NCBI GenBank assembly: GCA_019638115.1
Contig: JAHBUK010000001.1
Location: 1 to 64,000, forward strand
Length of the DNA: 64,000 nt
Reading direction: 5' to 3'
Origin: Flavobacteriales bacterium
GTDB taxonomy: Bacteria; Bacteroidota; Bacteroidia; Flavobacteriales_F; PHOS-HE28
Below, one piece after another: positions 1-64,000 of this stretch. Below the pieces are notes generated by a model. It did no database searches and was not told the DNA's origin. It was given only the letters and a program-made list of their open reading frames with translations. The position numbers were made by a program, and so were the translations under genes. The stretch's first letter is position 1. Each line of letters begins with the position of its first letter.

Positions 1-900
1 TCGTTACCGGTGTTCGGGTTGTTGTCGTTGCAGGCCGTTCCGGGAAGTGCGCTACCACCGGGTACTCCTTGGCAGTCGATCACTTGGCCTACGCACTGGC
101 AGCTGCTGTTCCAAGTATCATTGGCAGTGTTCGGATCATTGTCGTTGCACGCGGTGCCGGGCAAAGCGCTGCCGCCGAGCACTCCCAGGCAGTCTTCAAC
201 CAAGGGCGTTCCCGCACACTGGCAGTTCGATGACCATACATCATTGATCGTGTTGGGGTCATTGTCGTTGCAAGCCGTACCAGGCAGAGCACTACCGCCG
301 GGCACTCCCAAGCAGTCGATCACTTGACCTACGCACTGGCAGTTGTTGTTCCAGGTGTCGTTGCCCGTGTTCGGGTTGTTGTCGTTGCACGCCGTTCCAG
401 GCAATGCGCTACCACCGGGCACGCCCAAGCAGTCGATCACCTGACCTACGCACTGGCAGTTGTTGTTCCAGGTGTCGTTACCCGTGTTCGGATTGTTGTC
501 GTTGCAAGCCGTACCGGGAAGTGCGCTGCCACCGGGTACTCCTTGGCAGTCGATCACTTGGCCTACGCACTGGCAGTTGTTGTTCCAGGTATCGTTGCCC
601 GTGTTCGGGTTGTTGTCGTTGCAGGCCGTACCGGGAAGCGCGCTACCGCCGGGCACTCCCAAGCAGTCGATCACTTGGCCTACGCACTGGCAGTTGTTGT
701 TCCAGGTGTCGTTGCCGGTGTTCGGATTGTTGTCGTTGCACGCCGTTCCGGGAAGTGCGCTTCCACCGGGTACCCCCAGGCAGTCGATCACTTGACCTAC
801 GCATTGGCAGTTGTTGTTCCAGGTGTCGTTGCCCGTGTTCGGGTTATTGTCGTTGCACGCCGTGCCGGGCAGTGCGCTGCCACCGGCTACACCCAAGCAG
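1..900 (-). repeat. 117-bp in-frame tandem repeats coding 39-residue Cys/Asn/Asp-rich units
   Basis: The repeated landmark cagtcgatcac recurs at 73, 313, 430, 547, 664 and 781. Variant copies lie at 190 and 898. The spacing is exactly 117 bp, except for one 123-bp unit between 190 and 313. Each unit carries four cysteines and an Asn/Asp-rich loop (CNDNNPNTGNDTW), which suggests a disulfide-linked, possibly calcium-binding module. Near-identity of neighbouring units indicates recent unit duplication or homogenisation. Confidence 0.93.
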
Positions 901-2648
901 TCGGGCGTAGCGGCACCCGATGCCGTGGCGATGCTTCCGAGCGAGAGGTTGTAGTAGCTACCGCTCAAGCTGACCTCGAGTTTCACGGCACGCACCATAT
1001 ACTCCCTTCCCGCCACGAAAGGAATGGCAGGATTGGAGTGGGAGGTGCCTGTTACCGGTGTCGTGGTGAGACGCGTGATCTGACCACTGGGCTCGAACTG
1101 GTATACGTGGTAGCCCAGCACTGCCTCGGGTGCAGCGGTCCAAGAAAAGGCGGCCATACCACCGGAATTGGTGATGCTCAGAGCGCTGGGAGGTGCGACC
1201 ATCTTCATGCGAAGACTGGGGTCGCCCATCAAGCCCAGGTGTGTCTTGCCAATGGAGCCCTGCCAACCATCGCTATTGGGCAGGTACAGGCCATTGTTGT
1301 TCATGGTGACCAGCGCGCTGTAGCCGATGTTGTCGCCCATACCCATGTGATGGAAGTGCCATGCAGGCATTCCTGACCATACACTGGTAAGTCCATCACC
1401 ACGCGCTATGAATGCGCGCAGGAAATTGTTCTTGTTGTCCCAGTCGCCGAAATAGCTACCCATGGACATGTTGAAGACCCCACGGTGCAGGGAACCGGTG
1501 GCCAGATTCTGGGTGGTCCCCACATTGTCAGCACCGTTGTACGTGAGCACGCTCCCTTCGTAAGCCTGCAGACCACCTCCGCAGGCATAGGTCCAGAGGT
1601 AGCTCTGGCCGTTCACCAACGTATGGAAGGGAGTGCCGTAGGGATACGCGGCAGTGATGTTGCTGTTGCCGACATGTGCACCTTGCGTGCGCCAACCGCT
1701 GGCGGCCAGCGGATAGCTCAGGTATTGGAAATTATCGAACATGAAGCCCCTTGCCTGAGGGACCCAAGCCTTCACCTTGTAGCCGTGGGCGCGCTCCATA
1801 TAGTTCCGCAGCAACTGCACCTCGGTGCTTGAGAATGCGGGCATATCGAAGAGGTCCACACGACCTACTTGCAATTCCAGTTCGGAGGGGAAAGTGCTCT
1901 GATCGAACTTGCCATCGCCGGGAATGTTCCTGTTCTCGGCGCGCTGTGCATTGGAGTTGTTCACCGAATTGTCGGTCCAGTTCCCGTTCAATTCGCCGTA
2001 ATAGCCGTCGCAAGGCCATGCACCGTTGTGTTCACTGTGGCCATCCGGGCTGATGTTGCCCGAATAAGGAACAGGCACGTGCCCAATGATGTAGAGTGCC
2101 TTCACATTGGAAGGATCCGCGTTGTAGTGGCCTTGCACCACGCTACGCACGCTGGATACCGATGCGGTGCGGCTCACATCGCTGCGTACAACAGCCCATC
2201 CGTCGGCTCGCAGATCGGTGGTCAACTGCTGCAACTCCGTAGTGAGCGACGGAGCCAACGTGTTGTCCACCAACAGGATGATCTTGCCTCGGTAGTCATC
2301 GGGTGCCACCTCGATACCGGTGCTGATGTATCCCTGCCCGGCAGCCCCTCCGCGTACCACACGGTACTCGTAGTTGACACCCACTTGCACGTTGTTGTCC
2401 ACGTAAGAGGTGCTGCTCGCAGCGGGTGTTGCAATGGCTGAACCCCAGGAAGTTGCCCCTTTGGCTTTGCGATAGATGGTGATGGAGCTGGTGCTGGATT
2501 GTGCCACCCACTGGATCGTTATCCGCGGAGGAGTGGCCTGCACGCTTGCCGTTAACTGCACGGCGCCAGCTTGCGCGTTGGTCTGCGCTTGCAGCCAATG
2601 CGGCGATATCAGAAGGAGGAGCAGAAGGGAGAAAACGGTGCGCAGCAT
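1..2648 (-). CDS. Secreted gingipain-fold (C25-like) protein with Cys/Asn/Asp 39-residue repeats, 3' end outside window
   Basis: The gene starts at the ATG at 2648 (MLRTVFSLL, a signal peptide ending near ISPHWLQAQ) and stays open to the window edge, so the C-terminus is missing. After a fibronectin-III-like segment (about residues 30-110) comes a caspase/gingipain-like domain (about 115-480) with IIGHVPVPYSG, DGYYGEL, a TYACGGG cysteine and HLGLMGDPSLRM, the last typical of the C25 fold end. A second FN3-like segment follows. From about residue 583 there are at least seven 39-residue units of the form CNDNNPNTGNDTWNNNCQCVG. Whether the peptidase is active cannot be decided; a His/Cys pair is plausible but I cannot align it. 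Surface location by T9SS is inferred from the family; the sorting tail would lie outside the window. Confidence 0.8.
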   Translation of the reverse strand, partial: MLRTVFSLLLLLLISPHWLQAQTNAQAGAVQLTASVQATPPRITIQWVAQSSTSSITIYRKAKGATSWGSAIATPAASSTSYVDNNVQVGVNYEYRVVRGGAAGQGYISTGIEVAPDDYRGKIILLVDNTLAPSLTTELQQLTTDLRADGWAVVRSDVSRTASVSSVRSVVQGHYNADPSNVKALYIIGHVPVPYSGNISPDGHSEHNGAWPCDGYYGELNGNWTDNSVNNSNAQRAENRNIPGDGKFDQSTFPSELELQVGRVDLFDMPAFSSTEVQLLRNYMERAHGYKVKAWVPQARGFMFDNFQYLSYPLAASGWRTQGAHVGNSNITAAYPYGTPFHTLVNGQSYLWTYACGGGLQAYEGSVLTYNGADNVGTTQNLATGSLHRGVFNMSMGSYFGDWDNKNNFLRAFIARGDGLTSVWSGMPAWHFHHMGMGDNIGYSALVTMNNNGLYLPNSDGWQGSIGKTHLGLMGDPSLRMKMVAPPSALSITNSGGMAAFSWTAAPEAVLGYHVYQFEPSGQITRLTTTPVTGTSHSNPAIPFVAGREYMVRAVKLEVSLSGSYYNLSLGSIATASGAATPDCLGVAGGSALPGTACNDNNPNTGNDTWNNNCQCVGQVIDCLGVPGGSALPGTACNDNNPNTGNDTWNNNCQCVGQVIDCLGVPGGSALPGTACNDNNPNTGNDTWNNNCQCVGQVIDCQGVPGGSALPGTACNDNNPNTGNDTWNNNCQCVGQVIDCLGVPGGSALPGTACNDNNPNTGNDTWNNNCQCVGQVIDCLGVPGGSALPGTACNDNDPNTINDVWSSNCQCAGTPLVEDCLGVLGGSALPGTACNDNDPNTANDTWNSSCQCVGQVIDCQGVPGGSALPGTACNDNNPNTGN

Positions 2649-3181
2649 GATGTCCAGGTTCGAAGGGTTGTTGCCCTGCGGTCTGTCCCGACCAGCCATG
2701 CTCCAAGCACTGAGTGGGTGCCTGTTCCAGATGCCTTTGCCGGACCGCAAAACAGGCGCTTTTAACGCCACCATGCCAGAAGCGTTACACCATTTTCGCC
2801 ACTTTGAAGGATAAGGGCCACCAACACCCGCAAATGCCCGACGGATCGAGGCCGGGTTTTAAGCCTTTCCACCCGCCTCCGGAAGCCCAAAGCCGGGCCT
2901 CTTCTCAACAGAATTGTAGTTAACTTCGACCGGCCGAGAAAAATCATCGACGAACTCCATCAAACTACCGACAATCGACTTGCCCGACAATTAGCCTTGA
3001 GGGCTTCGCCCAACACACGCCCACTATCGACGAACGGAACTTTTTGCCCTATCGCCACGTTGAAGATCTCACAGCCACGAACAAGACCCAACCTTCGACA
3101 AGGATCAACATTTCGTCGACCAAGTCAGAACCTGACCGGGGCTCCGATTACGGACTTCCCGGTCCTTGACCTTTAGTACTC
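2649..3181. other. Intergenic region between divergent genes; no gene supported
   Basis: This 530-bp gap separates the outward-facing starts of the gingipain-fold gene and the NRPS-PKS gene, so it must hold both promoters. Its base composition is less G+C-rich than the flanks. I looked for the Bacteroidota -33 TTTG / -7 TAnnTTTG pair and found only partial matches at wrong spacing, so no promoter is called. The short reading frames here show no coding features. Confidence 0.6.
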
Positions 3182-9711
<6,530 letters not shown>

Positions 9712-9712
<1 letters not shown>

Positions 9713-12700
9713 TGCGGGAGAGATTCATCACCGAACCCAACTTCACGCCCGTGGACTTCGACCCCTTCGCAGGGCCGGCCATCGCGCGCACCGCACCCAG
9801 CACCGAAGCCCAGCGCGAGGTATGGGTGGCCTCACAGATGAGCACCGAGGCGAGCTGCGCCTACATCGAATCGGTGTCGCTGGAACTGGAGGGCCCGCTG
9901 GACCGCACGCTGATGGAGCGCACCATCCAACAACTTGTGGAGCGCCACGAAGGGCTGCGCAGCACCATCAGCGCCGATGGCATGCGCGTGATCGTACAGG
10001 AAGCCATGGAGGTGCCATTCACCTTCGCCGACCTGAGCACGAAGAGCGATGCCGAGCGCGCGAAAGAGCTGCAGGCCCTGGCCGACAGGGACATGTCCGC
10101 GCCTTTTGACCTATTGCACGGGCCGCTGTTCCGCACCCACCTGATCAAGACCGGCACCGACAAGCACCTGCTGCGTTTGAGCGGCCATCACGTGATCATG
10201 GACGGCTGGAGCCTGGGCATCATCATGGCCGATGTGAGCCGCATCTACACTGCGCTGCAACAAGGCACGGAACCCAAACTCCCGCAGGTCTTCGGCTTCA
10301 GCGAATACGCCATTGCGCAGATCGACTTCGCCAAGAGCGCCGAACACAAGCAGGTGGAGCAGTACTGGCTGGACCTTTTCAAAGGGCCCATCCCCCGCGT
10401 GGACCTGCCCACCGACAGGCCCCGCCCGAAGCAGAAGACCGTGCGCGGCCAGCGCCTGGACCTGGAGATGGACCCCGCACTGGTGCGCCGTCTCCGCGAG
10501 GTGGCCACACGCAGCGGCGCCAGCTTCGTCACCACATTGCTCACCAGCTTCGAGCTGCTCATCCACAAGCTCACCGGCGACAGCGACCTGGTGGTGGGCC
10601 TGCCCGCCGCAGGCCAGAGCGACTTCGGCATGAAGGACCTGGTGGGCCACTGCGTGAACCTGCTCGCCTTGCGCAGCCGCATCGACGAAGAGCAGCCCTT
10701 CATCGATCACCTGAAGGCCCGCCGCACCGCCGTGCTCGACGCCTTCGACAACCAGAAGTACAGCTTCGGCACGCTGGTGCGCAAACTCAATGTGCCCCGC
10801 GAACCCGGTCGCATACCGCTGTGCCCCGTCGTGTTCAACATCGACATGAACATGGACGATGGGGTGGCCTTCGCGGGGATCAAGCACCGCTTCATCAGCA
10901 ACCCGCGCAAGTACGAGCACTTCGAGCTCTTCCTCAACGCCACGGGGAACGAGGAAGGTCTTGTGCTGGAATGGAGCTACAACACCGACCTCTTCGACGA
11001 GGGCACGGTGCGCGACTGGATGGCGCAGTTCACCGCGCTGGTGGACCGCATCTGCACGCGCCCCTCGGCCGCCATCGGCGAGTTGAAAGGCACGAGCCCC
11101 TTGGACGGTGATCAGGAAATGCCACAAGCGCCCTGGCATGGACAAGCACCGGCGTACCCCAAGATGTCCATAGGCGAGCTCTTTGAAGAAGTGGCCAAGG
11201 CGCATGCGGAACGAGTGGCTGTTGAGCTAAACGACCAGCGGATCAGTTATGCTGAGCTGGGACAACGGGTGAATGCATTGAGCAATGTGCTGGTGGGCAT
11301 GGGCATCAAACCCGGCGACCCTGTTGGCTTGTGCGTGGACCGCAGCTTCGACATGGTGGTGGCCATGCTCGCAACACTGCGTGCCGGTGGCTGTTTCGTA
11401 CCCTTCGACCCGGCATACCCTGCGGATCGGCTCGCCTTCATGTTCAGCGACACCAATGTGAAGGTGATGCTGACACAGCGACACCTTGCAGGCGCACTTC
11501 CAAAGAACAACGCCATGCCCGATGGGGGGCAGGCACGCATCATCTTCTTGGATGAGGTGAGCTCAGGCGGCGAACACGTCATGCCCCAGGTGACGCCCGA
11601 TATGCCTGCCTACATCATGTACACCAGTGGTAGCACGGGCACGCCGAAGGGGGTCGTGGTTCCGCACCGGGCCATCGTGCGTTTGGTACGCGAACAGAAC
11701 TTCCTGCAATTCGGTCCGGACCTGTGTTGGTTGCAACTATCGAACATCAGCTTCGATGCCAGTACGCTCGAGATCTGGGGCCCGCTGCTGAACGGTGGCA
11801 GGCTCGTGTTGCAGGCGCAGCAGAAGCCCACCCTTCCGGAGATCTGCGACACCATTCAAAAGCACAAAGTCACCAGCGTATGGTTCACCGTGGGGCTTTT
11901 CAACATGCTTGTGGACTCCCAGCTTGAACGGCTGAAGGGCCTTCGGCACATACTTACCGGTGGCGATGTCCTGAGCGTACCGCATGTGAAGAAGGCCCTG
12001 AAAGCACTGGGGCCCAACGTGCTCATCAACGGCTACGGACCTACCGAGAACACCACGTTCACCTGCTGTTACCCGATCAATGATGAAGCGAGCCTGGCCG
12101 ACGGGGTGCCCATTGGTTTCCCGCTGAACAACACCACGGTGCATGTACTGGACGAGGACCTGAATCCGGTGGCCGTTGGACGCAAGGGCGAACTGTACAC
12201 CGGTGGCGACGGCGTGGCGCTGGGCTACTGGAAACGCAAGGACCTCACTTCGGAGCGTTTCATCAACGACCCCTTCAGCGGAAATGCCGGCGCGAAGCTG
12301 TATCGCACCGGCGACCTGGTGAAGTGGCGGGCGGATGGCAGCATCGCCTTCATCGGCCGTGCGGATGGTCAGGTGAAGATCCGTGGCTTCCGGATCGAGC
12401 TGGGCGAAATAGAGAACGCCATTGCAGAGGTGCCGGGGGTGAAGGACCGCGTTGTGATAGCGCGCAATGCTCCCCAAGGTGAGAAGCAGTTGGTGGCCTA
12501 TGTGGTGCCAAAGCAAGCTTCATCGGCCGAGGAACAAGCTGTGCTCATGGCCATGGTGCGCTCGCGTTTGCGTGAACGTTTGCCAGGCCACATGATCCCC
12601 ACCGCCTTTGTTGTTCTGCCGGAATTGCCGCTCACCGCCAATGGCAAAGTGGACCGGCGTGCCCTGCCCGACCCGGAGGTAAGGCAGCAACTGCTGCGGG

Positions 12701-13683
12701 CGGAACATGTGGCTCCCAGAGATATCGCCGAGTTGAAAATGGCCGGCATCTGGTCCGCAGCCCTCAACACGCAAGGCATCGGCATACACGACAACTTCTT
12801 CGATCTCGGCGGGCATTCCCTCATCGGTATCCAGGTGCTTTCGCAAGTGGCCCAACAGTTCGGCAGGCAATTGCCGCTAAGCGCCCTGTTCGAGGCGCCC
12901 ACCATCGCTGAGTTCACCCGTTCGCTTAAGACCAATGGCGCCGGGGCAAACTGGAAGAACCTTGCCGCCATACAGCCCTTGGGGGAGTTGCCCGCGTTGT
13001 TCTGCGTGCATGGTGATGAGGCCAACCACTTCATCCCGCGTTACCTCGGCATGGACCATCCGTTCTATGCGTTCTTCCACCAAGGTGAAGATGGCAGCGC
13101 CATAGAGCACGTAACCGTGGAGAAGATCGCCGAGCACTTCATCGGCGAATTGAAGCAGGCCCGCCCTAACGGCCCCTACCTCTTGTGCGGCTACAGCTTT
13201 GGGGGCATTGTTGCCTACGAGATGGCCCAACAACTGCGTGCCGCCGGCGACGAGGTGCCCATGCTGGTCCTCTTCGACACCTATGCGCCGCGCATGCACA
13301 TGGAAGCCGTGCGCAGCGATCGCAAGTTCTACGACTGGATCAAGTCGGCGGTATACCGGAAAATGATCAAGCGCGAGCTTGCGCAAGGGCACAAATTGTC
13401 GCCCAGGCTTCGCCACTTCCACATCATTGACACATATGATCGCGCTGTGAACGCCTATAGTCCCAGCCCCATGGACGGCCCCATCACCGTGTTCAAGGCA
13501 CGCAACTCCTGGGGAGCGGAGACCATGGGTTGGAACGAATTGACCAAGGGCCAACTGGAAGTGAACGTGGTACCGGGCGATCACTACAGCATGATCAAGG
13601 AACCGCATGTGAAGGAACTGGTGAAAGCCTTGGCCAGCAGCATGGACAGCGCCTTGAAGCGGAACACCGTGGATGCCGTGTGA
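9712..13683 (+). CDS. Nonribosomal peptide synthetase, terminal module (C-A-T-TE)
   Basis: I start this protein at the ATG at 9712, which overlaps the previous stop (TGATG) and gives 1323 residues beginning MRERFITEPN. The condensation domain (about 20-450) carries the HHVIMDG motif with catalytic His160. The adenylation domain (about 500-1000) has YTSGSTGTPKG, FDAS with the alpha-amino-binding Asp, NGYGPTEN and TANGKVDRRAL. The carrier Ser is Ser1036 (GGHSL). A type I thioesterase closes the chain, with Ser1162 in GYSFGG and His1291 in GDHYS. It should condense its amino acid with the beta-amino product of the upstream megasynthase and release the product by hydrolysis or cyclisation. Substrate identity cannot be called by eye. 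Confidence 0.94.
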
Positions 13684-13685
13684 CC

Positions 13686-14444
13686 ATGGTGCCCGATCGC
13701 CAACAACTGACCATTTACTGCCAGGCCCCCAAGGTGGCACCCACCGGAACTTGGGAAGGTGCCCTACCCGCCATGAACGAGGTGCATGTACACCTGGCGG
13801 ACCTGCATGAGCTGGGGGCTTTTGCGGAGAGGCACTACACGCTGCTGGATGCACAGGAGCGGGAACGGCACGCGCGCTTCCGGTTCGCCAAGGACCAGGA
13901 GCGTTTCCTGCATGCGCACGGCCTGCTACGTTGGATACTGGGTCAATACCTCGATCACGATCCCGTGCTGCTGCATTTCGAGCGCGGGGCGCACGGCAAA
14001 CCTTTCCTCAAGGGCTTTCCCCTGCACTTCAACCTGAGCGATACCAAGGATGCGCTGGCCATTGCCGTTGCCCGGCACGAGCTGGGCGTGGACCTGGAAA
14101 CTTGCGCCCGAACCGTGGACCATGTCGGTGTGGGCACGCACTACTTCACCCCCCAAGAGCAAGCGGGCATTGCACAAGCCACCGATGGTAAGCGGCACTT
14201 CCTGGAGCTTTGGACCCGCAAAGAGGCCATATTGAAAGCCAGCGGCGTGGGGATCATGGACGACCTGAAGATCCTGCGTGTGGACCAGGCCAGGAACGAA
14301 CTCTTCATTGGCCATGAGGCCTTTGTGGCCTTGGCGGCACCGGCCTACCATGTGCAGACCTGGACTCGCGGCCCCCAACACCTGGTGAGCATTGCCAGCA
14401 GCGTGGCCTTCGAGCAGGCTTCGCTTTTCCAAGTCGGTCCTTGA
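13686..14444 (+). CDS. 4'-phosphopantetheinyl transferase, Sfp type
   Basis: This enzyme moves phosphopantetheine from CoA to the carrier-domain serines of the two preceding megasynthases. The ATG at 13686 lies 2 bp after the NRPS stop and gives 252 residues. The family signatures are visible: GKPFL, FNLSDT, GVDLE with magnesium ligands Asp136 and Glu138, and WTRKEAILK around Trp176-Lys182. The length fits the Sfp/HetI class. Its position as the last gene of the run strongly suggests it is dedicated to this cluster. Confidence 0.92.
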   Translation: MVPDRQQLTIYCQAPKVAPTGTWEGALPAMNEVHVHLADLHELGAFAERHYTLLDAQERERHARFRFAKDQERFLHAHGLLRWILGQYLDHDPVLLHFERGAHGKPFLKGFPLHFNLSDTKDALAIAVARHELGVDLETCARTVDHVGVGTHYFTPQEQAGIAQATDGKRHFLELWTRKEAILKASGVGIMDDLKILRVDQARNELFIGHEAFVALAAPAYHVQTWTRGPQHLVSIASSVAFEQASLFQVGP

Positions 14445-14577
14445 GCAAGCCCGGAGCTTTCCGAAGCGCTTGGTGCCGGTGGGTCACCATCAATTTATGA
14501 GGTTCGCCTGGCGCATTTACCGCCCTGCGGAAATCCCGTTCCGGCACTGCTGCCAGAATCAGGCACGCGGTGCAGCT

Positions 14578-16083
14578 TCAATCCTCATCGCCCCAGAAAC
14601 GGGCGTGGAAGTTCAACAGGTAAAGCTGGCCGGAAGCCCGCGTAACGGCCGTGTATAGCCAGCGGATGTACTCGGTATCGATCATCTCTTCGGTCACGTA
14701 GCCTTGGTCCACGAACACCGTGTTCCACTGCCCGCCTTGTGCCTTGTGGCAGGTAACGGCGTACGCGTACTTCACCTGCAAGGCATTGGCGTACGGATCC
14801 TCTTTCATGGCCCGGAAGCGCAAGCCCTTGGTGCGCGCATTGCTTGCCTCCATCACCCGCTGACCCAAGAGCCGCAATTGCGGGCCCGGCAATGCAGGGG
14901 AAGGCAGGGCCAGTACGTCCAACATCACCTTCACATCCAGTTCGCGCTCTTCCACACCGTTCCACCAACTGGCTGTGATGTCCGCGAAACGCAGGCCGTA
15001 TTGTTCTTCGGTACCATGAACCCGTTTCACGGTGATGGGCTCACCATTGGCGATCAGTTCGGGTTTCCCGTTCCTGCCGGCCCAGTAGTAGTTGTTCTTC
15101 ACCACCATCAGCCGGTCTCCGGGGCAGAGCTCCTCCTCGTAGTCGTAGATGCGTGCACGCACTTGCTGGCTGTACTCGAACGCTCGCTTGTTGCTGCGGC
15201 AGATCAGGCAGACCTCATCGGCCCCGTCGCGCCCGTAGGCCGTCTCCAAGGCATCCTGCAGGTCGTAGCCATCTATCCGGCGCACATCGGGGAAGGGTTG
15301 GAAGGTGGGGAGAAGGGGTTGGGAGGTGGTTGGAGGTTGGGGGGTGGTTGGAGGTTGTTGCTTCGCTTTGCTCGCAATGACCGTGGTTGAGGGGTTGGGG
15401 AGGTGGGAGTTGGGGAGTTGGGGGTTGAGCAGAGCACGGAGTTCGGTGGCGTTCACCAGAATTCCTGATGCCTCGGCTTGGCGGACGACTTCGGTGAGTT
15501 CCACTTGGCCGGCGGTGAGGCCGAGGGCTGCCAGCTCGGGCACCTCCAGCGCGGGGCTGTGGGCGCTGCCCACCGGGGGCAGCTGTGCGGGATCGCCGAT
15601 CAGCAGGAGCTTGCAGTCGGGGGCGGAGAACACGTGCTGTACAAGGTCCACCAGCAGGTCGCTGTCCATGATGCCTCCTTCCCCGCCGGAGCGTCCGATC
15701 ATGCTGGCCTCGTCCACCACGAAGAGCGCACCGGCATCCTTGTTCACGGCCACGGACATGCCCCCGAAGCCATCCTCATCGGCATTGATCCGGTAGATGC
15801 GCCGGTGTATCGTGCTGGCCGGAGAGCGGGCGTAGGCACTGAGCACCTTGGCCGCGCGACCCGTTGGTGCCAACAGCACCACCGGCCTCCGGTCGCGGGC
15901 GAGCACCTTCACCAAAGCGCCCACGAGGGTGGTCTTGCCGGTGCCTGCGTAGCCCTTCAGCACCAAGGTGGGTTGGTGGCGCGTACTCTCCAGCAGGCGT
16001 TCCAGCGCGTATGCGGCACGTTGCTGACCGGCGGTGGGAGCATGGCCCAGGGTCTCCAGCAGGCGTTCGGATAGGCTGGCCAT
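14578..16083 (-). CDS. RecD-like superfamily I DNA helicase / AAA ATPase
   Basis: I use the internal ATG at 16083 (MASLSERLLET), giving 501 residues; upstream codons have no coding character. Walker A is GYAGTGKT (44-51), Walker B is VVDEASM, and motif III is LLIGDPAQLPP. The C-terminal UvrD/RecD half has AVTCHKAQGG and LYTAVTRA. These fit the single-protein RecD-like helicases of Bacteroidota, which unwind DNA in repair or recombination. Between about residues 219 and 263 sits a Pro/Gln/Thr-rich insert coded by repeat DNA. The gene is transcribed toward the PPTase gene. Confidence 0.88.
   Translation of the reverse strand: MASLSERLLETLGHAPTAGQQRAAYALERLLESTRHQPTLVLKGYAGTGKTTLVGALVKVLARDRRPVVLLAPTGRAAKVLSAYARSPASTIHRRIYRINADEDGFGGMSVAVNKDAGALFVVDEASMIGRSGGEGGIMDSDLLVDLVQHVFSAPDCKLLLIGDPAQLPPVGSAHSPALEVPELAALGLTAGQVELTEVVRQAEASGILVNATELRALLNPQLPNSHLPNPSTTVIASKAKQQPPTTPQPPTTSQPLLPTFQPFPDVRRIDGYDLQDALETAYGRDGADEVCLICRSNKRAFEYSQQVRARIYDYEEELCPGDRLMVVKNNYYWAGRNGKPELIANGEPITVKRVHGTEEQYGLRFADITASWWNGVEERELDVKVMLDVLALPSPALPGPQLRLLGQRVMEASNARTKGLRFRAMKEDPYANALQVKYAYAVTCHKAQGGQWNTVFVDQGYVTEEMIDTEYIRWLYTAVTRASGQLYLLNFHARFWGDED
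15295..15429 (-). repeat. Repeat-derived in-frame insert in the helicase gene
   Basis: The + strand holds a ggttgggaggtgg-type tandem array interrupted by cttcgctttgctcgcaatga. The complement of that core (tcattgcgagcaaagcgaag) is a widely seen bacterial palindromic repeat motif. In the gene it codes a low-complexity stretch (PTTPQPPTTSQP, VIASKAKQQ). The insert keeps frame and lies between recognised helicase motifs. Confidence 0.75.
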
Positions 16084-16277
16084 ATTTCTTGGCAGGTGAA
16101 GGGTGCGCAAGCTACGTCCGGCGGATGTGCCATGCGATCCCGCCATTCCCCGATCGGTATGCAACGCCGCTCCGGCCAGAGGCACCATTGCCTGTCCGAA
16201 AAGCAGGGGCCCGGATCGAGAGCCGGATCCTTCGCTTACTTTTGGGCGCCTCGGCAAGCAGAGCCGGACCCTAATTG

Positions 16278-17033
16278 ATGAAGACCGCCACCAACTACAT
16301 TTTCCCCATCGCTCTGATCGTCATCGGTGGAGCACTGTTGATCTTGGGCGCCCAACAGGGCCAGAACACGTGGGTCATGCTGGGCGCTGCCCTCGCCCTG
16401 CTGGCCGGTGCCGTTTCCCTCCTGCTGCAACTGGGCATCATCACCAAGTCCATGGGCACCATCATCGGTATCGTCTTCGGCCTGGGCGCCGTGTTCCTGG
16501 CCTACCGCAACTACCGCTCGATCGCTGAAGTGATCGAATTCAACGAGCAGAAGCGGGAGAACGACCGCCTGGTGATCCAGGGCTTGAAGGACATCCGCAC
16601 CGCACAGGCCGGTTACAAGCAGAGCAACGGCACCTACACCGGCGACCTGAACGAATTGCGCAACTTCGTGAAGAACGGCCGCATCACCATGGTACGCGCC
16701 ATCGGCCAGGTACCCGATACGCTCAATGAAAAGGAAGCCTTGCAACTGGGCATCATCGTGCGCGACACCATCCTGGCTCCGGCGCTGGATTCCCTCTTCC
16801 TCACCAAGCGCGCGCTGGACAGCCGCGTTTACGATTTCAACCCGGACAACTTCATCTATTCCCCGGTGAAGAAGGACCGTATGTTCCTACTGCAGGCCGG
16901 AAGCATCCTCAGCAGCGGCCGCAATGTGCCCGTGTTCCTGGCCAAGGACCCCGCCCCCATGGTGGTGGGAGATACCCTGATGGTGGGCAGCATGGAGAAA
17001 GCCAACACGGCCGGCAACTGGGCGGGTGAATGA
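16278..17033 (+). CDS. Membrane protein of unknown function with three N-terminal TM segments
   Basis: The ATG at 16278 gives 251 residues (MKTATNYIFPIAL). Three hydrophobic helices occupy about residues 8-80. A charged helix (EFNEQKRENDR) and a soluble domain follow. The piece IRTAQAGYKQSNGTYTGDL resembles the globular part of pseudopilin-like proteins, where such a strand follows a helix. No enzymatic motif is seen. The stop is followed after 4 bp by the start of the DUF3822 gene, so the two are probably co-transcribed. I do not recognise a function. Confidence 0.75.
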   Translation: MKTATNYIFPIALIVIGGALLILGAQQGQNTWVMLGAALALLAGAVSLLLQLGIITKSMGTIIGIVFGLGAVFLAYRNYRSIAEVIEFNEQKRENDRLVIQGLKDIRTAQAGYKQSNGTYTGDLNELRNFVKNGRITMVRAIGQVPDTLNEKEALQLGIIVRDTILAPALDSLFLTKRALDSRVYDFNPDNFIYSPVKKDRMFLLQAGSILSSGRNVPVFLAKDPAPMVVGDTLMVGSMEKANTAGNWAGE

Positions 17034-17037
17034 TGCC

Positions 17038-17838
17038 ATGGTGCGCGGTAGCCTGCTGGCAAAGCGTTACGCCCCGGAAGTTGAGCGGACCTGGCACCTG
17101 AGCATCCTGATCGGCCAGGGCGTTTCCGCATGGGCCGTGCACGATGCGGAGAATGGCGAACCGGTGGCTTTGGCTTGGAGCACTGAAGACCATTGCCTGG
17201 GCCTGCCCGAAGTGCCCAGCCACCCGCGATCGGTCTCCTTTGTGAGCCTTCCTGAATGGAGCACCTTGGTGCCCGATGGTGCATTGGTGCCCGGCCACGA
17301 GGCGGACCACCTGGCCTTGGTGCATGGCGGCCTGCCTGCCGGGGCACTGCGCGACGAGCCCGTGCGCAGTCTGGGCGCCACCTGCATCTACATGCACGAC
17401 GACCGCACCGAACGGCGCGTGTTGGAGCGCTTCCCCAATGCCCGGGCATTGCCCATGCAGGGCCTTTTGGTGCGCGCCGCACAGGCACGCTGCACCGACC
17501 GACCCGTGCTCCTGCTGCACCGTGGTCTCGACCGCCTCGATATCACGGTCGCCAACCGGGGCAAAGTGCTGCTCAGCAACACCTACCCCGCACGCTCCGG
17601 ACAGGACACCCTCTACTTCGCACTGCTGGCCACCGAAGGCTGCGGACTTGCCGCTACGGAAACGCTGCTCCACGCCGGTGGCACGCACCTGAGCGACGGC
17701 GAGCTTGAACTGCTTGCCCGGTACTTCCACAGCTCCGTGCAGGCTTGTGCGGACAGCTGGACGGAAGACCAACAAGGCAAGGACCTCCGCGTGGACCGTT
17801 GGTTGGGCGCTTTGGAACAGTTCCCATGCGTATCGTAG
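17038..17838 (+). CDS. DUF3822 family protein
   Basis: The start at 17038 (MVRGSLLAKRY) follows the upstream stop by 4 bp and gives 266 residues. The fold appears to be an actin-like/ASKHA-type pair of lobes with segments such as LSILIGQG and RPVLLLHRGLDRLDI. Its position directly before rsmD, with a 13-bp overlap, is the usual Bacteroidota context for DUF3822. Function is unknown; the conserved link to rsmD and coaD is the only clue. Confidence 0.8.
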   Translation: MVRGSLLAKRYAPEVERTWHLSILIGQGVSAWAVHDAENGEPVALAWSTEDHCLGLPEVPSHPRSVSFVSLPEWSTLVPDGALVPGHEADHLALVHGGLPAGALRDEPVRSLGATCIYMHDDRTERRVLERFPNARALPMQGLLVRAAQARCTDRPVLLLHRGLDRLDITVANRGKVLLSNTYPARSGQDTLYFALLATEGCGLAATETLLHAGGTHLSDGELELLARYFHSSVQACADSWTEDQQGKDLRVDRWLGALEQFPCVS

Positions 17839-18386
17839 GTGGCAAATACCGCAACCGGCGGCTCAACCCGCCCGGCGAAATGGCCGCGCGGCCTACCACC
17901 GACTACGCCAAGGAAGGGCTCTTCAACGTGTTGCAGCATGGCCATGCCATTGAAGGGTGCCGCGTACTGGACCTCTTCGCCGGCACCGGCAACATCTCGC
18001 TCGAGTTCCTTTCGCGCGGCGCGGCTTCCGTGCTGTCGGTGGAGCGCGATGCCACCTTGGGCCGCTTCATGACACGCACCGCCACCGAACTGGGCGAACA
18101 AGCCTGGCGCCAGGTGAAGGGCGATGTGTTCGCTTTCCTGAAAAGCCACCGCGGCCGCTACGACATCATCTTTGCCGATCCACCCTTCGACCTGGACGGC
18201 ATCGCCACACTGCCTACCTTGGTCTTCGAGGCCGGCCTGCTGGAACCGGACGGCCTGCTGATCGTGGAGCACTCCGAGCGCATGGACCTGAGCACACTGC
18301 CCGGCTACCAGCGCACACGCAAGTACGGAACCATCCACTTCAGCTTCTTCCAGTTGCCCGCCGAACCCGAAACAAGCGCACCATGA
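17826..18386 (+). CDS. rsmD: 16S rRNA (guanine966-N2)-methyltransferase RsmD
   Basis: The 186-residue protein starts at 17826 (MRIVGGKYRNRRL), inside the end of the DUF3822 gene. The SAM-binding motif is VLDLFAGTGNISLE, and the catalytic motif IV is DPPF, both diagnostic of RsmD/YhhF. It methylates G966 of 16S rRNA during 30S assembly. The end overlaps the coaD start by 4 bp (ATGA), which suggests translational coupling. Confidence 0.93.
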   Translation: MRIVGGKYRNRRLNPPGEMAARPTTDYAKEGLFNVLQHGHAIEGCRVLDLFAGTGNISLEFLSRGAASVLSVERDATLGRFMTRTATELGEQAWRQVKGDVFAFLKSHRGRYDIIFADPPFDLDGIATLPTLVFEAGLLEPDGLLIVEHSERMDLSTLPGYQRTRKYGTIHFSFFQLPAEPETSAP

Positions 18387-18850
18387 GCCAACCCGTCGCT
18401 GTCTTCCCCGGCACCTTCGACCCCATCACCATCGGGCACGTGAGCATCGTGCAGCGCAGCCTTCCCTTGTTCAGCAAGATCTACCTGGGCATGGGCGTGA
18501 ACAACAGCAAGAAAACCATGTTCAGCGTGGAGCAGCGGCTCGCGTGGATGCGCGAGGCCTTTCCCAACGAAACGCGTGTGGAAGCGATCGCCTTTGAGGG
18601 CTTGACGGTGGAGCTGTGCCGCAAGGTGGGTGCTACGTACATCCTGCGCGGCATCCGCAACAGCACGGACCACGGCTTCGAGCGCAGCATAGCCCTGATG
18701 AACCGCGAACTGGGCAAGGTGGAGACCATCTTCCTGCCATCGGCACCGGAACATGCGCACATCAGCAGCACCATCGTTCGGGAGTTGCTGGCCAATAAGG
18801 CCGACGTGCGTGCGTTCGTGCCCATGCACCTTTCGCCCTCCGGCCTATGA
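18383..18850 (+). CDS. coaD: Phosphopantetheine adenylyltransferase
   Basis: This 155-residue enzyme makes dephospho-CoA from 4'-phosphopantetheine and ATP. The nucleotidyltransferase signature is GTFDPITIGHVSIV at the N-terminus, and the ATP-binding end is ISSTIVREL. Start and stop both overlap neighbours by 4 bp (rsmD before, the thioredoxin-fold gene after), which places it in the middle of a tight operon. It supplies the CoA that the nearby PPTase uses, though the two are not in one operon. Confidence 0.95.
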   Translation: MSQPVAVFPGTFDPITIGHVSIVQRSLPLFSKIYLGMGVNNSKKTMFSVEQRLAWMREAFPNETRVEAIAFEGLTVELCRKVGATYILRGIRNSTDHGFERSIALMNRELGKVETIFLPSAPEHAHISSTIVRELLANKADVRAFVPMHLSPSGL

Positions 18851-20349
18851 GACCGCTGCTTACCGCCTGCCTGCTCCTCTTGTTCGGCACCAGCCATGCC
18901 GGGGAGTTCAAGCTCCGCGTGGCCGCACCCGAATACCCCGACCAGGCCATCCTGCTCTACCGCTACGACGACCTGCTCACCCTGCGTACCATCCGCTTGG
19001 GCCGCGAACTGCCCACGGCCGATGGCAGCGTGCTCTTTACCGGCACGGTGGAAGGCACAGGCAAATTCCAGTTGCGGGTGGGCGATGTGTTCGCCGACCT
19101 CTATATGCGACCAGGCAATGTGCTGGACGTGACCTTCTTGCAACCCGAGCGCGGCACGCCCCGAAGCCTGAGCGGTACCACCCGTACCAACATCGTCTTC
19201 AGCGACCTGGAGCCGCTGGACATCAATGCCCTGTTGAGCGACCTGAACGAGAAACTGGACGACGTGCTGCTGGAGGACTTGGCCACCGATCGGATCGCAG
19301 GCATGCAGGCCGCTGGTATTGTGCGCCGCAATGCGGATGTGGACACCACGCGGACCGATCGCCCCCCTACCCTCTTTCTCACGCCCGACCTTTCCGCAGA
19401 GCGGGTGGACAGCCTGGAGCGCATGCTGCTGAACTACTACCGGGGCATCAACGACCCGTGGTTCTTCCATTACCTGGAATACGGCGTTGCAGGCCTGAAG
19501 CACGGGCCACGCATAAACGAACGCGAGTTGTACGACCGGCACGTGAAGGCGCGCGACATCGCGTACGACGACCCCGAGCAGATGCGCTTCATCCGAAGCT
19601 TCTTCGCGGAACACCTGGCGGCCTACCTGCACCGCTACCACGAAGCCGACCTGAAGCGCGTGATGCAGGAAGGCTCCTGGACCAGGCTCAAGGAGATCTC
19701 CGCCCGGCACGACTTCCTGAAGGACAATGAGCGCCTGAACGAACTGGTGCTGCTCGACCAACTGTACCTGAACCAGAACAGCAAGTTGCTGGTGCGCAGC
19801 GAAGTGCTGAACATGCTTGCCGTTGCGGGCAAGGCCACCACCTATCCGGAGCACCGCACGATGGTGAACAACATGCTGTGGGACCTCACCGCCATGAAGC
19901 CGGGAACCGAACTGCCCGCCATGCGCCTGGTGGCCACCAACGGCCGACCGGTGGACCTGGACAGCCTGCTGAACGGGCCGGTGTGCCTGTTCTTCACGGC
20001 ATCGTGGTGCACCTACTGCGAGCTGGAAGTGGCGGGCATGGAGAAGTTGCAGAAGGAATACAAGGACGTGCTGCCGATCATCGCCATCAGCCTGGACCGC
20101 TCCATGGAGGAGTTGGAGCGCTACCGCAAACTGCACCCCGGCCAGCAATTCACCTGGCTGTTCGCGTTGGATGAGCTGGCCGTGCGCGAGGACCTGCGCA
20201 TGCGCAGCCTGCCCACCGTGCTACTGTTGAACGACCGGACGCTCGCGCATTCGCCGGCACCGCTACCGAGCACGGGCCTGGGCGCGCACTTCCACAGCAC
20301 CAGGGTGTCCATGCAACAGCAGGAAAAGCTGAAGGTCTGGGACGACTGA
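18847..20349 (+). CDS. Periplasmic thioredoxin-fold (TlpA-like) protein with a long N-terminal domain
   Basis: The 500-residue protein begins with a signal peptide (RPLLTACLLLLFGTSHAG) and ends with a thioredoxin fold (about 355-480) that has the redox pair CTYC in FFTASWCTYCE. The long middle (about 30-340) is of the type found in Bacteroidota TlpA/DUF-fused disulfide reductases, with no recognised catalytic motif. It probably reduces or isomerises disulfides in the periplasm. The start overlaps coaD by 4 bp. Confidence 0.85.
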   Translation: MRPLLTACLLLLFGTSHAGEFKLRVAAPEYPDQAILLYRYDDLLTLRTIRLGRELPTADGSVLFTGTVEGTGKFQLRVGDVFADLYMRPGNVLDVTFLQPERGTPRSLSGTTRTNIVFSDLEPLDINALLSDLNEKLDDVLLEDLATDRIAGMQAAGIVRRNADVDTTRTDRPPTLFLTPDLSAERVDSLERMLLNYYRGINDPWFFHYLEYGVAGLKHGPRINERELYDRHVKARDIAYDDPEQMRFIRSFFAEHLAAYLHRYHEADLKRVMQEGSWTRLKEISARHDFLKDNERLNELVLLDQLYLNQNSKLLVRSEVLNMLAVAGKATTYPEHRTMVNNMLWDLTAMKPGTELPAMRLVATNGRPVDLDSLLNGPVCLFFTASWCTYCELEVAGMEKLQKEYKDVLPIIAISLDRSMEELERYRKLHPGQQFTWLFALDELAVREDLRMRSLPTVLLLNDRTLAHSPAPLPSTGLGAHFHSTRVSMQQQEKLKVWDD

Positions 20350-20368
20350 GCCCTCACCCTGCCGGTGA

Positions 20369-20998
20369 TCAGCGGGGCAAGCCCAACCAAGCCTCGAACA
20401 CCGGGAGCAGGGACGGATACGTGTCGTCCATCATTGCCCGGGCATCCTTGCGCTCGCACCAGCGCACCTCCTCGATGTCCTCCTCCGTTTGCGGTGAGAG
20501 TTCCTCCGAGGCATCACCTTGCATGAGGAACCAGTCCGTGCGCTTGAGGTGCTGGCGGCCTTTGCGTTCGTAGGTGTGCCAGGTCTGCGCCAACGGTCTT
20601 ATGAGCTGAAGCTCCTGCAGGCCGCATTCCTCACGCACTTCGCGGAGCGCGGCATCGGGTATGTGCTCTTTGCGCTCCACCTTGCCTTTGGGCAGGTCCC
20701 ACCGTCCCAGCCGCTTGATCACCAGCAAGCTGCCGTGGGCATCGAGCACCACGCCACCTGCGGCCTGTACGAACTCGAAGCGCGCACTGAAGCGACGCCA
20801 CAGGTCCTGCACATCTTGGGAAAAGAGCCAAAGCGACCGTGCCGTAGTGCTTGCTCCGAATGTTCCCAAGGCCACTGCCATGAGCTCATCCGAATTGGCA
20901 GGCGACACATGTGCACCTTGGCATTCCGACCCTTCCGGCGGCGCGTCAGCGATCACCACAAGCCTGCCCTCCATGTAAACATCATACCTTCGCTGCAT
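20369..20998 (-). CDS. NUDIX hydrolase
   Basis: The NUDIX box is complete: GKVERKEHIPDAALREVREE followed by CGL. I start at the ATG at 20998 (MQRRYDVYMEG), giving 209 residues; an alternative ATG lies at 20974. An N-terminal domain of about 65 residues precedes the NUDIX fold. The substrate is not predictable, beyond a nucleoside diphosphate linked to X. The start codon lies on the opposite strand of the pyrE start within one CATG tetramer. Confidence 0.88.
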   Translation of the reverse strand: MQRRYDVYMEGRLVVIADAPPEGSECQGAHVSPANSDELMAVALGTFGASTTARSLWLFSQDVQDLWRRFSARFEFVQAAGGVVLDAHGSLLVIKRLGRWDLPKGKVERKEHIPDAALREVREECGLQELQLIRPLAQTWHTYERKGRQHLKRTDWFLMQGDASEELSPQTEEDIEEVRWCERKDARAMMDDTYPSLLPVFEAWLGLPR

Positions 20999-21650
20999 GC
21001 CACCAAGCCTTGATCCGGCGCTGAAGATCGCAGAATTTCTGCTGCAGATCAAAGCCATCAAATTGAGCCCGAAAAAGCCCTTCACCTGGGCCTCGGGTTG
21101 GAAGAGCCCCATCTACTGCGACAACCGCAAAACACTCTCCTACCCACCTGTACGGACCTACATCCGCCAGCAGTTCGTACACATCATCAACAGCGAGTAC
21201 GGACGACCGGACATGATCGCCGGGGTGGCCACGGGCGGCATCGCACACGGCGCCTTGGTGGCGCATGACCTGGGCCTGCCCTTCATCTATGTGCGCAGCG
21301 ATGCAAAAGGCCACGGCTTGGGCAACCAAGTGGAAGGTGACCTTACCGTGGGCCGCAGCGTGGTGGTGGTGGAGGACCTGGTAAGCACCGGCAAAAGCAG
21401 CCTGAACGCCGTGCAAGCATTGCGCGATGCGGGCTGCGAAGTGAAAGGCATGGTCAGCATCTTCACCTATGGTTTCGATGAAGCCGCCAAAGCCTTCGCC
21501 AAGGAGAAAGTGAAGCTCCACTCGCTCACCAACTACAGCACCCTGCTGGACCAAGCCCTGCGCAGCAATTACATCACCGAAAAGGACCTGGCGCCGCTGA
21601 ACGAGTGGCGGAAGGATCCGGCGGGGTGGGGTGTGGGGAGTAAGGTGTGA
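20997..21650 (+). CDS. pyrE: Orotate phosphoribosyltransferase
   Basis: The 217-residue enzyme joins orotate and PRPP to make OMP in pyrimidine synthesis. The PRPP-binding motif VVVVEDLVSTGKSS and the loop KGHGLGNQVEG are clear, as is the N-terminal FTWASGWKSPIYCDNR. The last residues (AGWGVGSKV) lead straight into a heptamer repeat array. An SRPBCC protein follows, a common partner of pyrE in Bacteroidota. Confidence 0.95.
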   Translation: MPPSLDPALKIAEFLLQIKAIKLSPKKPFTWASGWKSPIYCDNRKTLSYPPVRTYIRQQFVHIINSEYGRPDMIAGVATGGIAHGALVAHDLGLPFIYVRSDAKGHGLGNQVEGDLTVGRSVVVVEDLVSTGKSSLNAVQALRDAGCEVKGMVSIFTYGFDEAAKAFAKEKVKLHSLTNYSTLLDQALRSNYITEKDLAPLNEWRKDPAGWGVGSKV

Positions 21651-21652
21651 GT

Positions 21653-21751
21653 TGAGTAGTTGGCAGTTGAGTAGTTGGCAGTTGAGCAGTTGGCAGTTGG
21701 CAGTTGGCAGTTGGCAGTTGGCAGTTGAGTAGTTGGTAGTTGGCAGTCAGC
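21653..21751. repeat. Tandem heptamer array (agttggc / agttgagt)
   Basis: About 100 bp made of ttggcag and ttgagta units fills the gap between pyrE and the SRPBCC gene. It is one of several simple arrays in this window. It contains no gene and no obvious stem. Confidence 0.9.
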
Positions 21752-21766
21752 CGTATCCATTCACCC

Positions 21767-22168
21767 ATGACGAACATCCAGAGCAAACAGGTCACCATCG
21801 CCAAGCCTGCGCAGGAGCTTTACACCTTCCTGCAGGACATGAACAACTTCGAGCAGCTGCTGCCCTTGGGCCGCATCAGCGAGTGGACCAGCGATGGGCG
21901 CTCCTGCTCGTTCAAGGTGCAGGGGGCGGCCACCATCGGTCTGGAATTGCTGGACGGTGATGCGCCATCCCTGGTGCGCATGAAAGCCACCGAACGCAGC
22001 CCCTTCCCCTTCACGCTGGACGCACACCTGAAGGAGGACAACGGCAGCACCACCGCATGGATGGATTTCAACGGCGACATCAACCCCTTCATCAAGATGA
22101 TGGTGGAGAAACCGCTGAAGAACCTCTTCGACCACATCGCGGACAGGATGGTGAAGATCCACGGGTAG
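21767..22168 (+). CDS. SRPBCC (START-like) family protein
   Basis: The start at 21767 (MTNIQSKQVTIAKPAQ) excludes the upstream array and gives 133 residues. The pattern fits the hydrophobic-ligand SRPBCC fold: an early FLQDMNNFEQLLP helix, beta strands around ISEWTSDGRSCSF, and a long C-terminal helix PLKNLFDHIADRMVK. Ligand and role are unknown. It follows pyrE and may be co-transcribed with it. Confidence 0.8.
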   Translation: MTNIQSKQVTIAKPAQELYTFLQDMNNFEQLLPLGRISEWTSDGRSCSFKVQGAATIGLELLDGDAPSLVRMKATERSPFPFTLDAHLKEDNGSTTAWMDFNGDINPFIKMMVEKPLKNLFDHIADRMVKIHG

Positions 22169-22273
22169 ATCATGAGCGCATGTGACCATCTGGTCATTTG
22201 CTCATGTTCGTGAGGCGCTTGTCGGTGAGGACCTTACACTTGGCGCATTGCTGCTTCGCGTATCTTTCCGATC

Positions 22274-22777
22274 ATGGTCAAGGCACCACATCTTCACCTG
22301 CTTCTTGGTCTAGCGATAGCTGTGCTGATGAGTTGCCGAAAGGATCCGATGGTGCCATGGTCGGGAATGCCGCGCATGACTTACATCGAACTGGCGGTTG
22401 ATTCAGCCTGTGTGCAAGCCCCTAACGTGTTCACACCCGATGGAGACGGGATCAACGACTCTTTTTACGTGCTGGCGCGCAACATCGCCGAGATCGAGGT
22501 GCGGATACTCGATGTCAACCTCCAGTTGGTCATGGCCTTTGATGATACACGAACGCAGTGGGCCGGTAGCCAGCCTTCCGGGTTTGGACCATTCACCGTG
22601 CAGGTACAGGCGGTGACCACCTCCGGCATTACGCTCACGGGCCAAGCACCGTTGACCATCCTCGGCTATGGCGATAACCCCTGCCTGAGCTACGATGGCA
22701 CGCCCGTATGCGGGGATCAACTGGACCCGCGGCTTTGTGGTCCGGTGTATGACACCAACGAGGTGTTCTGTCCTTGA
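22274..22777 (+). CDS. Lipoprotein with gliding-motility/CHU_C-like domain
   Basis: The 167-residue protein has a lipoprotein signal with the lipobox LMSC and then APNVFTPDGDGINDSF. That motif marks the gliding-motility-associated (type B T9SS, CHU_C-like) domain; usually it is C-terminal in large secreted proteins, but here it makes up most of a small lipoprotein. The C-terminal tail has five cysteines (PCLSYDGTPVCGDQ), which suggests disulfides. Function is unknown. Confidence 0.7.
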   Translation: MVKAPHLHLLLGLAIAVLMSCRKDPMVPWSGMPRMTYIELAVDSACVQAPNVFTPDGDGINDSFYVLARNIAEIEVRILDVNLQLVMAFDDTRTQWAGSQPSGFGPFTVQVQAVTTSGITLTGQAPLTILGYGDNPCLSYDGTPVCGDQLDPRLCGPVYDTNEVFCP

Positions 22778-22851
22778 GGCGGCTCCGTTCCTTTTCTCCG
22801 GGGACCGTCCTATCATGCCACTGGTATCAGCAGCGGTATATTTGATGCATC

Positions 22852-23058
22852 ATGAAAGTCCTGCTCGACATCAAGGATGACAAGGCCCAGTTCTTCCTGG
22901 ACCTCTTGAAGGACCTCTCGTTCGTGAAGGCCACTCCATTGGACGCCGATCGCTTCCGCATCCTCACGGAATGGCAGGAGGCCATGCAGGAAGTGGCGCG
23001 CATCAAGGCCGGCAAGAAACGCGGAAGGCCCATCCAAGCACTGCTCGATGAGCTTTGA
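22852..23058 (+). CDS. Putative antitoxin of a type II toxin-antitoxin pair
   Basis: This 68-residue protein (MKVLLDIKDDKAQF) ends with a basic tail (AGKKRGRPIQALLDEL). Its end overlaps the start of the RelE-like gene by 11 bp. Small size, order and overlap fit an antitoxin. I see no clear DNA-binding fold, so the call rests mainly on context. Confidence 0.75.
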   Translation: MKVLLDIKDDKAQFFLDLLKDLSFVKATPLDADRFRILTEWQEAMQEVARIKAGKKRGRPIQALLDEL

Positions 23059-23374
23059 GGTCCGGACCATTGCGGTGTTCGACCGCAACACGATGCGGCT
23101 GGCCAAGAAATACCGCTCATTGAAAAAGGACATAGCTGCCCTTGCCGTATCGCTGGCCGAAAACCCCAAGCAGGGAACACCCATAGGTGGTGGCTGTTAC
23201 AAGATCCGGTTATCAGTAGGCAGCAAGGGTAAGGGCAAGAGCGGCGGAACGCGTGTGATCACGTATGTCGCTGTGGTGGATGACCTCGTCTACCTGCTGA
23301 CCATCTATGACAAGTCCGAGCAGGAGACCATCTCCAACCAGGAGTTGCTGTTGCTTCGAAAGATGATCCCCTGA
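23048..23374 (+). CDS. RelE/ParE-family toxin
   Basis: The 108-residue protein has the RelE-like layout: helical hairpin RLAKKYRSLKKDIAAL, then GGGCYKIRLSVGSKGKGKSGGTR and strands VITYVAVV and VYLLTIYDKSEQ. That KIRLS...KGKSGGxR pattern is typical of the plasmid-stabilisation/RelE group that cleaves mRNA. It is translationally coupled to the upstream antitoxin. Whether the pair is active is unknown. Confidence 0.85.
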   Translation: MSFEVRTIAVFDRNTMRLAKKYRSLKKDIAALAVSLAENPKQGTPIGGGCYKIRLSVGSKGKGKSGGTRVITYVAVVDDLVYLLTIYDKSEQETISNQELLLLRKMIP

Positions 23375-23383
23375 TCCAAAGCC

Positions 23384-25207
23384 ATGGCATCCCGAAGGAA
23401 CCGCCGTAACGACGACGACGCGAAACCCGCGAAGCTGAGCAAGAGCACCTTGCGCAAGTTCTTCCGGCTGTTCCGCTACCTGCGGCCCTATCGCGTGCCC
23501 TTCTCGTTGGGCATGCTTCTTCTGCTGGGCACCAGCCTGCTCAGCATGGTGTTCCCCGGCTTGATGGGCAAGCTGGTGGACGCCACAAAAGGTGAGCTGC
23601 CCACGGATGCCGAAGCACTGCTCGACCTGGGCAACATCGATTCCGTGGCGCTGCTGCTGGTGGGTGTGTTCGCGCTGCAGGCCCTGCTGGGCTTCGGGCG
23701 CATCTACCTCTTCTCCTACGTCACCGAACACATGCTGGCGCGCTTGCGGCAGGACACCTACGAGCACCTGCTGAAGCTGCCGATGACCTTCTTCGCCACG
23801 CGACGTGTGGGTGAATTGAACAGCCGCATCAGCGCCGATGTGGCCCTGCTGCAGGACACCTTCACCACCACGCTCGCCGAGTTGGTGCGGCAACTCATCA
23901 TCATCACCGTGGGCTTGGTGTTGCTCACCACGCTTTCGCCACAGCTCACACTCACCATGCTCGCCTCCATCCCCGTGGTGGCCATCGTGGCCGTGGTCTT
24001 CGGGCGTTTCATCCAGAAGCTGAGCAAACAGGTGCAGGACCGCATCGCCGACACCAACGTGGTGGTGGATGAAACGCTGCAAGGCATCCAGAGCGTGAAG
24101 GCCTTCGCAAACGAGGCCTGGGAAGCGCTGCGCTACAACAAGGCCGTTACCGCCGCACGCGGACTGGCCATGAAGGGTGCGCGCTGGCGGGGGGCCTTCG
24201 TGTCGTTCATCATCCTGTGCATGTTCGGCGCCATCGTGCTGGTGATCTGGCGCGGCATGCACCTGAAGGAGGAAGGCGTGCTCAGCACCGGCGAGTTGTT
24301 CACCTTCATCATGTACACCGTGTTCATCGGTGCCAGCATCGGCAGCATCCCGGAGTACGTTACGCAGATGCTGAAGGCCATCGGTGCCACCGAACGCTTG
24401 ATGGACATCCACGACGAAGCGGCCGAGACCATCAGCCTGGCACCCAAGGGCGACGCGCTCCAGCTCCAAGGTCGCATCACCTTCCGCAACGTTTCCTTCC
24501 ACTACGCATCACGCCCGGACATGCCGGTGCTACGCGATGTGAGTTTCACCGCGGAGCCGGGGCAGCGCATCGCACTGGTAGGCCCCAGCGGCGCAGGCAA
24601 AAGCACCATCGCATCATTGGTGCTGCGCTTTTACGACCCGGTGGAAGGCAGCCTGCTCATCGACGATCGGGAAGCGAGTTCCTACCCGCTCACCGCACTG
24701 CGCGACCGCATGGCGATCGTGCCGCAGGAAGTGATCCTCTTCGGAGGTAGCATCCGCGAGAACATCGCTTACGGCGATCCCAAAGCCTCGCAGGAAATGA
24801 TCGAAGCCGCAGCACGCAAAGCCAACGCGCATGCCTTCATCAGCACCTTCCCCGAAGGCTATGACACCGTGGTGGGTGAACGTGGTGTGCAACTCAGCGG
24901 CGGTCAGCGCCAGCGCATTGCCATTGCCCGCGCCGTGCTGAAGGACCCCGCCATCCTGATCCTGGACGAAGCCACCAGCGCGCTGGACAGTGAAAGCGAA
25001 CGGCTGGTGCAGGACGCTTTGGACGAGTTGATGAAAGGCCGCACGAGCATCGTGATCGCGCACCGCTTAAGCACCGTGCGCGATGCGGATAAGATCCTGG
25101 TGCTTGACAAAGGAACGATCGTGGAGAGCGGAACGCACGAGGAGCTGATCGCGGACAGCGCGGGGCTGTATCATAGCTTGAGCAGGTTGCAATTAAGCGA
25201 AGGGTGA
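23384..25207 (+). CDS. MsbA-like ABC exporter (fused TM and ATPase domains)
   Basis: The 607-residue half-transporter has a six-helix type I exporter domain (about 40-340) and an ATPase domain (about 365-600). Walker A is GPSGAGKST, the signature is LSGGQRQRIAIAR, Walker B is ILILDEATSALD, and the H-loop is IVIAHRLSTV. It acts as a homodimer in the inner membrane, exporting lipid or drug. It starts 10 bp after the toxin stop. Confidence 0.9.
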   Translation: MASRRNRRNDDDAKPAKLSKSTLRKFFRLFRYLRPYRVPFSLGMLLLLGTSLLSMVFPGLMGKLVDATKGELPTDAEALLDLGNIDSVALLLVGVFALQALLGFGRIYLFSYVTEHMLARLRQDTYEHLLKLPMTFFATRRVGELNSRISADVALLQDTFTTTLAELVRQLIIITVGLVLLTTLSPQLTLTMLASIPVVAIVAVVFGRFIQKLSKQVQDRIADTNVVVDETLQGIQSVKAFANEAWEALRYNKAVTAARGLAMKGARWRGAFVSFIILCMFGAIVLVIWRGMHLKEEGVLSTGELFTFIMYTVFIGASIGSIPEYVTQMLKAIGATERLMDIHDEAAETISLAPKGDALQLQGRITFRNVSFHYASRPDMPVLRDVSFTAEPGQRIALVGPSGAGKSTIASLVLRFYDPVEGSLLIDDREASSYPLTALRDRMAIVPQEVILFGGSIRENIAYGDPKASQEMIEAAARKANAHAFISTFPEGYDTVVGERGVQLSGGQRQRIAIARAVLKDPAILILDEATSALDSESERLVQDALDELMKGRTSIVIAHRLSTVRDADKILVLDKGTIVESGTHEELIADSAGLYHSLSRLQLSEG

Positions 25208-25289
25208 GATGTGATGTGTTATTTGTGAGGTGTGAGGTCGGGTGCCCATTCACACCCCGATATGCATCGGGTCACAACTCACACCTTGA

Positions 25290-25898
25290 TCACAGCTCCA
25301 CCTCCACCACTTTCTTCGTCGCAAAGAACTCCTCCTCGAAGAACTCGCTGAGCTCGTGGACGCGGTACTGCTGCTTCAACGGCAACAGCTCATCGGCCAG
25401 CTCGCCGCCCTTCAAGTAGTAGAGCTTACCCTGCCCTTTCGGCGTCAAGTGCTTGGTCATGCGCAGGAACTCGGGCAGCGTGGTCACTGCGCGGCTTACC
25501 ATGAAGTCATAGCGCTGCTTATGGTCCTCGCTGCGTACTTGTTCGGCGCTGCAGTTGGTGAGGCCAAGGCCTTCGATCACGCCTTGCACGGCCATGATCT
25601 TCTTGCCGATACCATCGATGCCGTGGAAAGTGCTGTCCGGGAACATAATCGCCAAGGGAACCAAGGGGAAACCGCCGCCGGTGCCCACGTCCACGATGCG
25701 TGCCCCCTTCTTGAACTGCACCACTTTGGCGATGCCGAGCGAATGCAGGATGTGCCGCTCGTAAAGGTGCTCGAAGTCCTTGCGCGAGATGAGGTTCACG
25801 CGCTCGTTCCAATGCGCATAGAGCTCGCCGAGCTTGGAGAAGCGCTCGCGCTGAAGGGCGGTGAGCTCGGGGAAATAGTTGAGCAGTATCTCCATCAT
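25290..25898 (-). CDS. rsmG: 16S rRNA (guanine527-N7)-methyltransferase RsmG
   Basis: The 202-residue protein (MMEILLNYFPELTA) has the GidB/RsmG pattern NERVNLISRKDFEHLYERH and the SAM site IVDVGTGGGFPLVPLA. It methylates G527 of 16S rRNA. Two adjacent ATGs (25898, 25895) are possible starts. It converges with the ABC exporter gene across an 82-bp gap that contains a short inverted repeat. Confidence 0.94.
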   Translation of the reverse strand: MMEILLNYFPELTALQRERFSKLGELYAHWNERVNLISRKDFEHLYERHILHSLGIAKVVQFKKGARIVDVGTGGGFPLVPLAIMFPDSTFHGIDGIGKKIMAVQGVIEGLGLTNCSAEQVRSEDHKQRYDFMVSRAVTTLPEFLRMTKHLTPKGQGKLYYLKGGELADELLPLKQQYRVHELSEFFEEEFFATKKVVEVEL

Positions 25899-25928
25899 TT
25901 CCAGGTGCAGATCAATGTGGAAATGAGA

Positions 25929-25974
25929 AAATGTGAAGATGTGGCCCGACCGATGCGATCACATCTTCACATTT
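25929..25974. repeat. 15-bp perfect inverted repeat between sigma factor and rsmG
   Basis: The arms aaatgtgaagatgtg (25929-25943) and cacatcttcacattt (25960-25974) are perfect complements with a 16-base loop. Further gtggaaatg/catttccac copies flank them. It could end the sigma-factor transcript, but it lacks a T-run and looks like one of the local repeat families. Confidence 0.8.
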
Positions 25975-25998
25975 CCACATCCCCTGCATTTCCACATC

Positions 25999-26607
25999 TC
26001 AAATGGCGTCCTTGCTGTTCTGCATCAGGTTCAGCAGGAACTCGCGGGCGCGGAAGAGCTGGGCTTTCACTGTGCCCAAAGGAAGGTCGAGCTCGTCGGC
26101 GATCTCCTCGTAGCTGTACTCCTTGTAGTAGCGCAGCTCCACCAGGGTCTTGTAGCGGGGCTTCAGCTTGTCCACCACTTCGCGCATGATCTCCACCTTC
26201 TGTTCCTTGATGGCTATCTCCGATGGATCGAGGCCGTGGCCTTTGAGTTCGATGGTCATCTCATCGCCATCCTCGGTGCCCATGGGCTTGTCGATGGAGA
26301 AGGTCTTCTTCTTCTGTTTGCGGATCCAATCGATGCAGTTGTTGGACGCGATCTTGAAGAGCCAGGTGCTGAACGCGTAGTTCGGCGTGTACTGCTTGAG
26401 GCGATTGAAGGCTTTGCCGAAGGCCTCGATGGTGAGGTCCTCCGCATCGTCCTTGTTGTTGATCATCTTCAAGAGCATGAAGTAGATCGAATCGCGGTAG
26501 CGCTGCATCAGTTCGGCGTAGGCCTTCTGATCGCCGTTGTCCACGGCACGGCGCACCAGTACGTAGTCGTACCGGGCTTTCTCGCTGAGGTTCTCGTTCA
26601 CTTCCAT
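25999..26607 (-). CDS. ECF-type RNA polymerase sigma factor
   Basis: The start at 26607 (MEVNENLSEKARYD) gives 202 residues. Region 2 contains DAEDLTIEAFGKAFNRL and YAFSTWLFKIASN; region 4 contains YKEYSYEEIADELDLPLGTV, a helix-turn-helix. An acidic linker lies between them. It would direct RNA polymerase to a stress or envelope regulon. No anti-sigma gene is adjacent. The start overlaps the glycosyltransferase end by 10 bp, so the two are co-transcribed. Confidence 0.92.
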   Translation of the reverse strand: MEVNENLSEKARYDYVLVRRAVDNGDQKAYAELMQRYRDSIYFMLLKMINNKDDAEDLTIEAFGKAFNRLKQYTPNYAFSTWLFKIASNNCIDWIRKQKKKTFSIDKPMGTEDGDEMTIELKGHGLDPSEIAIKEQKVEIMREVVDKLKPRYKTLVELRYYKEYSYEEIADELDLPLGTVKAQLFRAREFLLNLMQNSKDAI

Positions 26608-27704
26608 CGTTTGGGCTTGACGAGGATCGTGCTCATGTAGAGCAGGGGATCCAAAAGTAGGAACAACCATTCCAGGGGTAATGCGAACCAGGTGATGGCT
26701 CCGGCGCCCAAGCGGCGCAGGCTGGCCATGGTGACCGGAAGAAGCAGGCCGAGCTTGATGGCCGCCCCAACGGCGAAGGACTCCCAATGCCCACGCACGG
26801 CGAGCACTACCAGCGACACCCAGAAGACCAGGCGTGCAAGCGGCAAAAGAGTAAGGAGCACTTGATGGCCGAAGCGATAGTGCGCCGCTGTGGTGTAGTG
26901 CCTGCGCTTGCGCCTGATCCAAGTGGCAATGTCGGGCGTGGGTACGGTGGTCATGAAGGAACGCGGATCGGCCACCACGGAAGTGTTGCGCGCACGGGCC
27001 ACCGCGTTGATGAAGAGGTCGTCATCGCCGCTCATGAGGTGGTTGCCGCGCCGGGCATCGCGTGCATTGAAGAACACCTCGGTGGTGTAGGCCAGGTTGC
27101 GACCCACGCCCATGTAGGGCAGGCCCGCCATGGCGAAGCTCATGTACTGGGCGGCTTTCGCACTGCCATCATAACGTTCCAGCACATTGGCCAGACCAGG
27201 CTGAACAGTGTAGGGGCTGTGACCGATGACGATGCTGCGGCCATTGCGGAAACCGGCGGCCATGACGGAGATCCAATCCTTACTGGCGGGTACGCAGTCC
27301 GCATCGGTGAGCAGCACGTGCTTGTGTTTCGCGGCACGCATGCCCACGCCCAGCGCGATCTTCTTGCCGTAGTTGAATTTCTCGTCGGCCTGGATGTTCA
27401 CCAAGCGCAGGCGCTCGTACTGGGGCTTCATCCACTCCAGGATCTCCCAGGTGTCGTCCTCGCTGCGGTCGTTCACGATCACCAGCTCGAAGGTACGATG
27501 GTCCTGCTGCATGAGCATGGGGATGAGCCGCTCCAGCGCACGAGCTTCGTTGCGGGCGCAGATCACCACGCTGATGGGCAGCTCCCGATCCGGCTCCACG
27601 TCGGTCTTTCGGAACGCAAGCCGCACGAACATGAAGGCGTGGAAGAGCAGGAGCACCAACAAGGCACCTGCCATCACATAGGTTTCCACCGACCAATTGG
27701 GCAT
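26598..27704 (-). CDS. Family 2 glycosyltransferase, membrane-bound
   Basis: I prefer the ATG at 27704 (MPNWSVETYVM), giving 368 residues. An N-terminal TM helix precedes the GT-A domain with ISVVICARNEA, the DTW/NDRSEDD segment and the DxD-type LLTDADC. A GDDDLF motif and an RRKRRHY motif (RxxRW-like) follow, then three or four C-terminal TM helices. This is the processive/anchored GT2 layout. The sugar and acceptor are unknown. Confidence 0.88.
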   Translation of the reverse strand: MPNWSVETYVMAGALLVLLLFHAFMFVRLAFRKTDVEPDRELPISVVICARNEARALERLIPMLMQQDHRTFELVIVNDRSEDDTWEILEWMKPQYERLRLVNIQADEKFNYGKKIALGVGMRAAKHKHVLLTDADCVPASKDWISVMAAGFRNGRSIVIGHSPYTVQPGLANVLERYDGSAKAAQYMSFAMAGLPYMGVGRNLAYTTEVFFNARDARRGNHLMSGDDDLFINAVARARNTSVVADPRSFMTTVPTPDIATWIRRKRRHYTTAAHYRFGHQVLLTLLPLARLVFWVSLVVLAVRGHWESFAVGAAIKLGLLLPVTMASLRRLGAGAITWFALPLEWLFLLLDPLLYMSTILVKPKRWK

Positions 27705-27854
27705 GACACGGGGCACACCCCAGCGGGATGCAGCCGAGGGCGAAGCTACCCGGCAACAAAGGGCCCATAAGCGGCCATCAGCACCAGTTATGAACAGATG
27801 AAGTGGAGAGAGCCCGCACCTGCACCGGACCTACCTTTGGCCGCCTTTACAACC

Positions 27855-28985
27855 ATGTCCTTCACCCTGCTTTCCACCGACCCCGGCTCACAGGCCCGCG
27901 CCGGCATCCTGCGCACCGATCACGGCGACATACCCACCCCCATCTTCATGCCGGTGGGCACGCTGGGCGCCGTGAAGGCCGTGCATCCGCGCGAACTGCG
28001 CAACGACCTGGATGCGCCGATCATGCTCAGCAACACCTACCACCTGTACCTGCGGCCCGGCGTGGAAGTGCTGGAACATGCCGGTGGGCTGCACAAGTTC
28101 AATGGCTGGGACCGTCCCATCCTTACCGACAGCGGCGGTTTCCAGGTGCACTCGCTCAGCGACATCCGCAAGATCACCGAGGAAGGCGTGAAGTTCCAGA
28201 GCCACATCGATGGCAGCCGCCACCTCTTCACACCGGAGCGGGTGATGGACATCCAGCGCAGCATCGGCGCGGACATCATCATGGCCTTCGACGAGTGTAC
28301 GCCCTGGCCCTGCGAGCTGGCCTACGCCGAGAAGAGCATGCACATGACCCACCGCTGGCTGGACCGCTGCATTACGCAATTCAACAGCACGGAGCCCAAG
28401 TATGGCCACCGGCAGATGCTCTTCCCCATCGTGCAGGGCAGCACCTTCCCGGAACTGCGCAAACGATCGGCGGAGTACATCGCCACCAAGGACATGCCCG
28501 GCAACGCGATCGGCGGCCTCAGTGTGGGCGAGCCGGAGGAGGAGATGTACGCCATGGCCGAGCTGTGCTGCGACATCCTGCCCAAGGACAAGCCGCGCTA
28601 CCTGATGGGCGTGGGCACACCGTGGAACCTGCTGGAGAACATGGCGCGCGGCGTGGACATGTTCGATTGTGTGATGCCCACCCGCAACGGTCGCAACGGC
28701 ATGCTCTTCACCCGGCAGGGCGTGCTGCAGATCAAGAACAAGCAGTGGGCCGACCACCACGGTCCGCTCGACCCTGATGGTACCACGTGGGTGGACAACC
28801 AGTACTCGCGCGCCTTCGTGCGGCACCTGTTCCAGAGCGGTGAAATACTGGGGCAGCAGATCGCCAGCCTGCACAACCTGGGCTTCTACCTGGCGTTGAT
28901 GAAGGAAGCCCGGGAACGGATCCTGGACGGTAGTTTCACGAGTTGGAAGAACGCGTTGTTGCCAAACCTGAAAACGCGACTCTAA
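27855..28985 (+). CDS. tgt: tRNA-guanine(34) transglycosylase
   Basis: The start at 27855 (MSFTLLSTDPGSQ) gives 376 residues. The enzyme exchanges G34 for preQ1 in queuosine-type tRNAs. Active-site pieces are LTDSGGFQ, the base-contact loop GGLSVGEPEEEM, and the nucleophile Asp in DMFDCVMPTRNGRNG. The C-terminal zinc site of classic Tgt (CxCxxC then His) is not intact: the segment reads PLDPDGTTWVDNQYSRAF, with no cysteines, while the later LHNL histidine remains. From memory the Bacteroidota enzymes share this loss, so it is probably lineage-wide rather than damage. Confidence 0.93.
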   Translation: MSFTLLSTDPGSQARAGILRTDHGDIPTPIFMPVGTLGAVKAVHPRELRNDLDAPIMLSNTYHLYLRPGVEVLEHAGGLHKFNGWDRPILTDSGGFQVHSLSDIRKITEEGVKFQSHIDGSRHLFTPERVMDIQRSIGADIIMAFDECTPWPCELAYAEKSMHMTHRWLDRCITQFNSTEPKYGHRQMLFPIVQGSTFPELRKRSAEYIATKDMPGNAIGGLSVGEPEEEMYAMAELCCDILPKDKPRYLMGVGTPWNLLENMARGVDMFDCVMPTRNGRNGMLFTRQGVLQIKNKQWADHHGPLDPDGTTWVDNQYSRAFVRHLFQSGEILGQQIASLHNLGFYLALMKEARERILDGSFTSWKNALLPNLKTRL

Positions 28986-29006
28986 ATACCCGCTACTTGC
29001 CTTCAG

Positions 29007-29054
29007 CTACTGGCTGCTGGCGAGATACCGTAGCCAGTAGCCAGCAGCCAGTAG
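29007..29054. repeat. 15-bp perfect inverted repeat of the agccagcagccagtag family
   Basis: Arms ctactggctgctggc (29007-29021) and gccagcagccagtag (29040-29054) enclose an 18-base loop. They lie between the tgt stop and the permease start. The hairpin has no T-run, so a terminator role is uncertain. The gccagtagccagcag units also run in tandem. Confidence 0.85.
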
Positions 29055-29077
29055 CCAATTGCAAGCAGCCCCCCACC

Positions 29078-30157
29078 GTGCTGAAAACCCTCGATCGCTA
29101 TATCATCCGGCAGTTCCTCGGGACCTTCTTCTTCATCCTGCTGAGCATCATGCTCATTGCGGTGGTGTTCGACATCAGTGAGAAGACCGAGGATTTCGCC
29201 AAGATGAAGGCCACCACGGGCGAGATCATCCGCGACTACTACCTCAACTTCGTCATCTACTACAGCAACCTCTTCAGCGGGCTCATCATCTTCCTGGCGG
29301 TGTTGCTGTTCACCAGCAGGCTGGCACACCGCACGGAGTTCATCGCCATGCTGAGCAGCGGGGTCAGCTTCCCGCGCATCCTGTGGCCCTACTTCCTGGC
29401 GGCCACCTTCCTCACCGGGCTCTCGATGGTGATCAACCACAAGGTGCTGCCGGCGGCCAACAAGGTGCGGCTCGACTTCGAGGAACAGCACATCCGCGCC
29501 ACCTTCCGGGTGGATGCCAAGCACATCCACCGCGAGATCGCTCCGGGCAACATCGCCTATTTCGAATCGTGGAACGCCAAGGAGCGCACCGGCTTCCGCT
29601 TCAGCCTGGAACAATGGCAGGATGGGCGCATGCTGCAAAAACTCCACGCCGATCGCGCCCGCTACGACAGCACGTCGGGACATTGGCGCCTGCACGATTA
29701 CAACTTGCGGATCATCGGCGAGCACACCGACCGCATCATCACCGGGCTCGAACTGGACACCGTGATCCCCTTGCGACCAAGCGACATGGGACAGCGTTGG
29801 GAATTCGCCATGGCCATGGGCTGGGAGGAGATCAACGCCTACATAGCGGCCAAGCAGGCGCAGGGCGACGGCAGCCTGATGCCCTACCTCATCGAGAAGC
29901 ACCAGCGCACCTCCTACCCTTTCGCAACCTACGTCTTCACCTTGATCGGCGTGAGCATCGCCAGTCGCAAGGTGCGCGGTGGTACCGGCCTGCACCTGGC
30001 CCTGGGCGTGGGCTTGGTGCTGGTGTACATCTTCGCCATGCGCATCTCCACCGTGGCCGCCACAAACGCCGGCCTCAACCCCTTGTTGGCCGTGTGGATC
30101 GCCAACGTGCTGTTCACGGTGATCGGCGTGTTCATCTACCGTTCAGCCCCCAAATAG
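29078..30157 (+). CDS. LptF/LptG family permease
   Basis: I use the GTG at 29078 (read as M, then LKTLDRYIIRQFL), because upstream codons are repeat DNA; this gives 359 residues. Helices 1-3 lie near residues 10-120, a periplasmic beta-jellyroll near 125-260 (FRVDAKHIHREIAPGN), and helices 4-6 at the end (LHLALGVGLVLVYIFA). This is the LptF/G transmembrane part of the LPS-extracting ABC complex. The ATPase LptB is not in the window. Confidence 0.9.
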   Translation: MLKTLDRYIIRQFLGTFFFILLSIMLIAVVFDISEKTEDFAKMKATTGEIIRDYYLNFVIYYSNLFSGLIIFLAVLLFTSRLAHRTEFIAMLSSGVSFPRILWPYFLAATFLTGLSMVINHKVLPAANKVRLDFEEQHIRATFRVDAKHIHREIAPGNIAYFESWNAKERTGFRFSLEQWQDGRMLQKLHADRARYDSTSGHWRLHDYNLRIIGEHTDRIITGLELDTVIPLRPSDMGQRWEFAMAMGWEEINAYIAAKQAQGDGSLMPYLIEKHQRTSYPFATYVFTLIGVSIASRKVRGGTGLHLALGVGLVLVYIFAMRISTVAATNAGLNPLLAVWIANVLFTVIGVFIYRSAPK

Positions 30158-30188
30158 TCGCTGGCCTTCCAATTTTTCGTTCATCGTG

Positions 30189-30206
30189 ATCATACGATGG
30201 ACCCTA
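30189..30206. promoter_or_regulatory. Candidate operator upstream of the ArsR gene
   Basis: CATCGT and ACGATG form an inverted repeat around gatcat about 35-50 bp before the ArsR start. ArsR repressors bind such sites in their own promoters. Position and symmetry are the only evidence. Confidence 0.35.
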
Positions 30207-30240
30207 TCCATCGTAACATTGCGATCTATTGATCGATCTT

Positions 30241-30573
30241 ATGGGCATCACCAAGACCGAACTCTTTACCGCCAACCAGAACCAGCTGGCCGCCTGGGCC
30301 AAGGTGCTGGGGCATCCGGCGCGCATCGCCATCCTGCAGCGGCTCATCCAGCACGACTCCTGCTTCTGCGGGAGCCTCACCGAGGAACTGGGGCTTGCGC
30401 AGGCCACCATCAGCCAGCACCTGCGCGAGCTGAAGGAGGCCGGGCTCATCAAAGGCACTGTGGAAGGCACCAGCGTGTGCTACTGCATTGAACCGAAGGC
30501 CTGGGCGAAGGCGCAGGCGGCATTCACCAAACTCTTCAACGCATACAAGTCGCTTGGCAGCGAATGCTGCTGA
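30241..30573 (+). CDS. arsR: ArsR-family metalloregulator
   Basis: The ATG at 30241 (MGITKTELF) gives 110 residues. The winged helix is clear (LGHPARIAILQRL, QATISQHLRELKEAGLI). A CFC pair just before the recognition region and Cys pairs near the C-terminus (CYC, ECC) could bind As(III). It heads the arsenic gene run and would repress it until arsenite binds. Confidence 0.9.
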   Translation: MGITKTELFTANQNQLAAWAKVLGHPARIAILQRLIQHDSCFCGSLTEELGLAQATISQHLRELKEAGLIKGTVEGTSVCYCIEPKAWAKAQAAFTKLFNAYKSLGSECC

Positions 30574-30611
30574 GGGGGCGTGAGGATGATATTCAGTGTA
30601 ATGGAATAACC

Positions 30612-30701
30612 AGTGCGACTCCGGGTCAGGCCCGGAGTGACAAGACAAGAACCAATGCGACTCCGGTCCGATACATATCGGACCAAGCCCGGAGTGACAA
30701 G
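30612..30701. repeat. Two palindromic elements of the gactccggg family, one with a nested palindrome
   Basis: Copy one (30612-30646) has core gactccgggtcaggcccgga. Copy two (30656-30701) has ggtccgatacatatcggacc, a perfect palindrome, placed in the centre of the core. Both lie between the ArsR and ArsM genes. The same family occurs inside the KS domain and in the ArsM tail. Confidence 0.9.
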
Positions 30702-30703
30702 CC

Positions 30704-31663
30704 ATGAACAACTCAGAAGAACTGAAAGACCTCGTGCGCCGCAAGTACGCCGAGATCGCCCAACAGGACAAGGCCACCAACGCCAGCAGCTGCTGCGGCG
30801 CGGGTGGATGCAGCACCGAAGTGGCCACCATCATGAGCGACGATTACACGAAGCTCGAAGGCTACAACCCCGACGCCGACCTCTCGCTCGGCTGTGGGCT
30901 GCCCACCGAGTTCGCGCGGATCAAGCCAGGCGATACCGTGCTCGACCTGGGCAGTGGCGCCGGCAACGACTGCTTCGTGGCACGCGCCGCCACCGGTGCC
31001 GATGGCCGCGTGATCGGCGTGGACTTCACTCCAGAGATGATCGTCAAGGCCAAGGAGAACGCCCGCAAGCTGGACTACCAGAACGTGGAGTTCCGGCAGG
31101 GCGACATCGAGGCGCTTCCCCTCAGCGCCTGCATGGTGGACGTGGTGGTGAGCAACTGCGTGCTGAACCTGGTGCCCGACAAGCGACAGGCGCTATCCGA
31201 AGTGTTGCGTGTGCTCAAACCAGGAGGGCATTTCAGCATCAGCGATGTGGTGCTGGTGGGTGAATTGCCGTCGGCCATCCAAGGCGCGGCAGAGATGTAC
31301 GCCGGTTGTGTGAGCGGCGCGCTGCAGGAGGATGAATACCTCGGCATCATCCGTGACCTCGGCTTCGACGAGATCACCGTGCAGAAGCGCAAGCCAATCG
31401 TGGTGCCGGACGACATCCTCAGCAACTACCTGAGCGCGGAGGAGCTGGCGGACTTCAAGGCGGGCGGCACGGGGATCTTCAGCATCACGGTGTTCGCGCG
31501 GAAGAGCAGCGTGGACTGTTGTGGGGCGGAAGTGGGTGCGACTCCGGGTCAAGCCCGGAGTGACAAAACGGGTCAAGCCCGGCATGACAATGCGGACAAG
31601 GCGAAGGACCCTGAAGGCATCCACGCCATACCCGGCTGTGAGTTGGGCTCTGCCTGCTGCTGA
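30704..31663 (+). CDS. arsM: Arsenite S-adenosylmethionine methyltransferase
   Basis: The 319-residue protein methylates As(III). The SAM site is VLDLGSGAGNDCF, with VIGVDFTPEMI next. Conserved cysteines sit in SSCCGAGGC, LSLGCGLPTE, SNCVLNL and AGCVSGA, as expected for ArsM, which binds arsenic by three thiols. The C-terminal 45 residues are coded partly by two copies of the palindromic repeat (VGATPGQARSDKTGQARHDN) before a closing CELGSACC. That tail is unusual for the family, although the final Cys pair could still bind arsenic. Confidence 0.92.
   Translation: MNNSEELKDLVRRKYAEIAQQDKATNASSCCGAGGCSTEVATIMSDDYTKLEGYNPDADLSLGCGLPTEFARIKPGDTVLDLGSGAGNDCFVARAATGADGRVIGVDFTPEMIVKAKENARKLDYQNVEFRQGDIEALPLSACMVDVVVSNCVLNLVPDKRQALSEVLRVLKPGGHFSISDVVLVGELPSAIQGAAEMYAGCVSGALQEDEYLGIIRDLGFDEITVQKRKPIVVPDDILSNYLSAEELADFKAGGTGIFSITVFARKSSVDCCGAEVGATPGQARSDKTGQARHDNADKAKDPEGIHAIPGCELGSACC
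31536..31595 (+). repeat. Palindromic repeat elements inside the 3' end of arsM
   Basis: A full copy (gactccgggtcaagcccgga) and a second half-related copy (gggtcaagcccggcatgaca) lie side by side in frame. They add about 20 residues to the ArsM tail. This is the same family as in the upstream gap, so local spread is likely. Confidence 0.88.
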
Positions 31664-31674
31664 ACCATACCCCC

Positions 31675-32352
31675 ATGCTACTGCCATCCTTCCTGCTCAC
31701 GCTCCTCAGCGCCCAAGCTCCCATGGACCGCACCCTGCATCCCGACCTACAACGCTACGTGGACGAACGTGTGGTGCCCGCCATGGTCGCCATCCCCGAC
31801 GAACGCAAGGAGCAACTGGACCTGGTCGCCGAGTTCATTCGGGAACGCGAAGCAACTGGCGCTTCGGCCTCTCTCACCTTTATCTGCACGCACAACAGCC
31901 GACGCAGTCACCTGGGGCAGCTCTGGGCGGCCACGGCGGCGTGGGTATTCGCAATAGACCACGTGCGCACCTACAGCGGCGGCACGCAGGTCACGGCCTT
32001 CAACCCGCGTGCGGTGGCGGCGGTGGAGCGGGCGGGTTTTGAGATGGTGAAGCCCGACGGGAAAAACCCGGTGTATGAAGTGTCGTTCACCAACGACCGG
32101 AACGCCGAACACTGCTGGAGCAAGAAGTACGACGACCCGGCCAATCCCACCGAAGGTTTCTGCGCTGTGATGACCTGCTCTGAGGCGGATACCAACTGCC
32201 CCATCGTGCGTGGTGCGCTGGACCGGGTGAGCCTGCCCTACAACGACCCCAAGGAGTCCGATGGGACCCCGGAGGAGACCGCGCGCTACGATGAGCGCTG
32301 CCTGCAGATCGCGGCGGAGATGTGGTACGTGATGCGGGAGGCCGCAGAGTGA
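31675..32352 (+). CDS. Arsenate-reductase-like / low-molecular-weight phosphatase-fold protein
   Basis: The 225-residue protein has a CX5R P-loop, CTHNSRR, with Cys71 and Arg77 and a following Ser, as in LMW phosphatases and thioredoxin-type ArsC. An N-terminal hydrophobic start (MLLPSFLLTLLSAQA) could be a signal sequence, which would be odd for a cytosolic reductase; an internal start at MDRTLHPDLQRY removes it. Further cysteines (EHCW, GFCAVMTC, TNCP) could supply resolving thiols. Context between ArsM and ACR3 favours As(V) reduction or a related thiol reaction. Confidence 0.8.
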   Translation: MLLPSFLLTLLSAQAPMDRTLHPDLQRYVDERVVPAMVAIPDERKEQLDLVAEFIREREATGASASLTFICTHNSRRSHLGQLWAATAAWVFAIDHVRTYSGGTQVTAFNPRAVAAVERAGFEMVKPDGKNPVYEVSFTNDRNAEHCWSKKYDDPANPTEGFCAVMTCSEADTNCPIVRGALDRVSLPYNDPKESDGTPEETARYDERCLQIAAEMWYVMREAAE

Positions 32353-32520
32353 AATGCAGGGAACCGCAGAGGCGCAGAGGGCGCAGAGAAATGCAGCAAT
32401 GCGTGAACTGGAATGCATGAACCCGCAGATGACGCAGATGAACGCAGATAGTCTTCCATTGAACGCTCCCCATCGTATGCCCCGCATTTCAACTGCGCCA
32501 TCTGCGTCTTCTGCGGCCGA
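32353..32520. repeat. gcagag and gcagatga repeats, partly inverted
   Basis: The gap before ACR3 holds ccgcagaggcgcagagggcgcagag, then ccgcagatgacgcagatgaacgcagat, whose complement recurs as catctgcgtcttctgcgg near 32500. No gene is present. Confidence 0.75.
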
Positions 32521-32531
32521 ATTCCCTCGAC

Positions 32532-33575
32532 ATGAGCGGTAATACTCCCACCATCGGCTTCTTCGAGAAGTACCTCACCCTATGGGTGGCGCTCTGCATC
32601 GGGGCGGGCATTGCGCTGGGCGAACTGGCCGGTGATGGCATGCAGGTAGTGGCCGACCTGGAGATCAACACCGTGAACATCCCGGTGGCCATCCTGATCT
32701 GGTTGATGATCTACCCCATGATGGTGCAGGTGGACTTCAGCTCCGTGTCCAGGATCGGGCCGCAGCTCAAAGGACTCAGCCTCACCGTGGTGATGAACTG
32801 GCTGATCAAGCCTTTCACCATGGCCTTCTTCGCGTGGCTCTTCTTCAGCAACCTGTACAGCGCCTGGCTGGACCCCGAACGGGCGCAGGAGTACATCGCC
32901 GGGGCGATCCTGCTCGGTGCGGCGCCCTGCACGGCCATGGTCTTCGTGTGGAGCTACCTCAGCGGCGGCGACCCCAACTACACGCTGGTGCAGGTGAGCG
33001 TGAACGACCTGATCCTGCTCGTGCTCTTCGTGCCCATCGTGCAGTTCCTGCTGGGCATCACCGGCATCACCATCCCCATGAACGTGCTCGTGACCTCGGT
33101 GGTGGTCTTCGTGGTGATCCCGCTGGTGGCCGGCTACCTCACCAACCGCTTGCTGATCCGTGCCCACGGCGAGGATTGGTTCAAGACGCACTTCCTGCCG
33201 AAACTGAAGCCCGTCTCCATTGCCGCGCTGCTCGTCACGCTCATCCTGCTCTTCGCCTTCCAAGGGCAGAAGATCCTCGCGAATCCCTTCGACATCCTGC
33301 TCATCGCCATCCCGCTCTCCATCCAGACCTACTTCATCTTCTTGCTCACCTGGAAAGGCGGCCGCTGGCTGAAGCTCCCCTACCGCACCTGCGCACCGGC
33401 CAGCATGATCGGCGCCAGCAACTTCTTCGAGCTGGCCGTGGCCGTGGCCATCGCGCTCTTCGGACTGAACAGCGGTGCCGCATTGGCCACCGTGGTGGGT
33501 GTGCTGATCGAGGTGCCGATCATGCTGCATTTGGTGCGTATCGCGAAAAGGTGGCAATATGCCGATGGAATGTAA
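32532..33575 (+). CDS. acr3: ACR3-type arsenite efflux permease
   Basis: The 347-residue protein has ten hydrophobic segments and the ACR3 signature LGAAPCTAMVFVWS, whose cysteine is essential in the family. WLIKPFTMAFFAW and SNFFELAVAVAI also match. It exports As(III) from the cytoplasm using the proton gradient. Its stop lies in the 5' arm of a long inverted repeat. Confidence 0.94.
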   Translation: MSGNTPTIGFFEKYLTLWVALCIGAGIALGELAGDGMQVVADLEINTVNIPVAILIWLMIYPMMVQVDFSSVSRIGPQLKGLSLTVVMNWLIKPFTMAFFAWLFFSNLYSAWLDPERAQEYIAGAILLGAAPCTAMVFVWSYLSGGDPNYTLVQVSVNDLILLVLFVPIVQFLLGITGITIPMNVLVTSVVVFVVIPLVAGYLTNRLLIRAHGEDWFKTHFLPKLKPVSIAALLVTLILLFAFQGQKILANPFDILLIAIPLSIQTYFIFLLTWKGGRWLKLPYRTCAPASMIGASNFFELAVAVAIALFGLNSGAALATVVGVLIEVPIMLHLVRIAKRWQYADGM

Positions 33576-33678
33576 AATGTAGAATGCAGAATGTAGAATG
33601 ATCAATAGCTAAGCAAACGATCGACTGGATCCATTTCATTCTACATTCTTCGGTTCTACATTCTACATTTTACATTTC
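33568..33678. repeat. Long inverted repeat of aatgtagaatg units, copy 1
   Basis: The 5' arm (33568-33601) and 3' arm (33636-33678) are tandem aatgtaraatg and its complement. The loop contains gatcaatagct. A second copy with the same arms and loop motif lies at 47525-47645, so this is a defined mobile-like repeat, not random low complexity. Confidence 0.85.
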
Positions 33679-33686
33679 CTCACACC

Positions 33687-34121
33687 ATGCTCCGTCTCCT
33701 CCACACCTCCCCCCGCGCCACCATCTTCCTCATCCGCCTGATGGTGGGCGCCGTGTTCCTCTCCGAAGGCATCCAGAAGTTCCTCTTCCCTGCGATCCGT
33801 GGCGCGGGGCGTTTCGAGAAGATCGGACTGCCCAGCCCGGAGTTCCTCGGCTCCTTCGTGGGCTTCTTCGAGATCCTCTCCGGCGCGTTGATCCTGCTGG
33901 GGCTCTTCACGCGATTGGCCGCCGTGCCCACGCTCATCATCATGCTCGTGGCCATCGCCACCACCAAAGGCGCGGTGCTTGCCAATGAAGGCTTCTGGCC
34001 CATGATGCACGGCAGCCGCACGGACTGGGCCATGCTCCTGGGCAGCATCTACCTGATGATCGAAGGGGGTGGGAAATGGTCGGTGGATCGGGCCCTACAG
34101 GGAATGAAAAATGTAGAATGA
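33687..34121 (+). CDS. DoxX family membrane protein
   Basis: The 144-residue protein has four TM helices with the DoxX pattern (LIRLMVGAVFLSEGIQKFL, GFFEILSGALILLGL). DoxX relatives are linked to thiosulfate or redox functions; the substrate here is unknown. The last five residues (MKNVE) are coded by the aatgtagaatg repeat that follows, so the repeat has supplied the stop. Confidence 0.88.
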   Translation: MLRLLHTSPRATIFLIRLMVGAVFLSEGIQKFLFPAIRGAGRFEKIGLPSPEFLGSFVGFFEILSGALILLGLFTRLAAVPTLIIMLVAIATTKGAVLANEGFWPMMHGSRTDWAMLLGSIYLMIEGGGKWSVDRALQGMKNVE

Positions 34122-34148
34122 AAAATGAAAAATGTAGAATGTAGAACT
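34104..34148. repeat. Half element of aaaaatgtagaatg units
   Basis: Tandem gaatgaaaaatgtagaatg units overlap the DoxX stop and fill the gap to the MFS gene. This is one arm of the same family as at 33568 and 47525, without its partner arm. Confidence 0.8.
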
Positions 34149-34208
34149 GTCCGTGGGTGAAAGTTGCGTTTGGCTTCGCCTTTGGACGTTCTCGTTAGTG
34201 TTGGATCG

Positions 34209-35693
34209 ATGAGCATACTTGGCCTCCGACAGAACTGGAAACAGTTCACGTTGCTCGTCATCGTCAACGCCTTCGTGGGCGGCATGGTGGGCATTGAACG
34301 CACGGTACTGCCCGTGCTCGCCGAGCTGGAGTTCGGCATCGCCTCGCACGCTGCGGCACTCAGCTTCATCATGGCCTTCGGGGTGAGCAAGGCGATGGCC
34401 AACTACTTCACCGGCAGGCTGGCGGGGCGCTACGGACGGAAAGCGTTGCTCGTCACCGGCTGGCTGCTGGCGCTGCCCGTGCCCTTCATGCTCATCTACG
34501 CCGATGTGTGGGCATGGATCGTGGCGGCGAACATCCTGCTGGGCATCCACCAGGGCTTCGCGTGGAGCAGCACCGTGGTGATGAAGATGGACCTCGTGGG
34601 CGAGAAGGACCGCGGCCTGGCGATGGGGCTCAACGAATTCGCCGGCTACCTCGCCGTGGGCGGCATGGCCTTCCTTACCGGCTTCCTCGCCGCACACTAC
34701 GGACCGCGCCCCGTGCCCTTCCAGGTGGGCATCGCGCTGGCGGTGATCGGCTTGGGCATGACGCTGCTGTGGGTGAAGGACACCACGCACCACGTGACCG
34801 CCGAAGCCGCGCAGAGCGCACTGCCGAAACTGAAGCGTGTGTTCGTGGAGACCAGCCTCACGCACCGCACGCTGGGCAGCGTGACACAGGCCGGACTGGT
34901 GAACAACCTGAACGACGGCATGCTGTGGGGGCTGCTGCCCGTGCTGCTCTTCAGCGAGGGCTTCGGGCAGGAACGCATCGGCCTTATCGCGGCGGTGTAC
35001 CCGGCGGTGTGGGGCCTGGGCCAACTCTTCACCGGCAAGCTCGCCGATGTGGTGAACCGCCGCTCGCTGCTCGTCATCGGCATGGTGCTGCAAGGCGTGG
35101 CCATCCTCGGACTGCCTTTCGTGCATGCACAAGGGGCCTACATCGCCCTCAGCGCCGCACTTGGCCTGGGCACCGCACTGGTCTACCCCACCTTTCTGGC
35201 CGTGCTGGCCGCGCACACGCACCCACAGCAGCGCAGCGAGGCCGTGGGCATCTTCCGCCTGTGGCGCGACCTGGGCTATGCCATCGGCGCACTGGCCACC
35301 GGCCTCATCGCTGATCGCTTCGGCATCACGGCCTCCATCCTGGCGATCGGAATCGTGACCGTGTTGAGCGGGATAGTCGTGTGGCTGCGCATGCCGAGCG
35401 AGCGCAAGTGCCTGGAGCCCGAGGACCTGAAGCCGCTGCTGGGCAAGACGAACGTTCGTGTGGTGGATGTTCGCATTCCGGAGGAGTATGCCGGCGGTCA
35501 CCTGCCCGAAGCGATCAATATCCCCCTGACCGAGCTTTTGGAACGCGCGCGCAGTTGGTCGCCGAAGGAGCGGATCATTACCGTGTGCGCGAAGGGCGGA
35601 GGAAGAAGTGCACAAGCCGCGCGGGTATTGCGGGACATGGGCTTTGGACGGACGTGGTGGTTGTGCGGGGGGACGGTGGGTTGGCACGTCTGA
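34209..35693 (+). CDS. MFS transporter fused to a C-terminal rhodanese domain
   Basis: The start at 34209 (MSILGLRQNWKQF) gives 494 residues. Residues 1-395 form a 12-helix MFS transporter with the loop motif GRLAGRYGRKAL. Residues 400-494 form a rhodanese (VVDVRIPEEYAGGHLPEAINIPL) with Cys460 in CAKGGGRSA, so the sulfurtransferase site is intact. Membership in the arsenic run suggests export of an arsenical, perhaps a thiolated one, or of a sulfur species. That role is inference; the two halves themselves are clear. Confidence 0.88.
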   Translation: MSILGLRQNWKQFTLLVIVNAFVGGMVGIERTVLPVLAELEFGIASHAAALSFIMAFGVSKAMANYFTGRLAGRYGRKALLVTGWLLALPVPFMLIYADVWAWIVAANILLGIHQGFAWSSTVVMKMDLVGEKDRGLAMGLNEFAGYLAVGGMAFLTGFLAAHYGPRPVPFQVGIALAVIGLGMTLLWVKDTTHHVTAEAAQSALPKLKRVFVETSLTHRTLGSVTQAGLVNNLNDGMLWGLLPVLLFSEGFGQERIGLIAAVYPAVWGLGQLFTGKLADVVNRRSLLVIGMVLQGVAILGLPFVHAQGAYIALSAALGLGTALVYPTFLAVLAAHTHPQQRSEAVGIFRLWRDLGYAIGALATGLIADRFGITASILAIGIVTVLSGIVVWLRMPSERKCLEPEDLKPLLGKTNVRVVDVRIPEEYAGGHLPEAINIPLTELLERARSWSPKERIITVCAKGGGRSAQAARVLRDMGFGRTWWLCGGTVGWHV

Positions 35694-35803
35694 CGTAAGC
35701 CGGTGCTAGCCAAGAAGAGAGTTCTCCAACACGTAAGCCACCATGAGCGCGTTATCTCGCGTTGCCGGCCTATTAACAACAGGCTGGGTCCAGTCTGTGG
35801 CAC

Positions 35804-36772
35804 CTACTGCTTGATGAAGCGCACCGCGTACCCCTCCTGCGAGCGCAGCATGTAGGCTCCTGTAGCCAATTCTTGCACAGGCACCTGCTGCGATCGTGTC
35901 ACCTCCAGCAAGGTGCGGCCCTGCATGTCGATCACCGCACCGGTGAACGGTTCGGACAGCTGGAGCACATCGCTGGCGGGGTTGGGCCATGCGTGCAAGG
36001 GTGGCGTGGCCAGGGCTTCGGAGATGCCCACACCACCACCACCGATCAGACGAGCGATGCGGTGGCGCGGTACACCATTAAATCGATTGAATGATCCGCT
36101 AACGACAAACCTGCCTTCCGCATCCACCAAAACGTGAAGGATCAAAGGCCTGCTCACGTACGTGGGACCCGATCCAACGCTGAAGGTGGGATCGGGTGTA
36201 CCATCAGGCATGGCGATCGCCATTCCCCGGTGAGGTATACCCGCGCCGCCATAGGTGGAAAAACCACCGGCCACTACCGTCCTGTCGTCGGGAAGCACGG
36301 TCAACGACCAAACAATCGCGGCATCACTGCCCACCATGGTAACGCCTTCAGTATTGAAATCCGCGCAACGGGTACCATCAAATTCCAAACAAGCGATGCA
36401 TTTCGAGGCCACGCCACGATAGGTGCTGAAGTTCCCGCCGACGATGAAGCGGCCATCATTGCGTTGAACGATGGTAGCCACGGAACCCTGGTACATAGGC
36501 CCAAAACCGGCGCCCGGCATGAACGAGGGATCGAGGGAGCCATCGGGCATAAGACGTGCGATACCCCATGCCGCTGAACCCGGCAGGTTGAACTTCCCAC
36601 CTATCAGAACCCTTCCGTCACCGAGAACGTGGACAGCATGAATGGAACCTGATATGTTAGAAGGAAGTACGAACGCGCTGTCCACCAACCCGTTCGGAAA
36701 GAGCTTGAACAGTCCGGGGGGGGTGTCCTGAGAATGTCTGTTCGGGCATGATAGCCACGTATACCCCACCAT
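35804..36772 (-). CDS. C-terminal part of a frameshifted T9SS beta-propeller protein
   Basis: This frame continues the protein of 36657-38342 after a one-base shift. It begins in register around PPGLFKLFPNG near 36714. It contains delta-60-type repeats (DUF5122; RLMPDGSLDPSF, GMAIAMPDGTPDPTF) and ends in a T9SS type A sorting tail (WPNPASDVLQLSEPF, GAYMLRSQEGYAVRFIKQ). The codons above the junction (MVGYTWLSCPNRHSQ) are out of frame and not real. Together with the upstream part it would form one secreted, surface-anchored protein of about 840 residues. Confidence 0.85.
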   Translation of the reverse strand: MVGYTWLSCPNRHSQDTPPGLFKLFPNGLVDSAFVLPSNISGSIHAVHVLGDGRVLIGGKFNLPGSAAWGIARLMPDGSLDPSFMPGAGFGPMYQGSVATIVQRNDGRFIVGGNFSTYRGVASKCIACLEFDGTRCADFNTEGVTMVGSDAAIVWSLTVLPDDRTVVAGGFSTYGGAGIPHRGMAIAMPDGTPDPTFSVGSGPTYVSRPLILHVLVDAEGRFVVSGSFNRFNGVPRHRIARLIGGGGVGISEALATPPLHAWPNPASDVLQLSEPFTGAVIDMQGRTLLEVTRSQQVPVQELATGAYMLRSQEGYAVRFIKQ

Positions 36773-38342
36773 CGTTCGCCACGCCCAATGCCGACACCAT
36801 GAGCCCTGGCGCTACGATATCAGGTAGCATCATGCTCATATCCAGTTGCCCGTGTGCATCAACAACCGCCATACGCGGAACCGGCACACTGTCGTACCGG
36901 GTCATATCCCCGGCCAGAAAGAGCCTATCTCCCGGAAGTTTCACCATTCGCGTAACACGTCCATTTGGCCCGGATCCGCCACTAAATGCAGCGTCCAACT
37001 CACCTTCCGGATCAAGGAACGAGAGATAGGGCCGATGCTGACCGTTGTAGGATAGGTGATCGCCGGCGATGGCGACCCGCCCATCATCCATGTGTGCCAT
37101 GCTGAATACCATACCACCCACTCCCCTTCCTGGGAGGAAACCGGGATCAGGCACTCCATCAATGGAAAGCCTGGTGATCGCCATGCGCATGCGACCATCA
37201 ACGGCACTGAACCTTCCAGTAACGATCATGTCACCTTGCAACGTGAACCGGATCCGGTTCACGATAGGGGTCAACGTGTGCCCGATATGCACATCAAATG
37301 AGGGATCCATTTGCCCATCGGCAAATAATCTGGCGATCGAGGTTCGTGGGGTTCCATCATAAGCTTGAAAAGAACCACCGATCATTATGCGCCCATCGTC
37401 CATGGGCACGATTACAGCAACGTTGTTCGATGGGCCGGAACCCGGCGAAAAATCCGGATCACGTTGCCCGTTCATCAGGAAACGGCCTAGGTTACTCCAG
37501 ATCGTGGGCCCCGCCAGTTGGAAAGCGCCGCCTACCAGCAACCGTCCATCAGCATCAAGGACGAGGTTGCCGATGGTACAAGGATATAGCGCCGAGGACA
37601 TCGGATCGAAGTCCATATCCAAAGTACCATCAGCGGACAACAGCGCCAGGCCATTGCGTGCCACATTGTCCACGGTGGTGAAGGAACCACCCACCACCAC
37701 ACCACCATTAGGAAGCGGCAGCAGGCACTGAACATAGCCATTGAAACCGGCGCCTATATCGAACGAGGTATCCACCGTGCCATCAGCATGCAACCTCGCC
37801 ATGCGCACCTTTGGCTGTCCGTTCACCTCTGTGAATGAACCTCCTATAAGTATCCTGTCATCGGGTAGCTGCAACATCACCTGTATCACGTTGTTGACCA
37901 GAACCTGCAGCGGAGCACTCAGCGTACCGTCAAGGGATAGCGGTCTGATCGTGTGGCCCCCAGCGACCGTTCCGGCGCACAGGAACCCGCCTTCATTCGC
38001 GCGGGCTACTCGGCCGGGATAGAAGCTCTGCGGTATTGAAAGGGAATAGGAGGGGTCCAGAGTGCCGTCAGGCAGAATGACCACGGGACCATTGACCGTA
38101 GTTCCACTATACGATTCGAAGACCCCCCTTATCAATGCTCGATCATCGGGAAGAAGGAACACCTCATACACACTGGCGGACGGACCTGAATAGCTCAGAT
38201 GGTAATCCAACGGCCCATCCCCATAAGTCCCATCATCAAGCTGATTGAAGCTCATGTCCACGCCACCGTACTGCGCAGCAACGGTGAATTGGCAGACCAT
38301 CGCAACGAAGACGGATAGTAGTTCGAGTTTGAGCCTGACCAT
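36657..38342 (-). CDS. N-terminal part of a frameshifted T9SS beta-propeller protein (DUF5122 repeats)
   Basis: The start at 38342 (MVRLKLELLSVFVAM) gives a signal peptide and then about ten repeats of roughly 50 residues with the form G.(L/R)LLPDGTLDPSF (ILPDGTLDPSY, LHADGTVDTSF, LFADGQMDPSF). The family is the delta-60/DUF5122 propeller. The frame leaves coding sense at a run of eight G (36716-36723; C8 in the gene): the last real residues are QTFSGHPP, followed by an out-of-frame RTVQALSERVG tail. Seven C would join it to the downstream frame. Confidence 0.87.
   Translation of the reverse strand: MVRLKLELLSVFVAMVCQFTVAAQYGGVDMSFNQLDDGTYGDGPLDYHLSYSGPSASVYEVFLLPDDRALIRGVFESYSGTTVNGPVVILPDGTLDPSYSLSIPQSFYPGRVARANEGGFLCAGTVAGGHTIRPLSLDGTLSAPLQVLVNNVIQVMLQLPDDRILIGGSFTEVNGQPKVRMARLHADGTVDTSFDIGAGFNGYVQCLLPLPNGGVVVGGSFTTVDNVARNGLALLSADGTLDMDFDPMSSALYPCTIGNLVLDADGRLLVGGAFQLAGPTIWSNLGRFLMNGQRDPDFSPGSGPSNNVAVIVPMDDGRIMIGGSFQAYDGTPRTSIARLFADGQMDPSFDVHIGHTLTPIVNRIRFTLQGDMIVTGRFSAVDGRMRMAITRLSIDGVPDPGFLPGRGVGGMVFSMAHMDDGRVAIAGDHLSYNGQHRPYLSFLDPEGELDAAFSGGSGPNGRVTRMVKLPGDRLFLAGDMTRYDSVPVPRMAVVDAHGQLDMSMMLPDIVAPGLMVSALGVANDGGVYVAIMPEQTFSGHPPRTVQALSERVGGQRVRTSF
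36716..36723 (-). other. Poly-C8 tract at the frameshift
   Basis: The gene-sense strand has CCCCCCCC between ggaca and ggactg. With seven C the protein reads SGHPPGLFKLF, in register with the downstream frame; with eight it terminates at 36657. This can be a phase-variation tract, a fixed mutation, or a sequencing error. Confidence 0.9.
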
Positions 38343-38873
38343 GACACACTTGGTTTTGAGGCAAAGTAGGCTGCCTCCAAAGTGGTCAAATGGGCCGATC
38401 GACTTGCGGCAGATATGACACAGGCAAAGGCAGCACACGCTGGGCAGCGCTGCCTAACGCATTCAGGAAACGCACCTATTGCAGCACCTCAGCTATTGCG
38501 CGACGGAACGTTCACCTACAAGAACCTCCGGAAAGGCCAGAAAACTCGCCTTGTTCAGCCCTTCCTCCACGCTCATCAACGCCACGAACACGTAGCTCTC
38601 CGGGCTCAGCACGGATTCCTCGGCCACCAGCACAGGAGCTTCTTTGAACAGGATCTCGGGGACGTTTTTCACGCCACAAAGGAACTGTGCGTGGGAGTGC
38701 TGTATGCCAAGCAGGATCTATGCTTGCGTTAGATCCGCTGTTCAGCATGCTCCCTGCCAGAGCTCGTTCCATGAGCTTTTATTCTGCTGCCAAGAGCGGT
38801 AGCAAACGCAATGTGTGCGCTGGTGCTTACATCTCCCTTCACCTGCTGATGAGTGCTGTTGGACCTGGCATGT
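38343..38873. other. Gap with no supported gene; possible degraded frame
   Basis: On the minus strand 38716-38493 is an open stretch coding a plausible-looking tail (EILFKEAPVLVAEES, VALMSVEEGLNKASF) that ends at a TAG. Its 5' side is closed by a stop near 38718 and no good start exists. It may be the end of a decayed gene. The plus-strand frame from 38687 to 38932 has no recognisable features and overlaps the CWC gene. Confidence 0.4.
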
Positions 38874-39065
38874 TCATCCTTCAAGCTGTTCGCTTTCTTC
38901 GGTCAAACAAGCCACGCAAAGGCAATTGGTGAAGCGCTCCGCCAATTGCCGACGTTGCCCATCGCTCAACTTTACCGCCATGCACTGGCACTCGTGGATG
39001 GAGGACGGCTTGCAGCTTAGGTCGGACCCACAGCGTTGGCATCGTTTCTCGTGTTGCTCAGGCAT
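38874..39065 (-). CDS. Cysteine-rich CWC family protein
   Basis: The ATG at 39065 (MPEQHEKRCQRCG) gives 63 residues. The cysteine pattern CQRCG, LSCK, ECQC, then NCLCVACL matches the CWC family, a small putative zinc-binding protein. The spacing LSDGQRRQLAERF between Cys groups is also typical. Function is unknown. It stands alone between a gap and the B12 locus. Confidence 0.8.
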   Translation of the reverse strand: MPEQHEKRCQRCGSDLSCKPSSIHECQCMAVKLSDGQRRQLAERFTNCLCVACLTEESEQLEG

Positions 39066-39185
39066 GTGAACTACGGCTCTGTGGGATGTGATCACGACCA
39101 GGCGGCTTCAATTTGCGAAAGTGCTTGCTCGACCGGCCGTGATACGGACCAACGGCAGTGAAGCACACCTGGCGCAGTGCATCGC

Positions 39186-40223
39186 TCATTGGAAACAGAA
39201 TCCGCCGGGAATGATGCCCGCTTGGAACGATGTAAGCTCCGACCCACCTGGCGTGTAGCGGTACACCATCCCGCGCTGCACATAGTCGATGGCATCGGCC
39301 ACGTACACTTCGTTGCTGATGGGGTGAACACCAAGCCCGTAGAAGTTGCGACCATTGGCGGGAATGATGGGATCGGCGGGCAACGCGAAAGCGTCGATCG
39401 GCATGCGGCACACCCCGTTGTTAAGGAAGTGCAACACGGTGCGTGTGCCATCGATGGTGAGCCGCCAAGGGCTGGCGCCGAAGGGGAAACTGAAGCTCTG
39501 CTCCACGGTGCGTGTTGCGGGGTCGATGCGGTGCAAGGCGGGCGTGATACCCTGGCCCAAATAACCTGAACTCAGCACCCAGAGCTTGCCATGCGCATCT
39601 TCCACGATGGAGCCGTTGGGCGCTCCAACGGCTATACTGTCCACGAGCTGGTCGGTGGCGCTATCGACCACATACACGTAAGGCCGCGACTGGTTGGTGA
39701 CGAACGCTTTGCCATACGCCAACGCCAACTCTTCCGTGGACCCGGGGCAAGGAATGGAGCCGGTGATACTGTTGGTGGCCAAGTCGAGGATGGCTATGGC
39801 TCCCGCGTAGAGATCGGTGACGTAGGCCTTGCCGTTGCTTACCGGTAGCAGGTAGCGCGGCGAGTTGAAGCCGGTGATGGTGGCGCTGACCACGAAGCTC
39901 TGCGGGTCCACCACGACAACCCTGTTGCTGTTGTTCATCACCAGGTAGCCCTTGCCGTTGAACAGGCGCATGCTCTGGCACACATCGCCCAATGCCACGC
40001 CGTTCGCGGGTTGAAAGAGGTCTTCCGCAGCCGCACCGGTGGTTATGTCGTAGTAACTCACGCTGGCATTGCCCCAGCCGAAGTTGCCCTCGTTGGTGAT
40101 GTACACACCTCCAGTGCTGCCCACGTCGATCGGTGGCGTGGTGGGACGCTCGGGCCGATCCTTGCGACAACCCACAAAAAGCACGAGGGCCATAAGACCC
40201 AGGATGGAACGATCAATGCGCAT
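39186..40223 (-). CDS. YncE/DUF5074-type beta-propeller lipoprotein, BtuG-like
   Basis: The start at 40223 (MRIDRSILGLMAL) gives 345 residues with a lipobox LFVGC. The body is a seven-bladed propeller of YncE/DUF5074 type (GGVYITNEGNFGWGNASVS, VVVVDPQSFVVSATI). In Bacteroides, BtuG is a surface propeller of this kind that captures B12 and passes it to BtuB. Position at the end of a BtuB operon supports the same job here. It overlaps the preceding gene by 11 bp. Confidence 0.82.
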   Translation of the reverse strand: MRIDRSILGLMALVLFVGCRKDRPERPTTPPIDVGSTGGVYITNEGNFGWGNASVSYYDITTGAAAEDLFQPANGVALGDVCQSMRLFNGKGYLVMNNSNRVVVVDPQSFVVSATITGFNSPRYLLPVSNGKAYVTDLYAGAIAILDLATNSITGSIPCPGSTEELALAYGKAFVTNQSRPYVYVVDSATDQLVDSIAVGAPNGSIVEDAHGKLWVLSSGYLGQGITPALHRIDPATRTVEQSFSFPFGASPWRLTIDGTRTVLHFLNNGVCRMPIDAFALPADPIIPANGRNFYGLGVHPISNEVYVADAIDYVQRGMVYRYTPGGSELTSFQAGIIPGGFCFQ

Positions 40224-41214
40224 GGACGACGAGTTTGGTGCGGGCCACCACGCCGCGTTCGTTGGCAAGCTGAACGATGTACCAGCCAGTGGGCAAGCCG
40301 CGCACATCGAATGTTCGCTGACCCGCATCTCCTTGGAACCAAGCGGACATCAGCTCCTGCCCTGTTGTGTTCAAAACAGAAAGGCGCAAAGCACCTCCGA
40401 TCGGTGCGGCCAGGTGCCAGCGTACCTGTTCGTTGGCAGGATTCGGGTATACGCTCATCAGCTGCATCGCCCCCACTTCATCCACACCGGTGGTCAGTTG
40501 GTTGATGACGCCAACAGCATCAAGGTCGAAGCCGCTGGATGCGAAGGGCGTGCTCCACGGGTCGTTCACCTTGTTGCCCACGTGGTCGTAAGTGGCATAG
40601 GCATCCTGTATACAGCCCACCACATCGATGATGCGCACATGGGTCACGTTGTTCACGTCCAGCCCCGGAGCACCAGCGAGCTCCTCCAGATCGAAGGGTG
40701 TTCCGAAACCGCCCCGGTACTTGCCCGCCAGGTTGTTGATCTGCGTGGCATCGCTGGCACCGAAGCCGTCCACCTGTATCGTCGCCTGTGTGAGGGAGGT
40801 GGCCGGAAAACGGAAGAAGTCCACGCCGTTGGAACTCACTTCCACGAAACCAAGTTCGAGGTAGGTATCGCTGAAGCTGTTCTCGAAGACCGCGAAGTCC
40901 CAACCCGGACCGTTGGTGATGGGCAGCGCGAAGGTGAGCGTGGCCATGCCGCCATCGCCCAGGCTTACCACGCCGTTGGTAAGTGCAGGACCGATGGCCG
41001 AGCTTTCATCGCCCACCGTGGCGAGCCCCAGTTCGGGATCGGAGATATCCTGCGGACCGCGCACCACGGTGCATGCCGTTGCCCAGGCTACGAAGGCCGA
41101 ACTATCCGCAGCAATGGCCGTGGTGCCGGGTTGACCGGCGGGTGGTGGGAATTGCGCGAAGGTCTTCGGCGCTGCGCATAGTCCGATGAGAAGCAAGGCG
41201 TATCGTTCGGTCAT
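40213..41214 (-). CDS. T9SS-sorted cell-surface protein of the B12 uptake operon
   Basis: The start at 41214 (MTERYALLLIG) overlaps the BtuB stop by 4 bp and gives 333 residues. A signal peptide leads into a beta-rich domain with WDFAVFENSFSDTYLELGFV and VEVSSNGVDFFRFP, a pattern seen in surface proteins encoded beside BtuB in Bacteroidota. The end is a T9SS type A sorting tail (SVYPNPANEQVRWHL, GWYIVQLANERGVV). It probably helps capture or present corrinoids; a direct ligand is not shown. Confidence 0.8.
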   Translation of the reverse strand: MTERYALLLIGLCAAPKTFAQFPPPAGQPGTTAIAADSSAFVAWATACTVVRGPQDISDPELGLATVGDESSAIGPALTNGVVSLGDGGMATLTFALPITNGPGWDFAVFENSFSDTYLELGFVEVSSNGVDFFRFPATSLTQATIQVDGFGASDATQINNLAGKYRGGFGTPFDLEELAGAPGLDVNNVTHVRIIDVVGCIQDAYATYDHVGNKVNDPWSTPFASSGFDLDAVGVINQLTTGVDEVGAMQLMSVYPNPANEQVRWHLAAPIGGALRLSVLNTTGQELMSAWFQGDAGQRTFDVRGLPTGWYIVQLANERGVVARTKLVVHAH

Positions 41215-43142
41215 CGTGGATCGCGTGCATTGAGCGGTTCGTGGAATCGAAGGCTGATGCCCGCCTGGAAATTCCGCAAGGGCATGGGGCGGTTCAGCAT
41301 CACTTGGTATTCGGTGGCGAGCAGGTTGTTGCCGCTTGCGAATACGCTCCAGGTGGATCGGGAGCCTTTCGCAAAACGATAACCGAGCGCGGCGTTCAGC
41401 AGGGTGAAGGGATCGAGGAAATCGCTGTTGTCCGTGGCGATGTAGCGGTAGCCGGTGTAATGCGCGCTCAGGCTCGCCGTCAGTCCTTTCCATTGCAGGC
41501 CGGTGCGCACGCCACCGCTGTACATGGGTACGTAGATCAGTTGTTTGTCCACCGAGGCGTCGTTCACGCTGGTGGCTTTCCGGTTGGTGGCCACCACGTG
41601 GTTGGTGATCAGGCCGAGCAGTATTTCGGTGGCCCCAAGGCGCAGGCGCACTTCCGTATCGCTCTCCACACCACGGCTCCAAACCTGCTGCACATTGCGG
41701 GGACTCCAATACGCAGGGCCGGGCAGCCAGATGATCCAGTCATCGACCAAGCGACTGAAGCCGGTGACCTCCGAACGCCAGGTGAAGCGTCCATGCGCGC
41801 TCTTCCACGCCATGCCCAAGTCCGTACTGTAGCCGCTCTCGGGCCGCAGATCGGGGTTTCCGCCGGGACGCCAGAACATGTCGTTCAGCGTGGGCACGCG
41901 GTAGACTTTGGCCGCGTTGACTTTCAGGCTCAGCCCTTTCCACAGACCACGTTCAGCGCCCCATTGCGCAGTGAAGGGAACGGCATCGCCATCGATCACC
42001 TCCTGCCTCAATGCGAGCGACGTGTTCCAGCGCTCGCCGCGCGTGTAGGTGTAGGCTGCATACACGGCCGCCCGGTTCTGCTCCGGGCCATCGGGGTAGC
42101 CATCGCTGGTGGCACGCGCCCAGGTATTGTTCACACCCACGTTCAGCGCGTGGCCCTTGCCCCAATGCCTGCGTGCTTCCGCTTCGGCAATGGCGGTCTG
42201 CGAATGGCTCGCGGCCACCTCGGCACCTTCCCATCCATACCAGTCCAGCAACTCATCGAACCACGCCGCGCGCGCCATCCACAACATGCGTTCGCCGGTG
42301 TGCTGCCATTCGCCGGTGAACCGGTGGCTGGCATCGGCTTGCCGCGCGGTGCTCTGCTCCTGCAACAGGGTGGGCGGTATGCGCCGATCGCTCTCCTGCC
42401 CCCAGTAGCGCAGGCTTAACCGTTGGTGCGCGCCGATGCGGCCGTGGGCTTCCGCGATCGCACCTTGCCGGGAGAATTCCGCGTTGCTCTGCACCTCTTC
42501 CGGACGACCCGTGCGCTCGCTGTTCACATAGCGGAAATCGTTGCGCGCTTCGGCGTTATACACACCCACCGAGCCCGCCCATCGGGCATTGCCAAAGCGC
42601 AGCCTCCCCTGCTGGCGCGCATCGCCGAAACTGCCGAAGCCGACCCCTGCATCCGCCGTAAAACCCTCGTTGAACGCGGCTCTCGTGTTCAATTGGATGG
42701 TGCCACCCACGGCACCGCTGCCCCACAGTGCGCTGCTTCCGCCGTATTGCACGGCCACTTCATCCGCAGCGAACATGGGCACCAGCGAAAGGTCGAGCAT
42801 GCCGTTCATGGGACTGTTCAGGTTGAAGCCGTTCCAAAGCACCGCCGTATGGTTGGCACTGCCACCCCGAAAACTGGTGGTGGCCAAACTGCCCGGGCCA
42901 TAGTTCTTCACGAACACGGGCGTTTCGTTGGTGAGCAGGTCGCCGAGCGAAAGCACCCGGTAGCGTTGCAGCGTGGCACTATCCACCTGTTGCATCTTCT
43001 GGCCCGCACCGAACAGGGCTTGTCGTGTTGCGACCACCTCGGCCTCCTTCAAGCGGATGGTATCCTGCAAGGACTGCGCACATACGTTCGCCCCGCTGCA
43101 AAGCGCGAGCACGAACAGCAGTGCGTGGCGGACAGGTACCAT
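41211..43142 (-). CDS. btuB: TonB-dependent vitamin B12 receptor, BtuB-like
   Basis: The 643-residue outer-membrane receptor has a signal peptide (ending NVCAQ), a plug domain (about 30-150; LLTNETPVFVKNYGPGSLATT, GSGAVGGTIQLNT) and a 22-strand barrel ending in an aromatic strand (AGISLRFHEPL). Size and plug resemble small BtuB-type receptors. Substrate assignment rests on the cobalamin riboswitch upstream and the BtuG-like partner. Confidence 0.9.
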   Translation of the reverse strand: MVPVRHALLFVLALCSGANVCAQSLQDTIRLKEAEVVATRQALFGAGQKMQQVDSATLQRYRVLSLGDLLTNETPVFVKNYGPGSLATTSFRGGSANHTAVLWNGFNLNSPMNGMLDLSLVPMFAADEVAVQYGGSSALWGSGAVGGTIQLNTRAAFNEGFTADAGVGFGSFGDARQQGRLRFGNARWAGSVGVYNAEARNDFRYVNSERTGRPEEVQSNAEFSRQGAIAEAHGRIGAHQRLSLRYWGQESDRRIPPTLLQEQSTARQADASHRFTGEWQHTGERMLWMARAAWFDELLDWYGWEGAEVAASHSQTAIAEAEARRHWGKGHALNVGVNNTWARATSDGYPDGPEQNRAAVYAAYTYTRGERWNTSLALRQEVIDGDAVPFTAQWGAERGLWKGLSLKVNAAKVYRVPTLNDMFWRPGGNPDLRPESGYSTDLGMAWKSAHGRFTWRSEVTGFSRLVDDWIIWLPGPAYWSPRNVQQVWSRGVESDTEVRLRLGATEILLGLITNHVVATNRKATSVNDASVDKQLIYVPMYSGGVRTGLQWKGLTASLSAHYTGYRYIATDNSDFLDPFTLLNAALGYRFAKGSRSTWSVFASGNNLLATEYQVMLNRPMPLRNFQAGISLRFHEPLNARDPR

Positions 43143-43169
43143 GGTGGTGAAGTGCCGAAGACGCGGGGC

Positions 43170-44288
43170 TTACTGCACCACGATGGTGCGCCGTGCATCC
43201 ACCGTATGCAACACATACACACCGGCAGGCCAGGCGCCAACATCAATGCTGCGCAGCCCCAGCGTGCTTGCTTCCTCATGCATGCGTCGGCCAGCCAGAT
43301 CATACACCACCACGGGTGTAGCGGTAGCACCCGTGTTCACGAAGAGCGTGTTGGTAGCGGGCTGCGGATATACCTGCAATTCCGTTCCATCCTGTTCGGC
43401 AATGGCGGTGGTTCCCGAAGCGGGCACAGGATAAGCCGGGCGCAGTGCTGGAAAGAAATCGGTGTATGAACAGCCGAACAGCTCGCCATTCTCAACCACG
43501 GTACTGATGCCCATGTTCATGGTCCAGTTGCCCAGGTTGGTGGCACTCCACGTGCTCCAATAGTTGGGCGCACCGCCCATGCCCTGATGGCTGCCGTACT
43601 CGATGTCGTTGAGGAATCCGCCCGCCATATCCGCGCTGAAGGTGGCATCCGCGCTTGCGATCGCGTTGAGCATGGTCTCGCCATCGGTGGTGCCATCAAA
43701 GCGGTAGCCCCACGCATAGGAGCTGGTACCACTTCCATCCTGAAAGTCCACGATAAGCACTGCACTATTTGCCCCTGCGCCTACCCAGTACGTAACGTCG
43801 CTGGCGGTGAAAAAGAAGGGATCGAACGCGGCGAAGGGTTGGGTGGGCTCCAATGGTGGTGCAAAATCGGTGTAGGAGCAAGCGAACCATGCGCCATTGA
43901 CGAGCGGTGTACTGATGCCCGCGTTCATGTCCAGATCGGCAATGCCGGTGCCGCTCCAGGTGCTCCAGTAGTCGGGCATTCCACCCATGCCGGCATGCAC
44001 TCCGTAAGTGATGTCATTGAGGAAACCACCGGCAACGTTCACACTGAAATTCACATCCGCCGCAGCGATCGCGGTGAGCATGGTCTCACCCGTGGCCGTG
44101 CCATCGTGCAGGAATCCCCAGGCATAGCTGCTTCCATCGAAACTGCCATTTTGGAAATCGACCACCAGCACCGAGCTGTCCTGGCCGGCACCTACCCAAT
44201 AGAGCACATCGGCGGTGGAGAACTGCGCCCATCCGGGAGCGGTAACGAGCAGACTGGTAAATGCAAGAAGGTGCAGGCGTAACTTCAT
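43170..44288 (-). CDS. T9SS-sorted protein with two tandem copies of a 130-residue domain
   Basis: The start at 44288 (MKLRLHLLAFTSL) gives 372 residues. Two homologous domains (about 24-150 and 155-285) each contain VLYWVGAG or VTYWVGAG, then VVDFQ, SSYAWGF or SSYAWGY, GETML, GGFLNDI, GMGG and YWSTWS. A T9SS tail follows (QVYPQPATNTLFV, AGVYVLHTVDARR). It is the first gene after the cobalamin riboswitch, so it is B12-regulated. I do not know a function; corrinoid binding is a reasonable guess. Confidence 0.8.
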   Translation of the reverse strand: MKLRLHLLAFTSLLVTAPGWAQFSTADVLYWVGAGQDSSVLVVDFQNGSFDGSSYAWGFLHDGTATGETMLTAIAAADVNFSVNVAGGFLNDITYGVHAGMGGMPDYWSTWSGTGIADLDMNAGISTPLVNGAWFACSYTDFAPPLEPTQPFAAFDPFFFTASDVTYWVGAGANSAVLIVDFQDGSGTSSYAWGYRFDGTTDGETMLNAIASADATFSADMAGGFLNDIEYGSHQGMGGAPNYWSTWSATNLGNWTMNMGISTVVENGELFGCSYTDFFPALRPAYPVPASGTTAIAEQDGTELQVYPQPATNTLFVNTGATATPVVVYDLAGRRMHEEASTLGLRSIDVGAWPAGVYVLHTVDARRTIVVQ

Positions 44289-44399
44289 CGGGGCGGGGTT
44301 GTTGGTTCGCTTGTAAGCGCCCCCAGGAATGAAGTGCCGTGAAAATGCGCGAAGCAGCGCACGTTCCGGGCTTGCCTCTTTTCCTGGAAGCAATGGTCC

Positions 44400-44578
44400 G
44401 TATGCGCTGCCGACAGGTCTTCTGGCTCGCCCACCATCCGGCGCCTTCCCATCATCCTTGCGGTAGACAGTGGCTTTTTGCCGGTTGGCTGCTTCGGGCT
44501 TACAGCTTCAGGTAAAGCCCAGGATTTTCACCTGGTTCCCTTTTCACTCCGGTCGTTAACCCGGAGATCGACAGCGGG
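44400..44578 (-). ncRNA. Cobalamin riboswitch
   Basis: On the minus strand the conserved elements run in order: AAAAGGGAACCAGGTGAAAA (about 44530), CCACTGT (about 44467), and the B12-box-like GAGCCAGAAGACCTGTCGG (44411-44429). These match the AdoCbl riboswitch core. It lies about 110 nt upstream of the tandem-domain gene and should shut down the whole B12 uptake operon when cobalamin is plentiful. Confidence 0.93.
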
Positions 44579-44776
44579 GCGAAGGTAGACTTCTGCCGCA
44601 GATGCAGGATCCCCCTCAGTGATGGCAGGCGTTCACAGGCGCACCAACGCATTGCACGCTGCATGCAACGGGCAGCAGACAGAGCGTCATGAGAGGTCGC
44701 AAGCGCACAGGGGATGTGGTGATGAGGGGGCGGAGGACGATCTGGTCGGCACTGACGAGGCAATTGGCCAAGCGCC

Positions 44777-45316
44777 TCACCCCTTCTTCCCGAACGTGCT
44801 CGCGTACAAAGCGATGCTCTCCTCCACGATCCGCAGCGCTTCCTCGCGTCCGAGGAACTTCTCCACCTTCACCTCTTTCCCCTCCAGGGTCTTGTAGTCC
44901 ATGAAGAAGCGGCGGATCTGCAGCTCGGTGTGGGGCGCCAGCTGGGAGACATCGGAGATGTGGTTCACGCTCTCATCGTGCGTGGCCACGGCGATGATCT
45001 TGTCGTCGGCCTCGCCCTGGTCCACCATGCGCATCACGCCGATCACCGTGGCTTCGACCAAACACATGTGCGGTAATGTGAGGCTGGTGAGCACGAGGAT
45101 GTCCAGCGGGTCCTTGTCGTCGCAGTAGGTGCCGGGGATGAAGCCGTAGTTGGCCGGGTAATGCACGGCGCTGAAGAGCACACGGTCCAGCATGAGCAGG
45201 CCGCTCTCCTTGTGCAGCTCGTACTTGCCCTTGCTGTCTTTGGGTATCTCGATGATGGCATTGACGCTTTGCGGTGCGCTTGCGCCGGGTGTAAGGTCGT
45301 GCCAGGGATGGGTCAT
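44777..45316 (-). CDS. ppa: Inorganic pyrophosphatase, family I
   Basis: The start at 45316 (MTHPWHDLTPGAS) gives 179 residues. Family I motifs are present: IEIPKDSKGKYE, YPANYGFIPGTYCDDKDPLDIL with the metal-binding aspartates, and HDESVNHISDV. It hydrolyses PPi to drive biosynthesis. The enzyme is known to be inhibited by fluoride, which gives meaning to the divergent fluoride-riboswitch gene on the other side. Confidence 0.95.
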   Translation of the reverse strand: MTHPWHDLTPGASAPQSVNAIIEIPKDSKGKYELHKESGLLMLDRVLFSAVHYPANYGFIPGTYCDDKDPLDILVLTSLTLPHMCLVEATVIGVMRMVDQGEADDKIIAVATHDESVNHISDVSQLAPHTELQIRRFFMDYKTLEGKEVKVEKFLGREEALRIVEESIALYASTFGKKG

Positions 45317-45365
45317 GGCGCAAAGGTGTGCAGAATGGGGCATGGCACCGAATTCTACATTTGCC

Positions 45366-45425
45366 CGCAAGGCGATGGTGTTCCGCCTTTAACCGCCCGG
45401 CAACGGGATGATGGCGCCTACTTCA
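45366..45425 (+). ncRNA. Fluoride (crcB) riboswitch
   Basis: The sequence holds the crcB motif in order: GGCGATGGTGTTCCGCC (45371-45387), AACCGCC (45391-45397), then GATGATGGCGCCTAC (45407-45421). The pseudoknotted fluoride aptamer has exactly these blocks. It lies about 37 nt before the CLC gene, so fluoride should turn that gene on. The element falls within the 5' leader and does not overlap the pyrophosphatase coding region. Confidence 0.93.
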
Positions 45426-45461
45426 CGGAAGCCCCCGCAAGTTCCTCCCAAGTATTGAAGC

Positions 45462-46748
45462 ATGAGCGAGCGTAACAGCGAACACGGTTCCTTCGAGTTC
45501 ATCCCCATCCTTCGGCATGTGCTGAAGTGGACGTTGCTATGCACACCGGTGGCCATGGTGGTGGGCTCGCTGGTGGCGCTGTTCCTGTGGTTGCTTGAAG
45601 TGGTGACCGAACTGCGTTGGAACACGCCGTGGATCATCTGGCTGTTGCCTGTGGCGGGTGTGGGCATCTACTTCCTGTACAAGCTGTGGGGGAAACGCTC
45701 CAGCGCGGGCAACGACCTGATCGTGGATGAGATCCATGAGCCGGGTGGTGGTATACCGGCGGGCATGACGCCGCTTGTGCTGCTTTCCACGGTGGTAACG
45801 CACCTCTTCGGCGGCTCGGCAGGCCGCGAAGGCACGGCGGTGCAGATCGGGGGCAGCATGGCCAGCTTGCTCGGCAAATGGTACAAGCTGGACAAGCGCG
45901 ATACGCGACTGCTGCTCACCACGGGTATAGCGGCAGGCTTCGGTGCCGTGTTCGGCACGCCGGTGGCCGGTGCCGTGTTCGCCATAGAGGTGTTGGCAGC
46001 GGGCCGCATCCGCTACGATGCCTTGATCCCCTGCCTCATTGCCAGTGTGTTCGCCAACATCGTGTGTTCCCTCTATGGGATCGGGCATGTACACTACGCC
46101 GACCTGATGGTGACGACCGCTGCCGGCCTCTTCGACTTTGAGCTGCTTGCCAAAGCCATTGCGGCAGGTGTGCTCTTCGGCTTGGTCAGCTACTTGTTCG
46201 TGTTCACTTCGCACAAGATCAAGCGCTTGGGTACACAGCTCGTGAAACCAGGTTGGTTGCTGCCGGTGATCGGTGGTGCAGTGGTGCTGCTGATATCGGC
46301 CGTGCTGGGCACGCGCGACTACCTGGGCCTGGGTGTTACCACCATGGATGGCACAGGCGTTTCCATCGTGGGCGCATTTGAGCAGGGCAACACGCCCGCC
46401 TTCGCCTGGGGCTGGAAACTGCTGCTCACGGCCATCACGCTGGGCTCGGGTTTCAAAGGCGGCGAAGTGACCCCGCTCTTCTTCATTGGTGCCACCTTGG
46501 GCAACACGATCGCGCTGTATACCGGCGCCCCGGTGGACCTCTTTGCCGCCATGGGCTTCATTGCCGTGTTCGCCGGCGCCACTAACACACCCTTGGCATG
46601 CACCTTCATGGGCGTGGAACTGTTCGGTGGCGAACACGCGTTGTACTTCGCGGTGGCGTGCTTCACGGCCTACTACTTCAGTGGGCGCACCGGCATCTAC
46701 AACGCACAGCGCATCATCGTTCCGAAGAACGGGCAGGAGGCTGTGTGA
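45462..46748 (+). CDS. CLC-family antiporter, probably fluoride/proton (CLC-F)
   Basis: The 428-residue membrane protein has the CLC fold, with the gating-glutamate motif [14 protein letters not shown] and [21 protein letters not shown]. The canonical GREGP is GREGT here, a change I recall from the fluoride-exporting CLC-F clade. A fluoride riboswitch in its leader supports F- export rather than chloride transport. It works in the inner membrane and would protect enzymes such as the adjacent pyrophosphatase. Confidence 0.88.
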
Positions 46749-46780
46749 TCATCGCGGCCATGTCGTAGTGCGCAAGCGCT

Positions 46781-47518
46781 TCAGGCGCAGATCATCTTAA
46801 GCCCCGCTGTTACGAGCACTGCGACCAGCGTTGCCAGAATGGCCCGTGAACCCAAACGCGATACACCCAAGTACGAGCCGAACAGCCCACCGGCCACCAC
46901 GGCCAACAACCACAAGGGCAGAAAGGGCTCCAGCGTGGTGCCAGCGCTCCACTGACCAAGCAGTCCTGCAACGGAATTCAGCAGGATGAACAATGCCGCA
47001 ATGCCGGACACGGTGCGCAAGGCCGCATAACGACCCGCGATCAACACCGGCGAAAGGAAGATGCCCCCTCCCACCCCGATGATGCCGGAGAGCAAACCGA
47101 TGGGCAATGCGATGATGGCCGCACTGTACCACGGCATGGTGCGCACTTGCACCTCAATGGTTTGCTGCACAGCGCGCCAAGCCATCAGTCCAGCCGATGC
47201 CAACAGGAACACTCCCGCAACGATCCTGAACGCTTGTGCAGGCAGTTGCATGGTACCACCGATGAAGGCCATGGGGATCGCCACCAACGCCAGGGGCCAG
47301 AAGACCTTGCGATCGAAACAACCCGCGCGCAAGTAGCGCCAACTGGCGATGCCCGCCACGGCGATGTTGAGCACCAAGGAAGTGGGCTTGATGGTCTCCG
47401 GCGCGAAGGAGAGCAAGGCCATGACGGCGAGGTAGCCGCTTGCACCCGCGTGGCCTACGCTGCTGTAAAGCGTGGCGATGAGGAGGAAGAGGAGGAGGGC
47501 GAGGAGGTGGGGATCCAT
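46781..47518 (-). CDS. TauE/SafE family permease
   Basis: The start at 47518 (MDPHLLALLLFLL) gives 245 residues and about eight TM helices. The repeated motif GHAGASGYLAVMALL and GLLSGIIGVGGGIFLSPVL is the family signature. Members export sulfite, sulfoacetate or related anions. It converges with the CLC gene. The upstream gap is a long inverted repeat. Confidence 0.88.
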   Translation of the reverse strand: MDPHLLALLLFLLIATLYSSVGHAGASGYLAVMALLSFAPETIKPTSLVLNIAVAGIASWRYLRAGCFDRKVFWPLALVAIPMAFIGGTMQLPAQAFRIVAGVFLLASAGLMAWRAVQQTIEVQVRTMPWYSAAIIALPIGLLSGIIGVGGGIFLSPVLIAGRYAALRTVSGIAALFILLNSVAGLLGQWSAGTTLEPFLPLWLLAVVAGGLFGSYLGVSRLGSRAILATLVAVLVTAGLKMICA

Positions 47519-47524
47519 TGTGCA

Positions 47525-47645
47525 GGAATGAAAAATGTAGAATGAAAAATGTAAAATGACCAATAGCTGATGCGCCAACACCAACCGTCAGAAGTCACTC
47601 TGCGTTCTGCGTTCTACATTTTTCATTCTACATTTTTCATTTTTC
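47525..47645. repeat. Long inverted repeat of aaaaatgtagaatg units, copy 2
   Basis: The arms (about 47525-47555 and 47605-47645) and the loop motif gaccaatagctga match copy 1 at 33568-33678. It occupies the gap between the TauE gene start and the queD stop and runs slightly into the queD 3' end. Confidence 0.85.
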
Positions 47646-48089
47646 CCCATCCCCCTCCTCCCACTCCGTCCAACTCGTCGCCGTCTCCTGCAGGCGCGCT
47701 GCCACCAATTTTACTTCGGCGGGCATCTTCGGAGCCAATTCCTCCACGATGGCCAGCAGAATGTTCTCGCAGGTAGGCTGGTAGGGCGTGAAGAGCACCC
47801 GGCCGAAGAGGGAATCGTCCACGTTGATCGCGCCGCGCTGTGCTTCGTGCAGGAAGAGCGCATGATCGTAGCGGTCCACGATGGGCTTTACCATGCGCTT
47901 GAGGTCGGCGAAGTCGATGACCATGCCGTCCTTGGGGTGGCCGGGCGCTTCGGCGGGCACGCCGCTGATGGTGACGTCCAGCACGTAGCTGTGGCCGTGG
48001 ATGTTGGCGCACTGGCCATCGTGGCAGCGCAGGGCATGGGCCATCTCGAAGGTGAAACGCTTGGTGACGCGAACGGTGCGGTGGATCAT
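47637..48089 (-). CDS. queD: 6-carboxytetrahydropterin synthase
   Basis: The 150-residue protein has the PTPS/QueD zinc histidines in FEMAHAL and NIHGHSY, and the catalytic Cys region HDGQCANIHGH. PYQPTCENI is also family-typical. It makes CPH4 for the queuosine/7-deazaguanine pathway, upstream of the Tgt coded at 27855-28985. The 3' end abuts the repeat array. Confidence 0.93.
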   Translation of the reverse strand: MIHRTVRVTKRFTFEMAHALRCHDGQCANIHGHSYVLDVTISGVPAEAPGHPKDGMVIDFADLKRMVKPIVDRYDHALFLHEAQRGAINVDDSLFGRVLFTPYQPTCENILLAIVEELAPKMPAEVKLVAARLQETATSWTEWEEGDGEK

Positions 48090-48183
48090 GGCGCGAAGAT
48101 CGGGGGAAGGGAGCTATCGATCACTCAATGCAAATGCACCACGGTCCACATAGCGCGCCTTGCGGCGCATCTGGGGAAATACA

Positions 48184-48300
48184 CATAACCACGGATGGAC
48201 ACGGATGAACACGGATGCCCTGAGGTGAATTTCAAGTGCCCATAGCTCGGACCCGTAACGGACTTTCCATCCGTGTGTATCCGTGTCCATCCGTGGTTCA
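48184..48300. repeat. Inverted ccacggatggacacggat repeats
   Basis: Tandem ccacggatggacacggatga (about 48188) is mirrored by catccgtgtgtatccgtgtc and catccgtggttc (about 48268-48299). It fills the gap between queD and the carbonic anhydrase gene. The motif ccacggatgaacacggat is familiar as an intergenic repeat in several bacterial phyla. Confidence 0.8.
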
Positions 48301-48368
48301 AAAGACCGATGCATCATGCGTCCCCAGGACGCGCATCACCTCCCCCGCCCTTCCGCCACCGCCACGGG

Positions 48369-49046
48369 CTACACCTCCAGCCACTCCACATGCCCGTTCT
48401 CGATGTGGTACAAGGCTCCCACCACCTTGGCGCGCAAGGGATGTCCACCCACTTCGATCTCGCGGAACAAGCGTTCCACCTCATGAACTCCGTGAACAAT
48501 GTTCGCTCGTGTCGCCTCGTCAAGCGTAAGTCCATCTCGGGCTACTTGCTGCTCCTCCTCCTCGGCCGCCAAGTACGCCACCAATTGTTTCATGTGTCCA
48601 TGGCAAGGATGATCACCTTCATTGAGCAGCGCATCAATGGCGCCGCAATGGGTGTGGCCCATCACGATCACCAGTGGAGCACCGAGTTGCTCCACCGCAT
48701 ATTCCACACTGGCCAGTTCGTACTCGCCAACCACATTGCCTGCGGTGCGCACGGTGAAGAGGTCGCCGAGGCCTTGATCGAAGACCAGTTCGGGTACTAC
48801 ACGTGAATCGGAACAACTGATGACTACGGCCCAAGGATGCTGACCACCGAGCAGTTCCTTCATGCGCGCAGGGGTTTGGTCCGGGTGAACGGCGTGGAAA
48901 TCGTGGAAGCGCTCATTGCCGGCGCGAAGCATCTTCAGCGCAGTTTCAGGCGAATCGGGCGCAAGCGACTTGGAGACTTCTTCGGAACGCGTACACGCGA
49001 CCATCAATGGAGCCACCAACGCGATCAGGATGTATATCGACCTCAT
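48369..49046 (-). CDS. Beta-carbonic anhydrase, lipoprotein form
   Basis: The start at 49046 (MRSIYILIALVAPLM) gives 225 residues with a lipobox MVAC. Zinc ligands are in SCSDSR and GHTHCGA, with the Asp-Arg pair of the first motif intact. It interconverts CO2 and bicarbonate. The lipid anchor places it in the periplasm or at the outer membrane, unlike the more common cytosolic form. Confidence 0.9.
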   Translation of the reverse strand: MRSIYILIALVAPLMVACTRSEEVSKSLAPDSPETALKMLRAGNERFHDFHAVHPDQTPARMKELLGGQHPWAVVISCSDSRVVPELVFDQGLGDLFTVRTAGNVVGEYELASVEYAVEQLGAPLVIVMGHTHCGAIDALLNEGDHPCHGHMKQLVAYLAAEEEEQQVARDGLTLDEATRANIVHGVHEVERLFREIEVGGHPLRAKVVGALYHIENGHVEWLEV

Positions 49047-49062
49047 GCTTGTAATGCTTACC

Positions 49063-49094
49063 AAAGCGCCCGGCCAACGTGGACCGGGCGCTTT
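49063..49094 (-). terminator. Terminator hairpin after the persulfide dioxygenase gene
   Basis: aaagcgcccgg (49063-49073) and ccgggcgcttt (49084-49094) form an 11-bp perfect stem. On the minus strand it follows the stop at 49116 by about 20 bp. The downstream T-run is short. Confidence 0.75.
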
Positions 49095-49115
49095 GTATTG
49101 CAGGTTGTCTATTGC

Positions 49116-50528
49116 TTAGAGCAAGGTTGAAGGGCACACGTATTCCGTGCGCTTCACGTCCGTGTCCTTGATGGCGCTGAAGCCACCCTCCACGTCCACG
49201 AAGTTGTCCCAGCCGCGCTGCTTCAGGATGCTGGCGGCGATCATGCTGCGGTAGCCCCCGGCGCAGTGTACGATGAAGGGCTTGTTCTTGGGGAACTGGG
49301 CCAGGTGTTTGTTGATCTGGTTCAGCGGCACGTTGATGGCGCCCACCACATGCTCGCTGTCGAACTCGCTCTGCTTGCGCACGTCGATCACGACGGGATC
49401 CTGCTTATATCGCTTGGCGAACTCGGCGGCATCGATGCGCTGCACCGTGTCCACCTCCTTGCCGGAAGCCTTCCACGCAGGGAAGCCGCCCTTCAGGTAA
49501 CCGATGGCGTTGTCGTAGCCCACGCGGCTCAGGCGGATGATGCTCTCCTCCTCCTTGCCGGGCTCGGTCACCAGCAGGATGGTCTGCTTGATGTCGGGGA
49601 TCATCTCGCCCACCCACATGGCGAAGTTGCTGTCCAGCCCGATGTTGATGCTGTTGGGGATGAAGCCCTTGGCGAACTCGGCGTTGGGACGGGTGTCCAG
49701 CACCAGCGGACGCTCCTCGTTGGCCACCACCTCGAACTCTTCCGGCGTGTAGGCACGCGTGGCGCGCTCCATGATGGTGTCCAAGCTCTCGTAGCCCTGG
49801 ATGTTCATCAGCACGTTCTTGGGGAAGTAGCCCGGCGGCGTGGTGAGGCCGGTGAGCAGTTCCTTGATGAACTCCTCCTTGGTCATGTCCGCGCGCAGAG
49901 CGTAGTTGGTCTTCTTCTGGTTGCCGAGCGTGTCGGTGGTCTCCTTGCTCATCATCTTGCCGCAGGCGCTGCCGGCCCCGTGGTTGGGGTACACGATCAG
50001 GTCGTTGCTCAGGGGCATGATCTTGTTGCGCAGGCTGTCGAACAGGTGGCCGGCGAGCTTCTCCTCGGTGAGGTCGGCGATCACGTGCTGCGCCAGGTCG
50101 GGGCGGCCCACATCGCCGATGAACAGCGTGTCGCCGGTGATGATGCCGTGCTCCTTGCCGTCCTCATCGATCACCAGGTAGGTGGTGCTCTCCATGGTGT
50201 GGCCGGGCGTGTGGATGGCCTTCACCTTGGCCTTGCCCACGTTGAACACTTCACCGTCCGTGGCCACATGCGCCTCGAAGCCGGGCTTGGCCGTGGGTCC
50301 ATACACGATGGTGGCACCGGTCTTGGCGGCCAGGTCCAGGTGGCCGCTCACGAAGTCGGCGTGGAAGTGGGTCTCGAAGACGTACTTGATCTTGGACACA
50401 TCGTCATTGGCCTGGTCAATGTAGGGCTGCACCTCACGCAGGGGGTCGAAGATGGCCACCTCGCCGTTGCTCTCCAGATAGTACGCCGCGTGGGCGATGC
50501 ATCCGGTATAGATCTGCTTCAGTTTCAT
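49116..50528 (-). CDS. MBL-fold persulfide dioxygenase fused to two rhodanese domains
   Basis: The start at 50528 (MKLKQIYTGCIAH) gives 470 residues. An ETHE1-like metallo-beta-lactamase domain (about 1-245) has THFHADFVSGH, TPGHTMEST, GDTLF and PNHGAGSACG. Two rhodanese domains follow: the first lacks the cysteine (LLVTEPGKEE), the second has it in VHCAGGYRSM. This is the CstB/Blh layout that oxidises persulfides to sulfite or thiosulfate. It should work in sulfide detoxification. Confidence 0.92.
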   Translation of the reverse strand: MKLKQIYTGCIAHAAYYLESNGEVAIFDPLREVQPYIDQANDDVSKIKYVFETHFHADFVSGHLDLAAKTGATIVYGPTAKPGFEAHVATDGEVFNVGKAKVKAIHTPGHTMESTTYLVIDEDGKEHGIITGDTLFIGDVGRPDLAQHVIADLTEEKLAGHLFDSLRNKIMPLSNDLIVYPNHGAGSACGKMMSKETTDTLGNQKKTNYALRADMTKEEFIKELLTGLTTPPGYFPKNVLMNIQGYESLDTIMERATRAYTPEEFEVVANEERPLVLDTRPNAEFAKGFIPNSINIGLDSNFAMWVGEMIPDIKQTILLVTEPGKEEESIIRLSRVGYDNAIGYLKGGFPAWKASGKEVDTVQRIDAAEFAKRYKQDPVVIDVRKQSEFDSEHVVGAINVPLNQINKHLAQFPKNKPFIVHCAGGYRSMIAASILKQRGWDNFVDVEGGFSAIKDTDVKRTEYVCPSTLL

Positions 50529-50689
50529 TGTTGGCAGGGTTGAAGGTTGCTGGTTGGTCTTGTTGGGGGTTGTTGGCGGTTGATCGCTACCGATGCGAAT
50601 GGCCAACGGCACAAAGGTCCGATGGCGGGTGGGGGTCGTGCAGTGATGTTCGTCACGTAGGGGGGCGGGGAGGAGTGGGAATGGCGGAG

Positions 50690-50722
50690 TACCGTATTGT
50701 CGACCGAATGGGTCGACGGTAC
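50690..50722. promoter_or_regulatory. Bulged inverted repeat upstream of the persulfide dioxygenase gene
   Basis: GTCGACC and GGTCGAC flank gaatg, extended by outer arms GTACC and GGTAC with a five-base bulge on one side. It lies about 160 bp upstream of the start at 50528. It could be an operator; the distance makes that uncertain. Confidence 0.35.
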
Positions 50723-50756
50723 AGTTACATAGGTGGAACTCACGTACCCCAACGCA

Positions 50757-50782
50757 AAAGGCCCGGATCGCTCCGGGCCTTT
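50757..50782 (-). terminator. Rho-independent terminator after the Cys-rich protein gene
   Basis: aaaggcccgga (50757-50767) and tccgggccttt (50772-50782) make an 11-bp perfect stem with a four-base loop. On the minus strand it follows the stop at 50802 and ends in TTTTG. Confidence 0.85.
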
Positions 50783-50801
50783 CAAGTCGTTGAGGTGTGC
50801 T

Positions 50802-51194
50802 TTAGTGGTTCGGCTGCTCGGCCGGGGCCTCTTCGGTGCGGCTGTCCCCACCATGCTCGTGGTTGTGGGCTTCGGCCTTGCCGTGGCAGGAGGCCTTTTC
50901 CGCGGTGGACTTGCTCGCGCAGCAACCGGCGGCCTTGGGGGCAGCAGCATCGGTAGCGGCGGTGGTGCCTTCAGCGGGAGCGGCTTCGGTGGAAGCTTCG
51001 GCCTTGCCAGCCTTGCTGGCACAGCTGGAAGCGGATGCCTTGCTGGCGCAGCAACCGGCCTTCGGGGCGGCTTCGGTGGTGCTGACCGCTTCGGTCTTGT
51101 TCACCTTGCGGGACTTCTTCTCCTTGGGGGCGTCTTGTGCCGTGGCAGTGGCCATGAAGGCGACGACGGCGACGAGGGTCAACAGGATGCGCAT
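50802..51194 (-). CDS. Secreted Ala/Lys/Cys-rich protein with CCASK motifs
   Basis: The 130-residue protein has a signal peptide (MRILLTLVAVVAFMATATAQ). The mature part is low-complexity, with KAGCCASKASASSCASK, then AAGCCASKSTAEKASCHGK and a His-rich end (EAHNHEHGG). The pairs of adjacent cysteines and the histidines suggest metal binding in the periplasm or outside. No family is recognised. A strong terminator follows. Confidence 0.75.
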   Translation of the reverse strand: MRILLTLVAVVAFMATATAQDAPKEKKSRKVNKTEAVSTTEAAPKAGCCASKASASSCASKAGKAEASTEAAPAEGTTAATDAAAPKAAGCCASKSTAEKASCHGKAEAHNHEHGGDSRTEEAPAEQPNH

Positions 51195-51293
51195 GATCTT
51201 GAGGGTGTTTGAGTATCAAATGTACGGGGTCCCAGCGGCGGCGTTTCCCAATGAACTGTTAAGGTTGGCGGAAGATCGGGTTCCTGAGGGCGC

Positions 51294-51905
51294 TTACTGC
51301 TTCACGAAGCGCCCTTGGAACGTTCGCCCCTCGGTCCTGGCCACGTAGCCATACACGCCGGACAACACACCCGGCAGGGCGATGCGGTGCTCGCGGCCCA
51401 CCAGGCCTTCCCGCTCCCACACGATACGGCCGTTCATGTCGAAGATCAGCAGGTCCACCCGTGCTGAGGCGGGCACGTTGAGCAGCAAGGTGGCCTCCTC
51501 GCGCATGGGCGAAGGGAAAAAGCGATGCTGGCCCGTGGTAAGCTGCGCGAAATCCACGGACTTGATGGAGCTGAAGCCCTCGTTGCCCAGCTTGATCCGG
51601 TAGGACAGTGTACTGAGCTCGGGCGGCGCATCGTCCATCCAGGAGAAAGGCACGTCCAGCAGGGCATCACCACAGATGCCATCGATGCGATGCACCGCAG
51701 TGAAGTCCACACCGTTGGTGGAGCGCAACACCTCGCTCCCATCGCAGGTGCTGCCACCCTGCATCGTCCACGCCACCAGGATACGGCCATCCAGCACGGT
51801 GAGGTCGAAGGTGCGGATGAAGGGATGCTCGTCGGATTGGGCCACGGCCACCGGGCCGGCAAGGAGGGCGGCGAAGAGGAGGGCGGTGGGACGAACTCGG
51901 CACAT
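51294..51905 (-). CDS. Small T9SS-sorted secreted protein
   Basis: The 203-residue protein has a signal peptide (LLFAALLAGPVAVAQ), a short fibronectin-like domain (FDLTVLDGRILVAWTMQGGST, EVLRSTNGVDF) and a T9SS type A sorting tail (RFFPSPMREEATLLL, GVYGYVARTEGRTFQGRFV). No catalytic motif is seen. Such proteins are usually surface or secreted parts of larger systems. Confidence 0.8.
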   Translation of the reverse strand: MCRVRPTALLFAALLAGPVAVAQSDEHPFIRTFDLTVLDGRILVAWTMQGGSTCDGSEVLRSTNGVDFTAVHRIDGICGDALLDVPFSWMDDAPPELSTLSYRIKLGNEGFSSIKSVDFAQLTTGQHRFFPSPMREEATLLLNVPASARVDLLIFDMNGRIVWEREGLVGREHRIALPGVLSGVYGYVARTEGRTFQGRFVKQ

Positions 51906-51994
51906 GTCCCACGAAGGTAAGCCAGCCGCATGTGGGGCACTGACATCATTAGGTCCAAGCTATACACATTCAACAGGAAACCTACACCGTGTGG

Positions 51995-52200
51995 TAGCGC
52001 GTGAGGGGACGAAGCGGCAGCCTGCTGAGGGTCGGCCGTGCAGCCACGTGCAGCGAGGAGGCACCGACGCAGGAGGTGACCCCGGAGCCTGCCTACCGGC
52101 AAAGGCAGGCGCCGTGGATGCTGGCCGGACCAAAGCAGCTATAGCGTAGCACCCGGCCCGCGTGTTGGCCTTCGTGCGCAAGGAAGGGACACGCCCTTCC
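51995..52200. repeat. Diverged copy of the nrdJ 3' flank
   Basis: This gap matches 54201-54400, the sequence downstream of nrdJ (gcgtgag, cggcagcc, gcagccacg, agcagcgaggaggc). Each copy can pair gcagccacg with cgtgg(c/a)tgc, so a long hairpin is kept. Together with the truncated nrdJ copy it forms one direct repeat of about 490 bp. Confidence 0.8.
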
Positions 52201-52490
52201 CTACCCGCACTTCGTCCCCCCGCAGCTCCGGCACTTCAAGCACCCTTCCTCATAGTAAAGCCCTTCCGCATCGCCGCACTCCGGACACTTGCGGCCCAGG
52301 GCCTGCGTGCCATCGGGGATGTAGCGCGAGAGGGCGCGCACCACGCCGTTCTTCCAGGTGTTGAGGGTGCTGTCGTAGAGGTTGAGGTTGGCCACCACAT
52401 CCACCACCTGCGGCACGGGCATGCCCTGGCGCAGCATGCCGCTGATGAGGATGGCGTAGTTCCAGAACTCCTTGTTGAAGGTGCGGCTGA
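52201..52490 (-). pseudogene. Truncated duplicate of the 3' end of nrdJ
   Basis: The minus strand codes LSRTFNKEFWNYAILISG through CLKCRSCGGTKCG, the last about 96 residues of class II ribonucleotide reductase, then a stop. It differs from the intact gene at 54401-54690 by scattered substitutions (about one base in ten by eye) that mostly keep protein sequence. Homology stops abruptly at 52490. The upstream codons to 52554 are unrelated, so no functional protein is expected. Confidence 0.9.
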
Positions 52491-52577
52491 GGCAAAACAC
52501 CCAATCGCAATGCCCACAACTCATCCATAATTGTCGCCTTCCATGAAACTCCATACACTTGCTACAACACTCTCACC

Positions 52578-52769
52578 ATGAAGAAAAAGACAACCATTCT
52601 TTGGCTGATGAAGCTTGCGCTGTTAATCCCGTTGTTGATTGGGTTCGGCCTTAGTAAAGAAGCTGCAAGTCAAGGTAACTCCTCGATGGGTGTTCTAGCT
52701 GTGGGATGCATCTTGGGTATGTCAGCCGTATTGTGGTACAAACCCAAGGGTACACAAGAATCAAAGTGA
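52578..52769 (+). CDS. Small membrane protein in the low-G+C islet
   Basis: The 63-residue protein (MKKKTTILWLMKLAL) has two hydrophobic helices joined by a short loop (KEAASQGNSSMG). Its codon usage is clearly A+T-richer than the surroundings. The end overlaps the J-domain gene start by 4 bp (GTGA). No family is recognised. Confidence 0.6.
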   Translation: MKKKTTILWLMKLALLIPLLIGFGLSKEAASQGNSSMGVLAVGCILGMSAVLWYKPKGTQESK

Positions 52770-53230
52770 GGCTCAAAGACTACTATAATATTTTGGAGAT
52801 CGCCCCATCAGCATCCGCGGATGAGGTTCAACGTTCCTATAAACGACTTGCGAAACTTTGGCACCCTGACAGAAATCACGACGCTCAGGCCACGCAAAAA
52901 ATGCAAGAGATAAATGAGGCATATCTCATTCTTCGAGACCCAATTAAACGCAACAGATATGACTCTCTCTTTGTTAGAACACAATCTTCGCACGCCCCCT
53001 TTGAAGGCTCTAAGCATCAAACTTCTTACAAAACCGAGAGTACGGACAAGGCTAGTGAAAGCCAGATGGAAGATTGGATCACCGATGCTAGAAGAGAGGC
53101 GAAGGAGCTTATAAACTATACGATATCAGAAGGCAAAAGCATGATATTTGACATGCTATCTCAAGCTTTCGGCGGTATTGTCGTAGCCTCAATTATTTTC
53201 TTCATCATGTTCAGCATGAGTAACTGCTAA
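52766..53230 (+). CDS. Membrane-anchored J-domain protein
   Basis: The GTG at 52766 gives 154 residues. An N-terminal J-domain (about 3-68) has YYNILEIAPSASADEV, the HPD motif in WHPDRNHD and RDPIKRNRYD. A polar linker and a C-terminal TM helix (GGIVVASIIFFIMFSM) follow. It would recruit DnaK/Hsp70 to a membrane. Codon use and base composition differ from the chromosome, so it was probably acquired with the islet. Confidence 0.8.
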   Translation: MRLKDYYNILEIAPSASADEVQRSYKRLAKLWHPDRNHDAQATQKMQEINEAYLILRDPIKRNRYDSLFVRTQSSHAPFEGSKHQTSYKTESTDKASESQMEDWITDARREAKELINYTISEGKSMIFDMLSQAFGGIVVASIIFFIMFSMSNC

Positions 53231-53883
53231 CCATTCCTTTCATTTAACTTTTCTATGAAGGAACGTGTCTCACGTTTACCGTACGCTATGGTTTCTTCTC
53301 CTTCGTAAATCAGATGATGGTCAATCACAACCATTCGGTTGCGAATCGAACAAATGGTTTGAATTATTAATCCATATTTATCCGTACCTGATTCATCTTT
53401 CACATGATATATTTGCACCATCGTTATGGCATTCGTGGCAGGTTTGAATTTTTCCACTCCCATCGGCTGACCAATGGAAAGATTGGTTTTCATGTATTGC
53501 TTCACATTATTTTTCACCTGAGCCCATTCCTTGAAGGTAATCCCACGCGTCAGTTGGTCTTGGTAGTTGGTCAAGTCATTCGACGTGAAATGATGAGAAT
53601 TCATCGCATCAATTTTCCAGACTTTGAAATAGTTGTTCAACAAAATACTGGAAAAGTCCTTCGATATTTGTTCATTGGATATATAGTATGCCAAGGCCGT
53701 GTTGCCCCGCATCGTTTGAAATGAATTACACTTTGAACCACACAATGTCTTATTGCTTAACTCTGGAAAACAAATTGATACATCCCCGATTGAACTGCGC
53801 TGTACGCAACCTCCTGTTTGCGAATCAGCTGGACAAAATAAAGCTACAAGTAAAGCAACCAGCAACATTGACAAGTGGTTCAT
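53227..53883 (-). CDS. Secreted protein of unknown function in the islet
   Basis: The 218-residue protein has a signal peptide (MNHLSMLLVALLVALFCPADS) and several cysteines (TGGCVQ, ICFPEL, LCGSKCNSF). The rest is an alpha/beta mixture with VQIYHVKDESGTDKYGLI. I recognise no family. It is A+T-rich and converges with the J-domain gene with a 4-bp overlap. Confidence 0.7.
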   Translation of the reverse strand: MNHLSMLLVALLVALFCPADSQTGGCVQRSSIGDVSICFPELSNKTLCGSKCNSFQTMRGNTALAYYISNEQISKDFSSILLNNYFKVWKIDAMNSHHFTSNDLTNYQDQLTRGITFKEWAQVKNNVKQYMKTNLSIGQPMGVEKFKPATNAITMVQIYHVKDESGTDKYGLIIQTICSIRNRMVVIDHHLIYEGEETIAYGKRETRSFIEKLNERNG

Positions 53884-53902
53884 TTCAATTGTAGTTATCT
53901 GT

Positions 53903-54139
53903 TCATGATAGTAAGCGGCACTCCAGTTGCAACTCCAGTCCGACAGCTTGGAAGGTCCTTCCCATAGGGGCGAAATGGACTTTGGGATAACCCGGCTGGG
54001 AACGTTGTGCTTCTAAAGTACCATTTGAAGTCCGCTTTACAATCCACACGAATGGATCACCGGGGACCGTCAAAGCCCACCAAGAGAAATTCTCCCAGTC
54101 AATGGCATCTATCTTTTGTGCTAGTTCAGAGTAAAGCAT
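53903..54139 (-). CDS. Small hypothetical protein in the islet
   Basis: The most likely start is the ATG at 54139 (MLYSELAQKIDAIDW), giving 78 residues. Upstream codons belong to the duplicated G+C-rich flank. The sequence (SWWALTVPGDPFVWIVKR) has no family match I know. The true start could be further up at an unusual codon. Confidence 0.5.
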   Translation of the reverse strand: MLYSELAQKIDAIDWENFSWWALTVPGDPFVWIVKRTSNGTLEAQRSQPGYPKVHFAPMGRTFQAVGLELQLECRLLS

Positions 54140-54200
54140 GATCTTGTATTGTTCAACAAAGTAACTCAATATCACTGCATCCTCAAAGCACTGATGAACT

Positions 54201-54400
54201 ACGCGTGAGCGGGCGTAGCGGCAGCCCGGCGCAGGAAGGGCCTTGCAGCCACGAGCAGCGAGGAGGCGCGAGGAACGAGCGACCCCGCAGCGCCGTGGCT
54301 GCTGGTCCTGACAAGTCCGGCTACAGCGAAGCACGCGACCCGTGCGTTGGCCTAGTGTGCTGGGAAAGGGACACGTCCTACCTACGGCAGGCAGGCCCCC
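54201..54400. repeat. nrdJ 3' flank, second copy of the direct repeat
   Basis: This is the partner of 51995-52200. The segment gcagccacgagcagc can pair with gctgctgg / cgtggctgc, forming a stable hairpin 20-90 bp in size. It may serve as the nrdJ terminator region or as a structured RNA. No reading frame is supported. Confidence 0.75.
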
Positions 54401-56998
54401 CTACCCACACTTCGTCCCCCCACAGCTCCTGCACTTCAAACACCCTTCCTCGTAGTACAGCCCGTCCTTATCGCCACACTCCTGGCACTTGCGGCCTTTG
54501 GCTTCCGTGCCATCGGGGATGTAGCGGGAAAGGGTGCGCACAACGCCGTTCTTCCAGGTGTTGAGGGTGTCGTCGTAGAGGTTGAGGTTGGCCACCACGT
54601 CCACCACCTGCGGCAGGGGCATGCCCTGGCGCAGCATGCCGCTGATGAGGATGGCGTAGTTCCAGAACTCCTTGTTGAACGTACGGCTGAGGCCCTGCAC
54701 GGTGACGCGGTAGCCTTCGTCGTCGGCGTACTCCAGGTCGTAGCGGTTGGTGCCGCGGGCTTCATCACGGCGCTTCACCACCCAGCCTTTGGTGACCCAG
54801 CGTGGCAGCTCGAAACCGCCGTTGGCCTTGCCGGTGAAGATCTCGTAGGGCTTGCCGTCCAGCATGCCCACCACGGCCAGCCAGGGCTCGGTCTCGTTGT
54901 TGAAGCGGAGGACGTCGGCTTCCAGGGTTTCGGGGCGGGGGGTATGGTGGGGCATGTCGGCGCCCTGGGTCGACGCTGCCCCACCGTTGTCGGTAGCAAC
55001 CAGAACACCGCTTCGGCTGCCATCGCGGTACACGGTGATCCCCTTCAGCCCCTGGTGCCAGGCCTCCAGGTAGATGCCACCCACCTCGTCCACCGTGGCG
55101 GTGCTGGGCAGGTTGATGGTGCTGCTGATGCTGTGCGTGGTGTACTTCTGCACCACGGCCTGCATGCGGATGCGCTTGTGCCAGTCAATGTCGTTGGCGG
55201 TGGCACCGTGGTAGGGGCTTTCGGCGGGATCGCTCTTGCCCGTGACCTGCATCCAGTCCAGCACACGCGGGTGGTGTACCGTGAACTCCTCCCACTGATC
55301 GCCGAGGTCGTCGGTGAAGGTCACCTTCGCATTGGGGTCGCCGGGCACCACCTTGCGGCGCCGCGTGTAGCCCAGCATGTACACCGGCTCGATGCCGCTG
55401 CTGGTGCGCGTGAGCAGGCTTAGTGTGCCGGTGGGCGCCACGGTGCTGAGGCTGATGTTACGGCGTCCGTGGCGCATCATGCGGTCGTGTACCTCGGGCA
55501 ACTCCTTCTCCAGCATGGCGGTGAACTCGCTCGTACGCTCCACGGCGGGTGCGAAGCCCTCGAAGGCGCCGCGCTCGATGGCCATGTCGATGCTGCTGTC
55601 GAACTCCGCGCGACACTTGGTGCGCAGGATGTCCTCGGCGGCCTCGATCGCTTCATCGCTGTCGTACTTCAGGTTGAGCGCGGCGAGGGCATCGGCCAGG
55701 CCGGTGAAGCCCAGGCCCGTGCGGCGGCCCTTCCTGCCGGTGTCGCGCAGCAGCTCCCAGGTCTCGCGCTCGGTGCGCTTCAGCTCGTCGGGCTCGGGAT
55801 CGGCGTTCACCTTGGCCAGGATGCGGTCCACGGCCTCCAGCTCCAGGTCCACCAGGTCGTCCATCAGGCGCTGCGCCTCGTAGGTGACGGCTGCGAAACG
55901 CTCGTGGTCGAACCAAGCGCGGTGCGTGAAGGGCTCGTTGACGAAGCTGTGCAGATTGATGGCGATCAGGCGGCAGCTGTCCCCGCCCTGCATGGCGATC
56001 TCGCTACAGGGGTTGGTGCTCTCGTTGCGGAAGCCGGGGTACACGCTGCTCGTGCTGTACAGGTGCTGGCGGTCCCAGAAGATCACGCCCGGCTCGGCGG
56101 TGGCGTGCGCGCAGGAGATCAGCGTGTTCCACAGTTCGCGCGCCCTCACCACCTTGGTCACAGTGGGCTTCTCGGAATCGATCGGCCAGCGAAGCGTGAA
56201 GTCCGCATCGGCCTCCACGGCCTTGAGGAACTCGTCGCTCACACGCACGCTCACGTTGGCGCCGGTCACCTTGCTGAGGTCCTGCTTGATGGTGATGAAG
56301 TGCTCCACATCGGGATGCGCGATGTCCATGGTGAGCATCAGCGCGCCGCGACGGCCCTTCTGTGCCACCTCGCGGGTGGTGTTGCTGAAGCGCTCCATGA
56401 AGCTGACGGCGCCGGTGCTGGTGCGCGCGGCATTGCTCACGGGCGCACCCGAGGGACGCAGCGTGCTGAGGTCGAAGCCCACGCCGCAGCGCCGCTTGAA
56501 GAGTTGGGCCAACTGCTGGTCGTTGTGGAAGATGCCGCCGTAGCTGTCCATCGGCGAGGGGATCACCACGCAATTGCTCAGCGAGGCCAGGCGATAGGGA
56601 TCACCGAGGGAGGCCATCACACTGCCCTGCGGCACCACATCGCGGAATCCGTCGAAGAGTTTGAAGATGCGCTCCTCGTCCAAGCGTTCGCGTGCCTGTC
56701 CGTAGCTGGAGAGCAGCGCACGCTTCTCGGCAGGCACCGCTGTGTACTTCGCTTCGATGCGCGCGAACTCGCGGGCCATACGGCGGTGCATGTCGGCCGG
56801 ACCGCTTTCCACCAAGTGGCCATCCCCATCGCGCAAGGCGTACTTGTTCATCCACGTGGTGGCCGCGAGGTCATCGCCCTTGAAGTAGTCCAGCGCGTTC
56901 TTCAGCACCTCCTCCGTACTGAAGGTCTTCTTCCTCGTGTCGGTCTTCTTCTTCATTTCGGTGTGGACGGAGATGCTGGCGGTGGCGATCGTGCTCAT
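54401..56998 (-). CDS. nrdJ: Adenosylcobalamin-dependent ribonucleotide reductase (class II)
   Basis: The start at 56998 (MSTIATASISVHTEM) gives 865 residues. The enzyme reduces ribonucleotides using a B12-derived radical. Redox Cys143 lies in LSNCVVIPSP, and radical-site Cys331 with Glu333 in NPCSEIAM. GTLSLLTRTSSGIEP matches the conserved barrel. The C-terminus carries a zinc-ribbon (CQECG, CLKCRSCGGTKCG) that delivers electrons. The B12 uptake operon at 39186-44578 fits this cofactor need. Confidence 0.95.
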   Translation of the reverse strand: MSTIATASISVHTEMKKKTDTRKKTFSTEEVLKNALDYFKGDDLAATTWMNKYALRDGDGHLVESGPADMHRRMAREFARIEAKYTAVPAEKRALLSSYGQARERLDEERIFKLFDGFRDVVPQGSVMASLGDPYRLASLSNCVVIPSPMDSYGGIFHNDQQLAQLFKRRCGVGFDLSTLRPSGAPVSNAARTSTGAVSFMERFSNTTREVAQKGRRGALMLTMDIAHPDVEHFITIKQDLSKVTGANVSVRVSDEFLKAVEADADFTLRWPIDSEKPTVTKVVRARELWNTLISCAHATAEPGVIFWDRQHLYSTSSVYPGFRNESTNPCSEIAMQGGDSCRLIAINLHSFVNEPFTHRAWFDHERFAAVTYEAQRLMDDLVDLELEAVDRILAKVNADPEPDELKRTERETWELLRDTGRKGRRTGLGFTGLADALAALNLKYDSDEAIEAAEDILRTKCRAEFDSSIDMAIERGAFEGFAPAVERTSEFTAMLEKELPEVHDRMMRHGRRNISLSTVAPTGTLSLLTRTSSGIEPVYMLGYTRRRKVVPGDPNAKVTFTDDLGDQWEEFTVHHPRVLDWMQVTGKSDPAESPYHGATANDIDWHKRIRMQAVVQKYTTHSISSTINLPSTATVDEVGGIYLEAWHQGLKGITVYRDGSRSGVLVATDNGGAASTQGADMPHHTPRPETLEADVLRFNNETEPWLAVVGMLDGKPYEIFTGKANGGFELPRWVTKGWVVKRRDEARGTNRYDLEYADDEGYRVTVQGLSRTFNKEFWNYAILISGMLRQGMPLPQVVDVVANLNLYDDTLNTWKNGVVRTLSRYIPDGTEAKGRKCQECGDKDGLYYEEGCLKCRSCGGTKCG

Positions 56999-57423
56999 GA
57001 TGTGATGCGGATGTAAAGTTCGCGGTCGGCGAAAGTGGACCGTGAAGCAACGGCGATCGGTGACGATCATCATCCGGAAATGACCACGGGATCCAACACC
57101 GTTTTCAACCGGGTGAACAAGTGCCGATCGGTGCGGGGATCGGGAGCATCCCGGCTGGAAAGTGCCGTGGGGCTTGACCTTCCGAGATCATGAGCATACC
57201 CATGGCGGCTTTGCGGAGGGGATCAACAGGGTGTTGATGCGGAAGGAAGTTTCCACGGGGGATCGTGGGATCGATCGCATGCATTCCAATGAGTTTGGCA
57301 CAGGCTCCTCGATGTAAAGGCACCCAACAACAAAGGCGCCCTTGCGGACGCCCTTGCTGCCTTTCACCATTCCGCCATACCATGCCCTCGGCGATCCGAA
57401 GGATGGTGCAGAACGCACATTGA
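56999..57423. other. Intergenic gap between nrdJ and the FAS1 gene
   Basis: No gene is supported in this 425-bp region. It must contain the nrdJ promoter. Around 57328-57365 an imperfect stem (aaaggcgcccttgcggacgccctt) could end the FAS1 transcript. No riboswitch-like pattern was seen upstream of nrdJ. Confidence 0.5.
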
Positions 57424-57987
57424 TCAGTTCCCGGGAGGTAACAACACCTTGTCGATCACCACCACAAGCCCATTGGCGGCCTCCACGCTGCCGAGGACCC
57501 TGGCATCATTGATCATCACGGTGCCATCCTCCTCCACGGTGAACTGTGCGTTCTTCAGGTTGGCCATGTTCATCTTGCGGCCGGTGCGCATGTTCTCCGG
57601 CTTGAAGACACCGAGCGCCACGTGGTACTCCAGGATATCCTCCAGGGTGGCTTTATTCTCGGGCTTCAGCAGGTTGTCCAAGGTGCCTGCGGGCAGCGCA
57701 GCGAAGGCGGCGTCCGTGGGGGCATAGACGGTGAAGGGCCCCACGTTGGAGAGCACGTCCTCGTACTTCACGTGAAGCACGGCGGCCACCAGGGTGGTGT
57801 GGTCGGGCGACCCCACGGCCACACCCACCACGGTGGGCATGCTCTTTTCATCCACCACGGCACTCTGACCCGGCGCGGGTGCACTGGAGGTGGTGGCTAC
57901 AGGCGCGGGACCCGCATCACCACCGCAGGAAATGAGCAGTGGGAGGGCCAGCGCAGCCATCATCATGTTGAACGGGGGGGCTTTCAT
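57424..57987 (-). CDS. Fasciclin (FAS1) domain lipoprotein
   Basis: The start at 57987 (MKAPPFNMMMAALAL) gives 187 residues with the lipobox LISC. One FAS1 domain fills the rest: FTVYAPTDAAFAALPAG (H1 region), ILEYHVALG (the YH motif) and VIDKVLLPPGN at the end. Such domains mediate adhesion. It is downstream of the nos-associated genes but not clearly in their operon. Confidence 0.92.
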   Translation of the reverse strand: MKAPPFNMMMAALALPLLISCGGDAGPAPVATTSSAPAPGQSAVVDEKSMPTVVGVAVGSPDHTTLVAAVLHVKYEDVLSNVGPFTVYAPTDAAFAALPAGTLDNLLKPENKATLEDILEYHVALGVFKPENMRTGRKMNMANLKNAQFTVEEDGTVMINDARVLGSVEAANGLVVVIDKVLLPPGN

Positions 57988-58105
57988 GTGCTTGGTGTTG
58001 AGGGTTCTCGGATGTGCGAATATCACAGGACCTTATTATCCGCTACATGATTTGCATCACCTATTGGAATGTATTCCATCAGGTGGCACCACGGTCCGCC
58101 TCGGA

Positions 58106-58573
58106 TCACTCGAAATACCGATCGAACAGGTCATTGGAGCGATCCAAGGCCGCCATTACCGCAGCCATGGTATCCGCATCGGCAGCACGTTCCAAACGCT
58201 GCAGCAGGCCCATGTGCGGCATCAGCCAATCGTGCAGCACATCGTGTCCCCTGCCCTTCATGTCACAGGCCCGCACCAGTTCATCCATGTCGTTGAAGAG
58301 GCTGTCCGCCAGTGCTGTGGCAGCACCCGCTTCGGAGAGGTCCTCAGGACGTGCCGAACGAAGCCGATCCTGATGGCGGCGGATGGGAGCCATCATACTC
58401 GGGCTCACCCGCCATTTCCGGCCATCGTCCAATACCAGCCCACCGGCACCCTGCTCGATCCTTTCCATCGCGTCCTCCTTCCTCGGTGAACCGCCACTTC
58501 CACAGCCCATGGTTCCAACGATCGCCAAAACGAGCAACAAGGAAACAGCAGTGCTATGTATGCGATCGGTCAT
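58106..58573 (-). CDS. Lipoprotein of unknown function at the end of the nos operon
   Basis: The start at 58573 (MTDRIHSTAVSLLLV) gives 155 residues with the lipobox TMGC. The mature part is helical and charged (SMMAPIRRHQDRLR, HDWLMPHMGLLQRL) with conserved-looking His and Met residues. It follows nosY with 2 bp between, so it belongs to the operon. A role in N2O reductase or copper handling is only inference. Confidence 0.7.
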   Translation of the reverse strand: MTDRIHSTAVSLLLVLAIVGTMGCGSGGSPRKEDAMERIEQGAGGLVLDDGRKWRVSPSMMAPIRRHQDRLRSARPEDLSEAGAATALADSLFNDMDELVRACDMKGRGHDVLHDWLMPHMGLLQRLERAADADTMAAVMAALDRSNDLFDRYFE

Positions 58574-58575
58574 GG

Positions 58576-59343
58576 TCACAGGTCTTTGCGGCGGAACGCC
58601 CGGAAGCCGGACCAGGTGGGTACCACCACCCACATCAGCATAATGGCTGCGGCCGCGACCATGCCCATGGTGCTTCCAAAGAAGTTCCTGTAGATGGCGC
58701 CGCTGTATCCCATCATGGCGGCGAGGTCGATCTCCAGCATCACCATGATGCGGGCCAGGTCGATCGGATTCAGCCCGGCCACAGGCACCACAAACGGTTC
58801 TATCGGGTAGTCGCTGAAAGCGAACATGCCCCACATGAGCAGGGCATCATAGACGATCACCAACAGCAACCACACCACCAGTGCGATGCCCACGCCCCGG
58901 GCCTTCTCACGCTGGCGCAGCGCGATCAAGGCGCCCAGTGCGGCGAAGACCAACACCAGCCCGGATCCCGACACCGAAAGGATGAACGAGGCCTTGGAGG
59001 GCAGGTGCACGAGCAGGGGCAACCCCAGCCCCACCGCCTGCGCCAGCAGCAATGCCGCGGCCATGGCCAGCAACTGCCCCCCGAGGATGGCGCGCCGTGC
59101 GATGGGCTGCACCGCCAGCAACTGGGTGAACTCCTGGATGTCGTACATGTACACCACGGTGAAGACCAACGCGATCAAGGGCACCAGCGCCATCACCACC
59201 TGCACCAGGCTGAGCAGCGCCTTGAAGGGATCGTCTTCCAGCATGAAGAGGCCCTGGGCGATCACCAGCATCAGCAGCGCATAGCCCAGCACGAAGCGGT
59301 TGCGCGTGAGATCGAGGAGGGTGTATTTGAAGACTTTGAGCAT
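58576..59343 (-). CDS. nosY: ABC permease NosY
   Basis: The 255-residue membrane protein has six TM helices and the ABC-2 type layout (YTLLDLTRNRFVLGYA, YDIQEFTQLLAVQPI). It pairs with the NosF ATPase in a transporter that helps assemble the copper centres of NosZ, likely by moving a sulfur species. Order and neighbours make the call. Confidence 0.9.
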   Translation of the reverse strand: MLKVFKYTLLDLTRNRFVLGYALLMLVIAQGLFMLEDDPFKALLSLVQVVMALVPLIALVFTVVYMYDIQEFTQLLAVQPIARRAILGGQLLAMAAALLLAQAVGLGLPLLVHLPSKASFILSVSGSGLVLVFAALGALIALRQREKARGVGIALVVWLLLVIVYDALLMWGMFAFSDYPIEPFVVPVAGLNPIDLARIMVMLEIDLAAMMGYSGAIYRNFFGSTMGMVAAAAIMLMWVVVPTWSGFRAFRRKDL

Positions 59344-59409
59344 GGGAGAGTGCCCTATGTCCTATGACGGTTGAAGGCTGTCTTCCTTGTGTGAGGTTTT
59401 GTGCAACTG

Positions 59410-60168
59410 TCAACCAGCATAGGACATTGGACGTGCATTGGCCTCCAACATCCGCGGTAACGCCTGCGACAGCCGTGAAACTCCGGTGCGCTCCAGGATC
59501 TCCGATACCGGCAGCAGGAACCGCAAGTGGCCGTCCTCCAGGTAGGCCACCCGGTCGGCGAGGCTTTCCACTTCCTCCATAAGGTGCGAGGTGATCAGCA
59601 CGGTGCCCCCCGCATCGCGCACGGCAGCGGCACGGGACAGCACCCGCTTGGCCGACACGGGATCCAGGCCCGCAGTGGGTTCGTCCATTACCAGGATGTC
59701 CGGACGCATGCGCAGGGCCAGCACGGCGCTCACCTTCTGCTTGGTGCCACCGCTCAGGGTGCTCAGCCGCTTGTCCAACTGTGCGGTCAGTCCCAACTCC
59801 TCCACCAAGCTGTCCTCGGCACCACCCTCGGCACCGCCACGGATGTCGGCCATCATCTCCAGCAGTTGACGGATCGACAGGGAGGCCGGGAACTGGCTGA
59901 TCTGTGGCATGTATCCGATCCGCTCGCGATATCCGGGATGCGGCACCGGCCCCCTGGCATCGATGGTGGTGCCGTCCAAGTGGATGCGGCCTTCGGTGGG
60001 GTGTACCAGGGCCAGCAGGCATTTGATCAGGGTGGTCTTGCCGCTGGCATTCGGGCCCACGAGCATCACCACCTCGCCCCTGCTGAAGGTGCAGTCCACA
60101 CCACGCAACGCCCAAAGCTTGTCGTAGCGTTTGCTCAGACCGGTGCAGGTGATCCGTGCTTCAGCCAT
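59410..60168 (-). CDS. nosF: ABC ATPase NosF
   Basis: The start at 60168 (MAEARITCTGLSKRY) gives 252 residues. Walker A is VGPNASGKTTL, the signature is LSGGTKQK, Walker B is ILVMDEPTAGLD, and the switch His is in LITSHLMEE. It drives NosY. The start overlaps the nosD end by 8 bp. Confidence 0.93.
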   Translation of the reverse strand: MAEARITCTGLSKRYDKLWALRGVDCTFSRGEVVMLVGPNASGKTTLIKCLLALVHPTEGRIHLDGTTIDARGPVPHPGYRERIGYMPQISQFPASLSIRQLLEMMADIRGGAEGGAEDSLVEELGLTAQLDKRLSTLSGGTKQKVSAVLALRMRPDILVMDEPTAGLDPVSAKRVLSRAAAVRDAGGTVLITSHLMEEVESLADRVAYLEDGHLRFLLPVSEILERTGVSRLSQALPRMLEANARPMSYAG

Positions 60169-61513
60169 GCGCCAGGGATGTTTCGCGGAATGGTGAGAAC
60201 AACGCGGCCACCGCGTTCGGCCCTTTGTTATCCTCATTCTCCGGTGGATCGCCAGCATGCTCCCCGGCGCCTCCATGACCGGCCGTCGGGTTGGGCCGCA
60301 TCAGGGGCCGGTCGTCCTTCAGGTCCTCGGGCGTCAGGGAGGGAACGAGCCGCTCGGCGCGGTCAAGCAGGGACACGAACAGGCTGCGCGAGAAGACCAG
60401 CGCATAGGGCATTCGCTCCACCAGCAGGGTGAAGAAACCCAATGGGCGGTGCGGTACGTCGCCGTGACCATCCCGGTCCAGGTCGTAGCCCGTGTAGCGG
60501 TCCCAGTAGTTGCCCTCCATACGGTTGTAGGCCAGCGAACCATTGGTGCTCACATCGAAGGTATTGCCGCTGAACACGTTGCCCTCCAGATCACAGTGCA
60601 TGGAACTGGCGTACATCCGCAGCGCCCAGCCGTTCAGCCGGAAAAGGTTGTCCTCGAAGCGCAGGCGGTTGCAGCCATCCACCAATATCCCGGTGGTGTT
60701 GTCCATGAAGGTGTTGTTCTCGATGGTGCCATCGTTGATGTCCTTCAGCAGCAGGCCATAAGCGCTGGCACCCCGATTGGCCAGGAAACGGTTCTGCCGC
60801 ATGTGGATGTCGCGCGAATACATCACGGCCACGCCCGCACCATTGTCCTCGAAGTGGTTGTGCGCATACAGGTTGCCATGGCTGAACATGAAGTGCAGAC
60901 CGTAGCGCTCACAGTGCAACACCGTATTGTCCGTGATGCGCGCATCGCTCACGAACTCCAGGTAGATGCCGTCCCGGTGGTGCATCACGTGGTTGTTCCG
61001 GATGGTCGCCCGGCTGCTCTTCCACAGGTGGATGCCGTTGGCCATGCTCTCCTCGCTGCCAGGGCGGCCGGCCACGCGGTTGCCCTCGATCACCGCGTCA
61101 TGTGCGCCATTGAGGTGAATGGCGAAGAAGCTCTCCTCGATGTGATTGTCCGCGATGGTGATGCGCCGGCACTCCTGCACACTGATGGCCGCCAGATCGT
61201 CCATGTGGCTGATGCGCGTGCCTCGGATGCGGAAGCCCCGGATGGTGACATCGTCCGCCCTCACCACCAGCACATCGCCCTCGCCTTCGCCATCGATCAT
61301 GGCACCATCGGCAGCGATCAGGGTCACGGGCTTGCGGATGGTGATGGTCCCTTCGCGCACTTCACCATGCACCAGCACCGTATCACCCGGCGCGATGGTC
61401 TCCAACAGATCCTTCAATGTACGCCCCTGGCCGCTGTGGAATGTGTGGTGGCCCGCCCATGCCATCGTGGGCAGGAGCAGCCAGGACAGCAGGATCGCCA
61501 GGACCTTCCCCAT
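60161..61513 (-). CDS. nosD: NosD, periplasmic copper-centre maturation protein
   Basis: The 450-residue protein has a signal peptide (LLSWLLLPTMAWA) and a right-handed parallel beta-helix with many short repeats (ITIADNHIEESFFAIHLNGA, ATIRNNHVMHHRDGIYLE). NosD works with NosFY to assemble the CuZ site of N2O reductase. The C-terminal tail is charged and Pro-rich (PPENEDNKGPN) and extends beyond the repeats. Confidence 0.93.
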   Translation of the reverse strand: MGKVLAILLSWLLLPTMAWAGHHTFHSGQGRTLKDLLETIAPGDTVLVHGEVREGTITIRKPVTLIAADGAMIDGEGEGDVLVVRADDVTIRGFRIRGTRISHMDDLAAISVQECRRITIADNHIEESFFAIHLNGAHDAVIEGNRVAGRPGSEESMANGIHLWKSSRATIRNNHVMHHRDGIYLEFVSDARITDNTVLHCERYGLHFMFSHGNLYAHNHFEDNGAGVAVMYSRDIHMRQNRFLANRGASAYGLLLKDINDGTIENNTFMDNTTGILVDGCNRLRFEDNLFRLNGWALRMYASSMHCDLEGNVFSGNTFDVSTNGSLAYNRMEGNYWDRYTGYDLDRDGHGDVPHRPLGFFTLLVERMPYALVFSRSLFVSLLDRAERLVPSLTPEDLKDDRPLMRPNPTAGHGGAGEHAGDPPENEDNKGPNAVAALFSPFRETSLAHG

Positions 61514-61514
61514 A

Positions 61515-61952
61515 TCACTGCATCAGGAGTTCGCGCACCCCGGCCCAGTCCAGGACCTCGGTCTTGTCCTGCACCATGGCGCGCTGTTGCTTCTCCTCGC
61601 TGCTGAAGGCCGCCACATCACCGCGCATGGGACTGCGGAAAGCCGGGCCGTGCAGGTAGAAGGCGGTGGTTGCATCGATCAGTTTGCCGGGTTCGGCGTG
61701 ATCGCACACGTACCACGCGGTCACCTGGTCTTCGGCGATGGTGCCATCGCCCACGTGCCGCACCATGCAGCTGATGTCATCGAAAACGTACTGGCGCCCC
61801 TTCAGGGTGGTGAGGGCCGCGCCGAATTGTTTGTCCACCACGTTCATGCGGCAGTGCGCACATTCGGCCTTGCCGAAGTCGATGCGCACGTCCTGCTGGC
61901 CGCAGGAGAACAGGGCAGGTGCGAGGATCAGAAGGAGGGCAAGGGTTCGCAT
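61515..61952 (-). CDS. nosL: NosL copper chaperone lipoprotein
   Basis: The start at 61952 (MRTLALLLILAPALF) gives 145 residues with the lipobox LFSC. The copper-binding segment CAHCRMNVVD and DISCMV match NosL. It delivers Cu(I) to NosZ in the periplasm. It is one base from the nosD start. Confidence 0.93.
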   Translation of the reverse strand: MRTLALLLILAPALFSCGQQDVRIDFGKAECAHCRMNVVDKQFGAALTTLKGRQYVFDDISCMVRHVGDGTIAEDQVTAWYVCDHAEPGKLIDATTAFYLHGPAFRSPMRGDVAAFSSEEKQQRAMVQDKTEVLDWAGVRELLMQ

Positions 61953-61977
61953 GTTCCATCCCGTCACGGGGGTCGTT

Positions 61978-62568
61978 TCAGTTCGTTGTTGCGGCCTGCA
62001 TACGGCGCCGCATGTCGCGTATCTCCAGGAAGTAGACACCGGCCAGCAGGGCCATCACCCCGAAAAGGATCCAGCCACCGATGTCCGGCGTGGACCAAGC
62101 ATCGAAGTTGAGCAGTTGCTTGTGGCCGATCAGGGGTGGCTGATAGGCCTGGTCCTCGATCTTGATCGCCGCACGGGGGTCCAGGTTGTGCCCGTACTCA
62201 TAGCCCCAATCCCACATGCGCCACAGGGCCCACAGGCCGAAGAGCGAGAGGGTGACCAGCCCCAGGAAGAGCAGGATACGCCTGCCCCAGGCCGCGGCCA
62301 CCAGTCCCAGCACGGCGAGCACCATGATGATCTTGGGCAGGTAGATGAACTCCTTGAACATCTCGTCCTTGATGTAGGCCATGCCGATGTAGTGGTTGAG
62401 GCCGTTGATCTTTTCCACGTCGCCCTCGAATCGATCGGCGAAGATCTGCAGGTAGAGTCCCTCGGGATATTGCGGCGCGGCCAGGTCGATGCGCCAGATC
62501 GGCACCACCAGCAGCACCAGCAGTGCAAGTGCCGCCAAGGCGATCATGATGCGGGAGATGGGTCTCAT
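61978..62568 (-). CDS. Membrane protein of the clade II nos operon
   Basis: The ATG at 62568 (MRPISRIMIALAALA) gives 196 residues. It has one N-terminal TM helix, a periplasmic domain (LAAPQYPEGLYLQIFADRF), then three TM helices. Proteins with this layout sit between nosZ and nosL in many Bacteroidota nos clusters. A function in electron supply or maturation is suspected but not shown. Confidence 0.8.
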   Translation of the reverse strand: MRPISRIMIALAALALLVLLVVPIWRIDLAAPQYPEGLYLQIFADRFEGDVEKINGLNHYIGMAYIKDEMFKEFIYLPKIIMVLAVLGLVAAAWGRRILLFLGLVTLSLFGLWALWRMWDWGYEYGHNLDPRAAIKIEDQAYQPPLIGHKQLLNFDAWSTPDIGGWILFGVMALLAGVYFLEIRDMRRRMQAATTN

Positions 62569-62661
62569 GGTCTGCAATGTGAATGGTTTGGAAAGCGGGA
62601 GGGTGGTGAGGGTGGTCTGGCGTTCACCACCCTTACCACCCTCGCCGTTCTCCCCTCCGAA

Positions 62662-64000
62662 CTACAATTCGTCGTCCACGCTTACGGTGTAGGCCTTCAG
62701 CGGAACGTTGCTGCCACGTGGGCTCACACGCAGGTAGCCCTGCATTTCCTGGTGCAACGCACTGCAGAAGTCCGTGCAGTAGAAGGGCACCACGCCCACC
62801 TTGGTCGGTATCCACTTCAGTGTGGCGGTCTCGCCGGGCATGATCAGCAGTTCGGCATTGGCCGCGCCCTTGATCGCGAAGCCATGCGGAACGTCCCAGT
62901 CCTGCTCCAGGTTGGTCACGTGGAAGTACACGGTGTCGCCCAACTGGATGCCCTCGATGTTGTCCGGTGTGAAGTGCGAGCGGATGGTGGTCATCTTGAT
63001 GTGCACGTTGCGCCCGCGGCGTTCGATGCCGCTCTCCTTCTCGCCCTTGGCCACCCAGGGGTGCTCGTTCTCCTCGATGCGGTAGAACTTCACGCTCTTG
63101 TCCTTGAGCAGCTCTGCGGGGCAGGCCACCGCATAGTGCGGCTCGCCCACTGTCGGGAAGTCGAGCAGCAGTTCCATCTTGTCACCGTCGATGCTGTAGA
63201 GCTGCGCGCTGTGGCACAGTTCGGGACCGGTGGGCAGGTAACGGTCCTTGGTGATCTTGTTATACGCGATCACGTATTTGCCATAGGGCTTCACATTGGG
63301 ACCGCCGGGCACGCACAGGTGGCCGATGCTGTAGTAGGTGGGCACGCGATCCAGCACCTCCAGGTCCTTGATGTTCCATTTCACGATCTCACTGCTCACG
63401 AAGAAGCTGGTGTAGGCGTTGCCGTGTGCGTCGAACTCGGTGTGCAGAGGGCCGAGGCCGGGCTTCTTCACCTCACCGTATAGCACGCTCTCGTACTTCA
63501 GCACGGGAATGCCGGCGAAGTCGCCCTCGAAGTCCTGGTTGGCGATGGCCTGCTGGATCTTGCTGAAGGAGAAGACCGGCAACAGGGCGGCCAGCTTGCC
63601 GCTGCCCACGATGAACTCACCGGTGGGATCCACATCACAGCCATGCGGGCTCTTGGGGCAAGGCATGAAGTACACCAGGCCCGGGTGCTCCATGTAGTCC
63701 AGTTGCAGCACGTCGTCATAAATGGTGCTCTCCACCGTGTGGGTCTTGTGGTTGTGCCAATTGCTGTAGTGCTTGCCCGGCACACGCTTGCCCCTGCCCT
63801 CCTTGACCAGTTGTTCGGCCATCTTCCAGTTCACGGCCATGATGAAGTCCTTGTCCCGCTGGCTGGCGTTCACCTCCAGCAGGCTATAAGCTTTCTCGGT
63901 GTTGTAGCAGCTGAAGAAGAACCAGCCGTCGCTGGCGCCCTTGCCGGTGCGGGCCAGATCGAAGTTCACCGGCGGGGTGAGGATCTGGAATGCGATGCTC
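62662..64000 (-). CDS. nosZ: Nitrous-oxide reductase, clade II, 5' end outside window
   Basis: The frame is open to the window edge (codons above 63969 continue as SIAFQILTPPVNFD), so the N-terminus is missing. The beta-propeller that carries CuZ is seen in part (SPHGCDVDPTGEF, GLGPLHTEFDAHGNAYTS). The C-terminal cupredoxin has the CuA motif YCTDFCSALHQEMQGY, with both Cys, His and Met. It reduces N2O to N2 in the periplasm. The downstream gene order (membrane protein, nosL, nosD, nosF, nosY) is that of clade II. Confidence 0.95.
   Translation of the reverse strand, partial: SIAFQILTPPVNFDLARTGKGASDGWFFFSCYNTEKAYSLLEVNASQRDKDFIMAVNWKMAEQLVKEGRGKRVPGKHYSNWHNHKTHTVESTIYDDVLQLDYMEHPGLVYFMPCPKSPHGCDVDPTGEFIVGSGKLAALLPVFSFSKIQQAIANQDFEGDFAGIPVLKYESVLYGEVKKPGLGPLHTEFDAHGNAYTSFFVSSEIVKWNIKDLEVLDRVPTYYSIGHLCVPGGPNVKPYGKYVIAYNKITKDRYLPTGPELCHSAQLYSIDGDKMELLLDFPTVGEPHYAVACPAELLKDKSVKFYRIEENEHPWVAKGEKESGIERRGRNVHIKMTTIRSHFTPDNIEGIQLGDTVYFHVTNLEQDWDVPHGFAIKGAANAELLIMPGETATLKWIPTKVGVVPFYCTDFCSALHQEMQGYLRVSPRGSNVPLKAYTVSVDDEL

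Follow-up and report, generated by a model that had tools for sequence, protein, structure and literature searches.

The nrdJ gene of the Flavobacteriales genome studied here carries behind its 3' end a small islet of foreign-looking cargo bracketed by two copies of the gene's own tail, and detached gene ends of the same kind recur behind other core genes of the genome, with repeat lengths that vary from gene to gene and with no recognisable integrase. The islet is understood, at somewhat better than even confidence, as the outcome of an additive, untargeted and integrase-free recombination with a DNA fragment that carried a gene end together with its cargo. The host belongs to an uncultured genus of Flavobacteriales known mainly from metagenome assemblies, and its genome comprises 4.06 Mb at 60% G+C. 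The window, that is, the whole stretch of DNA analysed, is 64,000 nucleotides long and contains the following features around the islet.

51294..51905, minus strand: 203-aa protein with a T9SS sorting tail (TIGR04183), the original downstream neighbour of nrdJ
52000..52193: dispersed intergenic repeat 3' of the detached tail
52201..52493, minus strand: distal (detached) copy of the nrdJ tail, frame unbroken
52494..54201: low-G+C islet, 1708 bp, 42.7% G+C
52578..52769, plus strand: 63-aa membrane protein, no family above cut-off
52766..53230, plus strand: J-domain protein with a C-terminal transmembrane segment (Pfam DnaJ, E 7e-22)
53227..53883, minus strand: 218-aa secreted protein of no family, signal peptide by eye
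53906..54139 (ATG 54139), minus strand: 78-aa small protein, no family match
54204..54375: dispersed intergenic repeat 3' of the proximal tail, 11 matches in its own genome
54401..54693, minus strand: proximal (in-gene) copy of the duplicated nrdJ tail, its outer half clustering with congener G037
54401..57073, minus strand: nrdJ, class II (adenosylcobalamin-dependent) ribonucleotide reductase (NCBIfam TIGR02504, 491 bits; Pfam PF02867)

The target gene has had its end restored by the insert and reads as an intact open reading frame of 890 residues, with translation probably starting near 56998. A BLAST self-comparison returns a single direct repeat, 51998-52493 against 54202-54693, with 78.9% identity over 517 columns, and at E ~1e-126 the match is not due to chance. 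As the original prediction had it, the repeat is direct and holds the last 96 codons of nrdJ with their 3' flank; the gene's part measures 293 bp and the flank about 200 bp. The divergence of about a tenth that it had given for the pair describes the coding part, which is 90.6% identical over the 96 codons and stop, but not the flank, where identity is only ~69%. Between the two tails there are 27 differences over 288 sites, of which 16 fall at third positions (dN 0.05, dS 0.30), and the detached tail is still in frame, without stop or frameshift. Both flanks are copies of a dispersed intergenic repeat found 11 times across the genome, and the homology of the two units stops at the outer end of this repeat, not at an att-like motif. 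The proximal flank, being 86% identical to another dispersed copy elsewhere in the genome, could have been altered by exchange with such copies. As a general driver of insertion the dispersed repeat was rejected: although present behind both nrdJ tails, it accompanies none of the other gene-end duplications described below, as judged from its remaining listed copies in the contig that was scanned.

The DNA between the tails agrees with the earlier description of a 1.7-kb A+T-rich spacer coding for a small membrane protein, a membrane J-domain protein, a secreted protein and a further small protein (1708 bp, G+C 0.427), and a G+C content as low as this is met in just 0.035% of same-size windows over 860 kb of the contig. 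The J-domain gene begins at a GTG overlapping the stop of the preceding reading frame, and its product has only generic J-domain relatives within the genus. No relative of the 78-aa protein was found in 43 congeners, and none of the 218-aa secreted protein in 44 congeners, ~395 other Bacteroidota, the genome contigs, IMG/VR and phages. Islet DNA matched none of the plasmids searched, and these searches of congeners, Bacteroidota, genome contigs, IMG/VR, phages and plasmids returned no donor locus. The absence of an integrase, already remarked upon in the prediction, holds against Pfam, NCBIfam and PHROGs, all of which were negative for integrase and transposase genes in the islet. The flanks consist of the nrdJ tails and the intergenic repeat, with no IS copies and no transposase above cut-off; an IS-borne composite transposon was rejected in the absence of both.

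Comparison among 45 genomes of the genus, in which nearly all relatives are draft metagenome assemblies, establishes the islet as an insertion. The nrdJ tail is matched in 31 of them, and a second tail nearby is confined to the studied genome (G000), G032 and G043. In G013, 108 bp separate nrdJ from a homologue of the T9SS-tail protein, and an MBL-rhodanese protein comes next; counterparts of both genes lie beyond the detached tail in the studied genome, so that the G013 order is the one to be expected before an insertion. Because of this empty arrangement, and because none of the congeners searched has the detached tail or the orphan cargo, the predicted insertion at the nrdJ 3' end is borne out, and syntenic conservation of both tails together with the cargo was nowhere seen among the congeners. 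The neighbour beyond the islet is retained; the insertion was additive, with no recipient DNA deleted at the joint. Islets with other contents at the same gene end, for which a search of other genomes had been suggested, occur in two congeners. G032 has other genes between its nrdJ and a 104-bp copy of the tail found 1.6 kb downstream, which is 94% identical and forms an in-frame fusion with a secreted protein. The copy in G043, 90 bp long and decayed (76%), is reached 0.3 kb downstream, across a short repeat-filled gap. The three copies begin at differing points of the gene (-290, -104 and -90). Outside the genus, no clear case of nrdJ tail duplication was found among ~63 loci.

A scan for local direct repeats over 860 kb of the window's contig (21% of the genome), with genes called by a simple codon-usage caller and named by eye from their translations, places nrdJ in a class with about nine other core-gene ends. 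Duplicated 3' ends belong to a uvrD-like helicase, pdhB, a TonB-dependent receptor, fabD, VOC and, twice, ispG, and a duplicated 5' end belongs to rfbB; atpC (43 bp, 81%) and the 5' end of an aldehyde dehydrogenase (77%) are weaker cases. The detached fragments sit 0.6-2.3 kb from their gene end, the coding part of the repeats measures 33-293 bp at 0-23% divergence, and the outer ends of nearly all repeats are close to a stop or start codon. Behind ispG, two detached ends stand in series, each following its own cassette, as similar copies of 33-34 bp. The cargo between the copies is mostly made up of toxin-antitoxin-like pairs or secreted proteins, and includes DUF2442/DUF4160, a RelE-like protein, DUF433/DUF5615 (twice) and AAA/DUF4143. 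Of the repeat pairs, 14 have their in-gene copy at a gene end and 2 have it inside the gene; both ispG pairs count among the 14, as do three pairs from an array of large proteins. Among 12 single-locus pairs, 10 are terminal against 0.84 expected by uniform placement, with a P of ~5e-12 that concerns position within genes and not the discovery of the class, the scan having been run after nrdJ was known. The excess of gene-end positions is ascribed to selection, in that only end-positioned events survive.

Gene-end events of this kind have occurred separately in different members of the genus. The detached fabD tail is unique to the studied genome, and in several congeners fabD directly precedes the downstream genes. 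The pdhB tail is duplicated over 151 bp in the studied genome and over 77 bp in G004, where it encloses another secreted protein; the two events are separate and their cargo differs. A further 550 kb from other genus members yielded four cases, all of them terminal; in one, an intergenic repeat encloses what looks like a PIN toxin-antitoxin pair. A comparable set was absent from 400 kb of G037 and from 800 kb of three other Bacteroidota, samples that held few gene-end repeats, several of them upstream or promoter-like. Inspection by eye of eleven junctions revealed no common att-like motif, and the cargo genes that were scanned in the cassettes included none recognisable as an integrase.

From this anatomy we infer a mechanism in which the cell would have acquired a DNA fragment made up of the cargo and of an nrdJ allele's end with its flank, and this fragment would have recombined with the tail of the resident nrdJ. 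The joint on the cargo side could have arisen in two ways: either the fragment ends were joined into a circle, which was then integrated by one crossover, or illegitimate joining took place inside nrdJ, ~290 bp before the stop. The product would be ordered as it is here, with nrdJ completed by a partly imported end, followed by the cargo, then the native tail, now displaced, and the former neighbour. Insertions would be seen at gene ends since the survivors are those that leave the gene whole, and the same process would have acted repeatedly in the genus on many core genes, often bringing toxin-antitoxin-like pairs and secreted proteins. DNA uptake is a plausible route of entry; a ComEC homologue is present in the genome, although such homologues are common and prove nothing on competence. 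Of the three routes offered in the original prediction, movement by homologous recombination fits best.

The strongest competing account is an insertion with long target duplication, whereby the cargo duplicates the resident end in place and the tails, identical at birth, diverge later. It is unlikely on present evidence, yet it accommodates the variable duplicated lengths, has a precedent that PMC3031569 and PMC2654758 cite, and suits two further loci well: the fabD copies are sisters (support 96/80), as are the pdhB copies (99/93), with the detached copy longer-branched. For fabD, whose detached tail is frameshifted by a 2-base deletion, and for pdhB, duplication in place and import from a near relative would fit equally. 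At nrdJ, by contrast, the account meets several difficulties. A tree of the outer 144 bp puts the in-gene tail with G037 (99/94) and places the detached one near G012, G041 and G010. Derived states, polarised against 28 relatives, number 15 in the in-gene tail, some of them shared with G037, and 7 in the detached one; the functional copy is thus more derived than the free fragment, which appears as the reverse of decay after duplication in place. The detached tail's own change amounts to ~2.4%, far below the 31% that separates the flanks; the flanks therefore probably came together already different, unless one was changed later by exchange with other dispersed copies. Moreover, duplication in place does not call for outer repeat ends near a stop or start codon, except through selection. 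In 13 pairs taken together, third positions account for 78 of the 137 differences, a share significantly above the free-fragment expectation of 1/3 (p 1e-8) and, against the ceiling of 0.5 for duplication in place, weakly suggestive of an excess (p 0.06).

The restored nrdJ end is probably imported, as had been claimed, a reading that draws on the outer 144 bp, where holding the tails together is rejected (AU p 0.028), and that does not reach significance when all 288 bp are used (p 0.22). Over the inner 144 bp, each tail has the other as its closest relative, a pattern compatible with a crossover inside the tail; the inner half is less telling because it is more conserved in general. A tree of the rpoB/rpoC region singled out no sister of the studied genome and gave no ground for calling either tail the native one.

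Other explanations fare less well than duplication in place. It is doubtful that a dedicated trans-acting system adds small cassettes at gene ends in the genus, each cassette bringing along a copy of its host gene's end as a homology arm; were it so, such cassettes could enter any relative behind the same gene with the host unharmed, pass between genomes through allelic recombination and accumulate one behind another, as at ispG. An element borne by an integrase, site-specific for the nrdJ 3' end and restoring it, of which the islet would be a satellite or remnant, is an unlikely source as well, although the prediction had entertained this option. A 3' end restored by a slightly different one, the low G+C of the cargo and the serial ispG insertions with their similar 33-34 bp copies would suit such an element. 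However, start points that vary within one gene (-290, -104 and -90 in nrdJ; -151 and -77 in pdhB), unrelated target genes, the involvement of 5' as well as 3' ends, the absence of a shared motif at the junctions inspected by eye and the lack of a recognised integrase in any cassette all argue against one site-specific element. Improbable, too, is a two-step history in which the nrdJ end first duplicated in tandem at its own site and an unrelated insertion then separated the copies: the kinship of the inner tail halves would agree with it, but two independent events would be required at each of ~ten loci, and cargo-free tail copies at nrdJ, fabD and pdhB were unseen among the congeners, save for the short-gap case of G043. 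An assembly artefact, with two strain variants strung together by the assembler, is very improbable, since the tails, albeit allele-like and found in a genus whose named relatives are nearly all metagenome assemblies, have detached counterparts in separate assemblies, breakpoints that are precise and inside genes, and lesions in the detached copies (the fabD deletion, motif changes in rfbB).

Recombination of a gene-end fragment, as we prefer to read the islet, points to known recombination processes in a new variant, one that amounts to recurrent, untargeted gene addition without breaking old genes. It would offer small selfish modules and orphan genes an integrase-free entry into the chromosome, with detached gene ends as the trace left behind. 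If general in the genus, it would let the count of detached tails measure one small-scale route of gene gain, and would help to explain why toxin-antitoxin pairs stand directly behind core genes. The detached tails furnish a simple sequence signature for which other genomes can be searched.

Clear parallels, and as clear distinctions, exist with known systems. Phage 21 and e14 integrate site-specifically at the icd 3' end and restore it, and in integrase-mediated islands at protein-gene 3' ends and in CIMEs, the end is likewise restored and the displaced end is found on the far side. The present cassettes differ from these islands in that no integrase is recognised and the point of recombination is not constant. 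In E. coli, linear DNA can be ligated and then integrated by a single crossover (PMC3240628), and single crossover of a circle would yield a direct repeat like the present one. Homology-facilitated illegitimate recombination (HFIR) employs one homologous arm and joins the other end without homology; the second of the two joints proposed here would be an additive form of it. Its reported products usually replace recipient DNA with deletion, not duplication (PMC3240628), whereas the recipient sequence is duplicated in our case. The orphan 3' ends of T6SS effector and Rhs genes, displaced by a new module and for which HFIR has been proposed, share with nrdJ the old 3' end pushed back and kept as a detached remnant (PMC5361080). 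In those loci, the module pairs a variant effector end with the cognate immunity gene (PMC5361080); nrdJ is an unrelated core gene, to which the cargo shows no obvious connection. The model of insertion with long target duplication, proposed for restriction-modification genes by Kobayashi's group (Nobusato et al. 2000, cited in PMC3031569 and PMC2654758), has in common with our cassettes the small gene sets, the long and variable target direct repeats and the absence of a transposase. The published cargo there is restriction-modification, in contrast to the toxin-antitoxin-like pairs, secreted proteins, orphans and J-domain protein seen here; our repeats, moreover, lie at gene ends and are 0-23% divergent, and the nrdJ copies resemble alleles more than products of a duplication in place. 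The anatomy is nonetheless the same, and the two may represent one process viewed from different sides.

In genome G032 (locus L060, 11279-13128), duplication of the nrdJ tail has created a gene fusion, in which a secreted protein continues in frame into the copied C-terminal zinc-ribbon of nrdJ. The T9SS-tail gene located 3' of nrdJ has its own end likewise duplicated in two congeners, G044 and G010:
L048 4072-5181 (G044), 88-bp duplicated end, enclosing an apparent inorganic pyrophosphatase gene
L044 7774-10952 (G010), 32-bp duplicated end

Elsewhere in the genome holding the window (contig C1), two cassettes stand in series behind ispG (C1:830205-834553; loci L142-L143), and at the close of each the end of ispG is repeated over 33-34 bp; one carries a DUF433/DUF5615 pair, the other a membrane protein together with AAA/DUF4143. 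The fabD 3' end differs among many congeners (L236-L264), some having the next gene immediately behind fabD. Other congeners carry homologues there of two small genes (the pair at 458382-458929) which, in the window's own genome, follow the detached fabD tail.

Repeats are also found between genes. One dispersed intergenic repeat of ∼170-200 bp (GCGTGAGCGGGCGTAGCGGCAGCC...), containing internal complementary stretches, occurs at 11 places in the same genome, including:
window 52000-52193, dispersed intergenic repeat
window 54204-54375, dispersed intergenic repeat
In congener G033 (L063, 306-1556), an apparent PIN toxin-antitoxin pair has an intergenic repeat of 249 bp on either side (89%). The extreme start of the contig (window 1-903) holds direct repeats that are 78-319 bp long.

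Over 860 kb of the genome, no low-G+C tract is larger than the 5-kb one at C1:310500-315750 (L117), which has 46% G+C. In an array of large genes at C1:425000-445915 (L123-L124), several 3' tails are detached; they measure 94-785 bp and resemble Rhs-type orphan ends.
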